The position numbers were made by a program, and so were the translations under genes. The notes beneath the pieces are model-generated. The model saw only the letters and a program-made list of their open reading frames with translations, had not been told where the DNA came from and did not search any database. Of a stretch of DNA of 64,000 bases, positions 1 through 64,000 are shown piece after piece (positions within the stretch are counted from its first letter, which is position 1; the number at the start of each line of letters is the position of its first letter). Source of the DNA: an uncultured Bacteroidales bacterium (GTDB lineage Bacteria > Bacteroidota > Bacteroidia > Bacteroidales > P3); assembly GCA_947168665.1 (NCBI GenBank), contig CAMVMX010000002.1, forward strand, positions 186,001 to 250,000, in the 5' to 3' direction.

Positions 1-3000
1 GGAGAGGGTGAAGTAGGCATAGCCGAAGTGGCCGGATTGCGAGCAGTCGCGGGTGGTGAGTTTGACGAAGATGCGGCGGCCGTGGAATGGGCTGAGGTCG
101 ATACCGACAGAGGTCCAGTCTTTCCAGAGGACGGTGGAGGTGTCGTAGTGGTAGGTGTTCCACTGGAGGGAGTCGGAGGGGACGAAGTCGGCGGAGTAGC
201 ATTCGGGGCTGATGGGGATGTCGTTCTGGTCAGTGATGGTGAATTGGAAGCGGGGCTGTTCGTCGGGCTGGTGGTCGGGATTTTCGAGCACGGCGGCGTA
301 GCGGAGCAGGAGGATGTCGGCATTGGCGGTGTCGACGATGTATTCGTAGGTGATGCTTTCGGCTTCGCCGCCGATGTTCCAGTTGCCGAGGCGGACGGAG
401 AGGTCGTGGCCCCAGGGGATGGAGCGGAGTTGGTTGCCGGTGCGGGGGTCGCGGAAGGAGGTGTCGGTCATGACGGTGTGGCGCGAGTAGATGTTGTCGG
501 GGCCGAAGTCGATGGTGCCTTGGTTGGCGTCGGGGTCGTTGACGTCGCCGTAGCGGCAGCGGGTGTGGCAAGAGTAGAGGTTGGTGAAGTCGATGCAGTT
601 GTCGCCGCCGGCGCAGAATTCGTACCAGGTGGTGTCGATGCATTCGACGGCGTTGTTGGTGATGAAGGCGGAGTAGAGTGTGCCGGGTGTGAGGCCGCTG
701 AGGTGGACGGTGCGGGAGTCGGAGGAGAGGGAGTCCATGTGGTCGCGGTCGGGGCCGTACCAGAAGGTCCAGCGGGTGGCGGTGCTGTTGTCGTCCCAGC
801 GGATGCGGCATGTGGAGTCGGTCATGAGGTCGGCCTGGATGTTGCCAATGGTGTTGAAGAGGACTTGGAACTGGAAGCCGGAGTTGGTGAGGGTGTCGCC
901 GTTGCTGTTGAACTGGATGCAGAGGTGGCCGGTGGTGGAATGGATTTCGAAATGGTCGTCGTCGCCGCTCCAGTTGACGATGTACCACTGCCAGGAGCCT
1001 TCGTCGTAGATGGTGAGTTGGTCGTCGGGGTGGATATGGGCATTGCCGCGGAGGGTGATGGGGTCGCCGGAGGAGGAGCGGAGGTGGATGGTCTGGTTGC
1101 TGTTGTAGTGGTAGTCGTGGTGGCCGCCGGGGTCGAGGACGGTGTAGCAGCTGTTGATGTCGAGGGTGCGCGAGGTGTCGGCGTTGAGGGGCATGATGAT
1201 GAGGGTGGTGTCGCAGGGGGTGGTGAAGGCGTGTTTGACGGGGGCATGGCAGCTGATGATGGTTTCGTTGCTCCAGAGGTAGCAGACGTATTGGCAGTCG
1301 GGGTTGAGGGCGTTGAGGGTGCATGAGCGGGTGGAGGTGCTGAGGGTGTCGAGCGAGCGCTCGTCGGGGCCATAGGCTATCCACCAGCGGGTGGCGTCGG
1401 AGGTGTCGGTCCAGGTGAGGGTGGCGGTGGAGCAGGAGGGGTGGGAGGCGGTGATTTGGTGGATGGCGTAGCTCATGAGGAGTTCGAGGTCGAAGCCTTC
1501 GCCGTTGCCGTGGGGGTCGGAGGATGATTGGAATATGAGGCAGAGGTATCCGTCGGGGGAGTAGACGTGAGTGTTGCCGATGCCGCTGTAGTCGGAAGTG
1601 GTGGCGACGGTGTGGATGTGGAGTGAGCTGGAGCCGAGGTTGTAGTGTCCGTTGAGGGTGAATCCACGGCCGTCGGCAGTGCTGAAGTCGTGGTCCATGG
1701 TGCAGTCGGGGAATGGCGGGTTGAGGCCGCCCACATCGTAGATGTGGATGCACTCGGTGGAGGGGATGATGTCGACGGGATTTTCGACAAGAGAGTGGCG
1801 GCTGATATTTTCGAGGAGGGTGTTGTGGTATTGGGTGACCCAGAAGTCGGGGTCGTGGCGAGTGCGGATGCCGTAGATGGAGGGGATGACGCAGGGCGAG
1901 GCGCTGAAGTTGCTTTCGATTTGGAGGTAGCACTGGGCGTTGCGGTGGAGTCCGGTGAGGATGGCTTGGTTGGTGGCGGCGGTGATGGTGCGGAGGGAGT
2001 CGATGTGGGTGCCGTAGGTGATGGTCCAGTGGTTGGCGGCGGTGGTGTCCTGCCAGGTGATGGCTATGGAGGTGTCGGTTTGCCAGAGGGTGTCGAGCGA
2101 GTGTAGGGTGGGGTAGAAGTAGATGCGGAAGGCGAATCCGGGACTGTTGAGGGCTTCGTTGGTGGTGAGGGTGATGTGGGCGGTGCCGTCGGGGTAGTAG
2201 TTGTCGACGGTCCACCAGTAGGGGCTGGAGTTGGAGCCATCGCTCTCGAAGGAGAGGAGGTCGCTGACTTCGGCATAGCCCACAAGACGGAATCCCAGTC
2301 CGGTGGTGGAGCGGAGGACGAGTGTGGATGTGTCGGCGGAGAAGTAGTCGCCTACTCCGCCGGGGTCGTAGACGGTGTAGCATTCGCCGGGGGTGAGCCA
2401 TACGGTGTCGCGCGAGTGGGAGCGCATCACGATGTCGTTGGTGTTGAGGGTGGCGAAGGTGTAGGACTGGAGGCCGCAGTCTTGGCCGATGGGGTTGCGG
2501 CTGATGCGGAAGGTGTAGCGGGTGGAGGGGAGGAGGCCGTTGAGGGTGGTGTGGTCGGTGGCGCTGAGGGTGGAGGTCCAGAGGCTGTCGTCGGCGGAGT
2601 AGGCGATGTGCCAAGGGCCGGTGTAGCCGCTGTGGTCGGTCCAGGCGATGTCGGCACTGGTGTGGTTGACGTGGGTGACTTGGATGTCGCCAATGGTGGA
2701 GGTGTCGCTGTCGAGCCGCAGGGTGAAACCGTGACGGAAGGTCTGGTGGTTGGAGCACCAGCGCAGACGGAGAAATCCGTCCTGGCTTTGGACGCGGATG
2801 CGGTTGCCGTTGTACCAGTTCCATCCGCCGTTGAATTCGTTGTCGAATACGTCGCTGGCGGTGCGGTTGGTACTTGTCCAGAGGCGGTCGTCGGGGTCGT
2901 AGCTGTTGCTTTCGAAGTCGGCGTAGTCGGGATATTCAAATTGGCCAGTGAGGAAGAAGTCGTCGCCGTTGGTGGATATGATGACCAGTTGGCTGGTGTC

Positions 3001-5019
3001 GAGATTGAAGTAGCTGTGGTTGCGGCCGCCGGCGTCGAGGATGGTGTAGCACTGGCCGGGAGTGTAGTAGAGGGTGTCGGAACCCCGGTAGGGCAGGATG
3101 ACGGTGTTGGAGTCCACCCCTTGGGTGATGAAGGCGTGGCGGTCGGGGAATTGGCAGGGGGAGCCAGCTCCTTGGCGGGTGACGTAGTAGACATATTGCG
3201 TGCCGGGCAGCAGGCCTGTGAGTGTGGCTGAGGGGGTGAAGGTGGGCAGTGTGACGAAGTTGTCTTCGGCGTTGCCGTAGTGGATTTTCCACCCGTCGGC
3301 GGATGAGGGATCGGTCCAGGCGATGGTGGCGTTGGTTGCGGTCACATTTGATGCCTGCAGGTTGGTGATGGCGGTGTCGAGCTGGATGATGCTGAATGCA
3401 AAGCCGAGGCCGTTGCCTGTGGGGTCGGAGGTGAAGCCGATGGTGCAGGTGCCGTCAGCGCAGTAGAGGTCGAGGTTGCTATTGTCGCCGTCGAAGCTGT
3501 GCCACTCGTTGTTGCAGAAGATGTACAGGCGGTCGGGCGAGGTGATGTTGTACCACCCTTTCAGACGGAAACCTTTGCCGTTGGCGGTGTGCAGGGTGTA
3601 GGCGGAATAGTCGGAGTGGAAATAGTTGTGGGTTTCGCCGCCAGCGTCAACCACGGTGTAGCATTGGCCGGGCTGCAGCACTACGGTGTCGGCATTGCGG
3701 TAGGGCATGATGAGGGTGTCGGATAGTCCGGGGGTGACAAAGGCATGGCGGAAGGGGGTGACGCAGGGGAGGGGGCTGTTGCCCTCGATGGTGTAGATGT
3801 ATTGCGTGCCGGGTTCCAGGCCAGTGAGGGTGACGGAGGGGGTGGAGACTGTACGGGTAGTCCAGCCGCCTTCGGTCGGGGCATAGCGGACGGTCCACTG
3901 GGTGGAGGCCGAGGTGTCGCTCCACTGAATCGTTGCCGCGGTGGCAGCCAGACTGCTCACCGTTGGGCGGACGATGAGGTTGTTCTCCCAGGTGATGCGG
4001 TAGAGGAACTTGGTGTTGCCGGTGTGGGACAGTGTCCCTTCGCCCAGCGGGAAGTAGAGCTGGCGGTGGCGCTGGGTGTTGGCGTCCCAAAGCGAGATGT
4101 CGCTCCCGAAGCCATAGCCCGTGTTCCAACTGGTGCCAAAGTAGTTGTTTGCCGACCACCCGTCGGCATAGAAGCCTACGTGGTCGGGGGTGCTGAGGGT
4201 GGTGTTTATCCAGTCGGTGGGGAGGCTGTTGCTTCCGGGGCCCGACGGGGCATTGAGGGTGTAGCAGGTGCCGCTGGCGAGGGTGAAGGAGCTGCCATGG
4301 GGTTCGGTATAGAGCATGTTGCCCGGATGTCCAGCCATGAAGTACTGGAGTGAGGTTTCCATGCATGCGACAGCATTGTTCTCGATGTAGTAGCCGTAGT
4401 AGGTGTTGTTGCGCAGGCCGGTGATGGTGACGGACTTGGTGTTGGTCGTGATGGTCATCATCGAGTCCACATCGCAGTAATAGGTGACAGTCCATTGCGT
4501 TGATTCCTCCAGCTGGTCGTCCCATGTGAGGGTCACCGTGCTGTCGTTTACAGGCTGGTAGTTCCAGTTATAGATGCTGTTGGGGAACAGTATCTTCATC
4601 TCAAATCCTTGGAACGAGGCATAGGCGTTTGAGCGGAAATGAATCAAGGTGCCCGATGTCGACGAGTGCCAACTGTCAGAGCCGATGTCACAGAAACGGG
4701 TATAGACCGTGTTGCTGTCGGCGGCGGAGTAGATGTCGAGGTAGTCGCTGCAATCGTTGCTGGCACCGGTCTGGTAGTTCAGCTGCAGGATGAAGTCGCC
4801 CGACGTGGAGTTGATATACAGCCACGAGTTCTCGTCATTGCTGTAGTTGGAATAGCCGCCGGGGTCGAGGATTGTGTAGCAGTGCTGCCGGTCGATGGTC
4901 AGTGTGTCGGTGCCGCGATGGGGCATGACGACAACCTGCTGGGCAAAGGCCACGCTGTGTAGGAAGAATACGGCCAGTATGAACAATCTGATAGGAAGAT
5001 ACCTGTTTTTGTTTCGCAT
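1..5019 (-). CDS. Giant secreted multi-domain surface protein, CUB-like and Fn3-like modules (partial, 3' end outside window)
   Basis: The minus-strand frame is open from the ATG at 5017-5019 to base 1, giving 1673 codons without a stop; the C-terminus lies outside. Residues 1-23 form a signal peptide (basic start, LFILAVFFLHSVAFA, then QQ). The rest repeats a unit of roughly 200 residues: a CUB-like beta-sandwich opened by CYTxxDPGG (for example CYTILDPGGYSNY, CYTVVDAGGETHNY, CYTVYDPGGVGDYF, CYTVLDPGGHHDYH), then an Fn3-like segment with W-T-xxY and TGLxPGTxY. The last visible part (from about residue 1470) is a different module with SVRLGNWNIGGEAE. Such architecture is typical of Bacteroidales adhesins exported by T9SS. 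The export route is inferred, because the sorting domain is not in view. The other open frames here are Pro/His/Arg- or Gly/Val-rich shadows. Confidence 0.9.
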   Translation of the reverse strand, partial: MRNKNRYLPIRLFILAVFFLHSVAFAQQVVVMPHRGTDTLTIDRQHCYTILDPGGYSNYSNDENSWLYINSTSGDFILQLNYQTGASNDCSDYLDIYSAADSNTVYTRFCDIGSDSWHSSTSGTLIHFRSNAYASFQGFEMKILFPNSIYNWNYQPVNDSTVTLTWDDQLEESTQWTVTYYCDVDSMMTITTNTKSVTITGLRNNTYYGYYIENNAVACMETSLQYFMAGHPGNMLYTEPHGSSFTLASGTCYTLNAPSGPGSNSLPTDWINTTLSTPDHVGFYADGWSANNYFGTSWNTGYGFGSDISLWDANTQRHRQLYFPLGEGTLSHTGNTKFLYRITWENNLIVRPTVSSLAATAATIQWSDTSASTQWTVRYAPTEGGWTTRTVSTPSVTLTGLEPGTQYIYTIEGNSPLPCVTPFRHAFVTPGLSDTLIMPYRNADTVVLQPGQCYTVVDAGGETHNYFHSDYSAYTLHTANGKGFRLKGWYNITSPDRLYIFCNNEWHSFDGDNSNLDLYCADGTCTIGFTSDPTGNGLGFAFSIIQLDTAITNLQASNVTATNATIAWTDPSSADGWKIHYGNAEDNFVTLPTFTPSATLTGLLPGTQYVYYVTRQGAGSPCQFPDRHAFITQGVDSNTVILPYRGSDTLYYTPGQCYTILDAGGRNHSYFNLDTSQLVIISTNGDDFFLTGQFEYPDYADFESNSYDPDDRLWTSTNRTASDVFDNEFNGGWNWYNGNRIRVQSQDGFLRLRWCSNHQTFRHGFTLRLDSDTSTIGDIQVTHVNHTSADIAWTDHSGYTGPWHIAYSADDSLWTSTLSATDHTTLNGLLPSTRYTFRISRNPIGQDCGLQSYTFATLNTNDIVMRSHSRDTVWLTPGECYTVYDPGGVGDYFSADTSTLVLRSTTGLGFRLVGYAEVSDLLSFESDGSNSSPYWWTVDNYYPDGTAHITLTTNEALNSPGFAFRIYFYPTLHSLDTLWQTDTSIAITWQDTTAANHWTITYGTHIDSLRTITAATNQAILTGLHRNAQCYLQIESNFSASPCVIPSIYGIRTRHDPDFWVTQYHNTLLENISRHSLVENPVDIIPSTECIHIYDVGGLNPPFPDCTMDHDFSTADGRGFTLNGHYNLGSSSLHIHTVATTSDYSGIGNTHVYSPDGYLCLIFQSSSDPHGNGEGFDLELLMSYAIHQITASHPSCSTATLTWTDTSDATRWWIAYGPDERSLDTLSTSTRSCTLNALNPDCQYVCYLWSNETIISCHAPVKHAFTTPCDTTLIIMPLNADTSRTLDINSCYTVLDPGGHHDYHYNSNQTIHLRSSSGDPITLRGNAHIHPDDQLTIYDEGSWQWYIVNWSGDDDHFEIHSTTGHLCIQFNSNGDTLTNSGFQFQVLFNTIGNIQADLMTDSTCRIRWDDNSTATRWTFWYGPDRDHMDSLSSDSRTVHLSGLTPGTLYSAFITNNAVECIDTTWYEFCAGGDNCIDFTNLYSCHTRCRYGDVNDPDANQGTIDFGPDNIYSRHTVMTDTSFRDPRTGNQLRSIPWGHDLSVRLGNWNIGGEAESITYEYIVDTANADILLLRYAAVLENPDHQPDEQPRFQFTITDQNDIPISPECYSADFVPSDSLQWNTYHYDTSTVLWKDWTSVGIDLSPFHGRRIFVKLTTRDCSQSGHFGYAYFTLS

Positions 5020-5048
5020 GGAATAATTATTATTTATAAATAGCCATG

Positions 5049-5056
5049 CAAAAATA
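5049..5056 (-). promoter_or_regulatory. -7 box of the surface-protein promoter
   Basis: On the minus strand this reads TATTTTTG, a perfect match to the Bacteroidota TAnnTTTG -7 element. It would start transcription about 20-25 nt before the ATG at 5019. The -33 element is weak (TCTG near 5077-5080). Confidence 0.6.
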
Positions 5057-5103
5057 CAACTTTTTTTTTAATCGGACAGATTGTGTTTCGCACTATAAAG
5101 AAA

Positions 5104-5121
5104 GCCTCCCGTAGGGGAGGC
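5104..5121 (-). terminator. Terminator after nrdJ
   Basis: GCCTCCC and GGGAGGC form a perfect 7-bp stem with a 4-nt loop. On the minus strand it is followed by TTTCTTT. It sits between nrdJ and the surface-protein gene, both minus strand, so it should separate the two transcripts. Confidence 0.7.
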
Positions 5122-5303
5122 CTCTTTGCTGATATCAAAAATGTCAATAAAGTATTGTTTTCCAAATTATAATGCGGTATATTCCGTTTGGCAGATTTAC
5201 GCCGATAGACCCTTGTCAAGTCATCCTGTCCCGTAGGGTTCAGCCGTGGCAAGAATGCTTTTGCGGCGTGGACCGAAGCGTTTTTCGTCCCGATTGGTCT
5301 GCC

Positions 5304-7883
5304 TCAACTGCACTTGGACCACCCACAATTGGGGCAGCTCTTGCACCCGCTGGTGTAGATAATCTTCGAGCCGCAGTCCGGGCAGGTCTCGCCCGTCTCG
5401 GTGCCGTCCTTGATATAGCGTTTCAAGGCCCGCGCCACACCGTTGGACCACGTCGTGATGCTGTCCACGTCGAAGTTCAGCTTTCCGATCAAGTCCACCA
5501 CATTGGGTATTGGCATGCCGTGGCGCAAAATGCCGCTGATAAGTTTGGCATAGTTCCAATACTCCTTTTTGAACATGCGCGAGAGCCCTTCCATCGTTAC
5601 GTGGTAGCCGTCCTGGTCCAGATACTGGAAGTCGTAGCGGGCGTGTTCCTGGCCGGGTTCTTTCACGCGGATTACCCAGCCTTTCTCCACCCATTTGGGC
5701 AGAACGAAACTCTCGGCGCGGCCGGTGAAAATCTCGTAGGGGCGGTGTTCGTACATGCCAACCACGGCAATCCAGTCCTCTTTCTCATTCTTGAAGCGCA
5801 CTACTTCGGCCTCCAGTTTCTTGGGGCGTTTGGGAGCCTTGTTTTCGTTGAACTCGTTGCACTTGTTCGACTCGCTTTTCGCCACCAGTACCCCGTGGCG
5901 CGACCCGTCGCGATAGATGGTGCAGCCCTTGCAGCCCGATTCCCATGCCGTTTGATAGATTGTGCTTACTATTTCTTCCGTGGTTTCCTTCGGGATGTTG
6001 ACGGTGACGCTGATGGAATGGTCCACCCATTTCTGTATGGCTCCCTGCATCTTCACTTTGTTCACCCAGTCGATGTCGGCCGAGGTGGCTTTGTGGTATG
6101 GCGATTGGGATATGAGAAGGTCAATCTCCTTGTCGTCCAGATGGTCGATCTGATCTTTGCTGTAGCCTCTCAGCTTCAGCCAGTCGATGAATTTGGGGTG
6201 CAGGACATTGTACTCCTCAAAATAGTCGCCGTTCTCGTCCTTGACTATCTTGTGCTTGGAGGTGTCCTTGTCGTTGGGGTTGATTTTCTTGCGGCGCTTA
6301 TAGCTGACCAGGAAGACGGGCTCGATGCCCGAAGTGGTCTGGGTGCAAATGCTCACCGTGCCTGTGGGGGCGATGGTCAGCAGGGCTATGTTGCGGCGAC
6401 CGTTCTGCACCATGTCTGTATAGAGTTTCGGGTCGGCCTCGGCCAGCCGTTGAATAAAGGGGTTCAGCTTTTCGCGGTTGGCGTCGTAGAGGGGGAAACT
6501 GCCGCGTTCCTTGGCCATGGTCACCGACGAGCCGTAGGCGGCGCAGGCCAGTGTGCGCTGCACCTCGACGGCAAAGTCTGTGGCCTCGTCGCTTCCGTAG
6601 CGCAGCCCCATGGCAGCCAGCATGTCGCCCTCGGCAGTGATGCCGAGACCAGTGCGGCGGCCCTCGAGACATTTCATCTTGATGTTCAGCCACAGGTTGC
6701 GCTCCACGCTCTTGATGTCGTCGCTTTCCGGGTCGCTGTCTATCTTGGTCAGTATCTTGTTCACCTTCTCCAGCTCCAGGTCAATCAGGTCGTCCATCAG
6801 GCGCTGGGCCTTGGCGATATGTGAGCGGAACTTGTCGAAATTGAACTTGGCCTCAGGCGTAAAGGGGTTGTCAACATAGCTGTACAGGTTCACGGCAATC
6901 AGGCGGCAGCTGTCGTAAGGACACAGCGGAATCTCGCCGCAAGGGTTTGTCGACACCGTGCGGTAGCCAAAGTCGGCATAGCAGTCCGGCACACTCTCGC
7001 GCAGAATCGTGTCCCAAAACAGCACGCCCGGCTCGGCCGAAGCCCAAGCGTTGTGGATAATCTTCTTCCACAGCGTGCGGGCGTCAATCTCCTGCCGCAC
7101 CATCGGGTTGGGCGAGTCGACCGGGTACTGCTGCACAAAAGGCTTCCCGTCGCGTACACACTGCATAAACTCGTCCGTAATCTTCACACTCACGTTGGCC
7201 CCCGTAATCTTGCCCTGCTCCAGTTTGGCATCAATAAATTGCTCCGCATTCGGGTGCTTGATGCTGATGCTCAGCATCAGTGCGCCGCGCCTTCCGCCCT
7301 GTGCCACTTCGCGTGTGGTGTTGCTGTATCGTTCCATGAAGGGCACTATGCCCGTCGACGTCAGCGCGCTGTTCTTCACCGGACTCCCGGCGGGCCGTAT
7401 GTGGGTCAGGTCGTGCCCCACGCCGCCGCGCCGCTTCATCAGCTGCACCTGCTCCTGGTCAATCTTCATGATGCCCCCATACGAGTCGCTGGCCCCGCTG
7501 TTGCCTATCACAAAGCAGTTCGAAAGCGACACCACTTGGAAGTCGTTGCCGATGCCTGACATGGGGCTGCCCTGCGGTATCACGTAGCGGAAATCCTTCA
7601 ACAACTCATAAATCTCCTCTTCCGACATGGGGTTGGGGTAGTTATGCTCAATGCGGGCAAACTCCGAGGCCAGCCGGTGGTGCATCATGTCCGGGTTCAG
7701 CTCGTAGATTTTGTCGTCGTCACGCAGGGCGTATTTATTCATCCACACATTGGCTGCAAGTTCGTCTCCTCCAAAGTATTCTATCGACGATTTCATGATG
7801 TCCTTCGGCGCATACTGGGTATACGTCTTGGGTCTAATGTGTTGATTATCATTACCAAAATCCAAAAACATATCGGACTGCAT
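5304..7883 (-). CDS. nrdJ: Adenosylcobalamin-dependent (class II) ribonucleoside-diphosphate reductase
   Basis: Predicted 859 aa. It reduces ribonucleotides to deoxyribonucleotides using a radical generated from adenosylcobalamin, independent of oxygen. The sequence shows SLSNCFVIGNSG with the first redox cysteine, the MKRRGGVGHDLTHIRPAG block, STNPCGEIPL with the thiyl-radical cysteine (NPCGE), NIALLTIAPTGTVS in the barrel, and a C-terminal cysteine-rich tail (CPDCGSKI..CPNCGWSKCS) like those that re-reduce the active site or bind zinc. Length fits the class II family. The gene stands alone between a terminator and a non-coding stretch. No cobalamin riboswitch is recognisable upstream. Confidence 0.95.
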   Translation of the reverse strand: MQSDMFLDFGNDNQHIRPKTYTQYAPKDIMKSSIEYFGGDELAANVWMNKYALRDDDKIYELNPDMMHHRLASEFARIEHNYPNPMSEEEIYELLKDFRYVIPQGSPMSGIGNDFQVVSLSNCFVIGNSGASDSYGGIMKIDQEQVQLMKRRGGVGHDLTHIRPAGSPVKNSALTSTGIVPFMERYSNTTREVAQGGRRGALMLSISIKHPNAEQFIDAKLEQGKITGANVSVKITDEFMQCVRDGKPFVQQYPVDSPNPMVRQEIDARTLWKKIIHNAWASAEPGVLFWDTILRESVPDCYADFGYRTVSTNPCGEIPLCPYDSCRLIAVNLYSYVDNPFTPEAKFNFDKFRSHIAKAQRLMDDLIDLELEKVNKILTKIDSDPESDDIKSVERNLWLNIKMKCLEGRRTGLGITAEGDMLAAMGLRYGSDEATDFAVEVQRTLACAAYGSSVTMAKERGSFPLYDANREKLNPFIQRLAEADPKLYTDMVQNGRRNIALLTIAPTGTVSICTQTTSGIEPVFLVSYKRRKKINPNDKDTSKHKIVKDENGDYFEEYNVLHPKFIDWLKLRGYSKDQIDHLDDKEIDLLISQSPYHKATSADIDWVNKVKMQGAIQKWVDHSISVTVNIPKETTEEIVSTIYQTAWESGCKGCTIYRDGSRHGVLVAKSESNKCNEFNENKAPKRPKKLEAEVVRFKNEKEDWIAVVGMYEHRPYEIFTGRAESFVLPKWVEKGWVIRVKEPGQEHARYDFQYLDQDGYHVTMEGLSRMFKKEYWNYAKLISGILRHGMPIPNVVDLIGKLNFDVDSITTWSNGVARALKRYIKDGTETGETCPDCGSKIIYTSGCKSCPNCGWSKCS

Positions 7884-7920
7884 AAGGGCAAATATTTATA
7901 AGTTTGACAATAACAAATGA

Positions 7921-8130
7921 TTACTGCGATGGGGCATTTTTCTTTCCAACTGCGAAAGTACACAATACTTTCCTAACAGCAAGAAATGAGTTATCAACAC
8001 CATCCCGAATTGGAATCTCAATATTCTGACATACAGTGTTTCCAGAAGTAATAAAGCGTCCAAGGAGCTCTCCTGTTCTCTCCAAGCCCCGCCTTCCGGT
8101 TTCGGCCCTCTCAGATACGGGAATCCCCAC
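7921..8130 (-). other. Non-coding stretch with a possible gene remnant
   Basis: The 7884-8229 interval holds no convincing gene. One minus-strand frame, GTG start at 8130 and stop at 7921, gives 69 residues whose C-terminal half (CQNIEIPIRDGVDNSFLAV, then RKVLCTFAVGKKNAPSQ) looks protein-like. It could be the tail of a decayed gene, but I recognise no family and the N-terminal half looks random. Confidence 0.2.
7953..7960 (-). promoter_or_regulatory. Candidate -7 box for nrdJ
   Basis: The minus strand reads TACTTTCG, a 7/8 match to TAnnTTTG, about 70 nt upstream of the nrdJ start. A second near match (AATATTTG, 7889-7896) is too close to the start codon to be useful. No clear -33 element accompanies either. 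Confidence 0.35.
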
Positions 8131-8229
8131 CCCATTTCAGCCCCCTGCTCACCCCGACTTCGACGGATAGAAAGTAGCCTCTCGGTGTGGTGCCGCACAC
8201 TTTTTTTCTGCTATATCAAAATTTCTTTG

Positions 8230-8237
8230 TATTTTTG
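8230..8237 (+). promoter_or_regulatory. -7 box of the promoter for RNA 1
   Basis: TATTTTTG matches TAnnTTTG exactly and is followed by CAACGG. Transcription should begin near 8244, just before the closing helix of the structured RNA. The -33 element is only approximate (TCTG near 8207-8210). A short inverted repeat (GTGTG/CACAC, 8185-8200) followed by seven T lies directly upstream. Confidence 0.6.
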
Positions 8238-8250
8238 CAACGGCTTACGC

Positions 8251-8480
8251 AAGGCATGTAAGCTGTAAACAAGAAAAGCATTGCAATAATGTCCTTACTT
8301 GTAAATTCTGCAAAATTTCAGTGGGAGGATGGAGCAATAATGCTTTCGCTTGCAGTGTATGCTATGGTCTCACGCCCCGGCATATCCTCAGGCGTGAGAT
8401 ATGTTCTATAGACCCCGTTCCCACAAGGTGATGCAGAAACCTACAAGTAAACGGACATGAGCACATAAGTCTCATGCCTT
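8251..8480 (+). ncRNA. Structured RNA 1 (unassigned family; related to the RNA at 40591-40728)
   Basis: Nested complementary segments imply a long folded RNA. Closing helix: AAGGCATG (8251-8258) with CATGCCTT (8473-8480). ATGTCC (8289-8294) pairs with GGACAT (8453-8458). TTACTTGTA (8295-8303) pairs with TACAAGTAA (8442-8450). After an AA/ACC internal loop, TTCTGC (8306-8311) pairs with GCAGAA (8433-8438). GTGGGA (8321-8326) pairs with TCCCAC (8419-8424). The apical hairpin is TCTCACGCC (8368-8376) with GGCGTGAGA (8391-8399). T-rich TTTCTTTATT follows the closing helix. Its own promoter lies upstream and a TerB-like gene begins 73 nt downstream, so it may be a free sRNA or a leader. The long rod with bubbles recalls 6S RNA, but a second copy in the window argues for a multicopy family. 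Bacteroidales-1 and 6S-Flavo are models to compare. Confidence 0.75.
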
Positions 8481-8552
8481 TCTTTATTGTAGGTGTAATA
8501 TAAACTGTGTAACAAAAACGCCCGTTGGAGACTTGAGGCAGGAGGATTATAT

Positions 8553-8945
8553 ATGAACGAAGGACTGAAATCCCATTTTCTTAACCTGTATAGTATGGTT
8601 ATGGCTGACGGAGAGGTGTCGCCCAAAGAAAAAATGGAACTCTACCGTATAGGAGAGGATTTTTATGGTGTGAAACCCGAAGAGTTTGACCGTCTTGTTA
8701 TCTCTGACGAGATTTTGTTTTACACACCACAGACAGATACGGAGAAGATACTTTATCTCTACGATTTTGCTCTTATATCATGGGCGGATGGAGAGGTGGC
8801 AGACATCGAAAAGTCTACGATGGCAAGGTATGCTAAGCGGTTTGGCGTAGTTGATGAAGAAATAAACCCGCTTGTAGACTTTTTACTCGACAAGGCTAAA
8901 CTCCATCTTACGCACGAAGAATTGATGAAGGAGTTCTCTGAATAA
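8553..8945 (+). CDS. TerB-like domain protein
   Basis: Predicted 130 aa, acidic and soluble. The pattern of two helical repeats, each with a DGEV motif (VMADGEVSPKEKMELYRIG near residue 16 and SWADGEVADIEKSTMARYA near residue 76), is that of TerB / TerB-like proteins, small all-alpha domains found in tellurite-resistance and membrane-stress modules. The start is supported by AGGAGG 11 nt upstream. It is the first gene of a three-gene + strand operon (24 nt to the next gene) headed by a structured RNA. The biochemical role is not known. No signal peptide or membrane segment is present. Confidence 0.7.
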   Translation: MNEGLKSHFLNLYSMVMADGEVSPKEKMELYRIGEDFYGVKPEEFDRLVISDEILFYTPQTDTEKILYLYDFALISWADGEVADIEKSTMARYAKRFGVVDEEINPLVDFLLDKAKLHLTHEELMKEFSE

Positions 8946-8969
8946 TCTATCAAATTAATAAATAAAGTT

Positions 8970-10229
8970 ATGGCATTTAGTATTAGCAAATTATTCAATA
9001 ACCAAAAGTCCCCTGTCAGCCCAAATTCCAATATCGTAGGCACTACTTTGGATGGAAACGTTGTTGTATCTTCCAGTGTGAATTGGAAGAAAGAGGGTAT
9101 AAACAATGCAGGTACTGCCCAAGGTGATTCAAATGCTTTCAGAGCTGGTTTCCAATCTTGTTTTGCTCGTACAAAAAAATCTCAGGAAATCGACCAGGCT
9201 CTTCAAGATAAAATGAAGAAACAGCTTCAGAACGAAAAAATAGCCCTTGAAGGGAATTTGGCAACGGAAAAGGACAAGCTTGACGGAGTCACGCATAAAT
9301 TACAAACGGCAAAAGACAGGGTAGAAGATAAAAAGCGCGAAATCACAGATGTGCAACAGGGTATTGTGAACAAGGAAAAGACAATACGTCTCAACTTCAT
9401 CATTGGAACTTTGATTACGGCATTCCTTACAATATATCTTTTTATTTTCTATTCTTCTACAGCATATTCGGCTTTCTTTCGAAATTTCGATGTGAGTGAC
9501 AATGTGCAAGAGGCCATGTTTGATGGCAATGCGATTTTTGATGCGTTTAGCAGCAATTTTTTTCAGGGGTGTTTTATTTTGTTTATGCCGGTTATCTTCC
9601 TTGGATTAGGTTATGTGGCGTATAGTCTCAGTGTCTCCTCCAGTGGTTTGGGTAAATATGCCAAAATAGGTTTGCTCTATCTACTCACATTCGCTTTTGA
9701 TTTTCTGCTTGCATATAAGATCAGCTGGTCTTTTTACGACTTAAGCGCAGCCCTTTCGTTATCCGAGATTCCTCCCTTCTCAATTGGAATAGCTTTCCAA
9801 GACATGGATTTTTGGATTGTCATATTCTGTGGTTTTGTCTCCTATGTAATTTGGGGATTGGTTTTCAGTTTCACGATGAATCATTATGACAGATTGACAA
9901 ACAATAAATATGAACTTGATGCACTTCGTGGGGAGTTGGATTCACTCCAGGGTGAAGTGGTGTCTCTCCAATCGGACGTTTCAGAATGCCAGCAGAAAAT
10001 AAATACTCTTGATGCTGAAATAAAGCAGAAAACTAATGAATTAGACACTGCGGTCAGATATGATTATAATCAAATAAAACAAAGTCTTGCAGACTATTTT
10101 CTTGGTTGGACTTCCTTTTTTGCACTTTCGGGTCAGGATACAAGTGCATTAAATACAATTTATAAATCAGAATTGGATGCGGTGGACAATTGGTCTCATG
10201 GACAAATTGGAAAATTGCAGAATCAATAA
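8970..10229 (+). CDS. Unknown membrane protein with two coiled coils
   Basis: Predicted 419 aa with no recognised family. The layout is distinctive: a polar N-terminus, a Lys/Glu-rich coiled coil at about residues 65-135, four hydrophobic segments (about 142-162 NFIIGTLITAFLTIYLF, then GCFILFMPVIFLGLGYVAY, IGLLYLLTFAFDFLLAY and FWIVIFCGFVSYVIWGLVF), a second heptad-like coiled coil at about 315-365, and a soluble tail with WTSFFALSGQ. The protein is probably inner-membrane with both coiled coils in the cytoplasm. It lies between a TerB-like gene and a vWA-like gene, so a membrane-anchored complex is a reasonable inference. Base composition is more AT-rich than the ribosomal genes, consistent with an accessory origin. 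Confidence 0.65.
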   Translation: MAFSISKLFNNQKSPVSPNSNIVGTTLDGNVVVSSSVNWKKEGINNAGTAQGDSNAFRAGFQSCFARTKKSQEIDQALQDKMKKQLQNEKIALEGNLATEKDKLDGVTHKLQTAKDRVEDKKREITDVQQGIVNKEKTIRLNFIIGTLITAFLTIYLFIFYSSTAYSAFFRNFDVSDNVQEAMFDGNAIFDAFSSNFFQGCFILFMPVIFLGLGYVAYSLSVSSSGLGKYAKIGLLYLLTFAFDFLLAYKISWSFYDLSAALSLSEIPPFSIGIAFQDMDFWIVIFCGFVSYVIWGLVFSFTMNHYDRLTNNKYELDALRGELDSLQGEVVSLQSDVSECQQKINTLDAEIKQKTNELDTAVRYDYNQIKQSLADYFLGWTSFFALSGQDTSALNTIYKSELDAVDNWSHGQIGKLQNQ

Positions 10230-10245
10230 AACAAAGATTAAAAAC

Positions 10246-11124
10246 ATGAATATAAGTAGACGAACAATTATCATTGCCGCAGCTGTGCTGGTTGCGGGAG
10301 GTATCGGACTGGCTATTGGCCATGCTTCGAAGAAAGACAGAGCAGAAGCTGCCGCAATAGAGAATGCACCAACGGTCATGCCTCTTAACATATCAATTAT
10401 GCTTGACCTTTCGGACCGCCTCATAATGCCAGATATGAATAGTCAAGTTCGCCAGTGGGAGAAAGACACTGCTATAATAGGTCAGATTGAAAGATGGTTT
10501 GTTGAGAGGCAAGTAAAGTCAAAATTCCTGTCAGGAGACATTATGCATGTTTTTTGTTACCCAAACCCCAATATCAAGAATATGGCTCAACTACAAGATA
10601 GCCTTACAATAGACTTGACGGTAGGGAGTGCAAAGAAGATAGATGCTATCAAAAAGAATAAGAAGGCTCTGAAGACCATGACAGGCATGTGGCAGCGTTC
10701 CCTGGAGAAAATATATGGTTCGGCTATTGCAACGGAAAAATGGGTGGGTTCTGATGTGTGGGGGTTCTTTGACCGTTCTGTAAAACAGCAATGCGTGAGG
10801 AATGGATACCGCAACATTATTATCATTCTTACTGATGGATATCTGTATCATGTCAATTCGTGGCGGAAGACAGGCAATAGTGAGTACACGGGTATCCTTC
10901 CTGGGACAGTTGATGCGCAGACCGCCATCACACCAATCATGATAGATCTCAGTAATGTTGAAGTATTGTTTATGGAGATTAATCCAAAGAAACCAGCTGA
11001 TTTTGGCAAGATGCGTAGCTTACTTACAGATTGGTGTACTCAGATGAAGATTAAGCATATAGAGGTTGTCCATACAGATTTGCCCCGAAACAACTTCCCC
11101 ATGATAAATGAGTTTTTGAAGTGA
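10246..11124 (+). CDS. Membrane-anchored von Willebrand A-like protein
   Basis: The ATG at 10246 (MNISRRTIIIAAAVLVAGG) is chosen because it gives a signal-anchor at residues 6-23 and clears the previous gene by 16 nt; an in-frame upstream ATG at 10177 would overlap it. About 292 aa follow. NISIMLDLSDRL resembles the first strand of a vWA fold with a MIDAS-like D-x-S-D variant of DxSxS, and NIIIILTDGYLY resembles the LTDG strand. Most of the protein would face the periplasm. It ends the operon with TerB-like and coiled-coil genes; TerB/vWA partnerships are known from Ter stress systems, although this particular trio is not one I recognise. The vWA call is by motif only. Confidence 0.6.
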   Translation: MNISRRTIIIAAAVLVAGGIGLAIGHASKKDRAEAAAIENAPTVMPLNISIMLDLSDRLIMPDMNSQVRQWEKDTAIIGQIERWFVERQVKSKFLSGDIMHVFCYPNPNIKNMAQLQDSLTIDLTVGSAKKIDAIKKNKKALKTMTGMWQRSLEKIYGSAIATEKWVGSDVWGFFDRSVKQQCVRNGYRNIIIILTDGYLYHVNSWRKTGNSEYTGILPGTVDAQTAITPIMIDLSNVEVLFMEINPKKPADFGKMRSLLTDWCTQMKIKHIEVVHTDLPRNNFPMINEFLK

Positions 11125-11345
11125 ATAGAGATGTCAGATTAAAAAAGTATGAAAGTGGGCTGGAATTGTATTCACCGACGAGAGATAATTCTATTGACAA
11201 TATTATAATTAGTACATAACAGTTACAAAGTCGGGCTTTCCCGTTGCGGTGGATTTGTAATCATGAGCGGTCGAAGGATTCCCGACGATTACTTGCTCTT
11301 CAGGAGAGATGTAAAATCAGAGGGTTTCGACTGTTGGGGTTCGTA

Positions 11346-11486
11346 TCAGAATAAATCAGAATGTGTGCCTGTGCCTGTGAAAAGAAGCGTAAGCTCGGTA
11401 TCGTTTTGCTCCCAGAGCATCAACCAGTCGCCCTTCAGGTGGCACTCCCACGTGCCGGCATAGTTGCCAGACAGTTTGTGTGGGCA
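11346..11486 (-). pseudogene. C-terminal remnant of a YafQ/RelE-like toxin
   Basis: Read on the minus strand this gives about 46 codons ending in TGA (11346-11348), with no start codon and an in-frame stop at 11487-11489. The peptide contains LSGNYAGTWECHLKGDW, then LMLWEQND and TGTGTHSDLF. This is the C-terminal half of the YafQ family of mRNA-interferase toxins, whose end is characteristically ...GNxxGxxECHxxxDWLLxY...LxxxxTGSHSDLF, including the catalytic His near the C-terminus. The N-terminal half and any antitoxin gene are missing. The break falls 15 nt from a perfect inverted repeat, suggesting truncation by an inserted element. Confidence 0.75.
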
Positions 11487-11501
11487 TTATTCGCGTGGCA
11501 G

Positions 11502-11536
11502 CCCGTTGCGGCGGATTTGCAATCCGCCGCAACGGG
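11502..11536. repeat. Perfect 16-bp inverted repeat with 3-nt loop
   Basis: CCCGTTGCGGCGGATT (11502-11517) and its exact complement (11521-11536) flank TGC. It lies 22 nt beyond the stop codon of the minus-strand ATPase gene, so it could end that transcript. It also borders the toxin remnant, and imperfect copies of one arm occur at about 11239-11261 (CCCGTTGCGGTGGATTTGTAA) and 11543-11556 (GGATTTGTAATCCG). The copies suggest a dispersed palindromic element rather than a simple terminator. Confidence 0.8.
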
Positions 11537-11558
11537 AGTATTAGGATTTGTAATCCGG

Positions 11559-12689
11559 TCATGTCAGGATATCGATGTAGTTGTCGGGGGTTACGACGGT
11601 AAAGGGCATCTGGCCGTAGGCTTTGGTGAACTCGGCAGGGACTTTGGCGGAGCTTTTCTTGGGGTTCCATTTCATTTCGTATAGTCTCAGGAGTCCGTCT
11701 CGTTCTTCGACAAAGTCTATCTCTTGCTGTGAAGTGGTGCGCCAGAAATAGTAGTTGGCGTACCGCCCGTTGTAATGGTTGGTCTTGATAAATTCGCTGA
11801 TGACGAAATTCTCCCACAGGACGCCAGCGTCGTTTCTAAGTGAAAGGGGATTGAGGTTTTGTATCAGGGCATTGCGAATGCCGTTGTCGTAGAAGTATAT
11901 CTTCTTGCCGTGTTTCAGTTCGGAGCGCATGTTTCTGCTTAAAGCGGGCAGACGGAAGAGTATATAGCATTTTTCAAGCAAGTCGATATATTTCTCAATG
12001 GTCTTTGCATCAGAGCCTACGGTTTGAGCCAATTCATTATACGATACTTCGCTGCCTACTTGCAGGGCCAGTGCCACAAGGAGCTTTTCTATCAATACGG
12101 GTTTGCGTACACTCTCCATCGACAACAGGTCTTGGTACATGTAGCTGCCAGATAGATTCATCAACAGTTCGCGGCTGTCGTCGGCATTGTTGACTATGTC
12201 GGGGTAGGAGCCGAATATCAATCGCGACTCGAGCATGCTTTGTGTGTTCAGGTAGCCCAAGTTGTTATAGAGTTCTTGTGTGGAGAAGGGGTATAGGTGG
12301 TATTCGAATTTGCGGCCCGTGAGGGGTTCGTTGAGCGCGCCTTGCAGCATGAATGATGACGAGCCAGTAATCAGCAGTTGCACTTGAGGCATGTTGTCGG
12401 TTATGAGTTTCATGGTGAGGCCGCTTCCTTTTATGCGTTGGGCTTCATCGATTACCACTATACGGCTGTCCCCAACCAGACGTTGGAGGTCGCTCAGTTG
12501 AGCGTTTTCGAGTAGTGCTCTTGTGTTAGAATTGTCGCAATTCAAGGTGAGAACACTGTCCCTCCCGTCGAGTATCTGCCTGAATAGTGTGCTTTTTCCC
12601 ACCTGTCTGGCACCGACAAGTACGATAGCTTTTCCTTTAAATAACCGATTTTCAATTATATGTTGAAGGCTCCTGTGTAATAATTTCAT
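11559..12689 (-). CDS. AAA-family ATPase with DUF4143 domain
   Basis: Predicted 376 aa. The N-terminal P-loop domain has Walker A GARQVGKST (about residues 26-34), Walker B RIVVIDEAQ, and sensor-like LLITGSSSF. The C-terminal half (from about residue 210) is a winged-helix plus DUF4143 nuclease-like fold with YFYDNGIRNALI, LWENFVISEF and FWRTTSQQEIDFV, as in the large Bacteroidales family annotated simply as ATP-binding protein. Function is unproven; the DUF4143 tail has PD-(D/E)xK-like features (EIDFV...YEMKW). It is a single gene beside a toxin remnant and an inverted repeat, in a patch that looks accessory. Two distant relatives occur at 45367 and 47098. Confidence 0.9.
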   Translation of the reverse strand: MKLLHRSLQHIIENRLFKGKAIVLVGARQVGKSTLFRQILDGRDSVLTLNCDNSNTRALLENAQLSDLQRLVGDSRIVVIDEAQRIKGSGLTMKLITDNMPQVQLLITGSSSFMLQGALNEPLTGRKFEYHLYPFSTQELYNNLGYLNTQSMLESRLIFGSYPDIVNNADDSRELLMNLSGSYMYQDLLSMESVRKPVLIEKLLVALALQVGSEVSYNELAQTVGSDAKTIEKYIDLLEKCYILFRLPALSRNMRSELKHGKKIYFYDNGIRNALIQNLNPLSLRNDAGVLWENFVISEFIKTNHYNGRYANYYFWRTTSQQEIDFVEERDGLLRLYEMKWNPKKSSAKVPAEFTKAYGQMPFTVVTPDNYIDILT

Positions 12690-12714
12690 GATGCGTTCAT
12701 ATATTTTCCGGCTG

Positions 12715-12722
12715 CAAAGATA
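12715..12722 (-). promoter_or_regulatory. -7 box for the AAA/DUF4143 ATPase gene
   Basis: The minus strand reads TATCTTTG, a perfect TAnnTTTG match, with the start codon 26 nt further on. The -33 position (about 12742) falls in a duplicated motif described in a separate entry. Confidence 0.7.
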
Positions 12723-12737
12723 CGAAGAAAAAACGAC

Positions 12738-12795
12738 TAATCCATAAAATTTGTATGTTTTTGTGGATTATAATCCATAAAATCGGTATGTTTTT
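12738..12795. promoter_or_regulatory. Duplicated motif and palindrome over the ATPase promoter
   Basis: TAATCCATAAAAT-nn-GTATG followed by a T run occurs at about 12738-12762 and again at about 12771-12795, 33 nt apart. Between them lies the 14-bp palindrome TGGATTATAATCCA (12764-12777). The first copy covers the expected -33 region of the ATPase promoter. A DNA-binding repressor site, perhaps for autoregulation, is the natural inference. Confidence 0.5.
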
Positions 12796-12881
12796 TCGGA
12801 ATAGGGGTGGTGTGTACTTACTGTGGTAGCTCTTTGGGGGAATATGCTTCGCGGTAGGGTTGCGGATTGGGAAAATAGTTG

Positions 12882-12889
12882 TATCTTTG
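12882..12889 (+). promoter_or_regulatory. -7 box upstream of the lipoprotein gene
   Basis: TATCTTTG followed by CAAAATCG is a perfect -7 element; the start codon is 33 nt downstream. The upstream TTG in GGGTTGCGG (about 12858-12865) is in the right range for a weak -33 element. Confidence 0.65.
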
Positions 12890-12921
12890 CAAAATCGAAA
12901 GTGATGTAAATTCGTCTTAAG

Positions 12922-13367
12922 ATGCTTATAAACAAGGTGACAAAATGGTTTGGGATGGCAATAGCAGTCCTGCTGGCGTGGGGCTGCACCAGCGGTGCGC
13001 CCGTGCAGGAAACAACATCTGCGGCTCCGCAAATGGTGGATGCCCCAAGTTGGACAGGACTTATCAGGATGCCGAGGGGAGCTGCGTGTTGAATGTAAAA
13101 TATTTGTGCGACACCATAATAGCGTTTGAGTATACAGCAGCGGATGGCGGAGGCGAGCGGCAGACCTGGGCGGGACAGGCCGTGAACCAGTACGGCTGGC
13201 TGGCGTGCGAGTTCATTGAGGATGGTGACAGCATGATTCCCGCCGACGAGTTCCTGCACGACACGGACGGAACAGCCTCCATACGCTTGTCGATGCCCCC
13301 GGATTGCCTGGCCCAGGTGAGGACAGACAGGGGAGAGGGCTGGTCGCCCATCATGAAATGCGATTGA
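12922..13367 (+). pseudogene. Lipoprotein gene with a single-base frameshift (NlpE-like N-terminus)
   Basis: From the ATG at 12922 the frame gives a lipoprotein signal (FGMAIAVLLAWGC, lipobox Cys at about residue 22) and reads SWTG at 13048-13059, but soon meets a stop after LIRMPRGAAC. The neighbouring frame from 13059 continues TYQDAEGSCVLNVKY to a stop at 13367. Adding one A after 13059 would join them as WTGTYQDAEGSC, resembling the WxGtY start of NlpE-type envelope-stress lipoproteins. The whole product would be about 149 aa. The frame is therefore broken by one missing base, either a real mutation or an assembly error. It is followed 13 nt later by the EFR1-like gene. Confidence 0.75.
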
Positions 13368-13380
13368 TAACTTAATTGAT

Positions 13381-14136
13381 ATGATATTCTACTATTCGGG
13401 TTGCGGCAACAGCCGCCATGTGGCCGAGCAGCTTGCTGCCCGCCTTGAGCAAAAGCTGGTCTTCATTCCCCAGGCTGCCCGCCAGGGGGAATACGATTAC
13501 GCGCTGGCCGAGGGCGAGAGCCTCGGTTTCGTCTTCCCCATCTATTCGTGGCAGCCCCCGCGGCTGGTGCTGGACTTTGTGGGGCGGCTCCACCTCGCCG
13601 GTACCCCGGCTTATATATATATGGTGTCCACCTACGGCGACGATGCCGGCATGGCCGACCACATGTTGGCCAAAACTCTGGCCCCAAAGGGGCTGAGACT
13701 GGACGCCGCTTTCGGGGTGGCGATGCCCAACACGTATGTCAACATGTCGTTCATGAATATCGACTCGCCCGAGGTGGCGCAGCGCAAACTGGCCCGGGCC
13801 GAGGAGGCGCTGCCGCTGCTGGCCCGCTCCATCCAGGAACGTCGCAAGGTGGTGGAGCTGAAGCGCGGCATGTTCCCCCGAACAAAGACGTATGCCATCG
13901 GCGCCGGTTTCAACAGGAGTCTGAGCGACAAGGCCTACTGCGCCACCGATGCCTGTGTCTCGTGCGGCCGCTGCGCGGAGGTCTGCCCCCTGCAGAACAT
14001 CGCCCTCGTCGACGGCAAACCCCGCTGGCACGGCCATTGCACCCACTGTGAAGCCTGCTACCACTACTGCCCGCAGAACGCTGTCCAGTTCGGCCGCGCC
14101 ACCCGGGGCAAAGGGCAGTATCACTATAGCGACTGA
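13381..14136 (+). CDS. EFR1-family flavodoxin-ferredoxin protein
   Basis: Predicted 251 aa. The N-terminal flavodoxin-like domain begins MIFYYSGCGNSRHVAEQLA, the FMN-phosphate loop (SGxGNSxxxA), with GFVFPIYSWQPPRLV and VSTYGDD further on. The C-terminal part (about residues 180-240) holds two 4Fe-4S clusters: CVSCGRCAEVCP and CTHCEACYHYCP. Proteins of this design (EFR1 group) are thought to shuttle low-potential electrons between flavin and Fe-S partners in anaerobes; no substrate can be read from sequence. It follows a frameshifted lipoprotein gene at 13 nt and is followed by a 474-nt non-coding gap. Confidence 0.88.
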   Translation: MIFYYSGCGNSRHVAEQLAARLEQKLVFIPQAARQGEYDYALAEGESLGFVFPIYSWQPPRLVLDFVGRLHLAGTPAYIYMVSTYGDDAGMADHMLAKTLAPKGLRLDAAFGVAMPNTYVNMSFMNIDSPEVAQRKLARAEEALPLLARSIQERRKVVELKRGMFPRTKTYAIGAGFNRSLSDKAYCATDACVSCGRCAEVCPLQNIALVDGKPRWHGHCTHCEACYHYCPQNAVQFGRATRGKGQYHYSD

Positions 14137-14230
14137 CCGTCGTGCGGCGCCGACCGGCGCAGCCCTGTGTCCATGTCCGCTCCATTGCCAGCTGATTGAC
14201 TCCTCCTTATTTGTGTTTTTACACTTGCGC

Positions 14231-14274
14231 AGAAACAAAATAGAAACAAAGCAGAAACAAAACAGAATCCAAAC
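14231..14274. repeat. 11-bp phased direct repeats, copy 1
   Basis: AGAAACAAAAT, AGAAACAAAGC, AGAAACAAAAC and AGAATCCAAAC follow one another at an exact 11-bp period from 14231. A closely related array occurs at 36059-36102. The rest of the 14137-14498 gap shows no gene. A short direct repeat of helical period could bend DNA or bind a protein array; no function is claimed. Confidence 0.7.
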
Positions 14275-14498
14275 AGGGTCGATGTGCCTGCGATGAGGCT
14301 AATCCGGAGGGTTCGTAGGGCAGCGGGAAGTACTTTTGGCGCGTGCTGAAGGGCGTTTTTTGTGGGGTGCGACGGTGACTGTTGATAACTCTTGACTGGG
14401 AGCAAGAAAAATGTGCGGATTTGTTTTTGTAAAACACTGAAATATAATGCGCCCAAAGAATTTTAAGTTTATTTAACACGGGCAAATCATGTTGTTAT

Positions 14499-14529
14499 TT
14501 TGTGGGGTGGAAAAATAGTTGTAATTTTG
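14499..14529 (+). promoter_or_regulatory. Promoter of the ribosomal protein superoperon
   Basis: TTTG (14499-14502), 19 nt, then TAATTTTG (14522-14529): an exact Bacteroidota -33/-7 promoter. The leader to the rpsL ATG is about 75 nt and contains AAACGGCTCTTTGG with no obvious attenuator. Confidence 0.85.
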
Positions 14530-14610
14530 CATTCCATTTCAAGGGCAAAAACGGCTCTTTGGAAGTGACGGAAAACATTAATAATTAAATATATAACATC
14601 AAAAGACAAA

Positions 14611-14994
14611 ATGCCAACAATTCAGCAATTAGTTCGCAAAGGACGCCAGCAGATGGAGTATAAGTCGAAATCTCCCGCTCTGGACAGCTGCCCCCAGCGC
14701 CGCGGCGTCTGCACCCGTGTGTACACCACCACCCCGAAAAAACCTAACTCGGCAATGCGTAAGGTTGCCCGTGTGCGTCTCACCAACCAGAAAGAGGTCA
14801 ACGCCTACATCCCCGGTGAGGGTCACAACCTGCAGGAGCACTCAATCGTCATGATTCGTGGTGGCCGTGTGAAGGATCTCCCCGGCGTGCGTTATCACAT
14901 CATCCGTGGTGCACTGGATACCAGCGGAGTTGACGGCCGTCGCCAGCGTCGTTCCAAATACGGTGCCAAGCGTCCGAAACAGGCTTCGAAGTAA
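14611..14994 (+). CDS. rpsL: Ribosomal protein S12
   Basis: Predicted 127 aa, full family length. S12 sits at the decoding centre of the 30S subunit and helps select the correct tRNA. The [17 protein letters not shown] block carries the unaltered lysines whose substitution gives streptomycin resistance, and [13 protein letters not shown] contains the conserved Asp of the second decoding loop. First gene of the long + strand ribosomal block, after a consensus promoter. Confidence 0.99.
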
Positions 14995-15026
14995 TTTTTA
15001 AGGTTATTAGAAATATAAGAATAAGG

Positions 15027-15044
15027 AGCTGTGCAAACACAGTT
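15027..15044 (+). promoter_or_regulatory. Small hairpin between rpsL and rpsG
   Basis: AGCTGTG, loop CAAA, CACAGTT form a 7-pair stem in the 68-nt rpsL-rpsG gap. In E. coli the same gap contains the S7 autoregulatory site. Similarity here is only positional, so a regulatory role is inference. Confidence 0.35.
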
Positions 15045-15062
15045 CGTTAATGAAAAAGAGAC

Positions 15063-15530
15063 ATGAGAAAAGCTAAACCCAGAAAACGTATCATCCTTCC
15101 GGATCCCAAATATAACGACGTGCTCGTTACCAAGTTTGTCAACAACCTGATGTTGGGCGGCAAGAAAACCATTGCCTACAAGATTTTCTATGAGGCAATC
15201 GACGTGGTGGCCGACCGCACCAAGGAGGACGGCATCGAAGTATGGAAGAAGGCTCTGGCCAACATCACCCCCTCGGTTGAGGTGAAGAGCCGCCGTATCG
15301 GCGGTGCCACGTTCCAGGTGCCCACCGAAATCCGTCCCGAGCGCAAGCAGTCCATCGGCATGAAGAACCTCATCAGCTTCAGCCGCAAGCGCAGCGAGAA
15401 GACCATGGCTCTGAAACTGGCCGCCGAGATCCAGGCCGCCTACAAGGAAGAGGGTGCCGCCTTCAAGCGCAAAGAGGATATCCACCGTATGGCAGAGGCC
15501 AACAAGGCTTTCTCGCACTTCCGTTTCTAA
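15063..15530 (+). CDS. rpsG: Ribosomal protein S7
   Basis: Predicted 155 aa, normal for bacterial S7, the primary binder that nucleates the 30S head and contacts E-site tRNA. The start [17 protein letters not shown] and the [13 protein letters not shown] and [16 protein letters not shown] segments are diagnostic. It lies between rpsL and fusA in the usual str order. Confidence 0.99.
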
Positions 15531-15604
15531 ACTGATAATTATTAATTTAATCTAACGATTCTTTTTCAGGAATAATATAGAGCCCAAGCAAAAACCACAA
15601 TTTC

Positions 15605-17695
15605 ATGTCAGACCTAAAATATACAAGGAATATTGGCATTATGGCCCATATCGACGCCGGCAAGACGACGACGACCGAGCGCATACTTTTTTACACCGGC
15701 AAGAACTATAAGCTGGGAGAGACGCACGAGGGGTCGGCCACAATGGACTGGATGGTGCAGGAACAGGAACGTGGCATCACGATTACCTCCGCCGCCACCA
15801 CGGTATATTGGGAATGGCATGACCAGCGCTATAAGTACAACATCATCGACACGCCGGGCCATGTGGACTTCACCGTCGAGGTGGAGCGCTCGCTCCGCGT
15901 GCTTGACGGCGCCATCGCCATCTTCTGCGCCGTGGGCGGCGTGGAACCCCAGTCGGAGACTGTGTGGCGCCAGGCCGACAAGTACGGTGTGCCCCGCATT
16001 GCTTTTGTCAACAAGATGGACCGCGCGGGCGCTGATTTCTTTGGCGTGGTGAACCAGATTAAGGAGCGCTTGGGCGCCAACCCTATCCCCATCGAAATCC
16101 CCATCGGACAGGAGGATTTGTATAAAGGCGTGGTGGACCTGATTTCGAACAAGGCACTGGTATGGGACGAGTCTTCCAACGGCCAGCGTTTTGAGGAAAT
16201 CCCCATGCCGGATGACTTGAAGGACATCGCCGCCGAGTATCGCCAGAAGCTCGTCGAGGGCGTGGCCGAGGAGAATGAGGAGCTGTTGGAGAAATTCTTC
16301 GACGACCCCGACTCCATCACTGCTGAGGAGATTATAGCCGAAATCCGCAAGGCTACGCTGGCCAAGAAAATTGTGCCCGTGATGTGCGGGTCGGCTTTCA
16401 AGAACAAGGGTGTCCAGACCCTGCTCGACGCCGTGGCGGCATTCCTGCCCAGCCCCCTCGATATGAAAGAGGTGGACGGCATCAACCCCAAGACCGAGCA
16501 GCCCGAGATGCGTCCCATCGATGTGAAGGCCCCCTTCTCGGCGCTGGCCTTTAAGATTGCCACTGACCCGTATGTGGGGAGACTTTGTTTCTTCCGCGTC
16601 TACAGCGGTTCGCTGGAGTCGGGTTCGTATGTCTATAACGCCAACACGGGCAAGAAGGAGCGCATCAGCCGCATCATGCAGATGCACTCGAACAAGCAGA
16701 ACCCCATGGACCGTATTGAGGCCGGCGACATCGGAGCCGCCGTGGGATTCAAGGACATCAAGACCGGGCACACGCTCTGCGACGAGAAGCACCCCATTAT
16801 CCTTGAGTCGATGAAGTTCCCCGAACCGGTCATCAGCATCGCGGTCGAGCCTTTGACGCAGGGCGACATGGACAAGCTGACCAATGCGCTGGCCAAGCTG
16901 GTGGAGGAGGATCCCACTTTCCGCGTCAAGAGTGACGAGGTGTCGGGCCAGACTATCATCAGCGGCATGGGCGAGCTGCATCTGGACATCATCATGGACC
17001 GCCTGCGCCGCGAGTTCGCGGTGGAGGTGAACCAGGGACGTCCGCAGGTGGCCTACAAGGAGGCTATCACTGCCACGGTTCAGCACCATGAAATCTACAA
17101 GAAGCAGACGGGCGGCAAGGGTAAATTCGCCGACATCCTGTTTGAGATTGGCCCGGCCGACGAAGGTGTCACGGGGCTGCAGTTTGTCAACGAGGTGAAG
17201 GGCGGCAACATTCCTAAAGAATATATTCCTGCTATTGAGAAGGGCTTCAAGGAGGCCATGCAGAACGGTGTTCTGGCTGGCTACCCGATGGACAGCATGA
17301 AGGTGACGGTGCTGGATGGCTCGTTCCACCCTGTGGACAGCGACCAGTTGTCGTTTGAGGTGTGTGCGAAAATCGGTTTCAAGGAGGCTTGCCGCAAGGC
17401 GCAGCCGGTGCTGCTGGAGCCTATCATGAAACTTGAGGTGCTCACTCCCGATGCATACGTGGGCGACGTGACGGGCGACCTGAACCGCCGCCGGGGCATG
17501 CTTGAGAATATCACCGCCAAGGTGGGCGTCCAGGCTATCCATGCCATGGTGCCGCTGGAGCAGATGTTCGGCTATGTGACTTCGCTGCGTACTATCACTT
17601 CCGGACGCGCCAACTCGACTATGGAGTTCTCGCACTATGCCGAGGTGAGCCGCGACCAGCAGGAAAACATCCTGAAGAATAAATATAGTAATTAA
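15605..17695 (+). CDS. fusA: Elongation factor G
   Basis: Predicted 696 aa, full length. The GTPase domain has G1 [15 protein letters not shown] (from about residue 14), switch [11 protein letters not shown] and G4 NKMDRAG. Domains II-V follow, with [10 protein letters not shown] in domain III and [11 protein letters not shown] near the C-terminus. EF-G drives translocation of tRNA and mRNA on the ribosome. The order rpsG-fusA-rpsJ without tuf is common in Bacteroidota. A long antisense open frame over this gene (15614-18088) is a codon-bias shadow. Confidence 0.98.
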
Positions 17696-17713
17696 TAATA
17701 AATACATTAAACC

Positions 17714-18022
17714 GTGAGTCAAAGAATTAGAATCAAACTGAAATCTTACGACCACAATCTCGTCGACAAATCGGCCGAGAAGATCGTGAAGACCGTCAAG
17801 ATGACGGGCGCAGTTGTGAATGGTCCCATTCCGCTGCCGACAAACAAGAAGATTTTCACTGTGAACCGCTCCACCTTCGTCAACAAGAAGAGCCGCGAAC
17901 AGTTTGAATTGAGCACCTACAAGCGCCTTATGGACATTGACATTAACGACCGTGCCAAGACCATCGACGCGCTGATGAAACTGGAGCTTCCCAGCGGTGT
18001 TGAAGTGGAAATCAAAGTGTGA
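17714..18022 (+). CDS. rpsJ: Ribosomal protein S10
   Basis: Predicted 102 aa, matching the family length when started at the GTG at 17714 ([21 protein letters not shown]). No ATG upstream fits, so GTG is the start, unlike all neighbouring genes. The loop (..[18 protein letters not shown]) that in other bacteria also binds NusB in antitermination is intact. First gene of the S10 section. Confidence 0.98.
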
Positions 18023-18105
18023 AAATAAAATCAGCCAATGTGCGTAGTCGTCGACAGATGACGAGAATAAGCTGAAAACTAAAAACAAACAATCCCAAGT
18101 AAAAG

Positions 18106-18735
18106 ATGTCAGGATTAATTGGTAAAAAAATTGGAATGACCAGTCTTTTTGATGCCGACGGAAAGCAGATTCCGTGCACAGTTATTGAAGCTGGTCCTTG
18201 TGTGGTAACACAAGTGAGAACCATCGAGAAGGATGGTTATGAGGCTATTCAGTTGGCTTTTGGCGAGCAGAAGGAAAGCCGCGTCACCAAGCCGCTGAGA
18301 GGCCATTTCGCAAAGGCCAACACCACTCCCAAACGCTATCTCGCAGAGTTCAGCCGCTTTGAGGAGGGCCACAAAAAGAAATATGGTGAAGTTTTGACAG
18401 TTGAAGTCTTCCAGGAAGGCGAATTTGTCGACGTTGTTGGAACCTCGAAAGGTAAGGGATTCCAGGGCGTTGTCAAGAGACACGGGTTTGGCGGTGTCGG
18501 TGACTTGACTCACGGCCAGCACGACCGCCTGCGTGCCCCTGGTTCGATCGGTGCAAGCTCCTATCCCTCGCGTATCTTCAAGGGTATGCGCATGGCCGGT
18601 CAGACTGGCAACCACAGAGTGAAGATTCAGAATCTTCAGGTTGTCAAGATTATCCCCGAAAAGAATTTAATGTTAGTGAAAGGTTCTGTACCGGGACCCA
18701 AAGGATCAATAATAAAACTTGAAAGATGGAGTTAA
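18106..18735 (+). CDS. rplC: Ribosomal protein L3
   Basis: Predicted 209 aa. The start [16 protein letters not shown] and the central loop [20 protein letters not shown], which reaches toward the peptidyl-transferase centre and contains the glutamine methylated in E. coli, are clear. Its 3' end overlaps the rplD start by 10 nt, implying translational coupling. Confidence 0.99.
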
Positions 18736-19358
18736 AAGTCTATAATATCAACGGAAGCGAAACCGGTAGAACCATCACTCTCGACGATTCTATCTTCGCC
18801 ATTGAGCCCAACCAGCATGCAATCTATCTTGATTGCAAACAGTATCTGGCTGATAACCGTCAGGGAACCCACAAGGCCAAGGAGCGCAGTGAGAATGCCC
18901 ACAGCACCCGCAAACTGAAACGCCAGAAAGGCACCGGCGGCGCCCGCTCGGGCGATTTGAAGAGCCCTGTCTTTGTTGGTGGTGGCCGTATCTTCGGACC
19001 CCAGCCCCGCGACTATCGCTTTAAGCTGAACATTAAAGTGAAACGCCTCGCCCGCCGCTCCGCACTCAGCGCCAAGGTCGCCGAGAACGCCATGACGGTT
19101 GTCGACAGCATCAACCTGGAGGCTCCCAAGACTAAAAAGATGGTCGAAATCCTCAACAATCTCAAGCTGGGCGACAAAAAGTCGTTAATAGTTGTTGAGA
19201 ATCAAAATAATTTCGTATCTTTGTCTGCTCGAAACCTTCAGAGGGTAAAGGTGGTAAATGTGTCGCAGTTAAACACTTACGACATAATGAATGCCTCCAA
19301 TATCGTCATAACTGAGGGTTCATTCGGCGAGATTAGCCGCGTTTTGGCAACAAAATAA
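18726..19358 (+). CDS. rplD: Ribosomal protein L4
   Basis: Predicted 210 aa. The [19 protein letters not shown] and [14 protein letters not shown] loop is the extended arm that lines the exit tunnel and where macrolide-resistance changes arise. The conserved C-terminal globular part follows. It overlaps rplC by 10 nt. In E. coli L4 represses its own S10 operon; nothing in this leader shows that mechanism. A -7-like TATCTTTG lies inside the gene at 19216-19223. Confidence 0.98.
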
Positions 19359-19395
19359 AGTAGTTAGTAAATCGAATTAAGAAAGTTTAACAACG

Positions 19396-19746
19396 ATGAA
19401 TATCTTAATAAAACCTCTGATCAGCGAGAAGATGACGAGAATCACCGAGGCTGCCGCTGCTCCTAAGCTGACCCGCATTCAGCGCGACAAGAACAAGCCC
19501 GCCCCGAAGGTTCTGAATCGTTATGGCTTTGTTGTCGACAAGCGCGCCAATAAGATTGAAATTAAAAAGGCTGTTGAGCAGTTCTATGGCGTGAAGGTTC
19601 TTGATGTGAACACGATGAACTATTCGGGCAAGGTGAAGGCTCGTTACACCAAGGCTGGCTATCTTGTCGGACGCACCAACGCTTTCAAGAAAGCTATCGT
19701 AACACTGGCTGAAGGCGACAGCATTGATTTCTACGCAAACATTTAA
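19396..19746 (+). CDS. rplW: Ribosomal protein L23 with an N-terminal insertion
   Basis: Predicted 116 aa. L23 lies at the tunnel exit and docks trigger factor and SRP. The core is normal: MNILIKPLISEKMTRITE, then NRYGFVVDKRANKIEIKKA and YTKAGYLVGRTNAFKKAIV. Between the first strand and the NRYGF strand there are about 20 extra residues (19-39, Ala/Lys/Pro-rich) not present in typical Bacteroidales L23, which is about 95-100 aa. The insertion keeps the frame and looks like a lineage feature. Confidence 0.97.
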   Translation: MNILIKPLISEKMTRITEAAAAPKLTRIQRDKNKPAPKVLNRYGFVVDKRANKIEIKKAVEQFYGVKVLDVNTMNYSGKVKARYTKAGYLVGRTNAFKKAIVTLAEGDSIDFYANI

Positions 19747-19755
19747 TAAACAATG

Positions 19756-19789
19756 GCCGGAGGTGCGGGACTCGTCCCAAGCCTTCGGC
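19756..19789 (+). promoter_or_regulatory. Strong hairpin between rplW and rplB
   Basis: GCCGGAGG (19756-19763) pairs with CCTTCGGC (19782-19789), and GGGAC (19767-19771) with GTCCC (19774-19778), leaving a TGC/AAG internal loop and a 2-nt apical gap. No T run follows, so it is not an ordinary terminator. It stands alone in a 105-nt gap inside an otherwise tight operon. A protein-binding or RNA-processing site is possible. Confidence 0.55.
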
Positions 19790-19851
19790 AGTATTTAAAA
19801 ACACAATAAGTAATAGTAATAGTCCACTGATAAGCGACTAAAAAGAACAAA

Positions 19852-20676
19852 ATGGCTTTAAAGAAAATTAAACCCACAACCCCCGGCCAGCGCCACAAGA
19901 TTGTTGTCACCAATGACGACATCACAACCAGCAAGCCGGAAAAGAGTCTGGTGAGAGGCTACTCGAAGAGCGGTGGCCGCAACAACCAAGGTAAGATGAC
20001 CATGCGCTATTTGGGCGGTGGTCATAAGCAGTTATATCGTTTTGTCGATTTCAAGAGAGACAAGGACGGTATTCCCGCTGTTGTGAAGACTATTGAGTAT
20101 GACCCCAACCGCAGTTCCCGCATTGCCCTGGTGTCCTATGCTGATGGTGAGAAGCGTTATATCCTTGCTCCCCAGGGGTTGAAAGTCGGGCAGACTATCA
20201 TGTCTGGTAAAGGTGCCGCCCCCGAGGTGGGCAACACCCTTACTCTTGCCGAGATTCCTTTCGGCACGTTGATCCATAACATTGAGCTGCGTCCTGGCCA
20301 GGGTGCCAAAATGGTGCGCAGCGCCGGTGCTTATGCTCAGCTTATGTCTCGCGATGACAAGTATGCTATCATCAAGATGCCCAGCGGTGAGATGCGCATG
20401 ATTCTTCAGGCTTGCCGTGCTACTGTGGGTATCGTCTCGAATCCGGAGCACAACCTTGAGGTCGGCGGTAAGGCCGGTCGCAGCCGCTGGCTCGGTCGCC
20501 GTCCGCGCAACCGCGGTGTTGTCATGAATCCTGTCGACCACCCGATGGGCGGTGGTGAGGGCCGTCAGAGCGGCGGACATCCTCGCAGCCGTAAGGGTAT
20601 CCCGGCTAAGGGTTACAAGACTCGCGCTCCGAAGAAACAGTCGAGCAAGTACATTGTCGAAAGAAGAAAGAAGTAA
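19852..20676 (+). CDS. rplB: Ribosomal protein L2
   Basis: Predicted 274 aa, full length. L2 is needed for subunit joining and peptidyl transfer. [16 protein letters not shown] carries the conserved His of the C-terminal domain, and [18 protein letters not shown] is the N-terminal signature. The preceding gap of 105 nt contains a strong hairpin. Confidence 0.99.
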
Positions 20677-20695
20677 TTATTAAAAGAAGAAGAAA

Positions 20696-20974
20696 ATGAG
20701 TCGTTCATTAAAGAAAGGTCCGTATATCTTCCATAAACTGGAGAAGAGAGTCATTGAGGCTCAGCAGGCTAACAAGAAGGTCACCATCAAGACTTGGAGC
20801 CGTGCTTCGATGATTTCGCCCGATTTTGTGGGTCAGACAATAGCCGTGCACAACGGGAATAAGTTCATCCCGGTGTATGTTACTGAGAATATGGTCGGCC
20901 ATAAACTGGGCGAGTTCGCACCCACCCGCATCTTCCGCGGCCATGCCGGATCTAAAGACAAAGCTAAGAAATAA
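20696..20974 (+). CDS. rpsS: Ribosomal protein S19
   Basis: Predicted 92 aa. [19 protein letters not shown] and the [22 protein letters not shown] core are diagnostic of S19, a 30S-head protein near the A-site tRNA. It is 19 nt after rplB. Confidence 0.98.
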
Positions 20975-21000
20975 TTAGTCCAAAAAGAAAGAAATAAGAA

Positions 21001-21438
21001 ATGGGACGTAGAAAAAAGAATAGTGCAGAAGCACGCAAAGAAGCCAATAAGACCCTCTACGTGGCAAAGTTGATGAACAATCCTACTTCGCCGCGCAAGA
21101 CCCGTCTCGTCGCTGATATGGTTCGCGGCGTTGATGTAGATAAAGCTCTGGGTATTTTGAAATACTGCCCCAGAGAGTCCGCCCCCAAGATTCATAAGCT
21201 GTTGCTCAGTGCCGTTGCCAACTGGCAAGCGAAAAATGAGGGCAAGCGTTTGGAGGACAGCCAACTTTATGTCAAGCAGATTATGGTTGACGAGGGACGC
21301 ACTATGAAGCGTATGCGCACCGCCCCCCAAGGCCGCGGCTATAGAATCCGCAAGCGCAGCAACCACATCACTGTCATTCTCGGCAGCCGTGTTGAAGAGG
21401 CTCCCGTGGCTCCTAAAGCTGAAGAAGAAAACAAATAA
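21001..21438 (+). CDS. rplV: Ribosomal protein L22
   Basis: Predicted 145 aa. It contains [18 protein letters not shown] and the tunnel-loop region [22 protein letters not shown], where macrolide-resistance changes arise. The C-terminus extends the family core with an acidic tail ([14 protein letters not shown]), as often seen in this phylum. Confidence 0.98.
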
Positions 21439-21464
21439 GTAATTAAATAAGAAGAAAGTCAACA

Positions 21465-22223
21465 ATGGGACAAAAAACTAACCCAATTGGAAATCGTTTA
21501 GGCATCATCCGCGGATGGGATTCTAACTGGTTTGGCGGCCGCAAGTTTGAGCACAAGCTCGTTGAGGACGACAAAATCCGCAAATATCTCAATGCCCGTC
21601 TCGCCAAGGCCAGCGTCTCGAAGATTTATATCGAGAGAACCCTCAAGCTGCTTACCGTGACTATCAACACCGCCCGTCCGGGTCTGATTATCGGCAAAGC
21701 CGGCAGCGAGGTCGACAAATTGAAAGAAGAGTTGAAGAAACTCACCGGCAAGGATGTTCAGATCAATATCTCAGAGGTGAAGCGCCCTGAGTTGGATGCT
21801 GTTCTCGTTGCTCAGAATATTGCCAAGCAGATTGAGGGCCGTGTGCAGTATCGCCGCGCTATCAAGAATGCTATTGTCTCCACTATGCGTTCCGGCGCCG
21901 AAGGTATCAAGGTGTCTATTGCCGGTCGTATCGGTGGTGCGGAAATTGCCCGTAGCGAGCATTACAAAGAGGGCCGAACTCCTCTTCACACGCTCCGCGC
22001 TGACATTGACTATGCCCACGCCGAAGCTCACACTACTTATGGCCGTATTGGCGTGAAGGTTTACATTTGCCGTGGTGTCATCTATGGCAAGCGTGAGCTG
22101 GTTCCGTCGACCGTGGGTGGCCAGCAGAAGGATCACCGTCCAGCCATGGGAGGCGAGCGCCGCTCAGGCAATGGGGCACCCCGTCGCCGTTCGGGTAATA
22201 ACAGAAATAGCAACAATAAATAA
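21465..22223 (+). CDS. rpsC: Ribosomal protein S3
   Basis: Predicted 252 aa. [20 protein letters not shown], the KH domain ([20 protein letters not shown]) and [12 protein letters not shown] are intact. S3 helps form the mRNA entry channel and its helicase activity. The C-terminal 30 residues are a basic Arg/Asn/Gly tail. Confidence 0.99.
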
Positions 22224-22285
22224 AATAGGTTAGTGCTTGGAGTTGAATAAAACGCTAAACACGTAACGCTAAACAATAAGAAAAA

Positions 22286-22708
22286 ATGTTACAACCTAAG
22301 AAAACAAGATATAGAAAGCAGCAGAAGGGTAAAATTAAAGGCAATGCTTTCCGTGGTCACGAGTTGGCTTTCGGTACCTTTGGTATCAAGTCCCTGGAGA
22401 CCTGTTTTATTACAGGCCGTCAAATAGAGGCTGCACGTCAAGCTGTAACGCGTCACATGAAACGTGAAGGTCAGATTTGGATTCGTATATTCCCAGACAA
22501 GCCCATCACCAAGAAACCTAATGAGGTCCGTATGGGTAAGGGTAAAGGTGCCCCCGAGTATTTTGTCGCTCGTGTGATGCCCGGCACTATCCTGTTCGAA
22601 TGCGAAGGCGTTCCGATGGATATCGCCAAGGAGGCTTTGCGCCTGGCAGCCCAGAAGCTCCCTATCTCGACCAAGTTTGTTGTTAAAAGAGATTATATCG
22701 AAGAATAA
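22286..22708 (+). CDS. rplP: Ribosomal protein L16
   Basis: Predicted 140 aa. [19 protein letters not shown] and [18 protein letters not shown] identify L16, which organises the 50S A-site region. It begins 62 nt after rpsC; the gap has two short CGCTAAAC direct repeats (CGCTAAACACGTAACGCTAAAC, in part) and no gene. Confidence 0.98.
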
Positions 22709-22723
22709 AAAGAAGATACAGTC

Positions 22724-22933
22724 ATGAAAAACGAAATAGTCTTAAAAGAACTCACGACTGCCGAGTTAAAGGAAAAATTGGATGCAGAGCGTTCCATGTA
22801 TCAGAAGATGCTTATGACGCATGCTGTTTCGCCTCTGGAGAATCCTAATAAAATAAAAGAAAGTAGAAAAACCATTGCCCGCTGTCTCACTGAACTTCGC
22901 GCCCGCGAGATCGCTGAGCAGAAGCAGAACTAA
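22724..22933 (+). CDS. rpmC: Ribosomal protein L29
   Basis: Predicted 69 aa, two-helix protein at the tunnel exit beside L23. [18 protein letters not shown] and the conserved [19 protein letters not shown] are clear. It is followed after 8 nt by rpsQ. Confidence 0.97.
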
Positions 22934-22941
22934 CAGTAGAT

Positions 22942-23196
22942 ATGGAAAGAAATTTAAGAAAAGAAAGAGTTGGTGTTGTGGTGAGCAACAAGATGGACAA
23001 GTCTATTGTCGTCAAGGTGGAGCGCAAAGTGAAGCATCCGCTGTATGGCAAGTTCGTCAAGAAGTCCACCAAGTTCATGGCTCACGATGAAAAGAACGAG
23101 TGCAATATCGGCGATACAGTCCGTATTATGGAAACCCGCCCGCTGAGCAAGAACAAGTGCTGGCGCCTCGTAGAAATCGTCGAAAAAGCTAAGTAA
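22942..23196 (+). CDS. rpsQ: Ribosomal protein S17
   Basis: Predicted 84 aa OB-fold protein, a primary binder of 16S r[22 protein letters not shown] and the [19 protein letters not shown] loop match the family. It is tightly packed between rpmC and rplN. Confidence 0.98.
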
Positions 23197-23233
23197 ATTG
23201 TCACAACGTCCAAGACAAAAAGATTAAGAAGAA

Positions 23234-23602
23234 ATGATACAACAAGAAACCAGAATGACCGTTGCCGATAACAGTGGGGCCAAGAGCGCTCTCTGTATTC
23301 GCGTCCTCGGTGGCACCAAGAAGCGCTATGCCACTATTGGCGACACTATCGTGGTGGCCGTCAAAGATGCTATTCCTTCCGGCAACATTAAGAAGGGAAC
23401 CGTTTCTAAAGCTGTGGTCGTCCGCACCAAGAAAGAGATCCGCCGCAATGATGGTAGTTACATCCGCTTCGACGATAACGCTTGCGTTCTGCTCACCGCC
23501 AACGATGAGCTCCGCGGCACTCGTATCTTCGGACCCGTTGCACGTGAACTCCGTGACAAACAATTTACGAAGATTGTCTCATTGGCTCCCGAAGTATTGT
23601 AA
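23234..23602 (+). CDS. rplN: Ribosomal protein L14
   Basis: Predicted 122 aa, exact family length. [20 protein letters not shown] and [19 protein letters not shown] are diagnostic. L14 lies at the subunit interface and is the target of silencing factor RsfS. Confidence 0.99.
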
Positions 23603-23624
23603 ACATTAAAAAGAAGAGAAAGAA

Positions 23625-23939
23625 ATGAAATTGCACGTAAAAAAAGGGGATACCGTCATGGTGATTGCCGGCGAAGATAAAGGCAAGACCGGCAAGGTGC
23701 TGAAGGTTTATCCCGAAAAGAATCGCGCCATCGTGGAGGGACGTAATCTGGTAAAGAAGCATACCAAGCCCAGTGCAAAGAACACTCAGGGCGGTATTGT
23801 TGAGCAGGAAGCCCCTATCCATCTGTCCAACCTCATGGTTATGGATGGGAAAACTCCCACCCGCATCGGTCGCAAAATCAGTGAGAAGACTGGTAAACTC
23901 GTTCGTTATTCCAAAAAAACTGGGGAGGAGATTAAATAA
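23625..23939 (+). CDS. rplX: Ribosomal protein L24
   Basis: Predicted 104 aa with an N-terminal KOW motif ([20 protein letters not shown]). L24 initiates assembly of the 50S subunit. Its stop TAA (23937-23939) overlaps the rplE ATG by one base (TAATG), so the two genes are translationally coupled. Confidence 0.98.
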
Positions 23940-24499
23940 TGGCATACATTCCTACATTGAAGACCAAATACACCGAGGAGATTCTGCCCGCGCTGATGAA
24001 AGAGTATGGCTATAAAACTGTCATGCAAGCTCCCCGTCTGAAGAAAATTACTTTGAACCAAGGTCTTGGTAAAGCAGCTATCGCTGATAAGAAAGTCATC
24101 GACAAGGGTATTGAGGAAATGACTCTCATCGCCGGTCAGAAAGCCGTTGCAACCAAGAGCCGTAAGGATATTTCCAATTTCAAACTGCGCCGTGGCATGC
24201 CTATCGGTGTCCGCGTGACTCTCCGCGGTGAGCGTATGTATGAGTTCCTGGAGCGTTTGATTACTGCCTCTATCCCCCGTATCCGCGATTTCCGTGGTAT
24301 CAATGATAAGGGTTTTGACGGTAAGGGAAACTATACTTTTGGTATCTCTGAGCAGATTATTTTCCCTGAGATTGATATTGACAAGATTGACCGCATCCAG
24401 GGAATGGACATCACTTTTGTGACTTCGGCCAACACTGACAAGGAGGCCATGTCGCTGCTCAAACTGTTCGGCATTCCTTTTAAGAATCAACAAAAATAA
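23939..24499 (+). CDS. rplE: Ribosomal protein L5
   Basis: Predicted 186 aa. L5 binds 5S rRNA and contacts P-site t[41 protein letters not shown] and the [19 protein letters not shown] segment are conserved. It begins inside the stop codon of rplX. Confidence 0.99.
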
Positions 24500-24505
24500 A
24501 AGATA

Positions 24506-24805
24506 ATGGCTAAAGAATCAATCAAAGCAAGAGAACGTAAAAGAGCCAAAATGGTGGCCCGCTATGCTGCAAAGCGCGCTGCTCTGAAGGAAATAGTCCG
24601 CACCGGAGAACCTGAGGAGGTTGAGAAAGCTGTCATCGCTCTCCAGAAGCTCCCCAAAAACGCATGCCCTATCCGTATGCACAACCGTTGCCAGCTTACC
24701 GGACGCCCCAAGGGTTATATGCGTCAATTTGGTATTTCGCGTATCAATTTCCGCGAGATGGCCGTCAGCGGTTTGATCCCTGGTGTAAAAAAGTCAAGTT
24801 GGTAA
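24506..24805 (+). CDS. rpsN: Ribosomal protein S14, zinc-free form
   Basis: Predicted 99 aa, the long form. The 3' half has [19 protein letters not shown] and [12 protein letters not shown], without the two CxxC knuckles of the short zinc form. It sits between rplE and rpsH in the usual order, 6 nt after rplE. Confidence 0.98.
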
Positions 24806-24820
24806 TATAATTAGTAATCA

Positions 24821-24853
24821 ATTGGTAGCTTTGCAAGTTGGCAAAAGACCAAT
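24821..24853 (+). promoter_or_regulatory. Two-part hairpin just upstream of rpsH
   Basis: ATTGGT (24821-24826) pairs with ACCAAT (24848-24853), and TTTGC (24830-24834) with GCAAA (24841-24845), leaving an AGC/AG internal loop and AAGTTG as the apical loop. The site is 29 nt before the rpsH ATG. In E. coli S8 represses this operon by binding an mRNA helix with an internal loop; here the comparison is by position and shape only. Confidence 0.5.
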
Positions 24854-24882
24854 ACTACAAAACTTAAATCAAGAATAATAAC

Positions 24883-25284
24883 ATGGTAACAGATCCTATT
24901 GCAGATTACTTGACCCGTATGCGCAACGCTATTGCCGCTAAGCATCGGATTGTTGAAATTCCTGCATCCAAATTGAAAAAAGAGATCACCAAGATCTTGT
25001 TCGAAAAAGGTTACATCTTGAACTACAAGTTCGAGAATGAGGGACAGCACAATCAAAGCATCAAGATTGCTCTGAAGTACCATCCCGTGACGAAGATTTC
25101 TGCCATCTCGGAACTCAAGCGCATCAGTTCGCCTGGTCTGCGCCGCTATGTCTCAGTTGAAGAGATGCCCCGCGTGCTCAATGGTCTTGGCATCGCTATT
25201 ATCTCTACATCCAAAGGTCTTATGACTGACAAGGAAGCCCGTACTCTGAATGTGGGTGGAGAAGTGATTTGTTATGTCAGCTAA
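24883..25284 (+). CDS. rpsH: Ribosomal protein S8
   Basis: Predicted 133 aa. [19 protein letters not shown] and the C-terminal [18 protein letters not shown] are diagnostic. S8 organises the central domain of 16S rRNA and is the repressor of the spc operon in E. coli. The 77-nt gap before it holds a two-part hairpin that could be its target. Confidence 0.98.
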
Positions 25285-25307
25285 TCAAAAAAGAGAGGAG
25301 TTAAGAA

Positions 25308-25862
25308 ATGTCAAGAATAGGTAAAATGCCCATTCACCTGCCCTCAGGTGTTGAAGTGAAAATTTCTCCTGAAAACGTTATTACCGTTAAAGGACCCAAG
25401 GGTGAGTTGACCCAGAAAGTCGACCCCGCTATCACCGTTAAAGAGGAAGACGGCACTCTTCATTTTGAGCGTCCTTCTGACAGTAGAGAGCATAAGGCTA
25501 TGCATGGCCTTTATCGCGCTTTGGTTGCCAATATGGTGAAGGGCGTGTCCGAAGGTTTCAAATGCGTCCAGGAAGTCATCGGGGTCGGCTATAAAGTGCA
25601 GGCCAACGGCAATGTCATGGAGATGGATTTGGGGTACAGCCACAAAATCTTCTTTGAGCTGGCTCCTGAAATCCATGTCGAGACAGTCACTGAAAAAGGT
25701 AAGAACCCCATCATCACAATGACCAGTTGTGACAAGCAGATTCTTGGCCAGGCCGCTGCGAAAATCCGTTCCCTGCGCAAACCTGAACCTTATAAGGGTA
25801 AAGGTATCCGCTTCCAGGGCGAGGAAATCAGAAAGAAAGCTGGTAAGGCTGCTGCTAAGTAA
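25308..25862 (+). CDS. rplF: Ribosomal protein L6
   Basis: Predicted 184 aa. MSRIGKMPIHLPSGVEVKI, VSEGFKCVQEVIGVGYKVQ and KPEPYKGKGIRFQGEEIRK mark the two-domain L6 fold near the GTPase-associated centre. Confidence 0.99.
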   Translation: MSRIGKMPIHLPSGVEVKISPENVITVKGPKGELTQKVDPAITVKEEDGTLHFERPSDSREHKAMHGLYRALVANMVKGVSEGFKCVQEVIGVGYKVQANGNVMEMDLGYSHKIFFELAPEIHVETVTEKGKNPIITMTSCDKQILGQAAAKIRSLRKPEPYKGKGIRFQGEEIRKKAGKAAAK

Positions 25863-25892
25863 AAATCATTAGAACGCCAAAGAAAATACATT

Positions 25893-26246
25893 ATGGCTAC
25901 AAAAAAAGATATAAGAAGAACAAAAATTAAATTCCGCATCCGTCATAAGATTAGCGGCACCCCTGAAATGCCGCGTCTGTCTGTGTTCAGAAGCAATAAG
26001 GAAATTTATGCACAGTTAATTGACGATGTAAAAGGTGTGACACTGGCCGCAGCTTCCTCTCGTGAGAAAGGTGTCGAAAAGAGTGGCACTAAAAGTGAAA
26101 TGTCCGCAAAAGTCGGCAAGCTCCTTGCAGAGCGTGCTATCGCTGCCGGTATCAATGCTGTGGTGTTTGACCGCAACGGTTATCTCTACCACGGTCGTGT
26201 AAAATCGTTGGCTGATGGTGCCAGAGAAGGTGGTTTAAAATTCTAA
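25893..26246 (+). CDS. rplR: Ribosomal protein L18
   Basis: Predicted 117 aa. It binds 5S rRNA with L5. [19 protein letters not shown] and [24 protein letters not shown] are the family signatures. The next gene follows after only 4 nt. Confidence 0.99.
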
Positions 26247-26250
26247 AGTC

Positions 26251-26769
26251 ATGGCAGAAGTAAACGTTAAAAGAGTAAAATCGAGCGAAATCGAGTTTAA
26301 AGATCGTCTTGTTGCAATCAACCGTGTAACCAAGGTCACCAAAGGTGGTAGAACATTCACATTCGCCGCCATCGTTGTTATTGGCAATGAAAATGGTGTT
26401 GTCGGATACGGTCTTGGCAAGGCAAAGGAAGTTCAGGCTGCCATCCAGAAGGGTGTCGATGATGCCAAGAAAAATCTCATCAAGGTTCCTGTTCTGAAGG
26501 GTACGATTCCCCACGAGCAGTGCGGCAAGTACAGCGGTGCTCGCGTGTTCCTCAAACCCGCAGCCCCTGGTACCGGTGTTATCGCTGGTGGTGCTATGCG
26601 TGCAGTTCTTGAGAGTGTCGGTGTGAAGGACGTGTTGGCAAAGTGCAAAGGTTCTTCCAATCCCCACAGTGTTGTCAAAGCCACCATCAATGCATTGCTT
26701 CAGATGAAGGATCCATATATGGTCGCAGAACTCCGTGGTATCACCCTCGACAAAGTTTTTAATGGTTAA
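26251..26769 (+). CDS. rpsE: Ribosomal protein S5
   Basis: Predicted 172 aa. The double-stranded RNA-binding-like domain ([19 protein letters not shown]) and [20 protein letters not shown] are intact. S5 affects decoding fidelity; the loop bearing spectinomycin-resistance changes lies in the first segment and looks unaltered. Confidence 0.99.
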
Positions 26770-26787
26770 TCATAGGAGTATAGAATC

Positions 26788-26973
26788 ATGGCAGAAAAGA
26801 CTTTAAAGATTAAGCAGGTTAGAAGTACCATCGGTCATCCAGCCCGTCAGAAGCAGACTATGGCCGCATTGGGTCTCAGAAGAATCAACCATGAACGCAC
26901 GGTTGTTGCAACCCCTCAGATTCTTGGTATGATTGAGAAGGTGAAACACTTAATCACTGTTGAAGAAATTTAA
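26788..26973 (+). CDS. rpmD: Ribosomal protein L30
   Basis: Predicted 61 aa. LKIKQVRSTIGHPARQKQTM and ALGLRRINHERTV match the short bacterial L30 pattern, including the gene position between rpsE and rplO. Confidence 0.97.
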   Translation: MAEKTLKIKQVRSTIGHPARQKQTMAALGLRRINHERTVVATPQILGMIEKVKHLITVEEI

Positions 26974-27045
26974 TTATTATAAGTATGCAGCCGTCATTTG
27001 CGAATAATCGCTTTGGCGGCCCCCAAACTTCAAAATAGAATAATT

Positions 27046-27495
27046 ATGAACTTACATAATCTCCAACCCGCAAAAGGTTCCGTCAAGCACTCCAAACGTA
27101 TAGGTCGCGGTGCTGGTTCAGGTAAAGGTGGCACTGCTACACGTGGTAACAAGGGTGCCAAAGCTCGTTCCGGCTACCATCAGAAGGTTGGTTTCGAAGG
27201 TGGTCAGATGCCTATCTATCGTCGCCTTCCCAAGTTTGGTTTCAAAAATATCAACCGGATTGAATATGTCGGAATCAATATTGACACACTCAATTCACTT
27301 GCCGAAACCAAAAATATCACAGACTTTAACCTTGAAGTGTTCAAGCAAAATGGTCTCATCTCTGGCAAAGACCGCATCAAGATTCTTGGCCGAGGCGAGT
27401 TGACCAAGGCTCTTAATGTCACTGCCCATGCTTTCTCTGCCACTGCTAAGCAAGCAATTGAAGGCAAAGGCGGCGTTGCCACTGTAATAGAATAA
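27046..27495 (+). CDS. rplO: Ribosomal protein L15
   Basis: Predicted 149 aa from the ATG at 27046 (MNLHNLQPAKGSVKHSKRI), which matches family N-termini; an in-frame ATG at 26998 would add 16 unlike residues. The Gly-rich GRGAGSGKGGTATRGNKGAK stretch and GFEGGQMPIYRRLPKFGF are typical. L15 stabilises 23S rRNA folding. Confidence 0.97.
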   Translation: MNLHNLQPAKGSVKHSKRIGRGAGSGKGGTATRGNKGAKARSGYHQKVGFEGGQMPIYRRLPKFGFKNINRIEYVGINIDTLNSLAETKNITDFNLEVFKQNGLISGKDRIKILGRGELTKALNVTAHAFSATAKQAIEGKGGVATVIE

Positions 27496-27500
27496 AGTTT

Positions 27501-27565
27501 ATGGAGTTGATGTGGTTCATGTTGTACTGGCAAAACTTCATCAACTTCATGGCTCCATCAACTTC
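27501..27565 (+). promoter_or_regulatory. Hairpin with two competing 3' arms between rplO and secY
   Basis: ATGGAGTTGATG (27501-27512) can pair with CATCAACTTCAT (27539-27550) with one G-U pair, and also with the second CATCAACTTC copy at 27556-27565. The direct repeat of the 3' arm makes two mutually exclusive stems possible in the 94-nt gap before secY. No T run follows. Confidence 0.4.
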
Positions 27566-27589
27566 AAAACTTAAAAATTAATAACAATA

Positions 27590-28948
27590 ATGAAGAGATT
27601 AATACAGACACTCAAAAACATCTGGTCGATTGAAGACCTGCGGAAACGGATTCTTTACACATTGGGTTTAGTGCTTGTTTACCGTATTGGTTGCTATGTC
27701 GCCCTGCCTGGTGTTGATCCTACTCAGCTGCAGAATCTGCAAAATCAGGGATCCGATGGTCTGATGGGTCTGTTGAACATGTTCTCTGGTGGTGCTTTCT
27801 CTAATGCCTCCATCTTCGCATTGGGTATCATGCCTTACATCACGGCATCCATCGTGATTCAGCTGTTTGTCATGGTTGTCCCTTACTTCCAGAAGATGCA
27901 GCATGATGGGGAAAACGGGCGCCGTAAGATGAACCAGATTACCCGTCTGCTCACTGTTGCCATTACAGGTTTCCAAGCCCCTGCCTACATCACGAATATG
28001 ATGTATCAGTTAGGTGCCTCTTCTACCGCCATCTATCCCTTTGATGGTAGTGCCCCCACTTGGACATTCTGGGCTTCCAGCATCATTATCCTGATTGCGG
28101 GTACCCTTTTTGTCATGTGGTTGGGAGAGCGCATAACCGAAAAAGGAGTTGGCAACGGTATATCTCTGTTAATCATGATAGGTATCATTGCCCGTCTCCC
28201 ATTTGCTCTGTTCGGTGAGTTTGTGTCTCGGTTGACCGATGCTGGTGGCGGACTTGTGATGTTCTTGATTGAAATTGTAGCACTTCTTGCGGTAATCCTG
28301 CTGGTAATCCTGCTTGTTCAGGGTACGCGTCGAATCCCTGTTCAGTATGCCAAACGCATCGTTGGCAATAGGCAATATGGTGGTGTCCGTCAGTACATCC
28401 CCATCAAAGTCAATGCCGCCGGTGTCATGCCTATCATTTTTGCCCAAGCAATTATGTTCATCCCCATTACTTTCATGGGTTTCACAGGCAACTCCGACTC
28501 TAAATTCTGGATGGCTTTTACCGATTTTAATGGGTTCTGGTACAATTTGGTGTTTTTCATCCTTGTTGTTCTGTTCACTTATTTCTATACGGCAATCGCC
28601 ATCAACCCCAACCAGATGGCCGAGGATATGAAGAAGAATGGCGGTTTTATACCTGGGGTTAAACCCGGCAAAAAAACTGCTGAGTATCTTGAAGGGATTC
28701 TTTCGAAGATTACCCTCCCTGGTTCAATATTCCTTGCCATAGTTGCTATCCTTCCTGCTATTATCAGGCTCTTTGGTGTGAACACACAGTTTGCACAGTT
28801 TTACGGTGGCACGTCGCTCCTCATTCTTGTGGGTGTTATACTTGACACGCTTCAGCAGATTGAGAGCCACTTGCTCATGCGTCATTACGACGGTCTCACC
28901 AAGACTGGCCGCATCAAAGGCCGTACCTCTATGTCAGTTCAGGCATAA
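27590..28948 (+). CDS. secY: Preprotein translocase subunit SecY
   Basis: Predicted 452 aa, ten membrane segments. SecY forms the protein-conducting channel of the inner membrane with SecE and SecG. The plug and lateral-gate region (MFSGGAFSNASIFALGIMPYITASI) and the cytoplasmic loop RRIPVQYAKRIVGNRQYGG that contacts SecA or the ribosome are conserved. It lies between rplO and map as in other bacteria; adk is absent from this position. Confidence 0.99.
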   Translation: MKRLIQTLKNIWSIEDLRKRILYTLGLVLVYRIGCYVALPGVDPTQLQNLQNQGSDGLMGLLNMFSGGAFSNASIFALGIMPYITASIVIQLFVMVVPYFQKMQHDGENGRRKMNQITRLLTVAITGFQAPAYITNMMYQLGASSTAIYPFDGSAPTWTFWASSIIILIAGTLFVMWLGERITEKGVGNGISLLIMIGIIARLPFALFGEFVSRLTDAGGGLVMFLIEIVALLAVILLVILLVQGTRRIPVQYAKRIVGNRQYGGVRQYIPIKVNAAGVMPIIFAQAIMFIPITFMGFTGNSDSKFWMAFTDFNGFWYNLVFFILVVLFTYFYTAIAINPNQMAEDMKKNGGFIPGVKPGKKTAEYLEGILSKITLPGSIFLAIVAILPAIIRLFGVNTQFAQFYGGTSLLILVGVILDTLQQIESHLLMRHYDGLTKTGRIKGRTSMSVQA

Positions 28949-28962
28949 CAATTTGTAACGAA

Positions 28963-29730
28963 ATGATACTCCTTAAGACAAAAGAAGAAATAGAACTGAT
29001 ACGTGACAGTGCCCAACTCCTCGGCAAGACCCTTGCCGAGGTGGGTCGTCATATTCAGCCCGGAGTCACGACTGCTTTTCTTGACAATATCGGGGAGCAG
29101 TTTATCCGTGACAATGGAGGCATTCCCCTGTGTAAAGGCTATGAGGGTTTCCCTGCCGCTTTCTGCATTTCAGTCAACGATGTTGTGGTGCATGGTATAC
29201 CTTCAGAAACCCTTTTCATCAAGGAGGGAGACAATGTTTCTCTCGATTGTGTTATTGAGTTGAATGGCTATGTTTCTGACTCGGCCTATACTTTTACTTG
29301 CGGCGACCCGAGTGCCGATATGCAGCGACTTCTTAAAGTTACGAAAGAGGCTCTTTATATTGGCATTGAAAAGTGTAAGGCTGGTAATCGAGTTGGCGAT
29401 ATCGGTCATGCGGTTCAGCAACATTGTGAGAAGAACGGATATTCTGTGGTTCGTGAATTATGTGGCCACGGTGTCGGCTTCAAAATGCACGAAAGCCCCA
29501 ACGTCCCCAATTATGGAGTGCCGGGTACAGGCCCTTTGCTCAAAGAGGGTATGGTCATAGCTGTTGAACCTATGATATGCATGGGCTCCAAGAATGTCGT
29601 CTTCTCGCGCGAAGACGGGTGGACCTGTCGAACCAAAGATGGTAAGCCCGCTGCTCATTTCGAACACACAGTGGCTATCGGAGCCAACGGACCCGATATC
29701 CTTACTACATTCGATTTCATTGAACAATAA
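28963..29730 (+). CDS. map: Methionine aminopeptidase type I
   Basis: Predicted 255 aa. It removes the initiator methionine from nascent proteins. The pita-bread fold metal ligands are visible: the two Asp in SLDCVIELNGYVSDSAYTF, His in GHGVGFKMHE, and Glu in VAVEPM and FEHTVAIG. No N-terminal zinc-finger extension. It follows secY by 14 nt. Confidence 0.98.
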   Translation: MILLKTKEEIELIRDSAQLLGKTLAEVGRHIQPGVTTAFLDNIGEQFIRDNGGIPLCKGYEGFPAAFCISVNDVVVHGIPSETLFIKEGDNVSLDCVIELNGYVSDSAYTFTCGDPSADMQRLLKVTKEALYIGIEKCKAGNRVGDIGHAVQQHCEKNGYSVVRELCGHGVGFKMHESPNVPNYGVPGTGPLLKEGMVIAVEPMICMGSKNVVFSREDGWTCRTKDGKPAAHFEHTVAIGANGPDILTTFDFIEQ

Positions 29731-29750
29731 CATTTTTAGAACGATAAGTA

Positions 29751-29969
29751 ATGGCAAAACAATCATCCATACAACTGGACGGAACTGTAACAGAATCATT
29801 AGGCAATGCCATGTTCCGTGTCGAACTTGAGAATGGGCACCAAATCATCGCCCATATATCAGGAAAGATGCGAATGCACTATATCAAGATTCTACCTGGC
29901 GACAAGGTCTCTATCGAAATGTCGCCGTACGACCTCACCAAAGGCCGCATCACCTATCGCCACAAATAA
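29751..29969 (+). CDS. infA: Translation initiation factor IF-1
   Basis: Predicted 72 aa OB-fold protein, exact family length. [20 protein letters not shown] and [20 protein letters not shown] are diagnostic. It occupies the ribosomal A site during initiation. Position map-infA-rpmJ is standard. Confidence 0.99.
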
Positions 29970-30030
29970 TAATGCCCTCAACCTGTTCGGTGAAACTGTA
30001 ATTAGAATTAATTGATTAATACAATAAAAA

Positions 30031-30147
30031 ATGAAAGTAAGAGTTTCTGTAAAGAAAAGATCCCCTGAATGCAAAGTTGTCCGCCGTCACGGGGTCGTCT
30101 ATGTAATCAACAAGAAGAATCCTAAGTTCAAACAAAGACAAGGATGA
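30031..30147 (+). CDS. rpmJ: Ribosomal protein L36, zinc-free form
   Basis: Only 38 aa: [20 protein letters not shown], then [18 protein letters not shown]. The family zinc ribbon normally uses Cys11, Cys14, Cys27 and His33; here only Cys14 remains (Ser11, Asn27, Phe33), so this is the C-minus form. It lies between infA and rpsM. Confidence 0.97.
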
Positions 30148-30177
30148 TTAACTAACAAAAAAGAATAAAAAGAATTT

Positions 30178-30555
30178 ATGGCAAGAATTGCAGGTATTGA
30201 CTTACCCAAAAACAAAAGAGGAGTTATAGGTCTCACCTATATCTACGGAATTGGAAGAAGCCTTGCATCCGAGATTCTGGCAAAAGCTGGCATCGATGAG
30301 AACAAGAAGGTGCAAGACTGGACCGACGATGAACAGAACACCCTCCGTAACATCATCAATGATGAGTATAAAGTAGAAGGTGCTCTTCGTTCGGAAGTGC
30401 AAATGAACATCAAGCGGTTGATGGATATTGGCTGCTACCGTGGCATCCGTCACCGTCTCGGACTTCCTCTCCGTGGTCAGAGTACCAAAAATAACGCCCG
30501 CACACGCAAGGGTAAGAAGAAAACAATCGCTAACAAGAAGAAAGCTACTAAATAA
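30178..30555 (+). CDS. rpsM: Ribosomal protein S13
   Basis: Predicted 125 aa. [20 protein letters not shown], the helix-two-turn-helix [14 protein letters not shown] and [20 protein letters not shown] are the family signatures. The basic C-terminus reaches the A and P site tRNAs. First gene of the alpha section. Confidence 0.99.
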
Positions 30556-30647
30556 CAATTGAGAAAACAGTAGCAGCCCCCTGTGGACTATATTCGACAA
30601 AGAAGCAGGTGGTTAAACAAAGTAGAATCAAGCACAATTAAAAAACT

Positions 30648-31037
30648 ATGGCAAAAACTTCTAAACCGACCAAAAAAAGAGTCGTAAAAGTTGAACCTCT
30701 TGGAAGAGCATGTATTTTCGCTTCTTTCAACAACGTAATTATTTCGTTGACAAATAATGCCGGTCAAGTGATTTCTTGGTCGTCTGCTGGAAAAATGGGC
30801 TTCCGCGGATCGAAGAAAAACACTCCGTATGCCGCTCAGATGGCTGCGGAAGATTGCGGTAAAGTTGCTTATGATTTGGGCCTAAGAAAAGTAAAAGTCT
30901 TTGTTAAAGGACCTGGTTCAGGACGTGAGTCTGCTATCCGCGCAATTAACGGTTGCGGCATTGAAGTGACCGAAATCGTCGATGTCACCCCGCTGCCCCA
31001 TAACGGTTGCCGTCCCCCCAAACGCCGTCGCGTCTAA
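30648..31037 (+). CDS. rpsK: Ribosomal protein S11
   Basis: Predicted 129 aa. [20 protein letters not shown] and the C-terminal [17 protein letters not shown] are diagnostic of S11, which forms part of the 30S platform near the E site. Confidence 0.99.
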
Positions 31038-31111
31038 TTAATCTGGACGGTTGTTGTCAAAAGTTGTTCAATAATCGCCCTTATCTGTAATCAAATTCAA
31101 ATCAGTAAAAA

Positions 31112-31717
31112 ATGGCAAGATATACAGGTCCTAAAACCAAAATAGCAAGAAAGTTCCACGAGCCTATCTACGGTCCCGATAAGAACTATGAAAAGAAACC
31201 CTATGCTCCCGGCATGCACGGCCAGAACCGCCGCCGTGGCAAAGTGTCGGAGTATGGCACCCAGCTTCAAGAGAAGCAGAAAGCCAAATATACCTACGGT
31301 ATCCTCGAGCGCCAGTTCCGCAAACTCTATGCCGAAGCCTCCCGCCGTGGTGGTATCACCGGTGAAGAACTTATGAAACTGATCGAGTCCCGCCTTGACA
31401 ACGTCGTCTACCGTCTCGGCATTGCCTGCAGCCGTGCGCAAGCCCGCCAGCTTGTTTCCCATCGCCATATCGCTGTCAACGGCGCCGTAGTCAATATCCC
31501 CTCCTATCAACTCAAAGTAGGAGATGTCATCTCTGTCCGTGAGCGTTCCAAGTCATTGGAAATCATTTCCGACAATCTCGCTTCCCGTGCCAACAACTAT
31601 TCTTGGCTCGAATGGGACGGTGCCAACCTCTGCGGTAAGTTTATGAACTACCCCGAGCGTGCTGACATCCCTGAGAACATCAACGAACAGCTCATTGTCG
31701 AACTCTACTCCAAGTAG
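31112..31717 (+). CDS. rpsD: Ribosomal protein S4
   Basis: Predicted 201 aa. [20 protein letters not shown] lacks the N-terminal zinc cysteines, so it is the C-minus form common in this phylum. The S4 RNA-binding domain ([20 protein letters not shown]) is intact. In E. coli S4 represses the alpha operon; no pseudoknot was searched for here. Confidence 0.99.
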
Positions 31718-31819
31718 TAGTGATTTCGTCGCCCAATACTTGTTACTGGCTGTTCTTTTCATCCAGTCGGTATCTAAGAGTCAGGGTCAGTGAAACCAAT
31801 TATCAAGAAAGCAATTAAA

Positions 31820-32812
31820 ATGGCAATATTATCTTTCCAGAAACCCGACAAGGTGGTTATGCTTGAGGCCGACGATTTCCGTGGCGTATTCGAATTTCGT
31901 CCACTGGAACCCGGTTATGGCATCACCATCGGCAATGCGCTGCGGCGAGTGCTGCTCTCTTCGCTCGAAGGCTTTGCCATCACGTCAGTGCGCATTGAAG
32001 GTGTCGACCATGAGTTCTCCTCCCTGCCAGGTGTAGTAGAGGATATGACCGACATCATCCTTAAGCTGAAACAAATTCGTTTCCGCCGCCAAATCGAAGA
32101 GTTCGAGTCGGAGAAAGTCTCCTTTGTCGTTGTGGGACAGCCCGTCTTCAAGGCAGGTGACCTCAACGCTCATCTCAATGGTTTCCAAGTTCTCAACCCT
32201 GAACTTGAAATCTGCCACATGGAGACGACCACCGAGCTTAAGATTGAACTCACTATCGAGAAAGGCCGCGGTTATGTCCCTGCTGACGAAAACAAAAAGC
32301 CGGGCGACCCCATCGGTGTCATCGCTGTCGACTCTATTCATACGCCCATCAAAAATGTCAAATACGAAGTATCTGACTATCGTGTTGAGCAGCGTACAGA
32401 CTACGAAAAACTGACTTTCGACATCCAGACCGACGGCTCCATTCATCCGAAAGAGGCTTTGAAAGAAGCTGCCACCATCCTCATCCAGCACTTCATGCTC
32501 TTCAGCGACGAGCGCATCACCCTCGAAGCCGAGCCCAAGCCCGTGCAGGAAGAATTCGATGAAAGCACCGTTTATACCCGCCAGCTCCTCAAGACCAAAC
32601 TTGTCGACATGGACCTCTCCGTCCGTGCCCTCAACTGTCTCAAGGCTGCTGAGGTTGAGACCTTGGGCGATTTGGTCTCGTTTAACAAGGCCGATCTTTT
32701 GAAGTTCAGAAACTTCGGCAAGAAATCGCTCACCGAGCTTGAGAACCTTGTTGCTTCTAAGAACCTCGAATTCGGTATGAATATTAGTAAGTTTAAATTA
32801 GATAAAGAATAA
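31820..32812 (+). CDS. rpoA: RNA polymerase alpha subunit
   Basis: Predicted 330 aa from the ATG at 31820 ([18 protein letters not shown]), the start that matches Bacteroidales RpoA; an ATG at 31790 would add ten unlike residues. The N-terminal assembly domain has [20 protein letters not shown], and the C-terminal domain [19 protein letters not shown] and [13 protein letters not shown] binds activators and UP elements. Confidence 0.98.
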
Positions 32813-32817
32813 TACAC

Positions 32818-33309
32818 ATGAGACACGGTTGTAAAATAAATCATCTGTCAAGAACCCACGCACATCGCGTTGCTATGCTCTCCAACATGGCCACCTCTCT
32901 CATCATGGAGAAGAGAATCGAGACCACGCTGGCCAAAGCCAAAGCACTCCGAGTATATGTCGAGCCGCTTATCAATCGCTCCAAAGAAGACACCACCAAC
33001 AACCGCCGTGTTGTCTTCAGCTACCTTCACAGCAAAGAGGCCGTCAACGAGCTTTTCCGCGAAATCTCGCAGAAAATTGCCAACCGCCCCGGCGGCTACA
33101 CCCGCATCCTGAAGACTGGCATCCGTCATGGTGACAACTCCGCGATGGCCATCATCGAGCTTGTCGACTACAACGAGAACATGCTCAAACCCCTCACCGA
33201 GAAGAAGGCTAAGACCACCCGTCGTAGCCGTGCCAAGAAAGCCGAAACTGCCGAAGCTCCTGTTGCCGCAGAGACTCCCGCAGCCGAAGAAACACCCAAG
33301 GCCGAATAA
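32818..33309 (+). CDS. rplQ: Ribosomal protein L17 with extended tail
   Basis: Predicted 163 aa, longer than the 120-130 aa core because of an Ala/Glu/Pro/Lys-rich tail after residue 125 ([18 protein letters not shown]), usual in Bacteroidota. [20 protein letters not shown] is the family start. It begins 5 nt after rpoA and is the last gene before a strong terminator. Confidence 0.98.
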
Positions 33310-33332
33310 TTCTCCCAGGGTAATACAACAAC

Positions 33333-33377
33333 AAAAAGGAATGCGGGGTGATTTCAATCTCTGCATTCCTTTTTTTC
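33333..33377 (+). terminator. Terminator of the ribosomal protein block
   Basis: GGAATGC (33338-33344) pairs with GCATTCC (33363-33369), preceded by five A and followed by eight T, so the stem can extend through A-T pairs. It lies 24 nt after the rplQ stop. Confidence 0.85.
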
Positions 33378-33444
33378 AGCCAGCATCCTGCACCCTGGTG
33401 AACAATGGGTAAGGGATGCGAAACTGACATGAATCAACTTTTAG

Positions 33445-34770
<1,326 letters not shown>

Positions 34771-34804
34771 CCCCTCCTTGTCAAGTCTCAACCTTGATAC
34801 CCCC

Positions 34805-34838
34805 AAGCCCCGCACCTCACAACCGGCGGGGCTTTTTT
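34805..34838 (+). terminator. Terminator after eno
   Basis: AAGCCCCGC (34805-34813) pairs with GCGGGGCTT (34826-34834), continuing into a T run. The following 34839-35102 stretch contains no gene that I can support. Confidence 0.9.
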
Positions 34839-35102
34839 CATATCCTGTTGATGCATTCGGCCAGTCAGCATCAGTCCGCAGTTGCCCCGCCGCTGCAGCT
34901 CCTGCCCCCCACACCGCCTTCTGAAACCGGTCGCCGCGCCCCCTGCGGCCACACTTCTTGCAGCCCACCCGATGAGCATTATGTATTTCCAACCAACCAC
35001 CCTCGCGCCCTAATAAGCCCCTTGGGGTGTTAAAGACTGTTAATACTTGTAAGAATCAATGCCCTTTTGCGTTATATAAACAGATAATAAATCCACGAAA
35101 CA

Positions 35103-35852
35103 ATGCTCAACGATATGCGACACATCATCATTAAGTCACTGATTGCCGTAGCCCTCAGTGCCGCAATGCTCATGGTTGCCTGCACCAAAGAGGTTGCAGA
35201 CCCCATCCCCAACAGTAAATCCGAAGGCCTATACCACAGCCTGCTCCCCTTGTGGGCCTTGCGCGACTCGCCGCAGTGGCCGTCTGCCGTCAGCCAGTAT
35301 GCGATGACGAACCATTTCACACAGGTGGGCGACAGCCTCTCAGGCGGTTATCGAATCATAACATACCTCAGCCAGGACGATACCGGCATCTATGTGTTGA
35401 GGACGTACAATCTTCGCGACACCCTATGGTCGCTCCACTGCTCCCTGTTCTCGCCCAGGCAGACCTGGATGCAGGAACAGATGGCGAGATATGAAACCCA
35501 GATGTACAGCCGCCACCCCGACGGCTACACCGGTGGCTCCTTCTACTGGTATCTCTCTCCAATCATCCGCAACAGTGTCGATGGCGGCGATGTGCGGTCG
35601 CACGACCTCTTTGTGCAGCGCGTAGCCGAGCATCGGGCCGATGTGTGGGAATGGGTCGAAGCCCGCACTCGCTATGGCCTCAACCCGCCCAATCTGGGCG
35701 AGGACCGCCTCCAGCTGCTCACCGACGGCACTCAATACACCCTCACCCGGCTGGGGCTGGACAGTATCCCCTCCGGCATCACACACCATCTCGAAATCCA
35801 GTTCAACACCTACGACACCACTGGCTGGAGCAATCCCTTCGGGCCTTTCTAA
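35103..35852 (+). CDS. Unknown lipoprotein
   Basis: Predicted 249 aa. The start MLNDMRHIIIKSLIAVALSA leads to LMVAC, a fair lipobox, so the mature protein is likely anchored in a membrane through Cys at about residue 27; the ATG at 35115 (MRHIII) is an alternative start. The rest is soluble, rich in Trp and Tyr (TGGSFYWYLSPIIRNSVDGG), with no family I recognise. It stands alone between the eno terminator and a non-coding gap. Confidence 0.7.
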   Translation: MLNDMRHIIIKSLIAVALSAAMLMVACTKEVADPIPNSKSEGLYHSLLPLWALRDSPQWPSAVSQYAMTNHFTQVGDSLSGGYRIITYLSQDDTGIYVLRTYNLRDTLWSLHCSLFSPRQTWMQEQMARYETQMYSRHPDGYTGGSFYWYLSPIIRNSVDGGDVRSHDLFVQRVAEHRADVWEWVEARTRYGLNPPNLGEDRLQLLTDGTQYTLTRLGLDSIPSGITHHLEIQFNTYDTTGWSNPFGPF

Positions 35853-36058
35853 CCCCACGCCAGCCACGAAGTCACCCTTTCTTGCCCTCCCGGCATGGCC
35901 TGGGGGCAAGGCTTGCCGATGGCGTGGTCCCGCCGTCGGCGGTCAACCCCCGTGCCGCAAGGCCAGCCCCTGTGCCACCATCCCCCACCATCCAGCCTCA
36001 TTCTCCAAAGCTTGCTTTCGACTTTCTCAGCATTTCCTTTGCACATTTTTTCTGCTTC

Positions 36059-36102
36059 AGAAAGTAAGTAGAAAATAAGCAGAAAGTAAGCAGAAAGAAA
36101 AA
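36059..36102. repeat. 11-bp phased direct repeats, copy 2
   Basis: AGAAAGTAAGT, AGAAAATAAGC, AGAAAGTAAGC and AGAAAGAAAAA follow at an exact 11-bp period. The pattern matches the array at 14231-14274, and both are followed shortly by AGGGTCG. The remainder of the 35853-36327 gap has no supported gene; a small GTCCGG/CCGGAC hairpin lies at 36157-36172. Confidence 0.7.
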
Positions 36103-36327
36103 AGTGTGTAGGGTCGGGACCTGTTGCCATGTCTGAGGTCCGCACAAGGTGGTGGAGTCCGGATTGCCGGACATGTCGTGTCGTTCCTGCATCAAAAGTG
36201 GACCCAGCTTTGTTTTTGGTCAGTTCAACCCTTCGGCGATGGCGGAAAAGCGGTCGTCGGGTTGCGGGGCGACAGATTTTTTTTGTTCCGTTGTGCTTTT
36301 TTTCATTTTCGGGCGTTTAATAGGGGT

Positions 36328-36798
36328 ATGACGCAGCATCCATTTCTGACCCTGGTCGAGACGCATTCGGCAGCCATCGATGCCGTGTGCCGCTCCTTCT
36401 GCCACCGCCGCGAGGACCGCGAGGACTTGCGGCAGGACATTATAGTGAACCTGTGGCAGGGCTGGCAGCACTATCGGCCGCAGGCCAAGGCGGTCACCTG
36501 GGTGTGGCGGGTGGCGGTGAACACGGGCATATCGTGGTGGCGCCACCACAAGCGGCAGGTGGAGACCACGGCAATCGACAGGCTCGACTTTGCCGAGGAC
36601 CTGACCGACCGCGAGGCAGCAGAACGGCTGCACGAGCTGGTCGGGCGCCTCCCGCAAAGGGACCGCCAGCTCATCCAGCTCTATCTTGACGGCTGGAAAC
36701 AGGGCGAGATAGGGGAGATGCTGGGCATAAGCGAAACCAATGTGCAAACCCGTATGGCGCGGATAAAAGCAAAACTGAGAAAAATGATTACCCCATGA
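36328..36798 (+). CDS. ECF-type RNA polymerase sigma factor
   Basis: Predicted 156 aa from the ATG at 36328 (MTQHPFLTLVETHSAAIDAV). Region 2 includes EDLRQDIIVNLWQGWQHYRP and VTWVWRVAVNTGISWWRHH; region 4 includes LPQRDRQLIQLYLDGWKQGE and the helix-turn-helix IGEMLGISETNVQTRMARI. It should redirect RNA polymerase to a small regulon. Its stop overlaps the next start (ATGA), and the following membrane and secreted proteins suggest an envelope-sensing unit. In-frame upstream extension to 36124 is unlike any sigma factor and was not used. Confidence 0.92.
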   Translation: MTQHPFLTLVETHSAAIDAVCRSFCHRREDREDLRQDIIVNLWQGWQHYRPQAKAVTWVWRVAVNTGISWWRHHKRQVETTAIDRLDFAEDLTDREAAERLHELVGRLPQRDRQLIQLYLDGWKQGEIGEMLGISETNVQTRMARIKAKLRKMITP

Positions 36799-37148
36799 GA
36801 GACTTGGATCAACTGATAGAGCAGATACACCTTGAGCACCGCGAGCAGCTGGTGCGGCAGGGTGAGGGCCAGGGCCGCGGACTTTCACCGCGACCGTTCC
36901 GCCGCCTGTGGCCCTATGCGGCGGCGGTGGCTTTGGTGGGCTTGGTAGGTGTGGCCTTGTTGGTGCAGCGGCCCGGCGCCACATCTTCCACTGAGGTGGC
37001 CAAAGCCACTGTGTCCCGAGCCAAGGAGGCGTCGGCAGCCTACGCCTACTCAGTCTCGACCGATGGTGTGCGCGTCTATTGTGAAGACAATTGCAACCCC
37101 GACGAGGTGTTGAACAGAATGAAACAAGTAATCAAAACATTACAATAA
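36795..37148 (+). CDS. Short single-pass membrane protein, possible anti-sigma factor
   Basis: Predicted 117 aa. A charged N-terminal part of about 40 residues (DLDQLIEQIHLEHREQLVRQ) precedes one membrane helix (PYAAAVALVGLVGVALLVQR) and a periplasmic tail ending in VRVYCEDNCNPDEVLNRM. It overlaps the sigma gene by 4 nt. Position and topology fit an anti-sigma factor, but no known anti-sigma motif is visible. Confidence 0.6.
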   Translation: MRDLDQLIEQIHLEHREQLVRQGEGQGRGLSPRPFRRLWPYAAAVALVGLVGVALLVQRPGATSSTEVAKATVSRAKEASAAYAYSVSTDGVRVYCEDNCNPDEVLNRMKQVIKTLQ

Positions 37149-37149
37149 T

Positions 37150-37803
37150 ATGAAACACATTCAGACATTTATACTATTAGCCGGATTGCTGCTCGGGAGC
37201 CATGCCTCGGCCCAGACCACCCTTTACAAGACCTACGTGGGTCGCACGGGCATCAAGGCCTCGTGCATCGAGAACTACCCTATCGGCAATGGTCTTAAGG
37301 TGACCGTCACTATGCTGGAGGCAAACGATTCCGCCTCGTTCCTTCACTTGAAAAAGAGCCTGAGGGCATTGCCCTACAGTGGGACTAAGTCGGAGAAGAC
37401 AAACGATTCTGTCGATTCCCATCCCTTGAAGAAGAACCCACCACGCATCGGGAATAAGCCAATACGCGATTTAGTGCATGAACTCGACAGCACTCCTGAG
37501 TTCAGCCATGTCACTACGCTTGAAGGGTCGATAGCCACCGCCTTCTTAGGTCAGATGAAGAATATGGATGTGAAGATAAACCTAGAAAAAGACAGTACAA
37601 AAGCCTCGTCAAAGCAGGCAAAGATACTGCACATCTACTGTCGCGCCGCCGACCCGTTGCCCGGCGACAAGGGTGTGTATCTGATTTATTTCTCCGACGA
37701 CACGATGACCGCGCTGGTGTTTCACTGCCCCAACGACGAGGTATATGCCCAGTCGGTGAAGTATGTGCTGAAAACCACTGTAAAAAAAGCCACCGCCGAA
37801 TAA
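37150..37803 (+). CDS. Secreted protein of unknown function
   Basis: Predicted 217 aa with a signal peptide (MKHIQTFILLAGLLLGSHAS, cleavage near AQ). The mature part has no family I can name; the C-terminal domain contains AKILHIYCRAADPLPGDKGV and LIYFSDDTMTALVFHCPND. It starts 1 nt after the previous stop, so it belongs to the sigma-factor operon. Confidence 0.65.
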   Translation: MKHIQTFILLAGLLLGSHASAQTTLYKTYVGRTGIKASCIENYPIGNGLKVTVTMLEANDSASFLHLKKSLRALPYSGTKSEKTNDSVDSHPLKKNPPRIGNKPIRDLVHELDSTPEFSHVTTLEGSIATAFLGQMKNMDVKINLEKDSTKASSKQAKILHIYCRAADPLPGDKGVYLIYFSDDTMTALVFHCPNDEVYAQSVKYVLKTTVKKATAE

Positions 37804-37886
37804 GGAAAAACTAAAAACCAAAAAGTAGGCTGCCGCACCCAGATATCTTTAAACTTTATACTATAAACATTCACAATTAATAGGTT

Positions 37887-40220
37887 ATGAAGAAACTTGC
37901 TTTCCTCATAGGGCTCATACTATGCCCTATCGCCAAGGGAATGGCGCAAATCCCTCCCGAACTGATGGACGCAATCCGTGCCGCTGTGGCCGAGCAGGCA
38001 CCCAAGACTGACACCTCTAAGGCCGACAGCACCCATGTGGTGTCACACCAAGACTCGCTGCGGCAGGACAGCCTTCTGCTCCAGCAGCGGGTCAAAACCC
38101 TCAAGGCCATCTCCGTCCGCGCCCCAAGACCCATCTACAGCATGGAAGGCGAGGTGGTAAGCTACAATGTGGCAGAAGACGAGACCGTCCGAGGTCTTAC
38201 TGCTCTCGACGCCCTGCAGAATGCCCCCAGCGTGGAGGTGGACATCGAAGGCAACATCACCATGCGCGGCTCCACCAACATAGAGGTATGGATCAACGGC
38301 TACCCCACCCACATGGATGGCAACACGCTGAAAGTCTATCTCGAGTCGCTGCCCGCCGACGCCATCGACCGCATCGAGGTCATCAAGAACCCCTCCGCCA
38401 AATACATGGTGGAGGAGGGCTGCCACATCATCAACATCGTCACCAGTGCCAAGATTCGCAACAGCCATTTCCTCTCTTTCGGCCTCGGCGGCAGCAACCG
38501 CCCATCGCTCAGCCCGTGGGCAAGCTATGTCGTCAAGAACGAAAAGTTCTATGCCAACCTCTACTTGGGCGTAAACAGCACGCCCACCCACAAGACGGAG
38601 CAGTCCAGCTCGCTATTCCGTCAGGATGGCACTGAAGGATTCGACACTACGGCCGCTACCACCACTGCCACCGAAAACAACACCAACCGCCACATTGGCA
38701 CCATGGCCGTCAGCCTCAGCTATCAAATCGACTCCCTGAACGACCTCTCCCTTTTCGGCTTGGCAGTGACTTTCCCTGCCATTAATAAAACGCTTTCCAC
38801 TACCGACCAATGGTATTACTTCCCACAGATGTTGCACTACACTTTTTCAAACAGCCAGGAGAGCAAGTCCTTCAGACTGACTGGTATGGCCAATCTGAAT
38901 TGGAAACACAGGTTCGACAACGAAGGGCACAACCTATCCCTAACCCTCTACGGAAATGGTGGTTATAGCCACAGTGAGCGCACCCTACGGCGCGACTACA
39001 CCCTGCTTGAAGGCATACTGCCACAGGAACTGGCCGACTTCGACAAAACCTACCTCGGCGGCATGACCAACAACAGCCTCACCCTCAGTGCCGACTACAA
39101 CCGCCCGCTCACCCTCGACGACGAACTGACGTTGGGGCTCTCGCTTGTCCCCTCGCAGGCGAGCGACTATTCGTCACCCAGCTTCTTCAGCTCTACCACA
39201 ATGACATACGACAGTCTCGACCTACTGCGCCGTTTCGATAAGACTAACCGCACTATGCAGACCTCTGCCTCTGCCAGTTGGCGGCACAAGTGGAAGGCAG
39301 TCACCATGACTCTGGGGTTGCGTGGATATTGGAACCAATGCCGTTATTCGCTCTACGCCTTCTTCCCCGACGACACCACTTTCGCCTATTTCTATCTCAA
39401 GCCCTCCCTACGCCTCACCTATCGCACCAAGAGCATGCACTATTTCCGCTTCGCCTACTCCCTCGCCACATCCATGCCTACGGCCGAAAACCTCTCCACC
39501 GCCCGCCGCTACGACGAAGACACCTACAAGGTGGGCAACCCCGACCTCAAGGCTGGTCACACCCACAGCCTCGATATCAGCTGGAACCGCTATTTCGCCT
39601 CCCACGGCTCGGTGGGCATCGAGAGCTACGCCCGCCTTTCGACCAACGACATCGACTACTGCCGCGAGGCAGCCAGCGAAATAGACCCCTATCTCGGACG
39701 CCTCATCAGCTACAGCATGCCCTACAACATAGGCAACAGCTACAAGGCAGGAGTCGAAGGCAACGTCACCTATCGCCCTGTGGCGTGGCTCAACTTCCGT
39801 CTGTATGCCAACCTCTACCGCTCGGGCTATGAGGTGGATCACCCCAAGGCGGGACACTACAACAATGCCATGACCTCCTACAGTTTCCGCCTCAACTGCT
39901 GGGCCAACATCGCCGGACGGGTACGCCTCAACCTCGTGGGCAACTACGCCTCGCCCACACAAGCCCTCTTCGTCGAGCGGCAGAGCGGCTACACCATTGA
40001 TATGGGACTCAGCGCCGACTTCTGGCAGAAACGCCTCTCGGTGGTGCTCAACGTCACCGACCTCTTCAACTGGAACCGCTCCCAGTCGTGGAACACCAAC
40101 CCCTACCTCCTCGGCTACAGCACCTCCCACACCGACAGCCGCTTCATTAGCCTCTCCGTCACCCTCCGCTTCGGCAAGATGGAACTTCAGAACATGGCCA
40201 GAGAAGGCGAAGCAAACTGA
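37887..40220 (+). CDS. TonB-receptor-like outer-membrane beta-barrel protein
   Basis: Predicted 777 aa with a signal peptide (MKKLAFLIGLILCPIAKGMA-Q). A plug-like domain (about residues 70-190) has DALQNAPSVEVDIEGNITMR, GSTNIEVWINGYPTHMDGN and LPADAIDRIEVIKNPSAKY, as in TonB-dependent receptors of the outer-membrane beta-barrel 3 type. The remaining 580 residues alternate aromatic strands, ending with LSVTLRFGKMELQNM. The carboxypeptidase-like N-terminal domain seen in many relatives is missing. It lies 83 nt after the ECF sigma operon and may be its target; the substrate is unknown. Confidence 0.85.
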   Translation: MKKLAFLIGLILCPIAKGMAQIPPELMDAIRAAVAEQAPKTDTSKADSTHVVSHQDSLRQDSLLLQQRVKTLKAISVRAPRPIYSMEGEVVSYNVAEDETVRGLTALDALQNAPSVEVDIEGNITMRGSTNIEVWINGYPTHMDGNTLKVYLESLPADAIDRIEVIKNPSAKYMVEEGCHIINIVTSAKIRNSHFLSFGLGGSNRPSLSPWASYVVKNEKFYANLYLGVNSTPTHKTEQSSSLFRQDGTEGFDTTAATTTATENNTNRHIGTMAVSLSYQIDSLNDLSLFGLAVTFPAINKTLSTTDQWYYFPQMLHYTFSNSQESKSFRLTGMANLNWKHRFDNEGHNLSLTLYGNGGYSHSERTLRRDYTLLEGILPQELADFDKTYLGGMTNNSLTLSADYNRPLTLDDELTLGLSLVPSQASDYSSPSFFSSTTMTYDSLDLLRRFDKTNRTMQTSASASWRHKWKAVTMTLGLRGYWNQCRYSLYAFFPDDTTFAYFYLKPSLRLTYRTKSMHYFRFAYSLATSMPTAENLSTARRYDEDTYKVGNPDLKAGHTHSLDISWNRYFASHGSVGIESYARLSTNDIDYCREAASEIDPYLGRLISYSMPYNIGNSYKAGVEGNVTYRPVAWLNFRLYANLYRSGYEVDHPKAGHYNNAMTSYSFRLNCWANIAGRVRLNLVGNYASPTQALFVERQSGYTIDMGLSADFWQKRLSVVLNVTDLFNWNRSQSWNTNPYLLGYSTSHTDSRFISLSVTLRFGKMELQNMAREGEAN

Positions 40221-40383
40221 CAACGAGTCCCTTCCTGCCTTTGGCGCTTTGATTAGCGAAATCGCCAATAGATATAGGCATTTCGAAAGATTTAACCCTG
40301 TAAGTTGACCTAAATACCAAACTGCAAACGTTTTCAGGAAAACCCCAAGGCATTGAATCCTCGCCCGTCCCGCTCTTGCACTA

Positions 40384-40440
40384 CGTTCGTTCCTCTGTTG
40401 TTTTCATCTTATAAAGTCGAGAACAACCAAAGAACGAGCG
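40384..40440. repeat. Imperfect long inverted repeat
   Basis: CGTTCGTTC (40384-40392) pairs with GAACGAGCG (40432-40440), and GTTGTTTTC (40397-40405) with GAGAACAAC (40419-40427), each with one G-U pair. It lies in the gap after the outer-membrane protein gene and before the AT-rich island. It has no T run. It may mark the island boundary or be a weak terminator. Confidence 0.5.
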
Positions 40441-40500
40441 TGTCACAATGGCCGAATGAAGGGTGATAGGAGGGATGAAACTACTATTTTTGCATAAGTA

Positions 40501-40531
40501 TTTGCTGATTCAGATAAAAGTCGTATCTTTG
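40501..40531 (+). promoter_or_regulatory. Promoter for RNA 2 and its operon
   Basis: TTTG (40501-40504), 19 nt, then TATCTTTG (40524-40531): an exact consensus promoter, followed by CATCG. Transcription would begin near 40539. Confidence 0.85.
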
Positions 40532-40590
40532 CATCGAATTTGAAAATAAAAAATATGACTTAAAAAGAAGACAGATTATAGACATATATT

Positions 40591-40728
40591 GAGCTGACGC
40601 TCTTGTTCTCTGTAAGTAAATGTCTGGAACACATTGCAACTGTGTGAGAATAAGATGGCGAAAGTTCACGCATAGGCGTGGATTCTTTCCCTTATTTACA
40701 CAAAGGTATTTCCAGACAACCTACTTAC
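40591..40728 (+). ncRNA. Structured RNA 2, same architecture as RNA 1 (8251-8480)
   Basis: A GAGC-TGAC-GCTC hairpin (40591-40602) leads the core. GTAAGTA (40612-40618) pairs with TACTTAC (40722-40728). After an AA/ACC internal loop, TGTCTGGAA (40621-40629) pairs with TTCCAGACA (40710-40718). GTGT (40642-40645) pairs with ACAC (40698-40701), AATAAG (40649-40654) with CTTATT (40691-40696), and CACGC (40667-40671) with GCGTG (40676-40680) around ATAG. RNA 1 has the same helices with different sequences, the same AA/ACC loop and CACAA(A)GGT strand, so pairing is conserved by compensatory change. The start codon of the next gene is 69 nt downstream. It could be a stable sRNA or a leader. Confidence 0.75.
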
Positions 40729-40796
40729 AAAATAAGGTAGCATAATAGCATAGAAAGGATTTGCGCCGTTCTTTATTTGAATGTATGTAATAAAAG

Positions 40797-42584
40797 ATGA
40801 ATAATTTAATTGCACAATTTCAGGAGGAGATAGCCTATGGGGAGGATCATTTCAAAGTTGAATATGAAATAATGCCTCTAGTAGCTATTTCAGAAAAAAT
40901 GTCTCCCAAAGAGGAGGAAATAGTACATTCTATCCATTTGATTGATGAACAACAAAGATTACTGGATGAAAAAATAGGAGAACTGAATAATGAAATTGAT
41001 CGATTAACAAACCATGCAGATGGAACAGATTATTTAGTTGCAGCCTCATGTGGACTGTTGTGCGGCCTGTTTGATTCGTTTTTTGTTGGTGAAATTGATT
41101 ATGCAAAGTCGTTTGAAAAGGTAAATGAAAAGATAAATAATTATGTTGAGAAAAAGTCAGAGGAGATCCGGACAAAAGAGACTGTAGAGAAAGCCCTCAA
41201 AAAGAAGATAGAAAGTGCAAAAAAGAAGGGTGTAAAATTGTCAAAAGAAGAAATAAATTCATTCAAGAAACAAGTGGCTGAAACCATAAAAACAAAATAT
41301 AATAAAGTAAAAGCTGCAGATGAACGAGATGGAACATTGAATGCTTTACGTCGAGCAATAATTAAATTGGAAGAGCATTACCAACTTCCTCTTGACAATG
41401 CATTCAAAGGTATGAAAGGGGTCAATGCTGCTTCTCACCATCTTGATGACCTCGCTCACCACCCAACTTTCTTGGGTATGATGGCTGCAATTATGGGTTC
41501 GTTATTACGCACAGCTATTCTCGTTGACAAAAATGGGAAATGGCATTTTAAGTTTGTAAAAACAAATCCGAAAGAATGGGCGGAAATGATTTTGCCCATA
41601 ATTATCTCGGGAATACTTACGTGGATACTTTTTCATGTCAAAAATAAAAAGGGAGACATGATTGACAAAAAGATTCCCAAACCAATACAAAATATTATTC
41701 TTTTATTGGCAGAGACCCCTGCCGCTATTAAGATAATAGAAATAGTAAATAACTGGATGGGGCATTTGGCCAGTGATATGGCTGGGTCAAACTCTCATCC
41801 AGGTGCAGGCATGGGAGTCCCAGGTCTTTTTCTATCTGCGTTGAAAGAGATTGCAAACATTCCTCCATTCAATTACTCGGGTTTGCCAAAAATTGTAGAT
41901 GACTTATACGAGAAACATAAACTTGATTTACGTGCTGAATTAGGATACATACAAGGAGTTATTGATTCGCGCCAGTGGCTGCCTGTTTTTGCCGGGGATC
42001 TACTAGTCAGATTGTTTTATTTTATAAAGAAACTGGTTGAGGAGATTAAATCTGGGAAAAAACTCAAAGATATAAATTGGAGAGCAGTCATACCATTCAA
42101 CAATAGAACAATAGCGAAGATGATGTTGTTGGAATCTGGAGTTTTTTCTGCTATTGATATTGCAGATGCAGCCATTCGTTCTGCTCTTAAGAATGGAACA
42201 TCTAAGAATCCTCTATTCTGGAAAGATTTAGTGTTACGAATTAATATTGTCGGGGTCGGACGATTCGCCATCGCTTTAGGTACAGATGTGGCTATGGGAG
42301 CAAAACTCAATCGAGTTAGAGAAGAAAGAATGGCTCTTGTAAATAAGAAACTACTTTATCAAGATGCGATAATATATTATAACCAAGAACTAATGTGGAT
42401 TAGTGCAGAAAAGACGTTTGAATCAATAAACTCTTTGATGGATAGTATGGAACAAACAATCCGATTGTATAATAATATCATCGAACAAATTGACCAAAAA
42501 TGGGATAATGCCGAAGGTATTTTAGTTGTTATCAAGAGAGCCGACCCTGATTATTACCATGAATTATCAAAAGACCTATTGTAG
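40797..42584 (+). CDS. Unknown coiled-coil membrane protein
   Basis: Predicted 595 aa, family not recognised. The N-terminal 30% is a charged coiled coil (EEEIVHSIHLIDEQQRLLDE) with a hydrophobic stretch near residue 80 (YLVAASCGLLCGLFDSFFVG). A conserved-looking HHLDDLAHHPTFLGMMAAIM lies near residue 212, and another membrane segment MILPIIISGILTWILFHV near 264. The rest is helical with GGG-poor loops and ends in a second coiled region. Composition is far more AT-rich than the flanking genes, a sign of horizontal transfer. It is the first gene after a structured RNA and is followed 32 nt later by another coiled-coil protein. Confidence 0.65.
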   Translation: MNNLIAQFQEEIAYGEDHFKVEYEIMPLVAISEKMSPKEEEIVHSIHLIDEQQRLLDEKIGELNNEIDRLTNHADGTDYLVAASCGLLCGLFDSFFVGEIDYAKSFEKVNEKINNYVEKKSEEIRTKETVEKALKKKIESAKKKGVKLSKEEINSFKKQVAETIKTKYNKVKAADERDGTLNALRRAIIKLEEHYQLPLDNAFKGMKGVNAASHHLDDLAHHPTFLGMMAAIMGSLLRTAILVDKNGKWHFKFVKTNPKEWAEMILPIIISGILTWILFHVKNKKGDMIDKKIPKPIQNIILLLAETPAAIKIIEIVNNWMGHLASDMAGSNSHPGAGMGVPGLFLSALKEIANIPPFNYSGLPKIVDDLYEKHKLDLRAELGYIQGVIDSRQWLPVFAGDLLVRLFYFIKKLVEEIKSGKKLKDINWRAVIPFNNRTIAKMMLLESGVFSAIDIADAAIRSALKNGTSKNPLFWKDLVLRINIVGVGRFAIALGTDVAMGAKLNRVREERMALVNKKLLYQDAIIYYNQELMWISAEKTFESINSLMDSMEQTIRLYNNIIEQIDQKWDNAEGILVVIKRADPDYYHELSKDLL

Positions 42585-42616
42585 GTCAATTATCATTAAT
42601 ACATAAGAAATACATT

Positions 42617-44059
42617 ATGAGTACTCAAGAAATACTTGGTGACATAAACACCGACCTTGTTCCGTCGGAAATCAATTTGAAGATTTCTGATTTACCTAAG
42701 TCAATCCAAGATCAGATAATATTCCTGGAACAACTAAGAAAAAAGCAAGAAGAAGCTAAGGAAAAAGCAGAAGCCGCAAAAAAAGGAGCTGATAATCTTG
42801 AAGCATATGTGAGAAAAAAATTTCTTGGGAAAGAATATCAGAGTGGTGATACTAAACAAAAAATCGAACAACTTCAAAATGTTGTAAAAGATCTCGCTAA
42901 TGCGCAAGAGTCTGTGACAGAGGCTACAAATATTTCATTGCAGTTTCAAGAATCATTATCCGAAACATCCCAATTCCTTTTGTTTTTAGGAAGCTCTAAT
43001 ATCGCTTCTTTTAATGCCGTTATAGATAACATTAACAGAATTGACAAGGATGGAATTGGTGGCAGTTCTATTAGTGAAGAAGTTAAGGCTAGATTGAAAG
43101 AGGTCGTAAATAGTTTAAAAGAACGTCAAGACGTGATGTTTCGACAAGAAAAAATGGCTGGGGAGTTCAAAAAGTTAGTGGAAGAGCTGAAGCCTATTAT
43201 TGAAAACCTGACAATTAGTAGTGATAATATTTCAAAACTTGTAGATGACCATTATAATGAATTCATTCGCGCACAAAATGAATTTGAGAAAAATATTACT
43301 AGCGCACAACGAAAGAATGAAAGTGTTCAAAAGGATATTAAAGACGCTATTAAGAATACCAATCAGCAATTATTAAATAAAGAGTCGAGTCTGAAAGAGC
43401 TATTTGAGAGAGAGGTATCCGCTATTAGGGAAGAGATTAAATTAACATCACAGAAAAGTCAGCGTTCTATAGCGGATACTAAAAAGGGGTTGGAAGAATC
43501 TGTTGAGACAACCAATAAACTATTATTGAGTAAAGAGTCGAGTCTGAAAGAGCTATTTGAGAGAGAGGTATCCGCTATTAGGGAAGAGATTAAATTAACA
43601 TCACAGAAAAGTCAGCGTTCTATAGCGGATACTAAAAAGGGGTTGGAAGAATCTGTTGAGACAACCAATAAACTATTATTGAGTAAAGAGTCGAGTCTGA
43701 AAGAGCTATTTGAGAGAGAGGTATCCGCTATTAGGGAAGAGATTAAATTAACATCACAGAAAAGTCAGCGTTCTATAGCGGATACTAAAAAGGGGTTGGA
43801 AGAATCTGTTGAGACAACCAATAAACTATTATTGAGTAAAGAGTCGAGTCTGAAAGAGCTATTTGAGAGAGAAATGTCCGCTGTTAGGGAAGAGATTAAA
43901 TCAACATCACAGGTGAGTCAACAGTCCTTAGAGTATACAAAAAAGGAATTAGAAAAATCAAATGCATTGTTAAAGAAAAAACTAACAATAACCAATGTTG
44001 TGTTATTGGTTTCATATATCATTGCAATAATTGTTTTTGTTTTGTATAAGCTTAACTGA
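42617..44059 (+). CDS. Long coiled-coil protein with tandem 51-residue repeats and C-terminal anchor
   Basis: Predicted 480 aa. Almost the whole protein is heptad-like (IQDQIIFLEQLRKKQEEAKE near the start). Residues about 255-440 consist of near-identical 51-residue units containing KESSLKELFEREVSAIREEI and SQKSQRSIADTKKGLEESVE. The last 25 residues form a membrane anchor (ITNVVLLVSYIIAIIVFVLY). Such a rod fixed in the inner membrane could act as a spacer or scaffold for the preceding protein. No enzymatic motif is seen. It is AT-rich like its partner. Confidence 0.65.
   Translation: MSTQEILGDINTDLVPSEINLKISDLPKSIQDQIIFLEQLRKKQEEAKEKAEAAKKGADNLEAYVRKKFLGKEYQSGDTKQKIEQLQNVVKDLANAQESVTEATNISLQFQESLSETSQFLLFLGSSNIASFNAVIDNINRIDKDGIGGSSISEEVKARLKEVVNSLKERQDVMFRQEKMAGEFKKLVEELKPIIENLTISSDNISKLVDDHYNEFIRAQNEFEKNITSAQRKNESVQKDIKDAIKNTNQQLLNKESSLKELFEREVSAIREEIKLTSQKSQRSIADTKKGLEESVETTNKLLLSKESSLKELFEREVSAIREEIKLTSQKSQRSIADTKKGLEESVETTNKLLLSKESSLKELFEREVSAIREEIKLTSQKSQRSIADTKKGLEESVETTNKLLLSKESSLKELFEREMSAVREEIKSTSQVSQQSLEYTKKELEKSNALLKKKLTITNVVLLVSYIIAIIVFVLYKLN
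43379..43930 (+). repeat. 153-bp tandem repeats inside the coiled-coil gene
   Basis: Units begin at 43379, 43532, 43685 and 43838, each with AAAGAGTCGAGTCTGAAAG, spaced exactly 153 bp (51 codons). The second and third units look identical base for base, the first differs only at its 5' junction, and the fourth diverges after about 40 bp (GAAATGTCCGCTGTTAGG). Copy number is likely to vary by slippage without changing frame. Confidence 0.9.
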
Positions 44060-44080
44060 TATGTTAATAGCGTCTTAGTA

Positions 44081-44166
44081 TATCTTTGTTGGAGAATTGA
44101 GATGGATGCGAAGAACCATCATGCTACACTATGGATAATGGGTAGAGTAGTATAGTGCTCTTTTGC
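44081..44166 (+). other. Possible small RNA unit in the gap after the coiled-coil gene
   Basis: TATCTTTG (44081-44088) is a perfect -7 element without a -33 partner. Downstream, CACTAT and ATAGTG (about 44130-44158) can close a hairpin followed by CTCTTTT. The rest of 44060-44655 holds a terminator and REP units; a minus-strand frame of 193 codons across it (44119-44700) consists of repeat sequence and is not a gene. Confidence 0.25.
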
Positions 44167-44258
44167 TGACAAGTAGCATTCACTTTTGGAAATGTAAAAT
44201 ACATCGTAAACAGTCGTATCACATGGTACACGCACTAAACTGAAAACGACTAAATCTT

Positions 44259-44310
44259 GAAGTGCTACTTTGGCTATTCGCTGAAAAACCGAAGTGGCAC
44301 TTCCTTTTTT
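44259..44310 (+). terminator. Terminator of the AT-rich operon
   Basis: GAAGTGCTACTTTGG (44259-44273) pairs with CCGAAGTGGCACTTC (44289-44303) with two non-Watson-Crick positions, followed by CTTTTTT. It lies 200 nt after the coiled-coil gene. Confidence 0.75.
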
Positions 44311-44423
44311 CTGTATATCCATTGGGGTCATATCAGACATAATTCGCCCGACGGGATAGGCTGACCTCGCCGAGAGACCGAAGAAGGGTCGAAGAACCAT
44401 CACGCACTCTTTAGGTGTCTTGT

Positions 44424-44618
44424 CACGGCACTGCGTGGACTCTGTCCTCTTGTACCGTGTTATGCAAGGTCTCGTCCCTGTCGGGACGCGGACATGATGC
44501 CAGTATGACAGCCGATAGGACGTCCCGTCAGGGACGCGATATGCAAAACACGGTACAAGCCTATGGCGCAGTGCCGTGATAGCGGCATGACAGACTATAG
44601 GGCGTCCCGATAGGGACG
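44424..44618. repeat. REP units upstream of the transposase, both orientations
   Basis: A full unit at 44424-44488 combines an imperfect hairpin (CACGGCAC..GGACT..GTCCTC..GTACCGTG), the spacer TTATGCAAGGTC and the palindrome CGTCCCTGTCGGGACG. A reversed unit lies at 44521-44578 and a lone palindrome at 44603-44618. Inverted pairs around a Y1 transposase are the layout of REP/BIME elements. Confidence 0.85.
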
Positions 44619-44655
44619 CGACACAATAAAGGGACACAACAAGCGTTATCAGAGC

Positions 44656-45108
44656 ATGAGTTATGTCAGCACATTGTATCATATCGTCCTGCGTACACAC
44701 TGCAGTGAGTCAGCTATTGCCGAAGAGTATGAGAATGAACTGTATGCCTATATGAATGGCATCATCAATAACTATAACGGCAAACTGTACCGCATCGGCG
44801 GTATGCCTGACCATGTGCATCTGCTGGTATCCTTGCCAGCCACATTGGCTCTGGCCTCTTTTGTGAAAGAGCTGAAAGTGTCATCCAGTAAATGGATGAA
44901 AGCCAACCCACACTTTCCAAAGTTCACTGGGTGGTCGCAGGAGTATGCGGGATTCACTTACAGTATTCACGACAGAGACAAGATCATCAATTATATTAAG
45001 GGACAGAAGGAGCATCACAAGAAGATGACCTTAGCCGAAGAGTATAGACGGTTTATCGAGGCCAATGAGGTGGCTATAGACAACCGGTTCTTCATGAAGG
45101 ATGCATAG
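44656..45108 (+). CDS. REP-associated IS200-like Y1 transposase
   Basis: Predicted 150 aa, full length for TnpA of the IS200/IS605 group. The HUH motif is GGMPDHVHLLVSLPA (about residue 49) and the nucleophile Tyr lies in IINYIKGQKEHHKK (about residue 115). It cuts and joins single-stranded DNA at hairpins. No TnpB gene accompanies it; instead REP palindromes flank it on both sides, so it behaves as a RAYT-like housekeeper of REP sequences or a degenerate IS200. It appears intact. Confidence 0.92.
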   Translation: MSYVSTLYHIVLRTHCSESAIAEEYENELYAYMNGIINNYNGKLYRIGGMPDHVHLLVSLPATLALASFVKELKVSSSKWMKANPHFPKFTGWSQEYAGFTYSIHDRDKIINYIKGQKEHHKKMTLAEEYRRFIEANEVAIDNRFFMKDA

Positions 45109-45111
45109 TCG

Positions 45112-45212
45112 CGTCCCTGTCGGGACGCTGGTTTAGTAGTTTCTTATCACGGCACTTTGAGGACTCTGTCCTCTTGTACCGTGTTATGCAAAGTCGCGTC
45201 CCTGTCGGGACG
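45112..45212. repeat. REP units downstream of the transposase
   Basis: A palindrome CGTCCCTGTCGGGACG at 45112-45127 starts 4 nt after the transposase stop. A full compound unit follows at 45148-45212. Together with the inverted units upstream they frame the transposase gene. Confidence 0.85.
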
Positions 45213-45274
45213 AATCGCCATTCTTTACTATTTCGCTGAACACCTCAAACAATAGGCGATTGCCGACAGGCGGC

Positions 45275-45344
45275 ATTCGCTTTTTGAAAAGTGAAAAAAG
45301 ACATAAAATTCACTTTTGCAAAAGCGAATTATTTTGTATCTTTG
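45275..45344 (+). promoter_or_regulatory. Inverted repeat overlapping the promoter of ATPase copy A
   Basis: A 21-nt arm (45275-45295, ATTCGCTTTTTGAAAAGTGAA) faces its near-perfect complement at 45309-45329. The promoter has TTTG at 45315-45318 inside the second arm and TATCTTTG at 45337-45344. Binding at the repeat would block the -33 element, so an operator is likely. Confidence 0.6.
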
Positions 45345-45366
45345 CATTTTGAAAAAGGGAATGATT

Positions 45367-46572
45367 ATGACACAAGAAGACTATCAGTTGTTTGAAAACA
45401 TGTATCTTGCAAAGATTAATAAGGTTGACACAAGGTTTGTAAGATACCTGTATAAGGCCATTAATTGGGATGTCCGGCTTATTGGCATTAAGGGTGCAAG
45501 GGGTGTGGGCAAGACCACTCTGCTGTTGCAACGCATCAAAATGGCATATAAGAAAACTGACGCGGTGTTTTATGTATCGCTGGATAATCTGTGGTTTCAG
45601 TCGCACACGCTGCCTGAGTTGGCAGACTGGCTTTATCTGCGTGGCATCCGGCATTTGTTTCTTGACGAGGTACACAAGTACCCCAACTGGGCAATCGTCA
45701 TTAAAAACCTGTATGACACATACGATGACTTGAACATTGTATATACAGGCAGCAGTATGCTTGAGATAGACCATTCGCGTGCCGACCTTTCCCGTCGTCA
45801 GACGCTCTATACTATGCAGGGATTGTCGTTCCGTGAGTATCTTGCCATCAACAAGATTAAAGATGTACAGCCGTTGCCACTTGCTCAATTGTTTGAAGAA
45901 CATCAGGCAGCCGCAATGGATATTTGCAGGGACATATCTGTAACAAAGCACTTTTTCAACTACTTGAAAGAGGGTTACTATCCCTTTCATATTGAGGTGG
46001 GAAGCGACTATCTGGCACGACTTGAGGAGACGGCCAAATTGGTGATTGAGTCGGATATGCCTGCCGTGGAGAATGTTTCCTATGCGACCATCCAAAAGAC
46101 AAAACAGCTGCTTATGGTTGTAGCTGGAAATGTCCCATTGGTGCCGAACATATCTAAACTGTCGGCTCAACTGGAGACAACACGCGATATGTGCTTGAAG
46201 ATGCTGTATACGCTTGATCGTGCGGGGCTGGTGTTGCTTCTTACCCGCAACGTTAAGGACTATAAGCACCTGGTCAACCCCGAGAAGATATTCCTCGGTA
46301 ACACGAACTTGATGTATGCATTGGGCAGCCGTGTCAATGAGGGGACACTGCGAGAGACGTTTTTCTTAAACCAGCTGTCGCTCGGGCATGAAGTGTGTTC
46401 ACCTGCCCAAGGGGATTTCCTTGTTGACAACAAATATCTGTTTGAGGTGGGGGGCAAGAACAAGACCTTTGAGCAGATAAAGGATGTGGAGGACAGTTTT
46501 CTTGCCATTGACGGTATCGAGATTGGCAGCCGCAACCGCATTCCGCTATGGATGTTCGGGATGCTGTATTGA
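45367..46572 (+). CDS. AAA-family ATPase with DUF4143-like domain, copy A
   Basis: Predicted 401 aa from the ATG at 45367, 7 nt after AAGGGA and downstream of the predicted transcription start; the ATG at 45361 is the alternative. Walker A is GARGVGKTTL (about residue 40), Walker B HLFLDEVHKYPNW, and a sensor motif IVYTGSSML. The C-terminus has NTNLMYALG, GTLRETFFLNQL and the nuclease-like GDFLVDNKYLFEVGGKNKTF. It is a paralogue of the gene at 47098 and a distant relative of the one at 11559. REP units lie on both sides. The physiological role is unknown. Confidence 0.9.
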   Translation: MTQEDYQLFENMYLAKINKVDTRFVRYLYKAINWDVRLIGIKGARGVGKTTLLLQRIKMAYKKTDAVFYVSLDNLWFQSHTLPELADWLYLRGIRHLFLDEVHKYPNWAIVIKNLYDTYDDLNIVYTGSSMLEIDHSRADLSRRQTLYTMQGLSFREYLAINKIKDVQPLPLAQLFEEHQAAAMDICRDISVTKHFFNYLKEGYYPFHIEVGSDYLARLEETAKLVIESDMPAVENVSYATIQKTKQLLMVVAGNVPLVPNISKLSAQLETTRDMCLKMLYTLDRAGLVLLLTRNVKDYKHLVNPEKIFLGNTNLMYALGSRVNEGTLRETFFLNQLSLGHEVCSPAQGDFLVDNKYLFEVGGKNKTFEQIKDVEDSFLAIDGIEIGSRNRIPLWMFGMLY

Positions 46573-46679
46573 CTGAGATAAGTGCCATGAAATAGAAGAG
46601 CCTGTGAAGGGGGATTGAAGAAGGGTCGAAGAGCCATCACAGACACTTTAGGTGAATTTATTTTATTCGTTTTGTGTTG

Positions 46680-46855
46680 CGTACCTGTCGGGACGCTGGT
46701 CTATTGGTTGTCTTGTCACGGCACTGCGAAGACTTCGTCCTCTTGTACCGTGTTATGCAAGGTCTCGTTCCTGTCGGGACGTTGGTCTATCACGGCACTG
46801 CGAGGACTCTGTCCACTTGTACCGTGTTATGCAAGGTCGCGTCCCTATCGGGACG
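46680..46855. repeat. REP units between the two ATPase copies
   Basis: A palindrome at 46680-46695 (CGTACCTGTCGGGACG), a full compound unit at 46717-46781 and another at 46791-46855. All are in the same orientation as the copies next to the transposase. The gap 46573-47097 otherwise holds a copy of the promoter inverted repeat and no gene. Confidence 0.85.
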
Positions 46856-46917
46856 AATCGCTTTTTCTTACTATTTCGCTTAGTGCCTCAGACAAAAGGC
46901 GATTGCCGACAAGTGGC

Positions 46918-46970
46918 ATTCGCTTTTGGAAAAGTGAAAATACTGCAAAATTCACTTTTGCAAAAGCGAA
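46918..46970 (+). promoter_or_regulatory. Second copy of the promoter inverted repeat, -7 box lost
   Basis: Arms at 46918-46938 and 46951-46970 match those at 45275-45329, but the sequence after the second arm (AAAGATGC) lacks the TATCTTTG box of copy A. A different -7-like TATTTTTG occurs at 47034-47041, without a well-spaced -33. Confidence 0.55.
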
Positions 46971-47097
46971 AAAGATGCTAAAAACAGTGTTTCCAAACAT
47001 TGATTTTGAATATAATTTAGTGTTTGTAAACATTATTTTTGCCGCTAAAACAATATTTTCAGATATTATTCGTTATTGCTGCTAAAAAATAATTATC

Positions 47098-48306
47098 ATG
47101 ATAGACCAATTTGATTTTAGCCAGTTGGAACGCATTAGCAATAGGCGGATAGGCACGGCTCCTACATCCTTTCACCGCTATCTTTATAATGAGATTGACT
47201 GGACAAATCGTCTTATCGGGATAAAGGGGCCGAAAGGTAGTGGCAAGACTACTTTGATGTTTCAACATATCAAAGAGGAGATACCAGACAAACAGAGTGT
47301 GCTCTATGTGTCGTTAGACGACTTATGGTTTACCACTCACGATGTAAGAGACCTTGTGGAGTATTTTTACACACATGGCGGGAAATACCTCTTTCTTGAT
47401 GAGGTTCATTATTTTCCTCTTTGGCAGCGTTTGATAAAGAATATCTATGACGAGTATTCCGATATGAATATTGTCTTTAGTGGCTCGTCGATGCTGAAAA
47501 TCGATAACGCACAAGCCGACTTGTCGCGCAGGTTGCGGACGTACACTTTGCAGGGTATGTCGTTTAGGGAGTACCTGCTGTATGAAGGGTTGTATAATTT
47601 GAAGCCGCTTACACTTGAGGAGCTGGTGATGAATCATACCGCAATTGCCATGGAGCTAACATCGAATATCAAGGTAATACCTGCCTTTGAGAGATACTGC
47701 ATGGCGGGGTACTATCCGTTCTACAAAGAGGCACGCAAGAGCTACGAACAGCGTTTGACAAGTGTGGTGAATCAGATACTGGAAGGGGACTATCCTGCGG
47801 TTGAGGAGGTGACGCTTTCCACTATCAGAAAGATTCGTAAAATGTTGATGATATTGGCTGAGTCCGTCCCACAGAAGTTGAATATGAGCCAGCTGTTTCG
47901 AGAACTGGACACGGACAGAAACCAAGGACTGAAGATGCTTTATGCACTACAGCGGAGCGGGCTGGTGAATTTGCTTGGCGACGATGCAAAGAGCATCAAT
48001 AAGATGTCGAGACCTGAGAAAATATATCTAAACAATACAAACTTGATGTATGCTCTGACCACACAAGTTAATACAGGCACTCTCCGAGAGACATTCTTTT
48101 TAAATCAAATGTTGTGCAACCATGAGGTGTGTTATCCCAAGCAAGGTGATTTCCTTGTTGACCACAAATATCTGTTTGAGGTGGGAGGCAAGAACAAGAC
48201 CTTTGAGCAGATAAAGGATGTGGAGGAGAGTTTTCTTGCTGTTGACGGTATCGAGATTGGTAGCCGCAACCGCATTCCGCTATGGATGTTCGGGATGCTG
48301 TATTGA
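47098..48306 (+). CDS. AAA-family ATPase with DUF4143-like domain, copy B
   Basis: Predicted 402 aa. Walker A is GPKGSGKTTL, Walker B YLFLDEVHYFPLW, sensor IVFSGSSML; the C-terminal GDFLVDHKYLFEVGGKNKTF is shared with copy A. The proteins diverge over most of their length, yet from about codon 340 to beyond the stop the DNA is almost identical to copy A, implying recent gene conversion or duplication. It has a different promoter region from copy A. Confidence 0.9.
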   Translation: MIDQFDFSQLERISNRRIGTAPTSFHRYLYNEIDWTNRLIGIKGPKGSGKTTLMFQHIKEEIPDKQSVLYVSLDDLWFTTHDVRDLVEYFYTHGGKYLFLDEVHYFPLWQRLIKNIYDEYSDMNIVFSGSSMLKIDNAQADLSRRLRTYTLQGMSFREYLLYEGLYNLKPLTLEELVMNHTAIAMELTSNIKVIPAFERYCMAGYYPFYKEARKSYEQRLTSVVNQILEGDYPAVEEVTLSTIRKIRKMLMILAESVPQKLNMSQLFRELDTDRNQGLKMLYALQRSGLVNLLGDDAKSINKMSRPEKIYLNNTNLMYALTTQVNTGTLRETFFLNQMLCNHEVCYPKQGDFLVDHKYLFEVGGKNKTFEQIKDVEESFLAVDGIEIGSRNRIPLWMFGMLY

Positions 48307-48515
48307 CTGAGATAAGTGCCATGAAATAGAAGAGCCTGTGAAGGGGGATTGAAGAAGGGTCGAAGAGCCATCACAGACACTTTAGGTGAATTTATTTTAT
48401 TCGTTTTGTGTCGCGTCCCTGTCGGGACGCCGGTCTAGTGGTTGTCTTGTCATGGCACTGCGAGGACTTCGTCCTCTTGTACCGTGTTATGCAAGGTCTC
48501 GTCCCTATCGGGATG
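48142..48515. repeat. Near-identical 3' segment shared with ATPase copy A (matches 46408-46781)
   Basis: The last part of the gene, the 108-nt 3' flank (GACTGAGATAAGTGCCATG onward) and the following REP units (48414-48429 and 48451-48515) repeat the segment 1734 bp upstream with few differences. A shorter piece of the same 3' flank (GAAGAAGGGTCGAAGAACC) also precedes the transposase at about 44384. Confidence 0.85.
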
Positions 48516-48569
48516 CTATCAAATCATCATTATAAATCGCATAATTTTCAATTTCTCAAAAAAAAAGTG

Positions 48570-48577
48570 TATATTTG
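48570..48577 (+). promoter_or_regulatory. -7 box for lepA
   Basis: TATATTTG is a perfect TAnnTTTG match, after a run of nine A. The lepA start lies 70 nt downstream. Confidence 0.7.
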
Positions 48578-48647
48578 CATTTTTGTTTTGCTGCCGTTTT
48601 CAAGGAATCTCCTTCACGGCAAGAACTTGAATGACACACAATATACG

Positions 48648-50453
48648 ATGAACAACATACGCAATTTTTGCATCATAGCCCACATCGACCACGGCAAGAG
48701 CACGCTGGCCGACCGTCTGCTGGAGTATACGGCCACGGTGTCGCAGCGCGAGATGCAGGACCAGGTGCTGGACGACATGGATTTGGAGAAGGAGCGCGGC
48801 ATCACCATCAAGAGCCACGCCATACAGATGAACTACCGGCACGACGGCGAGGGGGAGAATGCGGGCAAGGATTTTGTGCTGAATCTGATTGACACTCCCG
48901 GCCATGTGGACTTCAGCTATGAGGTGAGCCGCTCGATTGCGGCGTGCGAGGGGGCGCTGCTGGTGGTGGACGCCACGCAGGGCATACAGGCTCAGACCAT
49001 CTCGAACTTGTATCTGGCTTTGGAGAACGACTTGGAGATAATCCCCGTGATGAACAAGATCGACCTCGACAGCGCTATGCCGGAAGAGGTGGCCGACGAG
49101 ATTATAGACCTGCTGGGCTGCAAGCGGGAGGAAATACTTTCGTGCAGTGCCAAGACGGGCGTGGGTGTGCCGGAGGTGCTGCGGGCCATCGTGGACCGTT
49201 TTCCAGCCCCCAAGGGTGACCCCGACGCCCCGTTGCAGGCGTTGGTGTTTGATTCGGTGTTCAACCCATTCCGCGGCATCATAAGTTATTTCCGCATTAT
49301 GAACGGCACGCTGCGCACCAATGACCACGTGATGTTTGTCAGCACGGAAAAGGATTATCATGCCGATGAGATTGGGGTGCTGCGCCTCAACATGGAGCCG
49401 CGCAAAGAGCTGCGCGCCGGCGACGTGGGTTATATCATCAGCGGCATAAAGACCTCGAAGGAGGTGCGCGTGGGCGATACGATTACGCATGTGCAACGCC
49501 CGTGCGAGAAAGCCATTGAGGGCTTCGAGGCCGTGAAGCCGATGGTGTTTGCCGGTGTTTATCCGGTTGACACGGACGACTATGAGGAGCTGCGCGCCTC
49601 GCTGGAGAAGTTGCAACTGAACGACGCGTCGCTGACTTTCGAGCCGGAGAGCTCGCTGGCACTGGGGTTCGGGTTCCGTTGCGGTTTCCTCGGACTGCTG
49701 CACATGGAGATTGTGCAGGAACGCCTCGAAAGGGAGTTCAACATGGATGTGATCACCACGGTACCCAATGTGCAGTATAAAGTCAGGTTGACCAATGGCG
49801 AGGAGAAGGATGTTTATAACCCTTCGGGTATGCCGGAGCCGAACAATATTGCCGAGGTGTATGAGCCTTTTATTCATGCTCAGATTATTACCAAAGCCGA
49901 TTTCATCGGGGCTGTCATCAAGCTCTGCATGGACAAGCGCGGCATATTGAAGAACCAGACTTACCTGACCACAGACCGCATCGAGATAACGTTTGATTTG
50001 CCGCTGGGCGAGGTGGTGTTCGATTTTTACGACAAGCTGAAGAGTATATCGAAGGGGTATGCCTCGTTCGACTATTATCTGAACGGGTTCCAGCCTTCGA
50101 AGCTGGTGAAGCTGGAGATATTGCTGAACGGCGACCCGGTGGATGCCCTCTCGACACTGACATACGTGGACAATGCCTACCCCATAGGGCGGCGGATGTG
50201 CGAGAAGCTGAAGGATTTGATTCCCCGGCAGCAGTTCGATGTGGCCATACAGGCGGCCATCGGGAGCAAGATTATTGCCCGCGAGACAGTGCGTCAGGTG
50301 CGCAAGGATGTGACGGCCAAGTGCTACGGCGGCGACATCACCCGCAAGCGCAAGCTGCTCGAGAAACAGAAAGAGGGCAAGAAACGTATGCGCCAGGTGG
50401 GCAATGTGGAGGTGCCGCAAAGTGCCTTCCTCGCCGTCCTGAAACTGGATTAG
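48648..50453 (+). CDS. lepA: Elongation factor 4 (LepA)
   Basis: Predicted 601 aa from the ATG at 48648 ([20 protein letters not shown]); in-frame codons further upstream run into REP sequence. GTPase motifs [18 protein letters not shown] and NKIDLD are present. The LepA-specific C-terminus ([20 protein letters not shown] [20 protein letters not shown] and the [20 protein letters not shown] region) is intact. LepA binds stalled or pre-initiation ribosomes and can back-translocate them. A long antisense frame (48600-50636) is a shadow. Confidence 0.97.
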
Positions 50454-50483
50454 GCTAATATAATAGTTTAAATAGACAATATT

Positions 50484-51029
50484 ATGTTTTGGAGATTGTT
50501 CTTTATAGCGGTAGTTGTGCTGGTGGCTGTTTTGGCCACGCTGGCATTGGCTGGGTACATTTTTTTCCGCATCACGAAGCGGTATTTCGACAATGAGCAG
50601 AAGATGCAGATGCTGCAGATGCGTGTGGATGAGCATCGCGAGGCGGTGAAACTGGTTACACCCATCAAGCTGCAGGCATACGAGCGCATGGCACTCTTTC
50701 TCGAGCGCATATCGCCGGAGAGCCTTGTGTTGCGCTGCTATCAGCCCGGCATGGACACCAAGCTGCTACAGGGTGTGATGACTAAGAATATCCGCGACGA
50801 GTGGGAACACAATCTTAGTCAGCAGGTGTATATTTCGTCCGAAGCGTGGGCCCGCATCCGCAAGGCTAAAGACGAGATGGTGGGTGTTATCAATTCGGCG
50901 GCCATCACTGTGCCGGCCGATGCCGACCCTGCCCGTTTGGCAAGCACTATTTTCGCCTCGGTGGCCGAGGGTAATCAGCCCACGGCTCCTGCATTGGAAT
51001 TCTTGAAACAGGAGATGCGCGACCTGTAG
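50484..51029 (+). CDS. Conserved membrane-anchored protein of unknown function (DUF7935-like)
   Basis: Predicted 181 aa. One N-terminal membrane helix (LFFIAVVVLVAVLATLALAG) is followed by a cytoplasmic helical domain with VKLVTPIKLQAYERMALFLER and WARIRKAKDEMVGVINSAA. The pattern KLQAYERMxLFLERIxPxxLVxR is widespread in Bacteroidota proteins of unknown function. It follows lepA by 30 nt and may be co-transcribed. Confidence 0.75.
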   Translation: MFWRLFFIAVVVLVAVLATLALAGYIFFRITKRYFDNEQKMQMLQMRVDEHREAVKLVTPIKLQAYERMALFLERISPESLVLRCYQPGMDTKLLQGVMTKNIRDEWEHNLSQQVYISSEAWARIRKAKDEMVGVINSAAITVPADADPARLASTIFASVAEGNQPTAPALEFLKQEMRDL

Positions 51030-51112
51030 ATTCAGGCGGCTGAAATCTTTTCGCTCTCCTGCATTGGGTCACGGTGCTGGAGAGTGTTGTATTGTACCGA
51101 TGCGGGGGGAGG

Positions 51113-51805
51113 TTAGTGCTTTGTCTGGTCGTCGCCCAGCAGTGCGGGACGGCGTTGGCGAGTGCGCTCGATAGCTTGCTGCATACGCCACTGTTCAATT
51201 TTGGCATGATTGCCGCTGAGGAGGACGTCGGGGACTCGCCATCCGCGGAATTCGGGCGGACGTGTGTATTCGGGCGGAGCTACAAGGCCGTCCTGGAACG
51301 AGTCGCTGAGGGCTGATTGCTCGTCGCCGATTACCCCGGGGATGAGCCGGATAACGGTATCGGAGATGACGGCGGCTGCCAGTTCGCCGCCTGTCAAGAC
51401 GTAGTCGCCGATGGAAATCTCCATGGTGATGAAGTGTTCGCGGATGCGCTCGTCCACTCCTTTGTAGTGGCCGCAGAGAATCATGAGGTTCTCTTTCAAG
51501 GAGAGGGTGTTGGCCAAGGGCTGGGAGAGCATTTGCCCGTCGGGTGCGGTGTAGATAATTTCGTCGTAGGTGCGTTGGGATTGCAGCTCCTCGATGCAGT
51601 TGGCTAAGGGTTCGACGGCCATGACCATGCCGGCGCCGCCACCATAGGGATAGTCGTCCACGCTGCCATAGCGCGACAGTGAGTAGTCGTGCAGGTTGTG
51701 GAAAACGACCTCGACGATGCCTTTTTTCTGAGCCCGGCTGATGATGGACTCCTCGAAAAACATGGACATCATGTTTGGGAAAAGGGTGAGAATGTCGAGA
51801 CGCAT
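51113..51805 (-). CDS. trmD: tRNA (guanine-37 N1)-methyltransferase
   Basis: Predicted 230 aa. TrmD methylates G37 of tRNAs using S-adenosylmethionine and prevents frameshifting. The knotted SPOUT fold is visible: [50 protein letters not shown] and [14 protein letters not shown]. It begins 5 nt after the M23 peptidase gene, so both are probably on one minus-strand transcript. Confidence 0.98.
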
Positions 51806-51810
51806 GGGGC

Positions 51811-53016
51811 TTATCTTAGTCTGATGGTGCGGCCGGGCCGTAGGATGGTGTTTTCGCTGATGCCGTTGAGCTGGCAGAGTTTGCTGACGGTGGTGCCGTT
51901 GCGCTTGGCTATGCGGCTGAGGGTGTCGCCTGTGCGAATCTTGTAGGTCTTGCCCCCGTTGCTGTAGTTGCCCACGCGCGATTTGGGACTCTGGTTGCTG
52001 TAGCCCCGTTTGGCCACCTTGCGGAAGGAGTCTTTGGTGAGGCGGAGGGTGGGTTTGATAAGGGTGCGGGTTTCGCAGCTTATCACGTCTTCGGGATTCA
52101 TGGCGTTGCCGTTGTAGCGGATTTCGAAGTGGAGGTGGCTGCCTCGGGAGCGGCCGGTGTTGCCGCAGAGGCCTATCTCTTCGCCAGCCTTGACGCGGGT
52201 GCCGGGGGCCACATGGCGTTTGGAGAGGTGGGCATAATAAGTCTCCAGCCCGTTGTCGTGCCGGATGACGATGAGGTGGCCGTAGGATCTGTTGTATTTG
52301 GAGAACCGCACCACCCCGTCGAAAACGGCATAGATGGGCTCGCCGGTGGGCATGGCCAAGTCGAGACCGTAGTGGAAACGGCGGCGGCGGGGGCCGAAAT
52401 GAGATGTGGGCCGTGCGTGGTCGGGGGTGGGGAAGACAAAGAATTTACCGTGGTCGGGGTCGGTCAGCTTTATCTCGATGGGAGCCATCTCGGAGATGTC
52501 CATCTTGAGGGTGTGCACCAGCGACGAGTCGCCGGCCATGAGGATGTCCTCCTCGCTGTCGGTGCCGGGGTCGTCCTGCTGCGAGAGGGCATAGTGGGGG
52601 GTGACAATGCCCATCCCTTCCTCATCCTCGGCTTCTTCGGGTGTGCCGGGACGTTCCTTTTGGGAGTTTTTCTTGTCCAGAACATCGTTCACTTTGTCCT
52701 GGGGGTTCTCGTCGAAGAAATAAGGCTCTTGGTAGGCAGGTTTCTGCTCGACATCGTCGGCTATGTCGACTGTGTCGTTATTGACCTTTTTCTTGGGCTT
52801 CTTTGGCCCGTAAGGTTCGGTGCGGACACCGGAGTATTCGTCGCCGGGATCGCTGGTTTTCACCAACTTGTTGTGCTTGATTTGTCCTCCCTGTGTATTG
52901 GCATATACGCGGGGCTTGTTTTTGTTCTGCTTTGCATTAGGACGATTCTGGGCATTGGAGCAAATGGGTACAAATACCATCAGAATCAGTACGATATGGT
53001 ATATATACTTCTTCAT
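51811..53016 (-). CDS. Secreted M23 peptidase with C-terminal LysM domain
   Basis: Predicted 401 aa. A signal peptide ([20 protein letters not shown]) precedes a low-complexity charged spacer to about residue 190. The M23 (LytM) domain has metal ligands in [11 protein letters not shown] and [10 protein letters not shown]. The C-terminal 50 residues are a LysM unit ([20 protein letters not shown]..). It should cut or bind peptidoglycan in the periplasm, as an amidase activator or endopeptidase. It is upstream of trmD. Confidence 0.93.
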
Positions 53017-53026
53017 AATAATACTG

Positions 53027-53034
53027 CAAAGGTA
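53027..53034 (-). promoter_or_regulatory. -7 box for the M23 peptidase-trmD transcript
   Basis: The minus strand reads TACCTTTG, a perfect TAnnTTTG match, about 10 nt from the start codon, so the leader would be very short. Confidence 0.6.
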
Positions 53035-53173
53035 CGCAAAAAATTCGAATATCTTGCTCTGTGGCCTGTTTTTTAATCTTATTTCAAATTTGGTTTAATC
53101 ATATACCTCCCCCTTTTACTCAGATACGAGTCCCTGTGGAATAATGGTTTGCACTCCAGAAAAGGAATAAAGC

Positions 53174-53203
53174 AAAGCCCCAGGCGGCAGGGTCTGGGGC
53201 TTT
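53174..53203 (-). terminator. Terminator of the T9SS surface-protein gene
   Basis: AAAGCCCCAG (53174-53183) and CTGGGGCTTT (53194-53203) form a perfect 10-bp stem. On the minus strand it is followed by GCTTTATT. It lies 50 nt beyond the stop codon of the 53253-58655 gene. Confidence 0.8.
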
Positions 53204-53252
53204 GGGTGGGGTAGGAGAAAAGACTTCTCCAGAAGAATCGGGCTGTAGGCCC

Positions 53253-56200
53253 TTATTTCACGACCAGTTTGCGGGTGGCGTTGACTTTGTCGCCGGTGAT
53301 GCGGACGAAGTAAGCGCCTTGCGCAAGGCGGCTGATGTCAAGGGTGGTCGAGCCATTCTCCACAACCCATTTCCCACAGGTGCGGCCATTGACGTCCATA
53401 ATGGTGACATCGGCGTGGCCGTTGATGCCGGAGAGAGTCAGTACCGTAGTGGCGGGGTTGGGGTAGAGGGTGATGGCCGTGCCGTTCACGTCGTCAATAC
53501 CCTCAAGCTGCAGGGTGGTGAAGCTTGCGGCCTCGCTCCACTCGCTGGTTTCGGTGTCGGAGCAGAGGGCCTGAACCTTCACAGCGTAGGTGGTGTTGGG
53601 CGACAGTCCGGTCAGAGTGAATGGGTTGCTGTCGGCGGTCACCTGCTGGCCGTTGAAGTCGATGAGCCACCGGCTCTCGTTGCCGTTGGCGGTCCAGCTG
53701 ATGACGGCTGAATTGGCGGTGACGTTGCTGGCGGCCACCTGGGTCGGGGTCAGGCAGTCGGGTTGCGGTGTCGTGTCGGCAGCGAAGTTGGCTGTGAGGG
53801 TAATGTTGGCCGTGACGACGAAGGTGTAAGACTCTGTGGTGCTCACGGTGTAGTCGTCTTGATTGGTCCAGTTGACAAAGTGGAATCCCTCGTTGGCCTG
53901 GGCGGTGACGGTGATAGAGGTGTTCTCCGCCACACTGCCTGTGGCGGTGCTGCTGACGGTGCCCATGGTCTCGTCGGCGCTATTCACTGCCACGGTGTAA
54001 TAAACCACCTCTTGGGTGTCGGCCTCGAAGGTGGCGGTGAGGCTTGTGTTAGCGGTGACGGCGAAGGTGTAGGGATTGTTGGTCGACACTTGAGCCGTGC
54101 CGCTCATCCATGCCACAAAGTGATAGCCGCTGTTGGCGGTGGCGGTGGCGGTGAAGTTGTCGCCCTCATTGACGGTGGTGACACCGGCGGGGCTGACGGT
54201 ACCCATTGTGGCGTCGGCGGTGGTCAGGCTGACGGTATACTGAACCGGCGCGACAGCCGAGTCGTAGCTGACGGTAATGTCGTCCAAAGCCAGGAAATAC
54301 TCGTCGTAGCAGTCGTGGTGGCGGAAGGCGATGTGGATGGTCTGTCCGGCATAGCTGGAGAGGTCGACTGAGCGCAGGTGCCACGCAGTGTCACTGGACA
54401 AGGTGGTGTCAAAGACAGCCGTAGTGGCCAGGAAGTCGGCTGCGGTGGCACCGGTGGTGGAAACATAGACCGAGTAATGCTCGGCGGGATAGCTTGCATA
54501 GGAGTAGTCATACCAGGTGAGGGTGGCGGTGCCGGTGGCGGGCAGGGCGATTGCGGGCGACACAAGATAGTTGTCGGGAGTGATGGCTAAGGAGGAAGTC
54601 ATCGTATACGATTCGCTGATGAGGCATTCATTCCCGCTGTGAGGTGTGGCATAAGAGGTGTAGATACTCGAAACCTCGCTGCCGAAATACCAGTCGTGGC
54701 CGTCGTTGTTGGCATCGATGGTGCTCCAGCAACCCAAGTCGCTGCTCTCGAAGCCCTCGGTGAACGGGAAGGTGCTGACAACTGTGCAGTTGAGTACGGT
54801 TACGGTAGCGTGGGCGGTGTCAGAGCCGTGCGAGTTGGTTGCAACCACGGTGATGGTGTCAATGCCGGCGGCAGTATAAGCGATGTTGACGCTGTCGCCG
54901 AGGGTGGTCAGGGTAGAACCGGCAAGAGTATTGCTCCACGAATAGACCAGGCCAGTGGAGTCGCCCTCCGACAGTATTGCGCGAAGGCCTAAAGTCTCGC
55001 CAACATTGGAGCGGTAAGCAGTGGCGGGCAGGAGGACTCTGGGCATCAGTGAGAAGCGCACGCCCACACTGTCAATACGGGGACCGTCGTCGTTATAGCT
55101 GTCGTGGATGAAGGCTATGCGGACGGTGTCGCCGGCATAGGCACTGAGCGATGCGGAGTAAGTGGTCCACACATCATCGGGCAGGGTAGCGGAGGACAGC
55201 ACAGTGGTGAAACTGGCGGTATCTGTACCCTGAGTGGAAAGGCGCACGGTGAGGTGAGAGAAGTCGGTACTGTATGAGTCGCCGTAAGCTTTCCAGGTAA
55301 GGCTGAGGCCATTGGCGTTGTAAGGCACCACGATGGCTGGTGTGATGAGCCAGTCGTTGGCATTGCCTTCGTCGTTATAGCCCGAAACCGCATATCCGTT
55401 GGAGTTACGCGACCAATCGGAATTATCGTTATTGTCGAAATTGTAAGTCGACCAGCAAGTCCATGAAGCATCCGAGTTGAAGTCCTCATACCAAGGGAAG
55501 GAACTGACCACGCCACATGCCGTATTGAAAGAAGTGGAGATAGTCGAAGTCTCGGTGCCGTCAGGGCAGATGGTACTCACTATCACTGTGTAGTTTGTGG
55601 CGGGTGCGAGTGTGTCAATATAGAAAGAGGTGTCATAGATGGTCTCGTTCACCACGGTGTCAGTGCCGCTCAGGATAACCAAGTGGTAGTTGCCGGCCCA
55701 GGCGATGTCGTTGATGGTGACGGTAGCCTCGTTCTCCGTGATGTCGGCCACGCTGACACTTGTGGGACGCGAGCATTCGGGTGCTTCATGCACATCGAGG
55801 TCGTCAATCCACCACCAGTAGTTATTGTTGGCGTTCTGCACCTGCTGGATGGCGATGCGGGCGCTGTCGGGGGCATTGGCAAAGGTGACCTGCTCAAGAG
55901 TGTAGGTGGTATGGCCGGTGCCGCGGATGTAGGCGGTCTGCACAAAGGTAGTGGTGTCCGTGATGTCGGTGATGTAACCCACGCGGAGGTCGCCAGCCGA
56001 TGTGGTGTTCTCGGCCAGGCACCAGAAACTCAGTTCCAGACCGCTGATCGGCTCTGCGAAGGAAGGCAGGACGGCCATCAGCGGGGTGCTGGCATAGCCG
56101 CTGAAACGCATCGAGCGGCTGCCGGTATGGACGCGGCTGCTTGTACTCACGATTGAGATATAGGAGCTGCTGCTCGAACTGCGGACAAAGTCCCAGCAGT

Positions 56201-58655
56201 TGATCTGGGTCTGGTTCGTCGTGGTGGTGTAGTCCTCGAAGCCCTCTGTCCAAGGCAGGGTGGCAATGGGCGCGCAGCCTGTCGCGAAACTGGTGCCGAT
56301 GGTGGTGGTCTCGGTGCCGTCATAGCAGATGGTGCTTACCGAGGCCGTATAGTTGGTGCCGGGGGTCAGGGTGTCGATGGTGATGACCGAATCGTAGAGG
56401 GTCTCGTTGACAATGGTGTCAGTGCCCTGCATCACTATAAAGTGGTACGAGCCGGTCATGGCGGGGTCATTGACCGTGAAGGTGGCACCAGTCGATGTGA
56501 CGTTGCTGACCGTCAAGCCGACGGGACGGGTGCACTCGGGTGCTTCATGCACATCGAGGTCGTCAATCCACCACCAGTAGTTATTGTTGGCGTTCTGCAC
56601 CTGCTGGATGGCGATGCGGGCGCTGTCGGGGGCATTGGCAAAGGTGACCTGCTCAAGAGTGTAGGTGGTATGGCCGGTGCCGCGGATGTAGGCGGTCTGC
56701 ACAAAGGTAGTGGTGTCCGTGATGTCGGTGATGTAACCCACGCGGAGGTCGCCAGCCGATGTGGTGTTCTCGGCCAGGCACCAGAAACTCAGTTCCAGAC
56801 CGCTGATCGGCTCTGCGAAGGAAGGCAGGACGGCCATCAGCGGGGTGCTGGCATAGCCGCTGAAACGCATCGAGCGGCTGCCGGTATGGACGCGGCTGCT
56901 TGTACTCACGATTGAGATATAGGAGCTGCTGCTCGAACTGCGGACAAAGTCCCAGCAGTTGATCTGGGTCTGGTTCGTCGTGGTGGAGTAGTCCTCGAAG
57001 CCCTCGTTCCAGGGGAGGCTGTCGATGGGCATGCACCGGGTCGCTCCGCTCACGGTGGAGATGAAGCTCGTGTCGTCTACGTCACACACGGCGCGCAGAC
57101 GGATGGCGTATTCGGTTCCGGGCGTGAGGTCAGTGAGGGTGTAGGGATTGGTGTAGATATAGTCCCACTCGCCGTTGTTCACGCTGATGGCCCATTCCGT
57201 CTCCGAGCCGCCGGCAGTCCAGCAGAGGGTCAGCTCGTCGGTCGTGGCGGCGGTGACGGCGAGGTTAGTAGGCTGAGGGCAGGTGAGGTGGTCAACGCTG
57301 ATGTTGTCCACAGCGGCGGGGGTGGAGGTGTTGGAGTAGTCGTCGTTAATCCAGACGAAGACCATGTTGTAGTTGCCGTCGGCCGGGATATTGAATGTGC
57401 CCGCAATCGTGTGCCAGTTGTCCGACCCGCTCAGGTAGCCGTTGTCAAGGGCCACGCAGCCCGTGGGGACACTGGCGTCGCTGAGGCCGGCCGGAGTCTG
57501 GTCGGCGGTGAACTCCATGGAGGCGGGGGCGATGAAGGCGCGCAGATAGTGATACGAGCCGTCGCCATGGCCTTTCCAGTCAAAACTATAGGTGTACATG
57601 CCCGAATCGAACGAGAAGGTGCGGTAGACGTATGACATAGACTCCACCGCGCTGGTATAGGCATACGAAGTGCCGCCGTCGTTGCTGACATAGAGCGAGT
57701 GCGAGCCGGCGCCATTGCTGGTGGCCGTGCCGATAAACCAGCCGTTGGTGGTGCCGTTGGCGGTCAGCCAAGCGGTGTCGTCGCCAGCCTCAAACGAGGT
57801 GCTGTAGGGATAATCGGTGACAGGTGTAACGTCAATCACCGTCACAACCAGCGTGGCCGTGTCGGCCCCGTGCGAATTGCTTGCGATCAGAGTGATGGTA
57901 TCGTTGCCCGTATTGCTGTAGGTGATAGTCAGCGTGTCGTTGTTGGCAGTCATCACGGCATCGCCCGAAGCCTGCATCAGCGAGTTCCAGCTGTACGTCA
58001 TCGGCGTGGCGCCGAGAACGGTGGCCGCGACAGTGAGGGGCTGGTTGAGCATGGCGATGAGGGAGGCAGGCATGTCCACCTCGGGTTCGCCCGGAATTTT
58101 CAGCGCGATGTCGTCCACCATCAAGGCGCACATGTCATAACTGTTGTAGTGGCGGAAAACCAGGTAAATCGTCTGCCCCGCAAAGCTGTCGAGCGAGAAA
58201 GTCCGCTCGGCCCACCCGTTGGGGGCCACCTCGCTGACCAGCTGTGTGGCCGTGGCGATGGCCGCCGCCGTGGTGTCGGTGCAGACATAGAGGGCGTACT
58301 GGTCCATGTAGGCCGGGCAGGTGCGGCTCACCCAATAGCTGACTGACAGGTCGGCCTGCACGGTGATAGCCGGGCTGATGAGGAAGTTGTTGGGGTTCCA
58401 TGCCGAGCCCGTCCCGTCGGGGTCGGCGTCGTAGGACCACGATGAGGCATAATAGCTGCCGCCGTGTGCGGCAACCCCTTCGTCAACCCCCATTGAGCGG
58501 AACCAGTTGTGGCCGTCGGCATCGGCGTCGACTACCGTCCAACCGTCCATCCCGCTCTCAAACCCTTGGTTGTAGGGGAATGACGTAATCTGCGCCTGGG
58601 TCGACAGGCAACCCATCAGCGCAAAGAACGCAAATAGTTTGTTGATACGTTTCAT
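53253..58655 (-). CDS. Giant T9SS-exported surface protein
   Basis: Predicted 1800 aa. A signal peptide (MKRINKLFAFFALMGCLSTQ-A) opens the protein. Several jelly-roll, MAM-like or choice-of-anchor domains follow (FPYNQGFESGMDGWTVVD, YPYSTSFEAGDDTAW, FPWYEDFNSDASWTCW, FPFTEGFESSDLGCW), interleaved with Fn3-like segments (LTGLSPNTTYAVKVQALCSD) and Ig/PKD-like repeats. Residues about 1475-1615 are two InlB-like repeats (GYHFVAWMSG, GFHFVNWTNQ). The final 75 residues (TLYPNPATTVLTLSGI..GAYFVRITGDK..RKLVVK) are a type A T9SS sorting domain. It is likely a cell-surface adhesin or binding protein. Confidence 0.93.
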   Translation of the reverse strand: MKRINKLFAFFALMGCLSTQAQITSFPYNQGFESGMDGWTVVDADADGHNWFRSMGVDEGVAAHGGSYYASSWSYDADPDGTGSAWNPNNFLISPAITVQADLSVSYWVSRTCPAYMDQYALYVCTDTTAAAIATATQLVSEVAPNGWAERTFSLDSFAGQTIYLVFRHYNSYDMCALMVDDIALKIPGEPEVDMPASLIAMLNQPLTVAATVLGATPMTYSWNSLMQASGDAVMTANNDTLTITYSNTGNDTITLIASNSHGADTATLVVTVIDVTPVTDYPYSTSFEAGDDTAWLTANGTTNGWFIGTATSNGAGSHSLYVSNDGGTSYAYTSAVESMSYVYRTFSFDSGMYTYSFDWKGHGDGSYHYLRAFIAPASMEFTADQTPAGLSDASVPTGCVALDNGYLSGSDNWHTIAGTFNIPADGNYNMVFVWINDDYSNTSTPAAVDNISVDHLTCPQPTNLAVTAATTDELTLCWTAGGSETEWAISVNNGEWDYIYTNPYTLTDLTPGTEYAIRLRAVCDVDDTSFISTVSGATRCMPIDSLPWNEGFEDYSTTTNQTQINCWDFVRSSSSSSYISIVSTSSRVHTGSRSMRFSGYASTPLMAVLPSFAEPISGLELSFWCLAENTTSAGDLRVGYITDITDTTTFVQTAYIRGTGHTTYTLEQVTFANAPDSARIAIQQVQNANNNYWWWIDDLDVHEAPECTRPVGLTVSNVTSTGATFTVNDPAMTGSYHFIVMQGTDTIVNETLYDSVITIDTLTPGTNYTASVSTICYDGTETTTIGTSFATGCAPIATLPWTEGFEDYTTTTNQTQINCWDFVRSSSSSSYISIVSTSSRVHTGSRSMRFSGYASTPLMAVLPSFAEPISGLELSFWCLAENTTSAGDLRVGYITDITDTTTFVQTAYIRGTGHTTYTLEQVTFANAPDSARIAIQQVQNANNNYWWWIDDLDVHEAPECSRPTSVSVADITENEATVTINDIAWAGNYHLVILSGTDTVVNETIYDTSFYIDTLAPATNYTVIVSTICPDGTETSTISTSFNTACGVVSSFPWYEDFNSDASWTCWSTYNFDNNDNSDWSRNSNGYAVSGYNDEGNANDWLITPAIVVPYNANGLSLTWKAYGDSYSTDFSHLTVRLSTQGTDTASFTTVLSSATLPDDVWTTYSASLSAYAGDTVRIAFIHDSYNDDGPRIDSVGVRFSLMPRVLLPATAYRSNVGETLGLRAILSEGDSTGLVYSWSNTLAGSTLTTLGDSVNIAYTAAGIDTITVVATNSHGSDTAHATVTVLNCTVVSTFPFTEGFESSDLGCWSTIDANNDGHDWYFGSEVSSIYTSYATPHSGNECLISESYTMTSSLAITPDNYLVSPAIALPATGTATLTWYDYSYASYPAEHYSVYVSTTGATAADFLATTAVFDTTLSSDTAWHLRSVDLSSYAGQTIHIAFRHHDCYDEYFLALDDITVSYDSAVAPVQYTVSLTTADATMGTVSPAGVTTVNEGDNFTATATANSGYHFVAWMSGTAQVSTNNPYTFAVTANTSLTATFEADTQEVVYYTVAVNSADETMGTVSSTATGSVAENTSITVTAQANEGFHFVNWTNQDDYTVSTTESYTFVVTANITLTANFAADTTPQPDCLTPTQVAASNVTANSAVISWTANGNESRWLIDFNGQQVTADSNPFTLTGLSPNTTYAVKVQALCSDTETSEWSEAASFTTLQLEGIDDVNGTAITLYPNPATTVLTLSGINGHADVTIMDVNGRTCGKWVVENGSTTLDISRLAQGAYFVRITGDKVNATRKLVVK
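55778..56974 (-). repeat. Two identical internal modules of the T9SS surface protein
   Basis: A segment of about 435-450 bp at 55780-56215 recurs at 56539-56974, 759 bp (253 codons) apart, with no difference that I could see. It encodes NCWDFVRSSSSSSYISIVST through YWWWIDDLDVHEAPEC. The sequence between and around the copies differs, so identity is confined to this module, consistent with recent duplication or gene conversion. Confidence 0.9.
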
Positions 58656-58737
58656 GATTTTTTTTTGATGTTGTTATAATGTTTTTAACTTAATTCCCTG
58701 TATGTTAATAAAAGAATGATATTTTGTTTTGGTGCTG

Positions 58738-58745
58738 CAAATATA
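58738..58745 (-). promoter_or_regulatory. -7 box for the T9SS surface-protein gene
   Basis: The minus strand reads TATATTTG, a perfect TAnnTTTG match; the leader to the ATG at 58655 would be about 75 nt. The -33 region is not distinct. Confidence 0.65.
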
Positions 58746-59138
58746 CGAATAATAACACTTGTCAGATATTCTGACGCAAAGATTTATCAACAATGCTTTG
58801 CGGATCGCGGTTACCTTTTATGCAAAATCTTGATATACAATATCAAAATATGCAATTGTCAAGAATGTTAAAAATCCCCAAACACTCTCGCTTCGTTCCA
58901 GTTGCTGTGCTTGGCCGCTCCATCTACACCATTTTTTCATGCCGCGCGGGTAGGGATGGCGGGCGAGGGTTTTTGAAAAGCCGTAGCAGGAGCGGACTCA
59001 GAGCGAAGCCTCGACGAACCTTCAACGAAGCTTCCCCTCGGCCGAAGGCTGCCGGCCGGGGCTCTTTTTTTGAGGGACGGGGCAATTTAATTGCCGATTC
59101 CGCGTTAGGGGGTCACCAAACATAAAACGAAACAACAA
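58746..59138 (+). other. Non-coding stretch before clpP with a GC-rich hairpin
   Basis: No gene is supported here. At about 59030-59070 an imperfect stem (CCCCTCGGCCG with CGGCCGGGG, flanked by AGC/GCT) is followed by CTCTTTTTTT, a terminator-like shape on the + strand pointing at clpP. Since no + strand gene precedes it, it may be an attenuator or the end of a small RNA. No consensus promoter was found for clpP. Confidence 0.4.
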
Positions 59139-59813
59139 ATGACAGAATTTGAAAAATATGCCACCAAACACTGTGGCATCAGTAGTACGACCTATGCCAA
59201 GTACACCTCGGCCATCAACAACTCGCTGACCCCCTACATCGTGGAGGAACGCCAGCTGAATGTGGCGCAGATGGATGTGTTCAGCCGTTTGATGATGGAC
59301 CGCATTATCTTTCTCGGGACGGCGATTGACGATTATACGGCCAATGTGATTCAGGCGCAGTTGCTTTTCCTGGAGAGTGTGGACAGCGAGAAGGATATAC
59401 AGATTTACCTCAACTCGCCGGGAGGGTCGGTCTATGCCGGCCTCGGCATTTACGACACGATGCAGTACATCCAGCCCAAGATTGCCACCATCTGCACGGG
59501 GCTGGCCGCCTCGATGGCCAGTGTGCTGCTCTGCGCCGGCGAGAAGGGGATGCGTTGCGCCCTGCCCCACGCCCGCGTGATGATTCACCAGCCGATGGGT
59601 GGCGCCGACGGACAGGCCACGGATATGGAAATCACGGTGCGCGAGATTCTGAAGCTGAAAAAGGAGCTTTACGAAATCATTGCCAACCACAGTGGGCAGA
59701 CTTTCGAGCAGGTGGAGAAGGACAGCGACCGCGACCACTGGTTCACCGCCGAGGAGGCCAAGGCTTACGGCATGATTGACGAGGTGCTGACCAAGAAGAC
59801 GGGCGTTGAATAG
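59139..59813 (+). CDS. clpP: ATP-dependent Clp protease proteolytic subunit
   Basis: Predicted 224 aa. Serine peptidase forming the ClpP barrel. The nucleophile Ser lies in TGLAASMASVLL (about residue 125), His in VMIHQPMGGADG (about 150), and the Asp in EKDSDRDHWFTAEEA. INNSLTPYIVEERQLNVAQM is the Bacteroidota-type N-terminal segment. Neither tig nor clpX is adjacent, unlike the common tig-clpP-clpX order. dut follows after 63 nt. Confidence 0.98.
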   Translation: MTEFEKYATKHCGISSTTYAKYTSAINNSLTPYIVEERQLNVAQMDVFSRLMMDRIIFLGTAIDDYTANVIQAQLLFLESVDSEKDIQIYLNSPGGSVYAGLGIYDTMQYIQPKIATICTGLAASMASVLLCAGEKGMRCALPHARVMIHQPMGGADGQATDMEITVREILKLKKELYEIIANHSGQTFEQVEKDSDRDHWFTAEEAKAYGMIDEVLTKKTGVE

Positions 59814-59876
59814 TGCCACACGGCCCGGGGCCGCCGCCCTTATGGCCCCGGTCCTCGGGCTGCCTAAAAAGAACCG

Positions 59877-60320
59877 ATGACGATGCAAGTGAAGTTTATC
59901 AACAAGAGCCATCACCCGCTGCCGCGCTATGAGACGCGGCAGTCGGCGGGCATGGATTTGCGGGCGTTTCTGCCCGACGGGCCTGTGACGCTGAAGCCGC
60001 TGCAGCGCGGACTGGTGAAGACGGGACTGTTCATGGAACTGCCCGAGGGCTATGAGGCGCAGGTGCGCCCCCGCAGCGGATTGGCGCTGAAGAAGGGCGT
60101 GACGGTGCTCAACTCGCCCGGGACGATTGACGCCGACTATCGTGGCGAGATTTGTGTGATATTGATTAATCTGTCGGACGAGGAGTTTGTGGTGAACGAT
60201 GGCGAGCGCATCGCGCAGATGGTTATCGCCCGCCATGAGCAGGCCGAAGTGGTGCAGGTGGAGGAGCTAAGCGACACCGAGCGCGGCACAGGCGGTTTTG
60301 GACACACGGGGAAGAAGTGA
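59877..60320 (+). CDS. dut: Deoxyuridine 5'-triphosphate nucleotidohydrolase
   Basis: Predicted 147 aa. Trimeric dUTPase that hydrolyses dUTP to dUMP. All five motifs are present: [40 protein letters not shown] and the C-terminal [10 protein letters not shown]. The start at 59877 gives [20 protein letters not shown]. The 63-nt gap before it contains a GC-rich GGGGCC/GGCCCC inverted repeat. Confidence 0.98.
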
Positions 60321-60355
60321 GTCCCGGTGGGGTATAAGGCTGAAAGGAGTGTGGA

Positions 60356-61579
60356 ATGAGAGCCAAGTTGTTGAAATATATGCTTTGCGTATGCTGCACG
60401 GCCACACTGTTTGCCGCAGGGTGCAGTGCGCAGGTGCCTCCACCCCGTGCCGACAAGGAGTTGCGTGTGGGCGCCGAGGTGATGTTGGCTGGCGAGTATG
60501 CCATTTTCCCTCCTTCCCGTGTGGCGGTGGTGGGCAACCAGACTTCGGTGGTGGGCGGCACACACTTGGTGGACACGCTGTTAGGCCAGGGGGTCAGGGT
60601 GGTGAAGATATTCTGCCCGGAGCATGGTTTCCGCGGCACGGCGGCGGCCGGTGCCAAGGTGGACAACAGTGTCGACTCCGCTACGGGGTTGCCCATCGTG
60701 TCCCTATATGGCAAGAATAAGAAGCCGACGCCCGCGCAGTTGGCGGACGTGGATGTGGTCATTTTCGACCTGCAGGATGTGGGCTGCCGGTTTTATACTT
60801 ATCTGTCCACGCTGCATTATGTGATGGAGGCCTGCGCCGAGAGCGGCAAGTCCTTGCTGGTGCTGGACCGACCCAACCCTAACGGGCATTATGTGGACGG
60901 CCCGGTGCTGGACACGGCGCGGCTCCGCTCGTTTGTGGGGATGCATCCTGTCCCGATTGTCTATGGCATGACCATCGGCGAGTATGCCCGCATGATTAAC
61001 GGTGAGGGCTGGCTGGCTGGCGGCAAGCGCTGTAGGCTGGGGGTGGTGCCCATGCGGGGGTATGTGCGCGACAGTGTCTATGCGCTGCCAGTGCCGCCGT
61101 CGCCCAATCTGCGCAACGCTCATGCTGTGGCGTTGTATCCCTCGCTTTGCCTCTTCGAGGGGACGAATGTGAGTGTGGGCCGCGGCACCGACTGGCCTTT
61201 CGAGGTGATAGGCACCCCGTTCAGCACGGTGTGGGACCGGGGTTCGACGTTTGGCGAGCAGAAGGCCCCGGCTATGGTCTTCACTCCCCAAGGGGGCAAG
61301 AAGTGCTTCGGGATTGACCTTCGGGGTGTGGAACCGTTGCCGTGCATCGACCTCTCGTGGCTCAGGATGATGTACAGCCTGTCTCGCCCGGGGATGTTCT
61401 TCCTGAAAAACAACTTCTTCGACAAGTTGGCAGGCACCACGGAGTTGCGCCTCCAGCTGGAGCGCGGGGCAGGGGAGGAGGAAATCAGGACCTCGTGGCA
61501 GGAGGGGTTGGAACGGTTCAAGGAGGTGCGCCACCGTTACTTGATGTACCCCGATGCGGACGAGGCAGGGGCAAGATGA
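60356..61579 (+). CDS. namZ: Exo-beta-N-acetylmuramidase, NamZ/DUF1343 family
   Basis: Predicted 407 aa. The N-terminus is a secretion signal (MLCVCCTATLFAAGCSAQ) that may be a lipoprotein signal with Cys in AAGC. The DUF1343 core shows GNQTSVVGGTHLVDTLL, FCPEHGFRGTAAAGAKVDNS, PIVSLYGKNKKPTPAQL, FDLQDVGCRFYTYLSTLHYV, DRPNPNGHYVDGPVLD, FEGTNVSVGRGTDWPFEVIG. Members of this family (GH171) release terminal N-acetylmuramic acid from peptidoglycan fragments. AAAGGAG precedes the start. It follows dut by 35 nt. Confidence 0.9.
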   Translation: MRAKLLKYMLCVCCTATLFAAGCSAQVPPPRADKELRVGAEVMLAGEYAIFPPSRVAVVGNQTSVVGGTHLVDTLLGQGVRVVKIFCPEHGFRGTAAAGAKVDNSVDSATGLPIVSLYGKNKKPTPAQLADVDVVIFDLQDVGCRFYTYLSTLHYVMEACAESGKSLLVLDRPNPNGHYVDGPVLDTARLRSFVGMHPVPIVYGMTIGEYARMINGEGWLAGGKRCRLGVVPMRGYVRDSVYALPVPPSPNLRNAHAVALYPSLCLFEGTNVSVGRGTDWPFEVIGTPFSTVWDRGSTFGEQKAPAMVFTPQGGKKCFGIDLRGVEPLPCIDLSWLRMMYSLSRPGMFFLKNNFFDKLAGTTELRLQLERGAGEEEIRTSWQEGLERFKEVRHRYLMYPDADEAGAR

Positions 61580-61725
61580 GACGGCGAGAAACACTTTTTT
61601 TTATCCATGTCAAAAAAAAAGTGTAATTTAGCACATTAATTTGGTGTGTTGTGTGCGGTGTTTTTTTCGGCACAACGTGCTAATATTAATATAATTGCGT
61701 TATAGTAAGAAACAACAGTTCATAT

Positions 61726-64000
61726 ATGAAAACGATTAGAAAAGGTTTCACACTACTGGCTATAGCCCTGCTTTGGTCAGGCATGGCTGTGGCACAAAAC
61801 AGTGTCGCCACGTTGGCCGACCAACAGTTCATGAATAAGCAATATACCCTTGCTTTGGAGAGCTATCAGAAGGCCTACGACCGCGTATCGAGCAACAGGG
61901 CTGAAAAGAACCGTATTTACTTCCAGATTGGCGAGTGCTACCGCTTGATGTACAACTACCCCAAGGCCGAGCATACGTACCACCGCCTCATACAGGCCGG
62001 CTACTACACCGTAGAGCCCAAACTTTATTATTACATGGCTGAGATGTGCCGGTTCAACGGCAAGTTCGACGAGGCCGACGGCTACTACGACAAGTATTTG
62101 GAGCTGGTGCCGGGCGACAAGTTGTGCCTGACGCGCAAAAAATCGCTCATTGATGTCACCCGCTGGGCAGCCGAGCGCAGCCGCCACGTCATCACCAAGC
62201 TGGCCGACTGGAGCACGGACTATAACGACTGGTCGCTCCGATTCGTGGGCGACGACACCAATACGCTGGTCTTCACCTCGTCGCGCTATGGCTCGGACGA
62301 GGAGGAGGGCAAGGATGTGTGGACGGGACAGAATTTCTCGTCGCTCTACTCGGTCTACAAGGATCGCAACGGGCAGTGGACTGATGTTCCGGCCCTCTAC
62401 GACAATAGCGGCAAAATCAACACCTCGAGCAATGAGGGTGAAGCCTGCTTCTCGCCCGACGGGACAACCATCTATTTCTCGCGATGCAAGATAGTGGAGC
62501 ACGAGTCCCACGGGTGCGCCATCTACACTTCGACCAAGGCTGCCGCCGCCGACAAGAAGAAGGCCGCCAAGAAGACCAAGGCTAAGAAGTCGACCAAGAC
62601 TACTAAGAAGAAGGATAAGGGCAAGAAAGGCAAGGACAAGGAAGAGGACACCGAGGAGAACAAGACTCCCGAAGAGGAGGTGGCTCCCGGCGAGTGGGCA
62701 ACTCCCGTGGCTATCAATCTGGGCGACACCAGTTACAACTACCTCTATCCCGCTATCACAAGCGATGGCCTGACCCTCTATTTCTGCTCCGATATGCCGG
62801 GCGGCGAGGGTGACTACGACATTTGGAAGTCGACCCGCGCCTCGCTGGCCGACGATTTCGGCAAGCCCGTCAACATGGGCCCTGTGGTCAATACTCCCGG
62901 ACGCGAGGCTTTCCCCGTGCTGCGTGGCGACTCGAACCTCTATTTCTCCTCCAACGGTCTGCCCGGTATCGGCGGTTACGATATCTACAAGACCCGCATC
63001 GGCAAGCGCATCTGCTCCAGACCGGAGAATTTGGGAGTGCCTATCAACTCCTCCTACGATGAGATGTCCATCATCTATTACCCCGAGAGCGATGCCAACC
63101 CGATGCTTGAGCGCGGCTACTTCTCCAGCAACCGTCCCTTCGACGACCCGCTGAACAAGAATACCGACAAGAAAGGCAAGAAAATTCCCCTGCCCACACT
63201 CAACCTCTATAAGTTCGAGCTGCCCCCGCTGCTTTACACCATCGAGGGTACTGTGCGCGACGAGAAATCGATGCAGCTGATTAAGGGCTGCAAGGTGAAA
63301 ATCGTGGGTTCTGACGGCTCAGAGGCCGAGACCTACACCGACAAGAAGGGATTCTACAAATTCAATAACAGCCAGGTGCGCGGCCAGGTAGTGTATAAGA
63401 TGTATCTCTCCAAGGTTGACTATTTCAGTCTTGAAGGTTCGGAAAGCACCATGGGCTATACGGTCGACAAGGACATTGTGCACGATTTCCGCATGGAGCC
63501 TGTTCCCCAGCAGCCTGTCGTCCTGCCCGAAATCCGCTACGACCTCTCCAAGTGGGATCTCAAGGAGGAGTTTATGGACTCCCTCATGGATCTCTATCTC
63601 GTCATGGTCAACAACCCCAGCATAGTGGTGGAAATACGCGCCCATACCGACTGCCGTCCCTTCATCGGCTTGACCAACGACACCCTCTCGCAGCGCCGTG
63701 CCCAGAGTGTGGTGGACTACCTGGCCAGCCGCGGCATTGAACGCGACCGCATGGTGGCAAAAGGCTATGCCGAGCGTGTACCCCGCACGCTGGACCGCGA
63801 CGTGTATATCGAGGTGGGCGGCAAACCCTTCATATTCTCGGCCGGCACGACGCTCGATTGCGACTACATCGCCGACCTCCCCACCCCCGAGCATCAGGAG
63901 GCTGCCCACCAGCTCAACCGCCGCATTGAGTTTATGATTCTCCGTTCCGACTATGTGTCCAAGCGCGTTGTCAACAACATGGCCTCCGATTCGGCCCTGG
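61726..64000 (+). CDS. porE: T9SS outer-membrane component PorE-like protein (partial, runs off the window)
   Basis: From the ATG at 61726 the frame is open to the end of the window (758 codons). A signal peptide (MKTIRKGFTLLAIALLWSGM, then AVAQ) precedes TPR-like helices (residues about 25-130), a PD40 beta-propeller (NEGEACFSPDGTTIYFSR, YPAITSDGLTLYFCSD, GREAFPVLRGDSNLYFSS), a carboxypeptidase-regulatory-like domain (YTIEGTVRDEKS..GFYKFNNS) and an OmpA-like peptidoglycan-binding domain (EIRAHTDCRP..LSQRRAQSVVDYLASRG). This order is that of PorE, which links the type IX secretion machine to peptidoglycan. A Lys/Glu-rich stretch of about 48 residues (270-318) interrupts the propeller. Only a weak -7 match (TAATTTAG, 61624-61631) was found. 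Confidence 0.85.
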   Translation, partial: MKTIRKGFTLLAIALLWSGMAVAQNSVATLADQQFMNKQYTLALESYQKAYDRVSSNRAEKNRIYFQIGECYRLMYNYPKAEHTYHRLIQAGYYTVEPKLYYYMAEMCRFNGKFDEADGYYDKYLELVPGDKLCLTRKKSLIDVTRWAAERSRHVITKLADWSTDYNDWSLRFVGDDTNTLVFTSSRYGSDEEEGKDVWTGQNFSSLYSVYKDRNGQWTDVPALYDNSGKINTSSNEGEACFSPDGTTIYFSRCKIVEHESHGCAIYTSTKAAAADKKKAAKKTKAKKSTKTTKKKDKGKKGKDKEEDTEENKTPEEEVAPGEWATPVAINLGDTSYNYLYPAITSDGLTLYFCSDMPGGEGDYDIWKSTRASLADDFGKPVNMGPVVNTPGREAFPVLRGDSNLYFSSNGLPGIGGYDIYKTRIGKRICSRPENLGVPINSSYDEMSIIYYPESDANPMLERGYFSSNRPFDDPLNKNTDKKGKKIPLPTLNLYKFELPPLLYTIEGTVRDEKSMQLIKGCKVKIVGSDGSEAETYTDKKGFYKFNNSQVRGQVVYKMYLSKVDYFSLEGSESTMGYTVDKDIVHDFRMEPVPQQPVVLPEIRYDLSKWDLKEEFMDSLMDLYLVMVNNPSIVVEIRAHTDCRPFIGLTNDTLSQRRAQSVVDYLASRGIERDRMVAKGYAERVPRTLDRDVYIEVGGKPFIFSAGTTLDCDYIADLPTPEHQEAAHQLNRRIEFMILRSDYVSKRVVNNMASDSAL

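Follow-up and report, generated by a model that had tools for sequence, protein, structure and literature searches.

A structured RNA leader with a predicted terminator-like alternative fold, one copy of a Bacteroidia RNA family, ahead of an operon with a BnzB-like gene in an uncultured Bacteroidales bacterium

A folded RNA (hereafter RNA2) lies ahead of the operon that begins at position 40797 of the window, the whole stretch of 64,000 nucleotides of an uncultured Bacteroidales bacterium that we analyzed, and it raises the question of what this RNA does for the genes behind it. An earlier note on this DNA had described its promoter, its stems and the motifs AGGT (40704-40707) and ACCT (40719-40722), and all of these were exact in the sequence (Table 1); the promoter at 40501-40531 is presumably of the Bacteroidetes type. 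That the RNA is folded was borne out beyond chance, both by the leader at 40540-40796 (257 nt; -62.8 kcal/mol, z = -3.68, equalled by 0 of 200 dinucleotide shuffles) and by relatives with extensive compensatory change. We place the limits of the unit outside the 40591-40728 initially delimited: it would begin with the mini-ORF (40555) and run as far as the U-rich tract, close to position 40778.

Table 1. Coordinates of RNA2, its operon and RNA1 in the window
Feature	Position	Strand	Partner or basis
Promoter TTTG - 19 nt - TATCTTTG	40501..40531 (TTTG 40501-40504; TATCTTTG 40524-40531)	+	read in sequence
Mini-ORF ATG-ACT-TAA (Met-Thr-stop)	40555..40563	+	ATG/short-ORF listing of window
5' hairpin GAGC/GCUC	40591..40602	+	98.0% of cells paired, 102 copies
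P0 5' strand UUGUU	40603..40607	+	partner AAUAA 40731-40735, 3' of P1'; 97.6% of cells paired
P1 5' strand TGTAAGTA, hypervariable	40611..40618	+	partner TACTTACA 40722-40729; sequence and covariation
P2 5' strand TGTCTGGAA	40621..40629	+	partner TTCCAGACA 40710-40718; sequence and covariation
P3 5' strand	40641..40654	+	3a UGUGU with 40698-40702; 3b AAUAAG with 40691-40696
P4 5' arm, in-core hairpin, proposed antiterminator	40663..40671	+	partner 40676-40684
P4 3' arm GGCGUGGAUUCUUUC, strand common to both folds	40675..40689	+	15 consecutive pairs with 40753-40767, G-U counted
Conserved AGGU 40704-40707 and ACCU 40719-40722, either side of P2'	40704..40722	+	
3' element GAAAGGAUUUGCGCC, complement of P4 3' arm, proposed terminator strand	40753..40767	+	
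U-rich tract GUUCUUUAUUU, directly 3' of 3' element	40768..40778	+	
First gene, 595 aa, BnzB-like (Bunzi anti-phage system)	40797..42584	+	PADLOC profile
Second gene, 480 aa, coiled-coil-like, internal repeats, C-terminal hydrophobic stretch	42617..44059	+	by eye
RNA1, proposed sister subclass	8285..8488	+	core, 3' element 8464-8478, U-rich tract 8479-8488

The fold was evaluated in an alignment (A4) of 102 copies and 45 base pairs. Within A4, which was fitted to the model and is favored by that fitting, 96.2% of pair cells held standard pairs (75.7% in shuffles), both-side changes occurred in 33 of the 45 base pairs (shuffles 25.0) and in 902 cells (234), and the covariation score was 0.600 against 0.194 in shuffles. 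When the alignment was slid as a control, pairing dropped to 34-45%. A separate MAFFT alignment of 19 sequences gave 90.1% paired cells against 78.7 and 108 both-side cells against 34.5, with just 16 base pairs changed on both sides against 13.0, a level reached by 10 of 500 shuffles. Among the individual helices of the 102 copies, both-side changes were seen in 7 of 7 modelled pairs of P1 (98.0% paired), 7 of 8 of P2 (92.4% paired), 12 of 12 of P3 (helices 5 and 6) and 4 of 9 of P4 (helix 7; 97.4% paired), while P0 (helix 2), changed on both sides in 1 of 5 pairs, showed little covariation. The sequences of P1, P2, and P3 are almost free, and the loops and the tip of P4 are conserved. Stacked as P0-P1-P2-P3-P4, the helices give the core the shape of a long rod; its internal loops are conserved, and the sequence of the helices varies freely.

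How far this RNA extends beyond the window was followed with a covariance model (R1), built from 19 aligned copies, RNA2 among them and one (L051) from another family. RNA2 scored 130 bits with all helices; since it is one of the building sequences, the independent evidence is that of the relatives. In its own genome, blastn with RNA2 found two more copies on contigs C6 and C4 (E < 1e-5), as well as two contigs that break off in bases matching the 5' hairpin, and R1 found four places at E < 1e-8. Two contigs stop at the 5' hairpin within near-identical leaders (L004, L005, L012, L013; start of C8 and end of C2 of genome G000); further identical copies have therefore probably collapsed in assembly, and copy counts are minimal. 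Under filters stricter than those of the window scan, with rough E-values and with overlapping genomes from the genus upward, R1 matched at least 89 of 99 genomes of the genus (E <= 0.01; up to 12 matches per genome, about 370 in total as a column sum), at least 145 of 190 genomes of the window's family in 11 of 12 genera (E <= 0.001), at least 61 of 295 order-drawn genomes (57 of those outside the window's family), and at least 17 of 296 phylum-drawn genomes (E <= 1e-4), namely its own and 16 from other orders of the same class. A pattern of the 5' hairpin occurred in 67 stretches of named genomes: 64 titles give Bacteroidales, Bacteroidetes or Bacteroidia, nine of the 67 name the rumen, and the remaining three (Kribbia, Variovorax, and Synergistaceae) reached at most 25.5 bits with R1 or no score. 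RNA2 is thus one copy of a large, widespread Bacteroidia RNA family, and the relatives in family, order, and phylum genomes, with their compensatory changes, uphold the earlier suggestion of a conserved RNA family.

The counts that follow come from partly different sets of copies, many of which are related and hence not independent; clustering was applied to the mini-ORF test only. The order-drawn group of 50 copies comprises 49 from other families and one (L205) from the window's family, and the set of 75 copies includes L051, a copy from another family that also bears the handle L176.

Past P1', the leader carries a 3' element that is similar to the P4 5' arm and so complementary in sequence to the P4 3' arm. 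Over the 102 copies, the duplex between the P4 arm and its own 3' element averaged -17.8 kcal/mol, as opposed to -13.7 kcal/mol when partners were permuted (sd 0.29; lowest mean of 2000 permutations, -14.8) and -8.9 kcal/mol when the 3' region was shuffled. Part of this advantage follows from the likeness of the 3' element to the P4 5' arm, and it shows complementarity, short of termination. A copy's own 3' element ranked first of 102 for its P4 arm in 5 copies and within the top five in 29 (median rank 11), a low self-rank that arises because many copies are alike. Duplexes of at least 12 bp were present in 95 of 102 copies (shuffled mean 41.6, maximum 51; permuted partners 73.0), the 9 nt that follow contained six or more T in 87 (shuffled mean 4.8, maximum 9), and both features came together in 80 (shuffled mean 1.6, maximum 4, in 20 repeats). 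Predicted mutually exclusive helices of which the second is followed by a U-rich tract, the arrangement expected of an attenuator, were found in these 80 copies. The presence of a duplex of 9 bp or more in all 102 copies was dropped as evidence, since shuffled 3' regions reach 76.7 of 102. The T-rich tract was observed in 48 of the 50 order-drawn copies and in 39 of the 52 others; in the window's family it is usually interrupted (CTTTCTTTA) and the 3' element can also form a short local hairpin. The loop of the proposed RNA2 terminator is long (63 nt). A conserved upstream ORF directly 3' of the 3' element, considered in the window's family, was rejected by eye as its frame varies among copies.

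On these predicted pairings, P4 and the downstream helix with its U-rich tract look like an antiterminator and a terminator, and a switch between them is strongly suggested. For RNA2 the two folds are close in calculated energy, with a free minimum of -55.7 kcal/mol and -55.3 kcal/mol when the alternative is forced (a gap of 0.4). Over the 102 copies the free minimum was lower than the forced alternative by a mean of 13.3 kcal/mol (sd 6.3, range 0 to 34.4), so that the P4 fold would be the resting state expected of most copies as long as nothing opens the core. The earlier note had proposed refolding by pairing of AGGT with ACCT across a helix. Its general idea of an alternative pairing stood, but the better supported partners are the P4 3' arm and the 3' element: the AGGT and ACCT motifs are conserved, and 75 of 102 copies have a complementary run of four or more, but matched motifs scored 3.96 and permuted ones 3.87 (sd 0.064), with no covariation, and the switch ascribed to them was given up.

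Upstream of the core, the promoter motif TAnnTTTG was situated 58-80 nt 5' of the hairpin in 49 of 75 copies. An ATG with 0-3 codons and a stop, 18-66 nt before the hairpin, was found in 79 of 117 distinct copies (dinucleotide-shuffle mean 33.5, maximum 46 in 200 shuffles), and in its 0-2 codon form it was present in 46 of 79 clusters formed at 70% identity (mean 14.3, sd 3.4, maximum 25 in 500 shuffles). A stop followed in frame for 55 of 76 ATGs, compared with 19 and 14 in the other phases. Between groups, the 0-2 codon form occurred in 56 of 69 near relatives (null 12.3, maximum 22) and 20 of 48 order-drawn copies (null 9.2, maximum 19; in-frame stops for 25 of 40 ATGs against 9 and 9), so the mini-ORF is weaker outside the window's family. 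Its forms include ATGTAA (18), ATGACATAA (16), ATGTAG (8), and ATGGCATAA (6). The mini-ORF was present in 41 of 49 copies with the promoter and 20 of 25 without it, and in 38 of those 41 its ATG was placed 22-28 nt 3' of the -7 box. Read from its sequence, a mini-ORF in this position hints that ribosomes may take part in the signal. It lies about 35 nt 5' of the hairpin, which it does not overlap, whereas in a leader-peptide attenuator translation of the short ORF would overlap the switching helix. In our judgement, a mini-ORF kept before a switch, in promoterless copies too, is unusual. Five copies (L143, L129, L130, L144, and L152) have no mini-ORF and an apparent 5' hairpin of the CCAA...TTGG type directly after the promoter, by eye an apparent swap of the 5' module.

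The placement of the copies relative to genes was not random. Of 66 copies (9 of the 75, with no sequence or gene, were left out), 62 shared the strand of their first downstream gene, against 73:53 for the other intergenic gaps of the same loci, in agreement with the expectation that the RNA heads genes; for two of the four exceptions (L168 and L007) a same-strand ORF of 54 aa fell below the size cut. Peptides of 53-54 aa ending in SGEVHGGSDFD follow L007 (7565-7729), L168, L147, and L165, and a fimbrillin-like gene lies near that of L007 by eye. One contig (G266:C66, L217) carries the RNA twice, at a spacing of about 1.1 kb, with each copy heading one of two similar genes, an apparent tandem duplication of leader plus gene.

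The genes themselves were diverse. For 69 of the 75 copies a downstream protein was taken as the longest ORF starting within 460 nt, and no Pfam family matched these 69 proteins more than twice. They include TerB, ion channel, trypsin-like, nuclease, and restriction-modification domains, many others resemble lipoproteins or secreted proteins by eye, and no common pathway was seen among the downstream genes. The earlier view that the RNA belongs to a class of membrane coiled-coil operons does not survive this diversity. A small HTH-like gene followed 19 of the 50 order-drawn copies (18 by pattern and L187 by reading), an assignment backed by alignment, with HTH_3 matched by just 1 of 60 proteins; in other families 10 of 18 such genes start 19-28 nt after the core end, at the U-run. 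L196 heads a type III methyltransferase-like gene, and two further proteins of the 60 match type I and type II methyltransferase models (L193 and L209 by eye).

Defence genes were also encountered behind the leaders. Among the matches listed by PADLOC for the 69 proteins (25 of 41 matched families, 25 of the 69 proteins having been scanned singly) were ZorA (L158), TmtA (L102), PD-Lambda-1 (L128), and BnzB (RNA2), together with a weak mREase_IV match of L061. Because 58 control genes from the same loci match PADLOC too (AbiEi, Vsr, and PDC among the 25 listed of 73 families), we claim no enrichment in defence, and the idea that the RNA marks defence operons was discarded. The first gene of RNA2 matched PDLC03834 BnzB (E = 6.3e-41, residues 59-507) and thereby resembles the Bunzi system (BnzA/BnzB), a likeness that concerns the cargo and not the RNA. 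Unlike in Bunzi, the second gene had no BnzA match in the PADLOC scan; its weak ZorA match (E = 3.6e-5) perhaps reflects coiled-coil similarity. Neither gene had a Pfam match at or above the cut-off. The translation of the second gene contains, at about 43380-44000, about three near-identical repeats of some 50 residues (SSLKELFEREVSAIREEIKLTSQKSQRSIADTKKG...). Whether the RNA accompanies homologous operons, which the earlier note had made a test of its proposal, received a mixed answer: the only other relative of the first gene in the family at E <= 1e-10 (42% identity, genome G022) stands in a genome with no R1 match under the stricter filters, and upstream of it no copy was seen by eye. At about 900-970 of L184, that homologue adjoins the apparent 3' end of a tRNA gene, by eye like an integrated island.

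The window contains a second RNA of this kind, RNA1, which had been assigned to one family with RNA2. Its 3' element (8464-8478) is complementary to its P4 3' arm (8391-8403), with a duplex of -21.1 kcal/mol, and the stretch 8285-8460 folds with z = -6.81. R1 gave RNA1 17.9 bits (E = 0.047 in the 64-kb window, filters off), below the 20.2 bits of an antisense match to RNA2 itself, so that the two RNAs are barely linked by the model alone. Relatives of RNA1 were found by blastn in 88 of 189 family genomes and at three places in its own genome, RNA1 included. By eye these share P1, AA/ACC, P2, and AAGGT and have a P0 of different sequence (UGUCC/GGACA); the alternative helix was present in RNA1 and 12 relatives (13 of 20 loci) at -16.6 to -21.7 kcal/mol, values given with no computed null. 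The single-family claim is thus supported by architecture (P1, AA..ACC, P2, AAGGT) and the alternative helix, and weakly by the model score; judged from architecture, RNA1 and RNA2 are likely sister subclasses.

A comparison with known RNAs indicated that the kind of element is familiar. Like riboswitch and attenuator leaders in general, RNA2 is a 5' leader with conserved loops and variable helices in which one strand has two partners and a second hairpin precedes a U-rich tract; unlike them, its family has no core match in Rfam and is found before diverse genes in up to 12 copies per genome. Rfam 15 had no match to the core in the window at gathering score, and E-value scans of the RNA2 leader and the scanned relative loci gave core matches at chance level only. 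Apart from DUF805b, no Bacteroidetes Rfam motif was reported in the loci scanned. DUF805b RNA (RF02914, cis-reg) is a hairpin that a number of these leaders also contain, past the 3' element and ahead of the start codon, and differs in being 35 nt long and separate from the core. It scored 39.8 in L044 against a gathering score of 35.6 and fell just under it (32.8-34.8) in L002, L003, L042, L047, L049, and L173; a loose form of the motif occurred in 43 of 75 copies, and 40450-40850 of the window, which includes the RNA2 leader, had no match (gathering 35.6 bits). Flavo-1 (RF01705) and other Rfam Bacteroidetes motifs share with RNA2 that they are structured Bacteroidetes RNAs, as far as the partial texts of PMC9723704 and PMC2864571 go. 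Within the same limits, PMC9723704 describes a flavobacterium with 64 structured 5' regions, not all of which match Rfam, and PMC8040213 has 3161 candidates; in PMC9723704, PMC8040213, and PMC2864571, supplements aside, the partial texts held no RNA of such description. A structured leader with a terminator-like switch is a known kind, and the class is new as far as Rfam 15 reaches.

On balance we favor the reading, based on sequence and modelled folds, that RNA2 is a cis-acting regulatory leader, the 5' UTR of the operon at 40797, with a P4/terminator switch. The fold, as seen by covariation, the conserved complementarity with its U-rich tract, and the placement before genes are properties of the copies themselves. 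From these we infer transcription termination, which state is on, and the existence of a trigger. The P4 3' arm would have two partners, either the P4 5' arm in the core or the downstream element followed by the U-rich tract. With P4 formed there would be no terminator and the polymerase would read on; with the P4 3' arm taken by the downstream element, a hairpin like an intrinsic terminator would form before the gene and transcription would stop. A signal that stabilizes or disrupts the core would set the balance between the two folds.

The same elements could act on translation, the alternative helix and the U-rich tract exposing or hiding the ribosome entry region with no end to transcription. 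Outside the window's family, the HTH-like gene often has its start codon directly after the U-run (for example L175, L177, L192, and L198), which implies that structure touches initiation there, and the tract in the window's family usually has no clean U-run. However, 46 of 62 same-strand genes in the near-relative set start 57-144 nt past the core end, far for direct occlusion in many copies, and the U-run is kept better than this mechanism needs (48 of 50 order-drawn copies); we consider a translational switch unlikely. A leader that mainly stabilizes or processes the mRNA, as an RNase III-like rod or by 5' protection and without sensing, would suit a long near-continuous helix whose hypervariable strands keep their pairing, as well as diverse downstream genes with no shared pathway seen. 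It leaves unexplained the conserved internal loops, the second partner of the P4 3' arm with its U-tract, and the mini-ORF, and we regard it as improbable.

We give little credence to a family of trans-acting sRNAs similar to FopS and GibS of Bacteroides, for which the downstream gene would be incidental. On the one hand, the RNA is multi-copy within genomes, has its own promoter in 49 of 75 copies and a terminator-like end, and FopS/GibS are likewise multi-copy RNAs with their own promoters (PMC11697453, in part). On the other hand, 62 of 66 copies head same-strand genes at short distance and, among the 26 copies with no promoter, 12 follow a same-strand ORF by no more than 130 nt. By its description in the partial text of PMC11697453, FopS comprises trans-acting sRNAs about 65-70 nt long, in which a stretch at the 5' end is single-stranded and the one hairpin is a terminator, which sets it apart from the 150-nt rod in leader position of the RNA2 family. 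Slightly less probable still, in our view, is an element that moves or recombines and for which the folding of one DNA strand is what counts. Some leaders do seem, from their sequences, to have been exchanged between unrelated genes: one P1 is common to L112 (TerB) and L126 (another gene), and in L139/L084 and L006/L132 the gene is kept and P1 differs. Just past the RNA2 operon, at 44656-45108 (+), there is also a 150-aa ORF that we take, by eye, to be small Y1/REP-associated-transposase-like. Yet other ortholog groups hold gene and P1 together (L145/L079, L168/L007, and L130/L144/L174), gene orientation is strict and accompanied by promoter and mini-ORF, and one 180-nt RNA2 query had no blastn match among 50,697 records of phages and 72,556 of plasmids, as the single 5' hairpin pattern had none in viral contigs. 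Given the mixed pattern among ortholog groups, P1 as a per-gene barcode was rejected. An integron attC-like reading was considered and set aside.

If the P4/terminator switch operates as proposed, the accessory genes under its control would include surface-type proteins, HTH-like regulators, and some restriction and other defence genes. It is conceivable, albeit rather unlikely, that the RNA2 leader is a general "translation-state" attenuator, class-wide in its action and moved from gene to gene as a module. A ribosome on a mini-ORF of one to three codons would start and stop and hardly elongate, and might thus report initiation, termination or recycling, thereby deciding between P4 and the terminator helix. 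Were this true, a disturbance of translation, such as phage or starvation may cause, would release accessory surface and defence genes. The RNA2 family would place a shared RNA switch before many unrelated accessory genes in an important gut phylum, which makes its signal directly testable.
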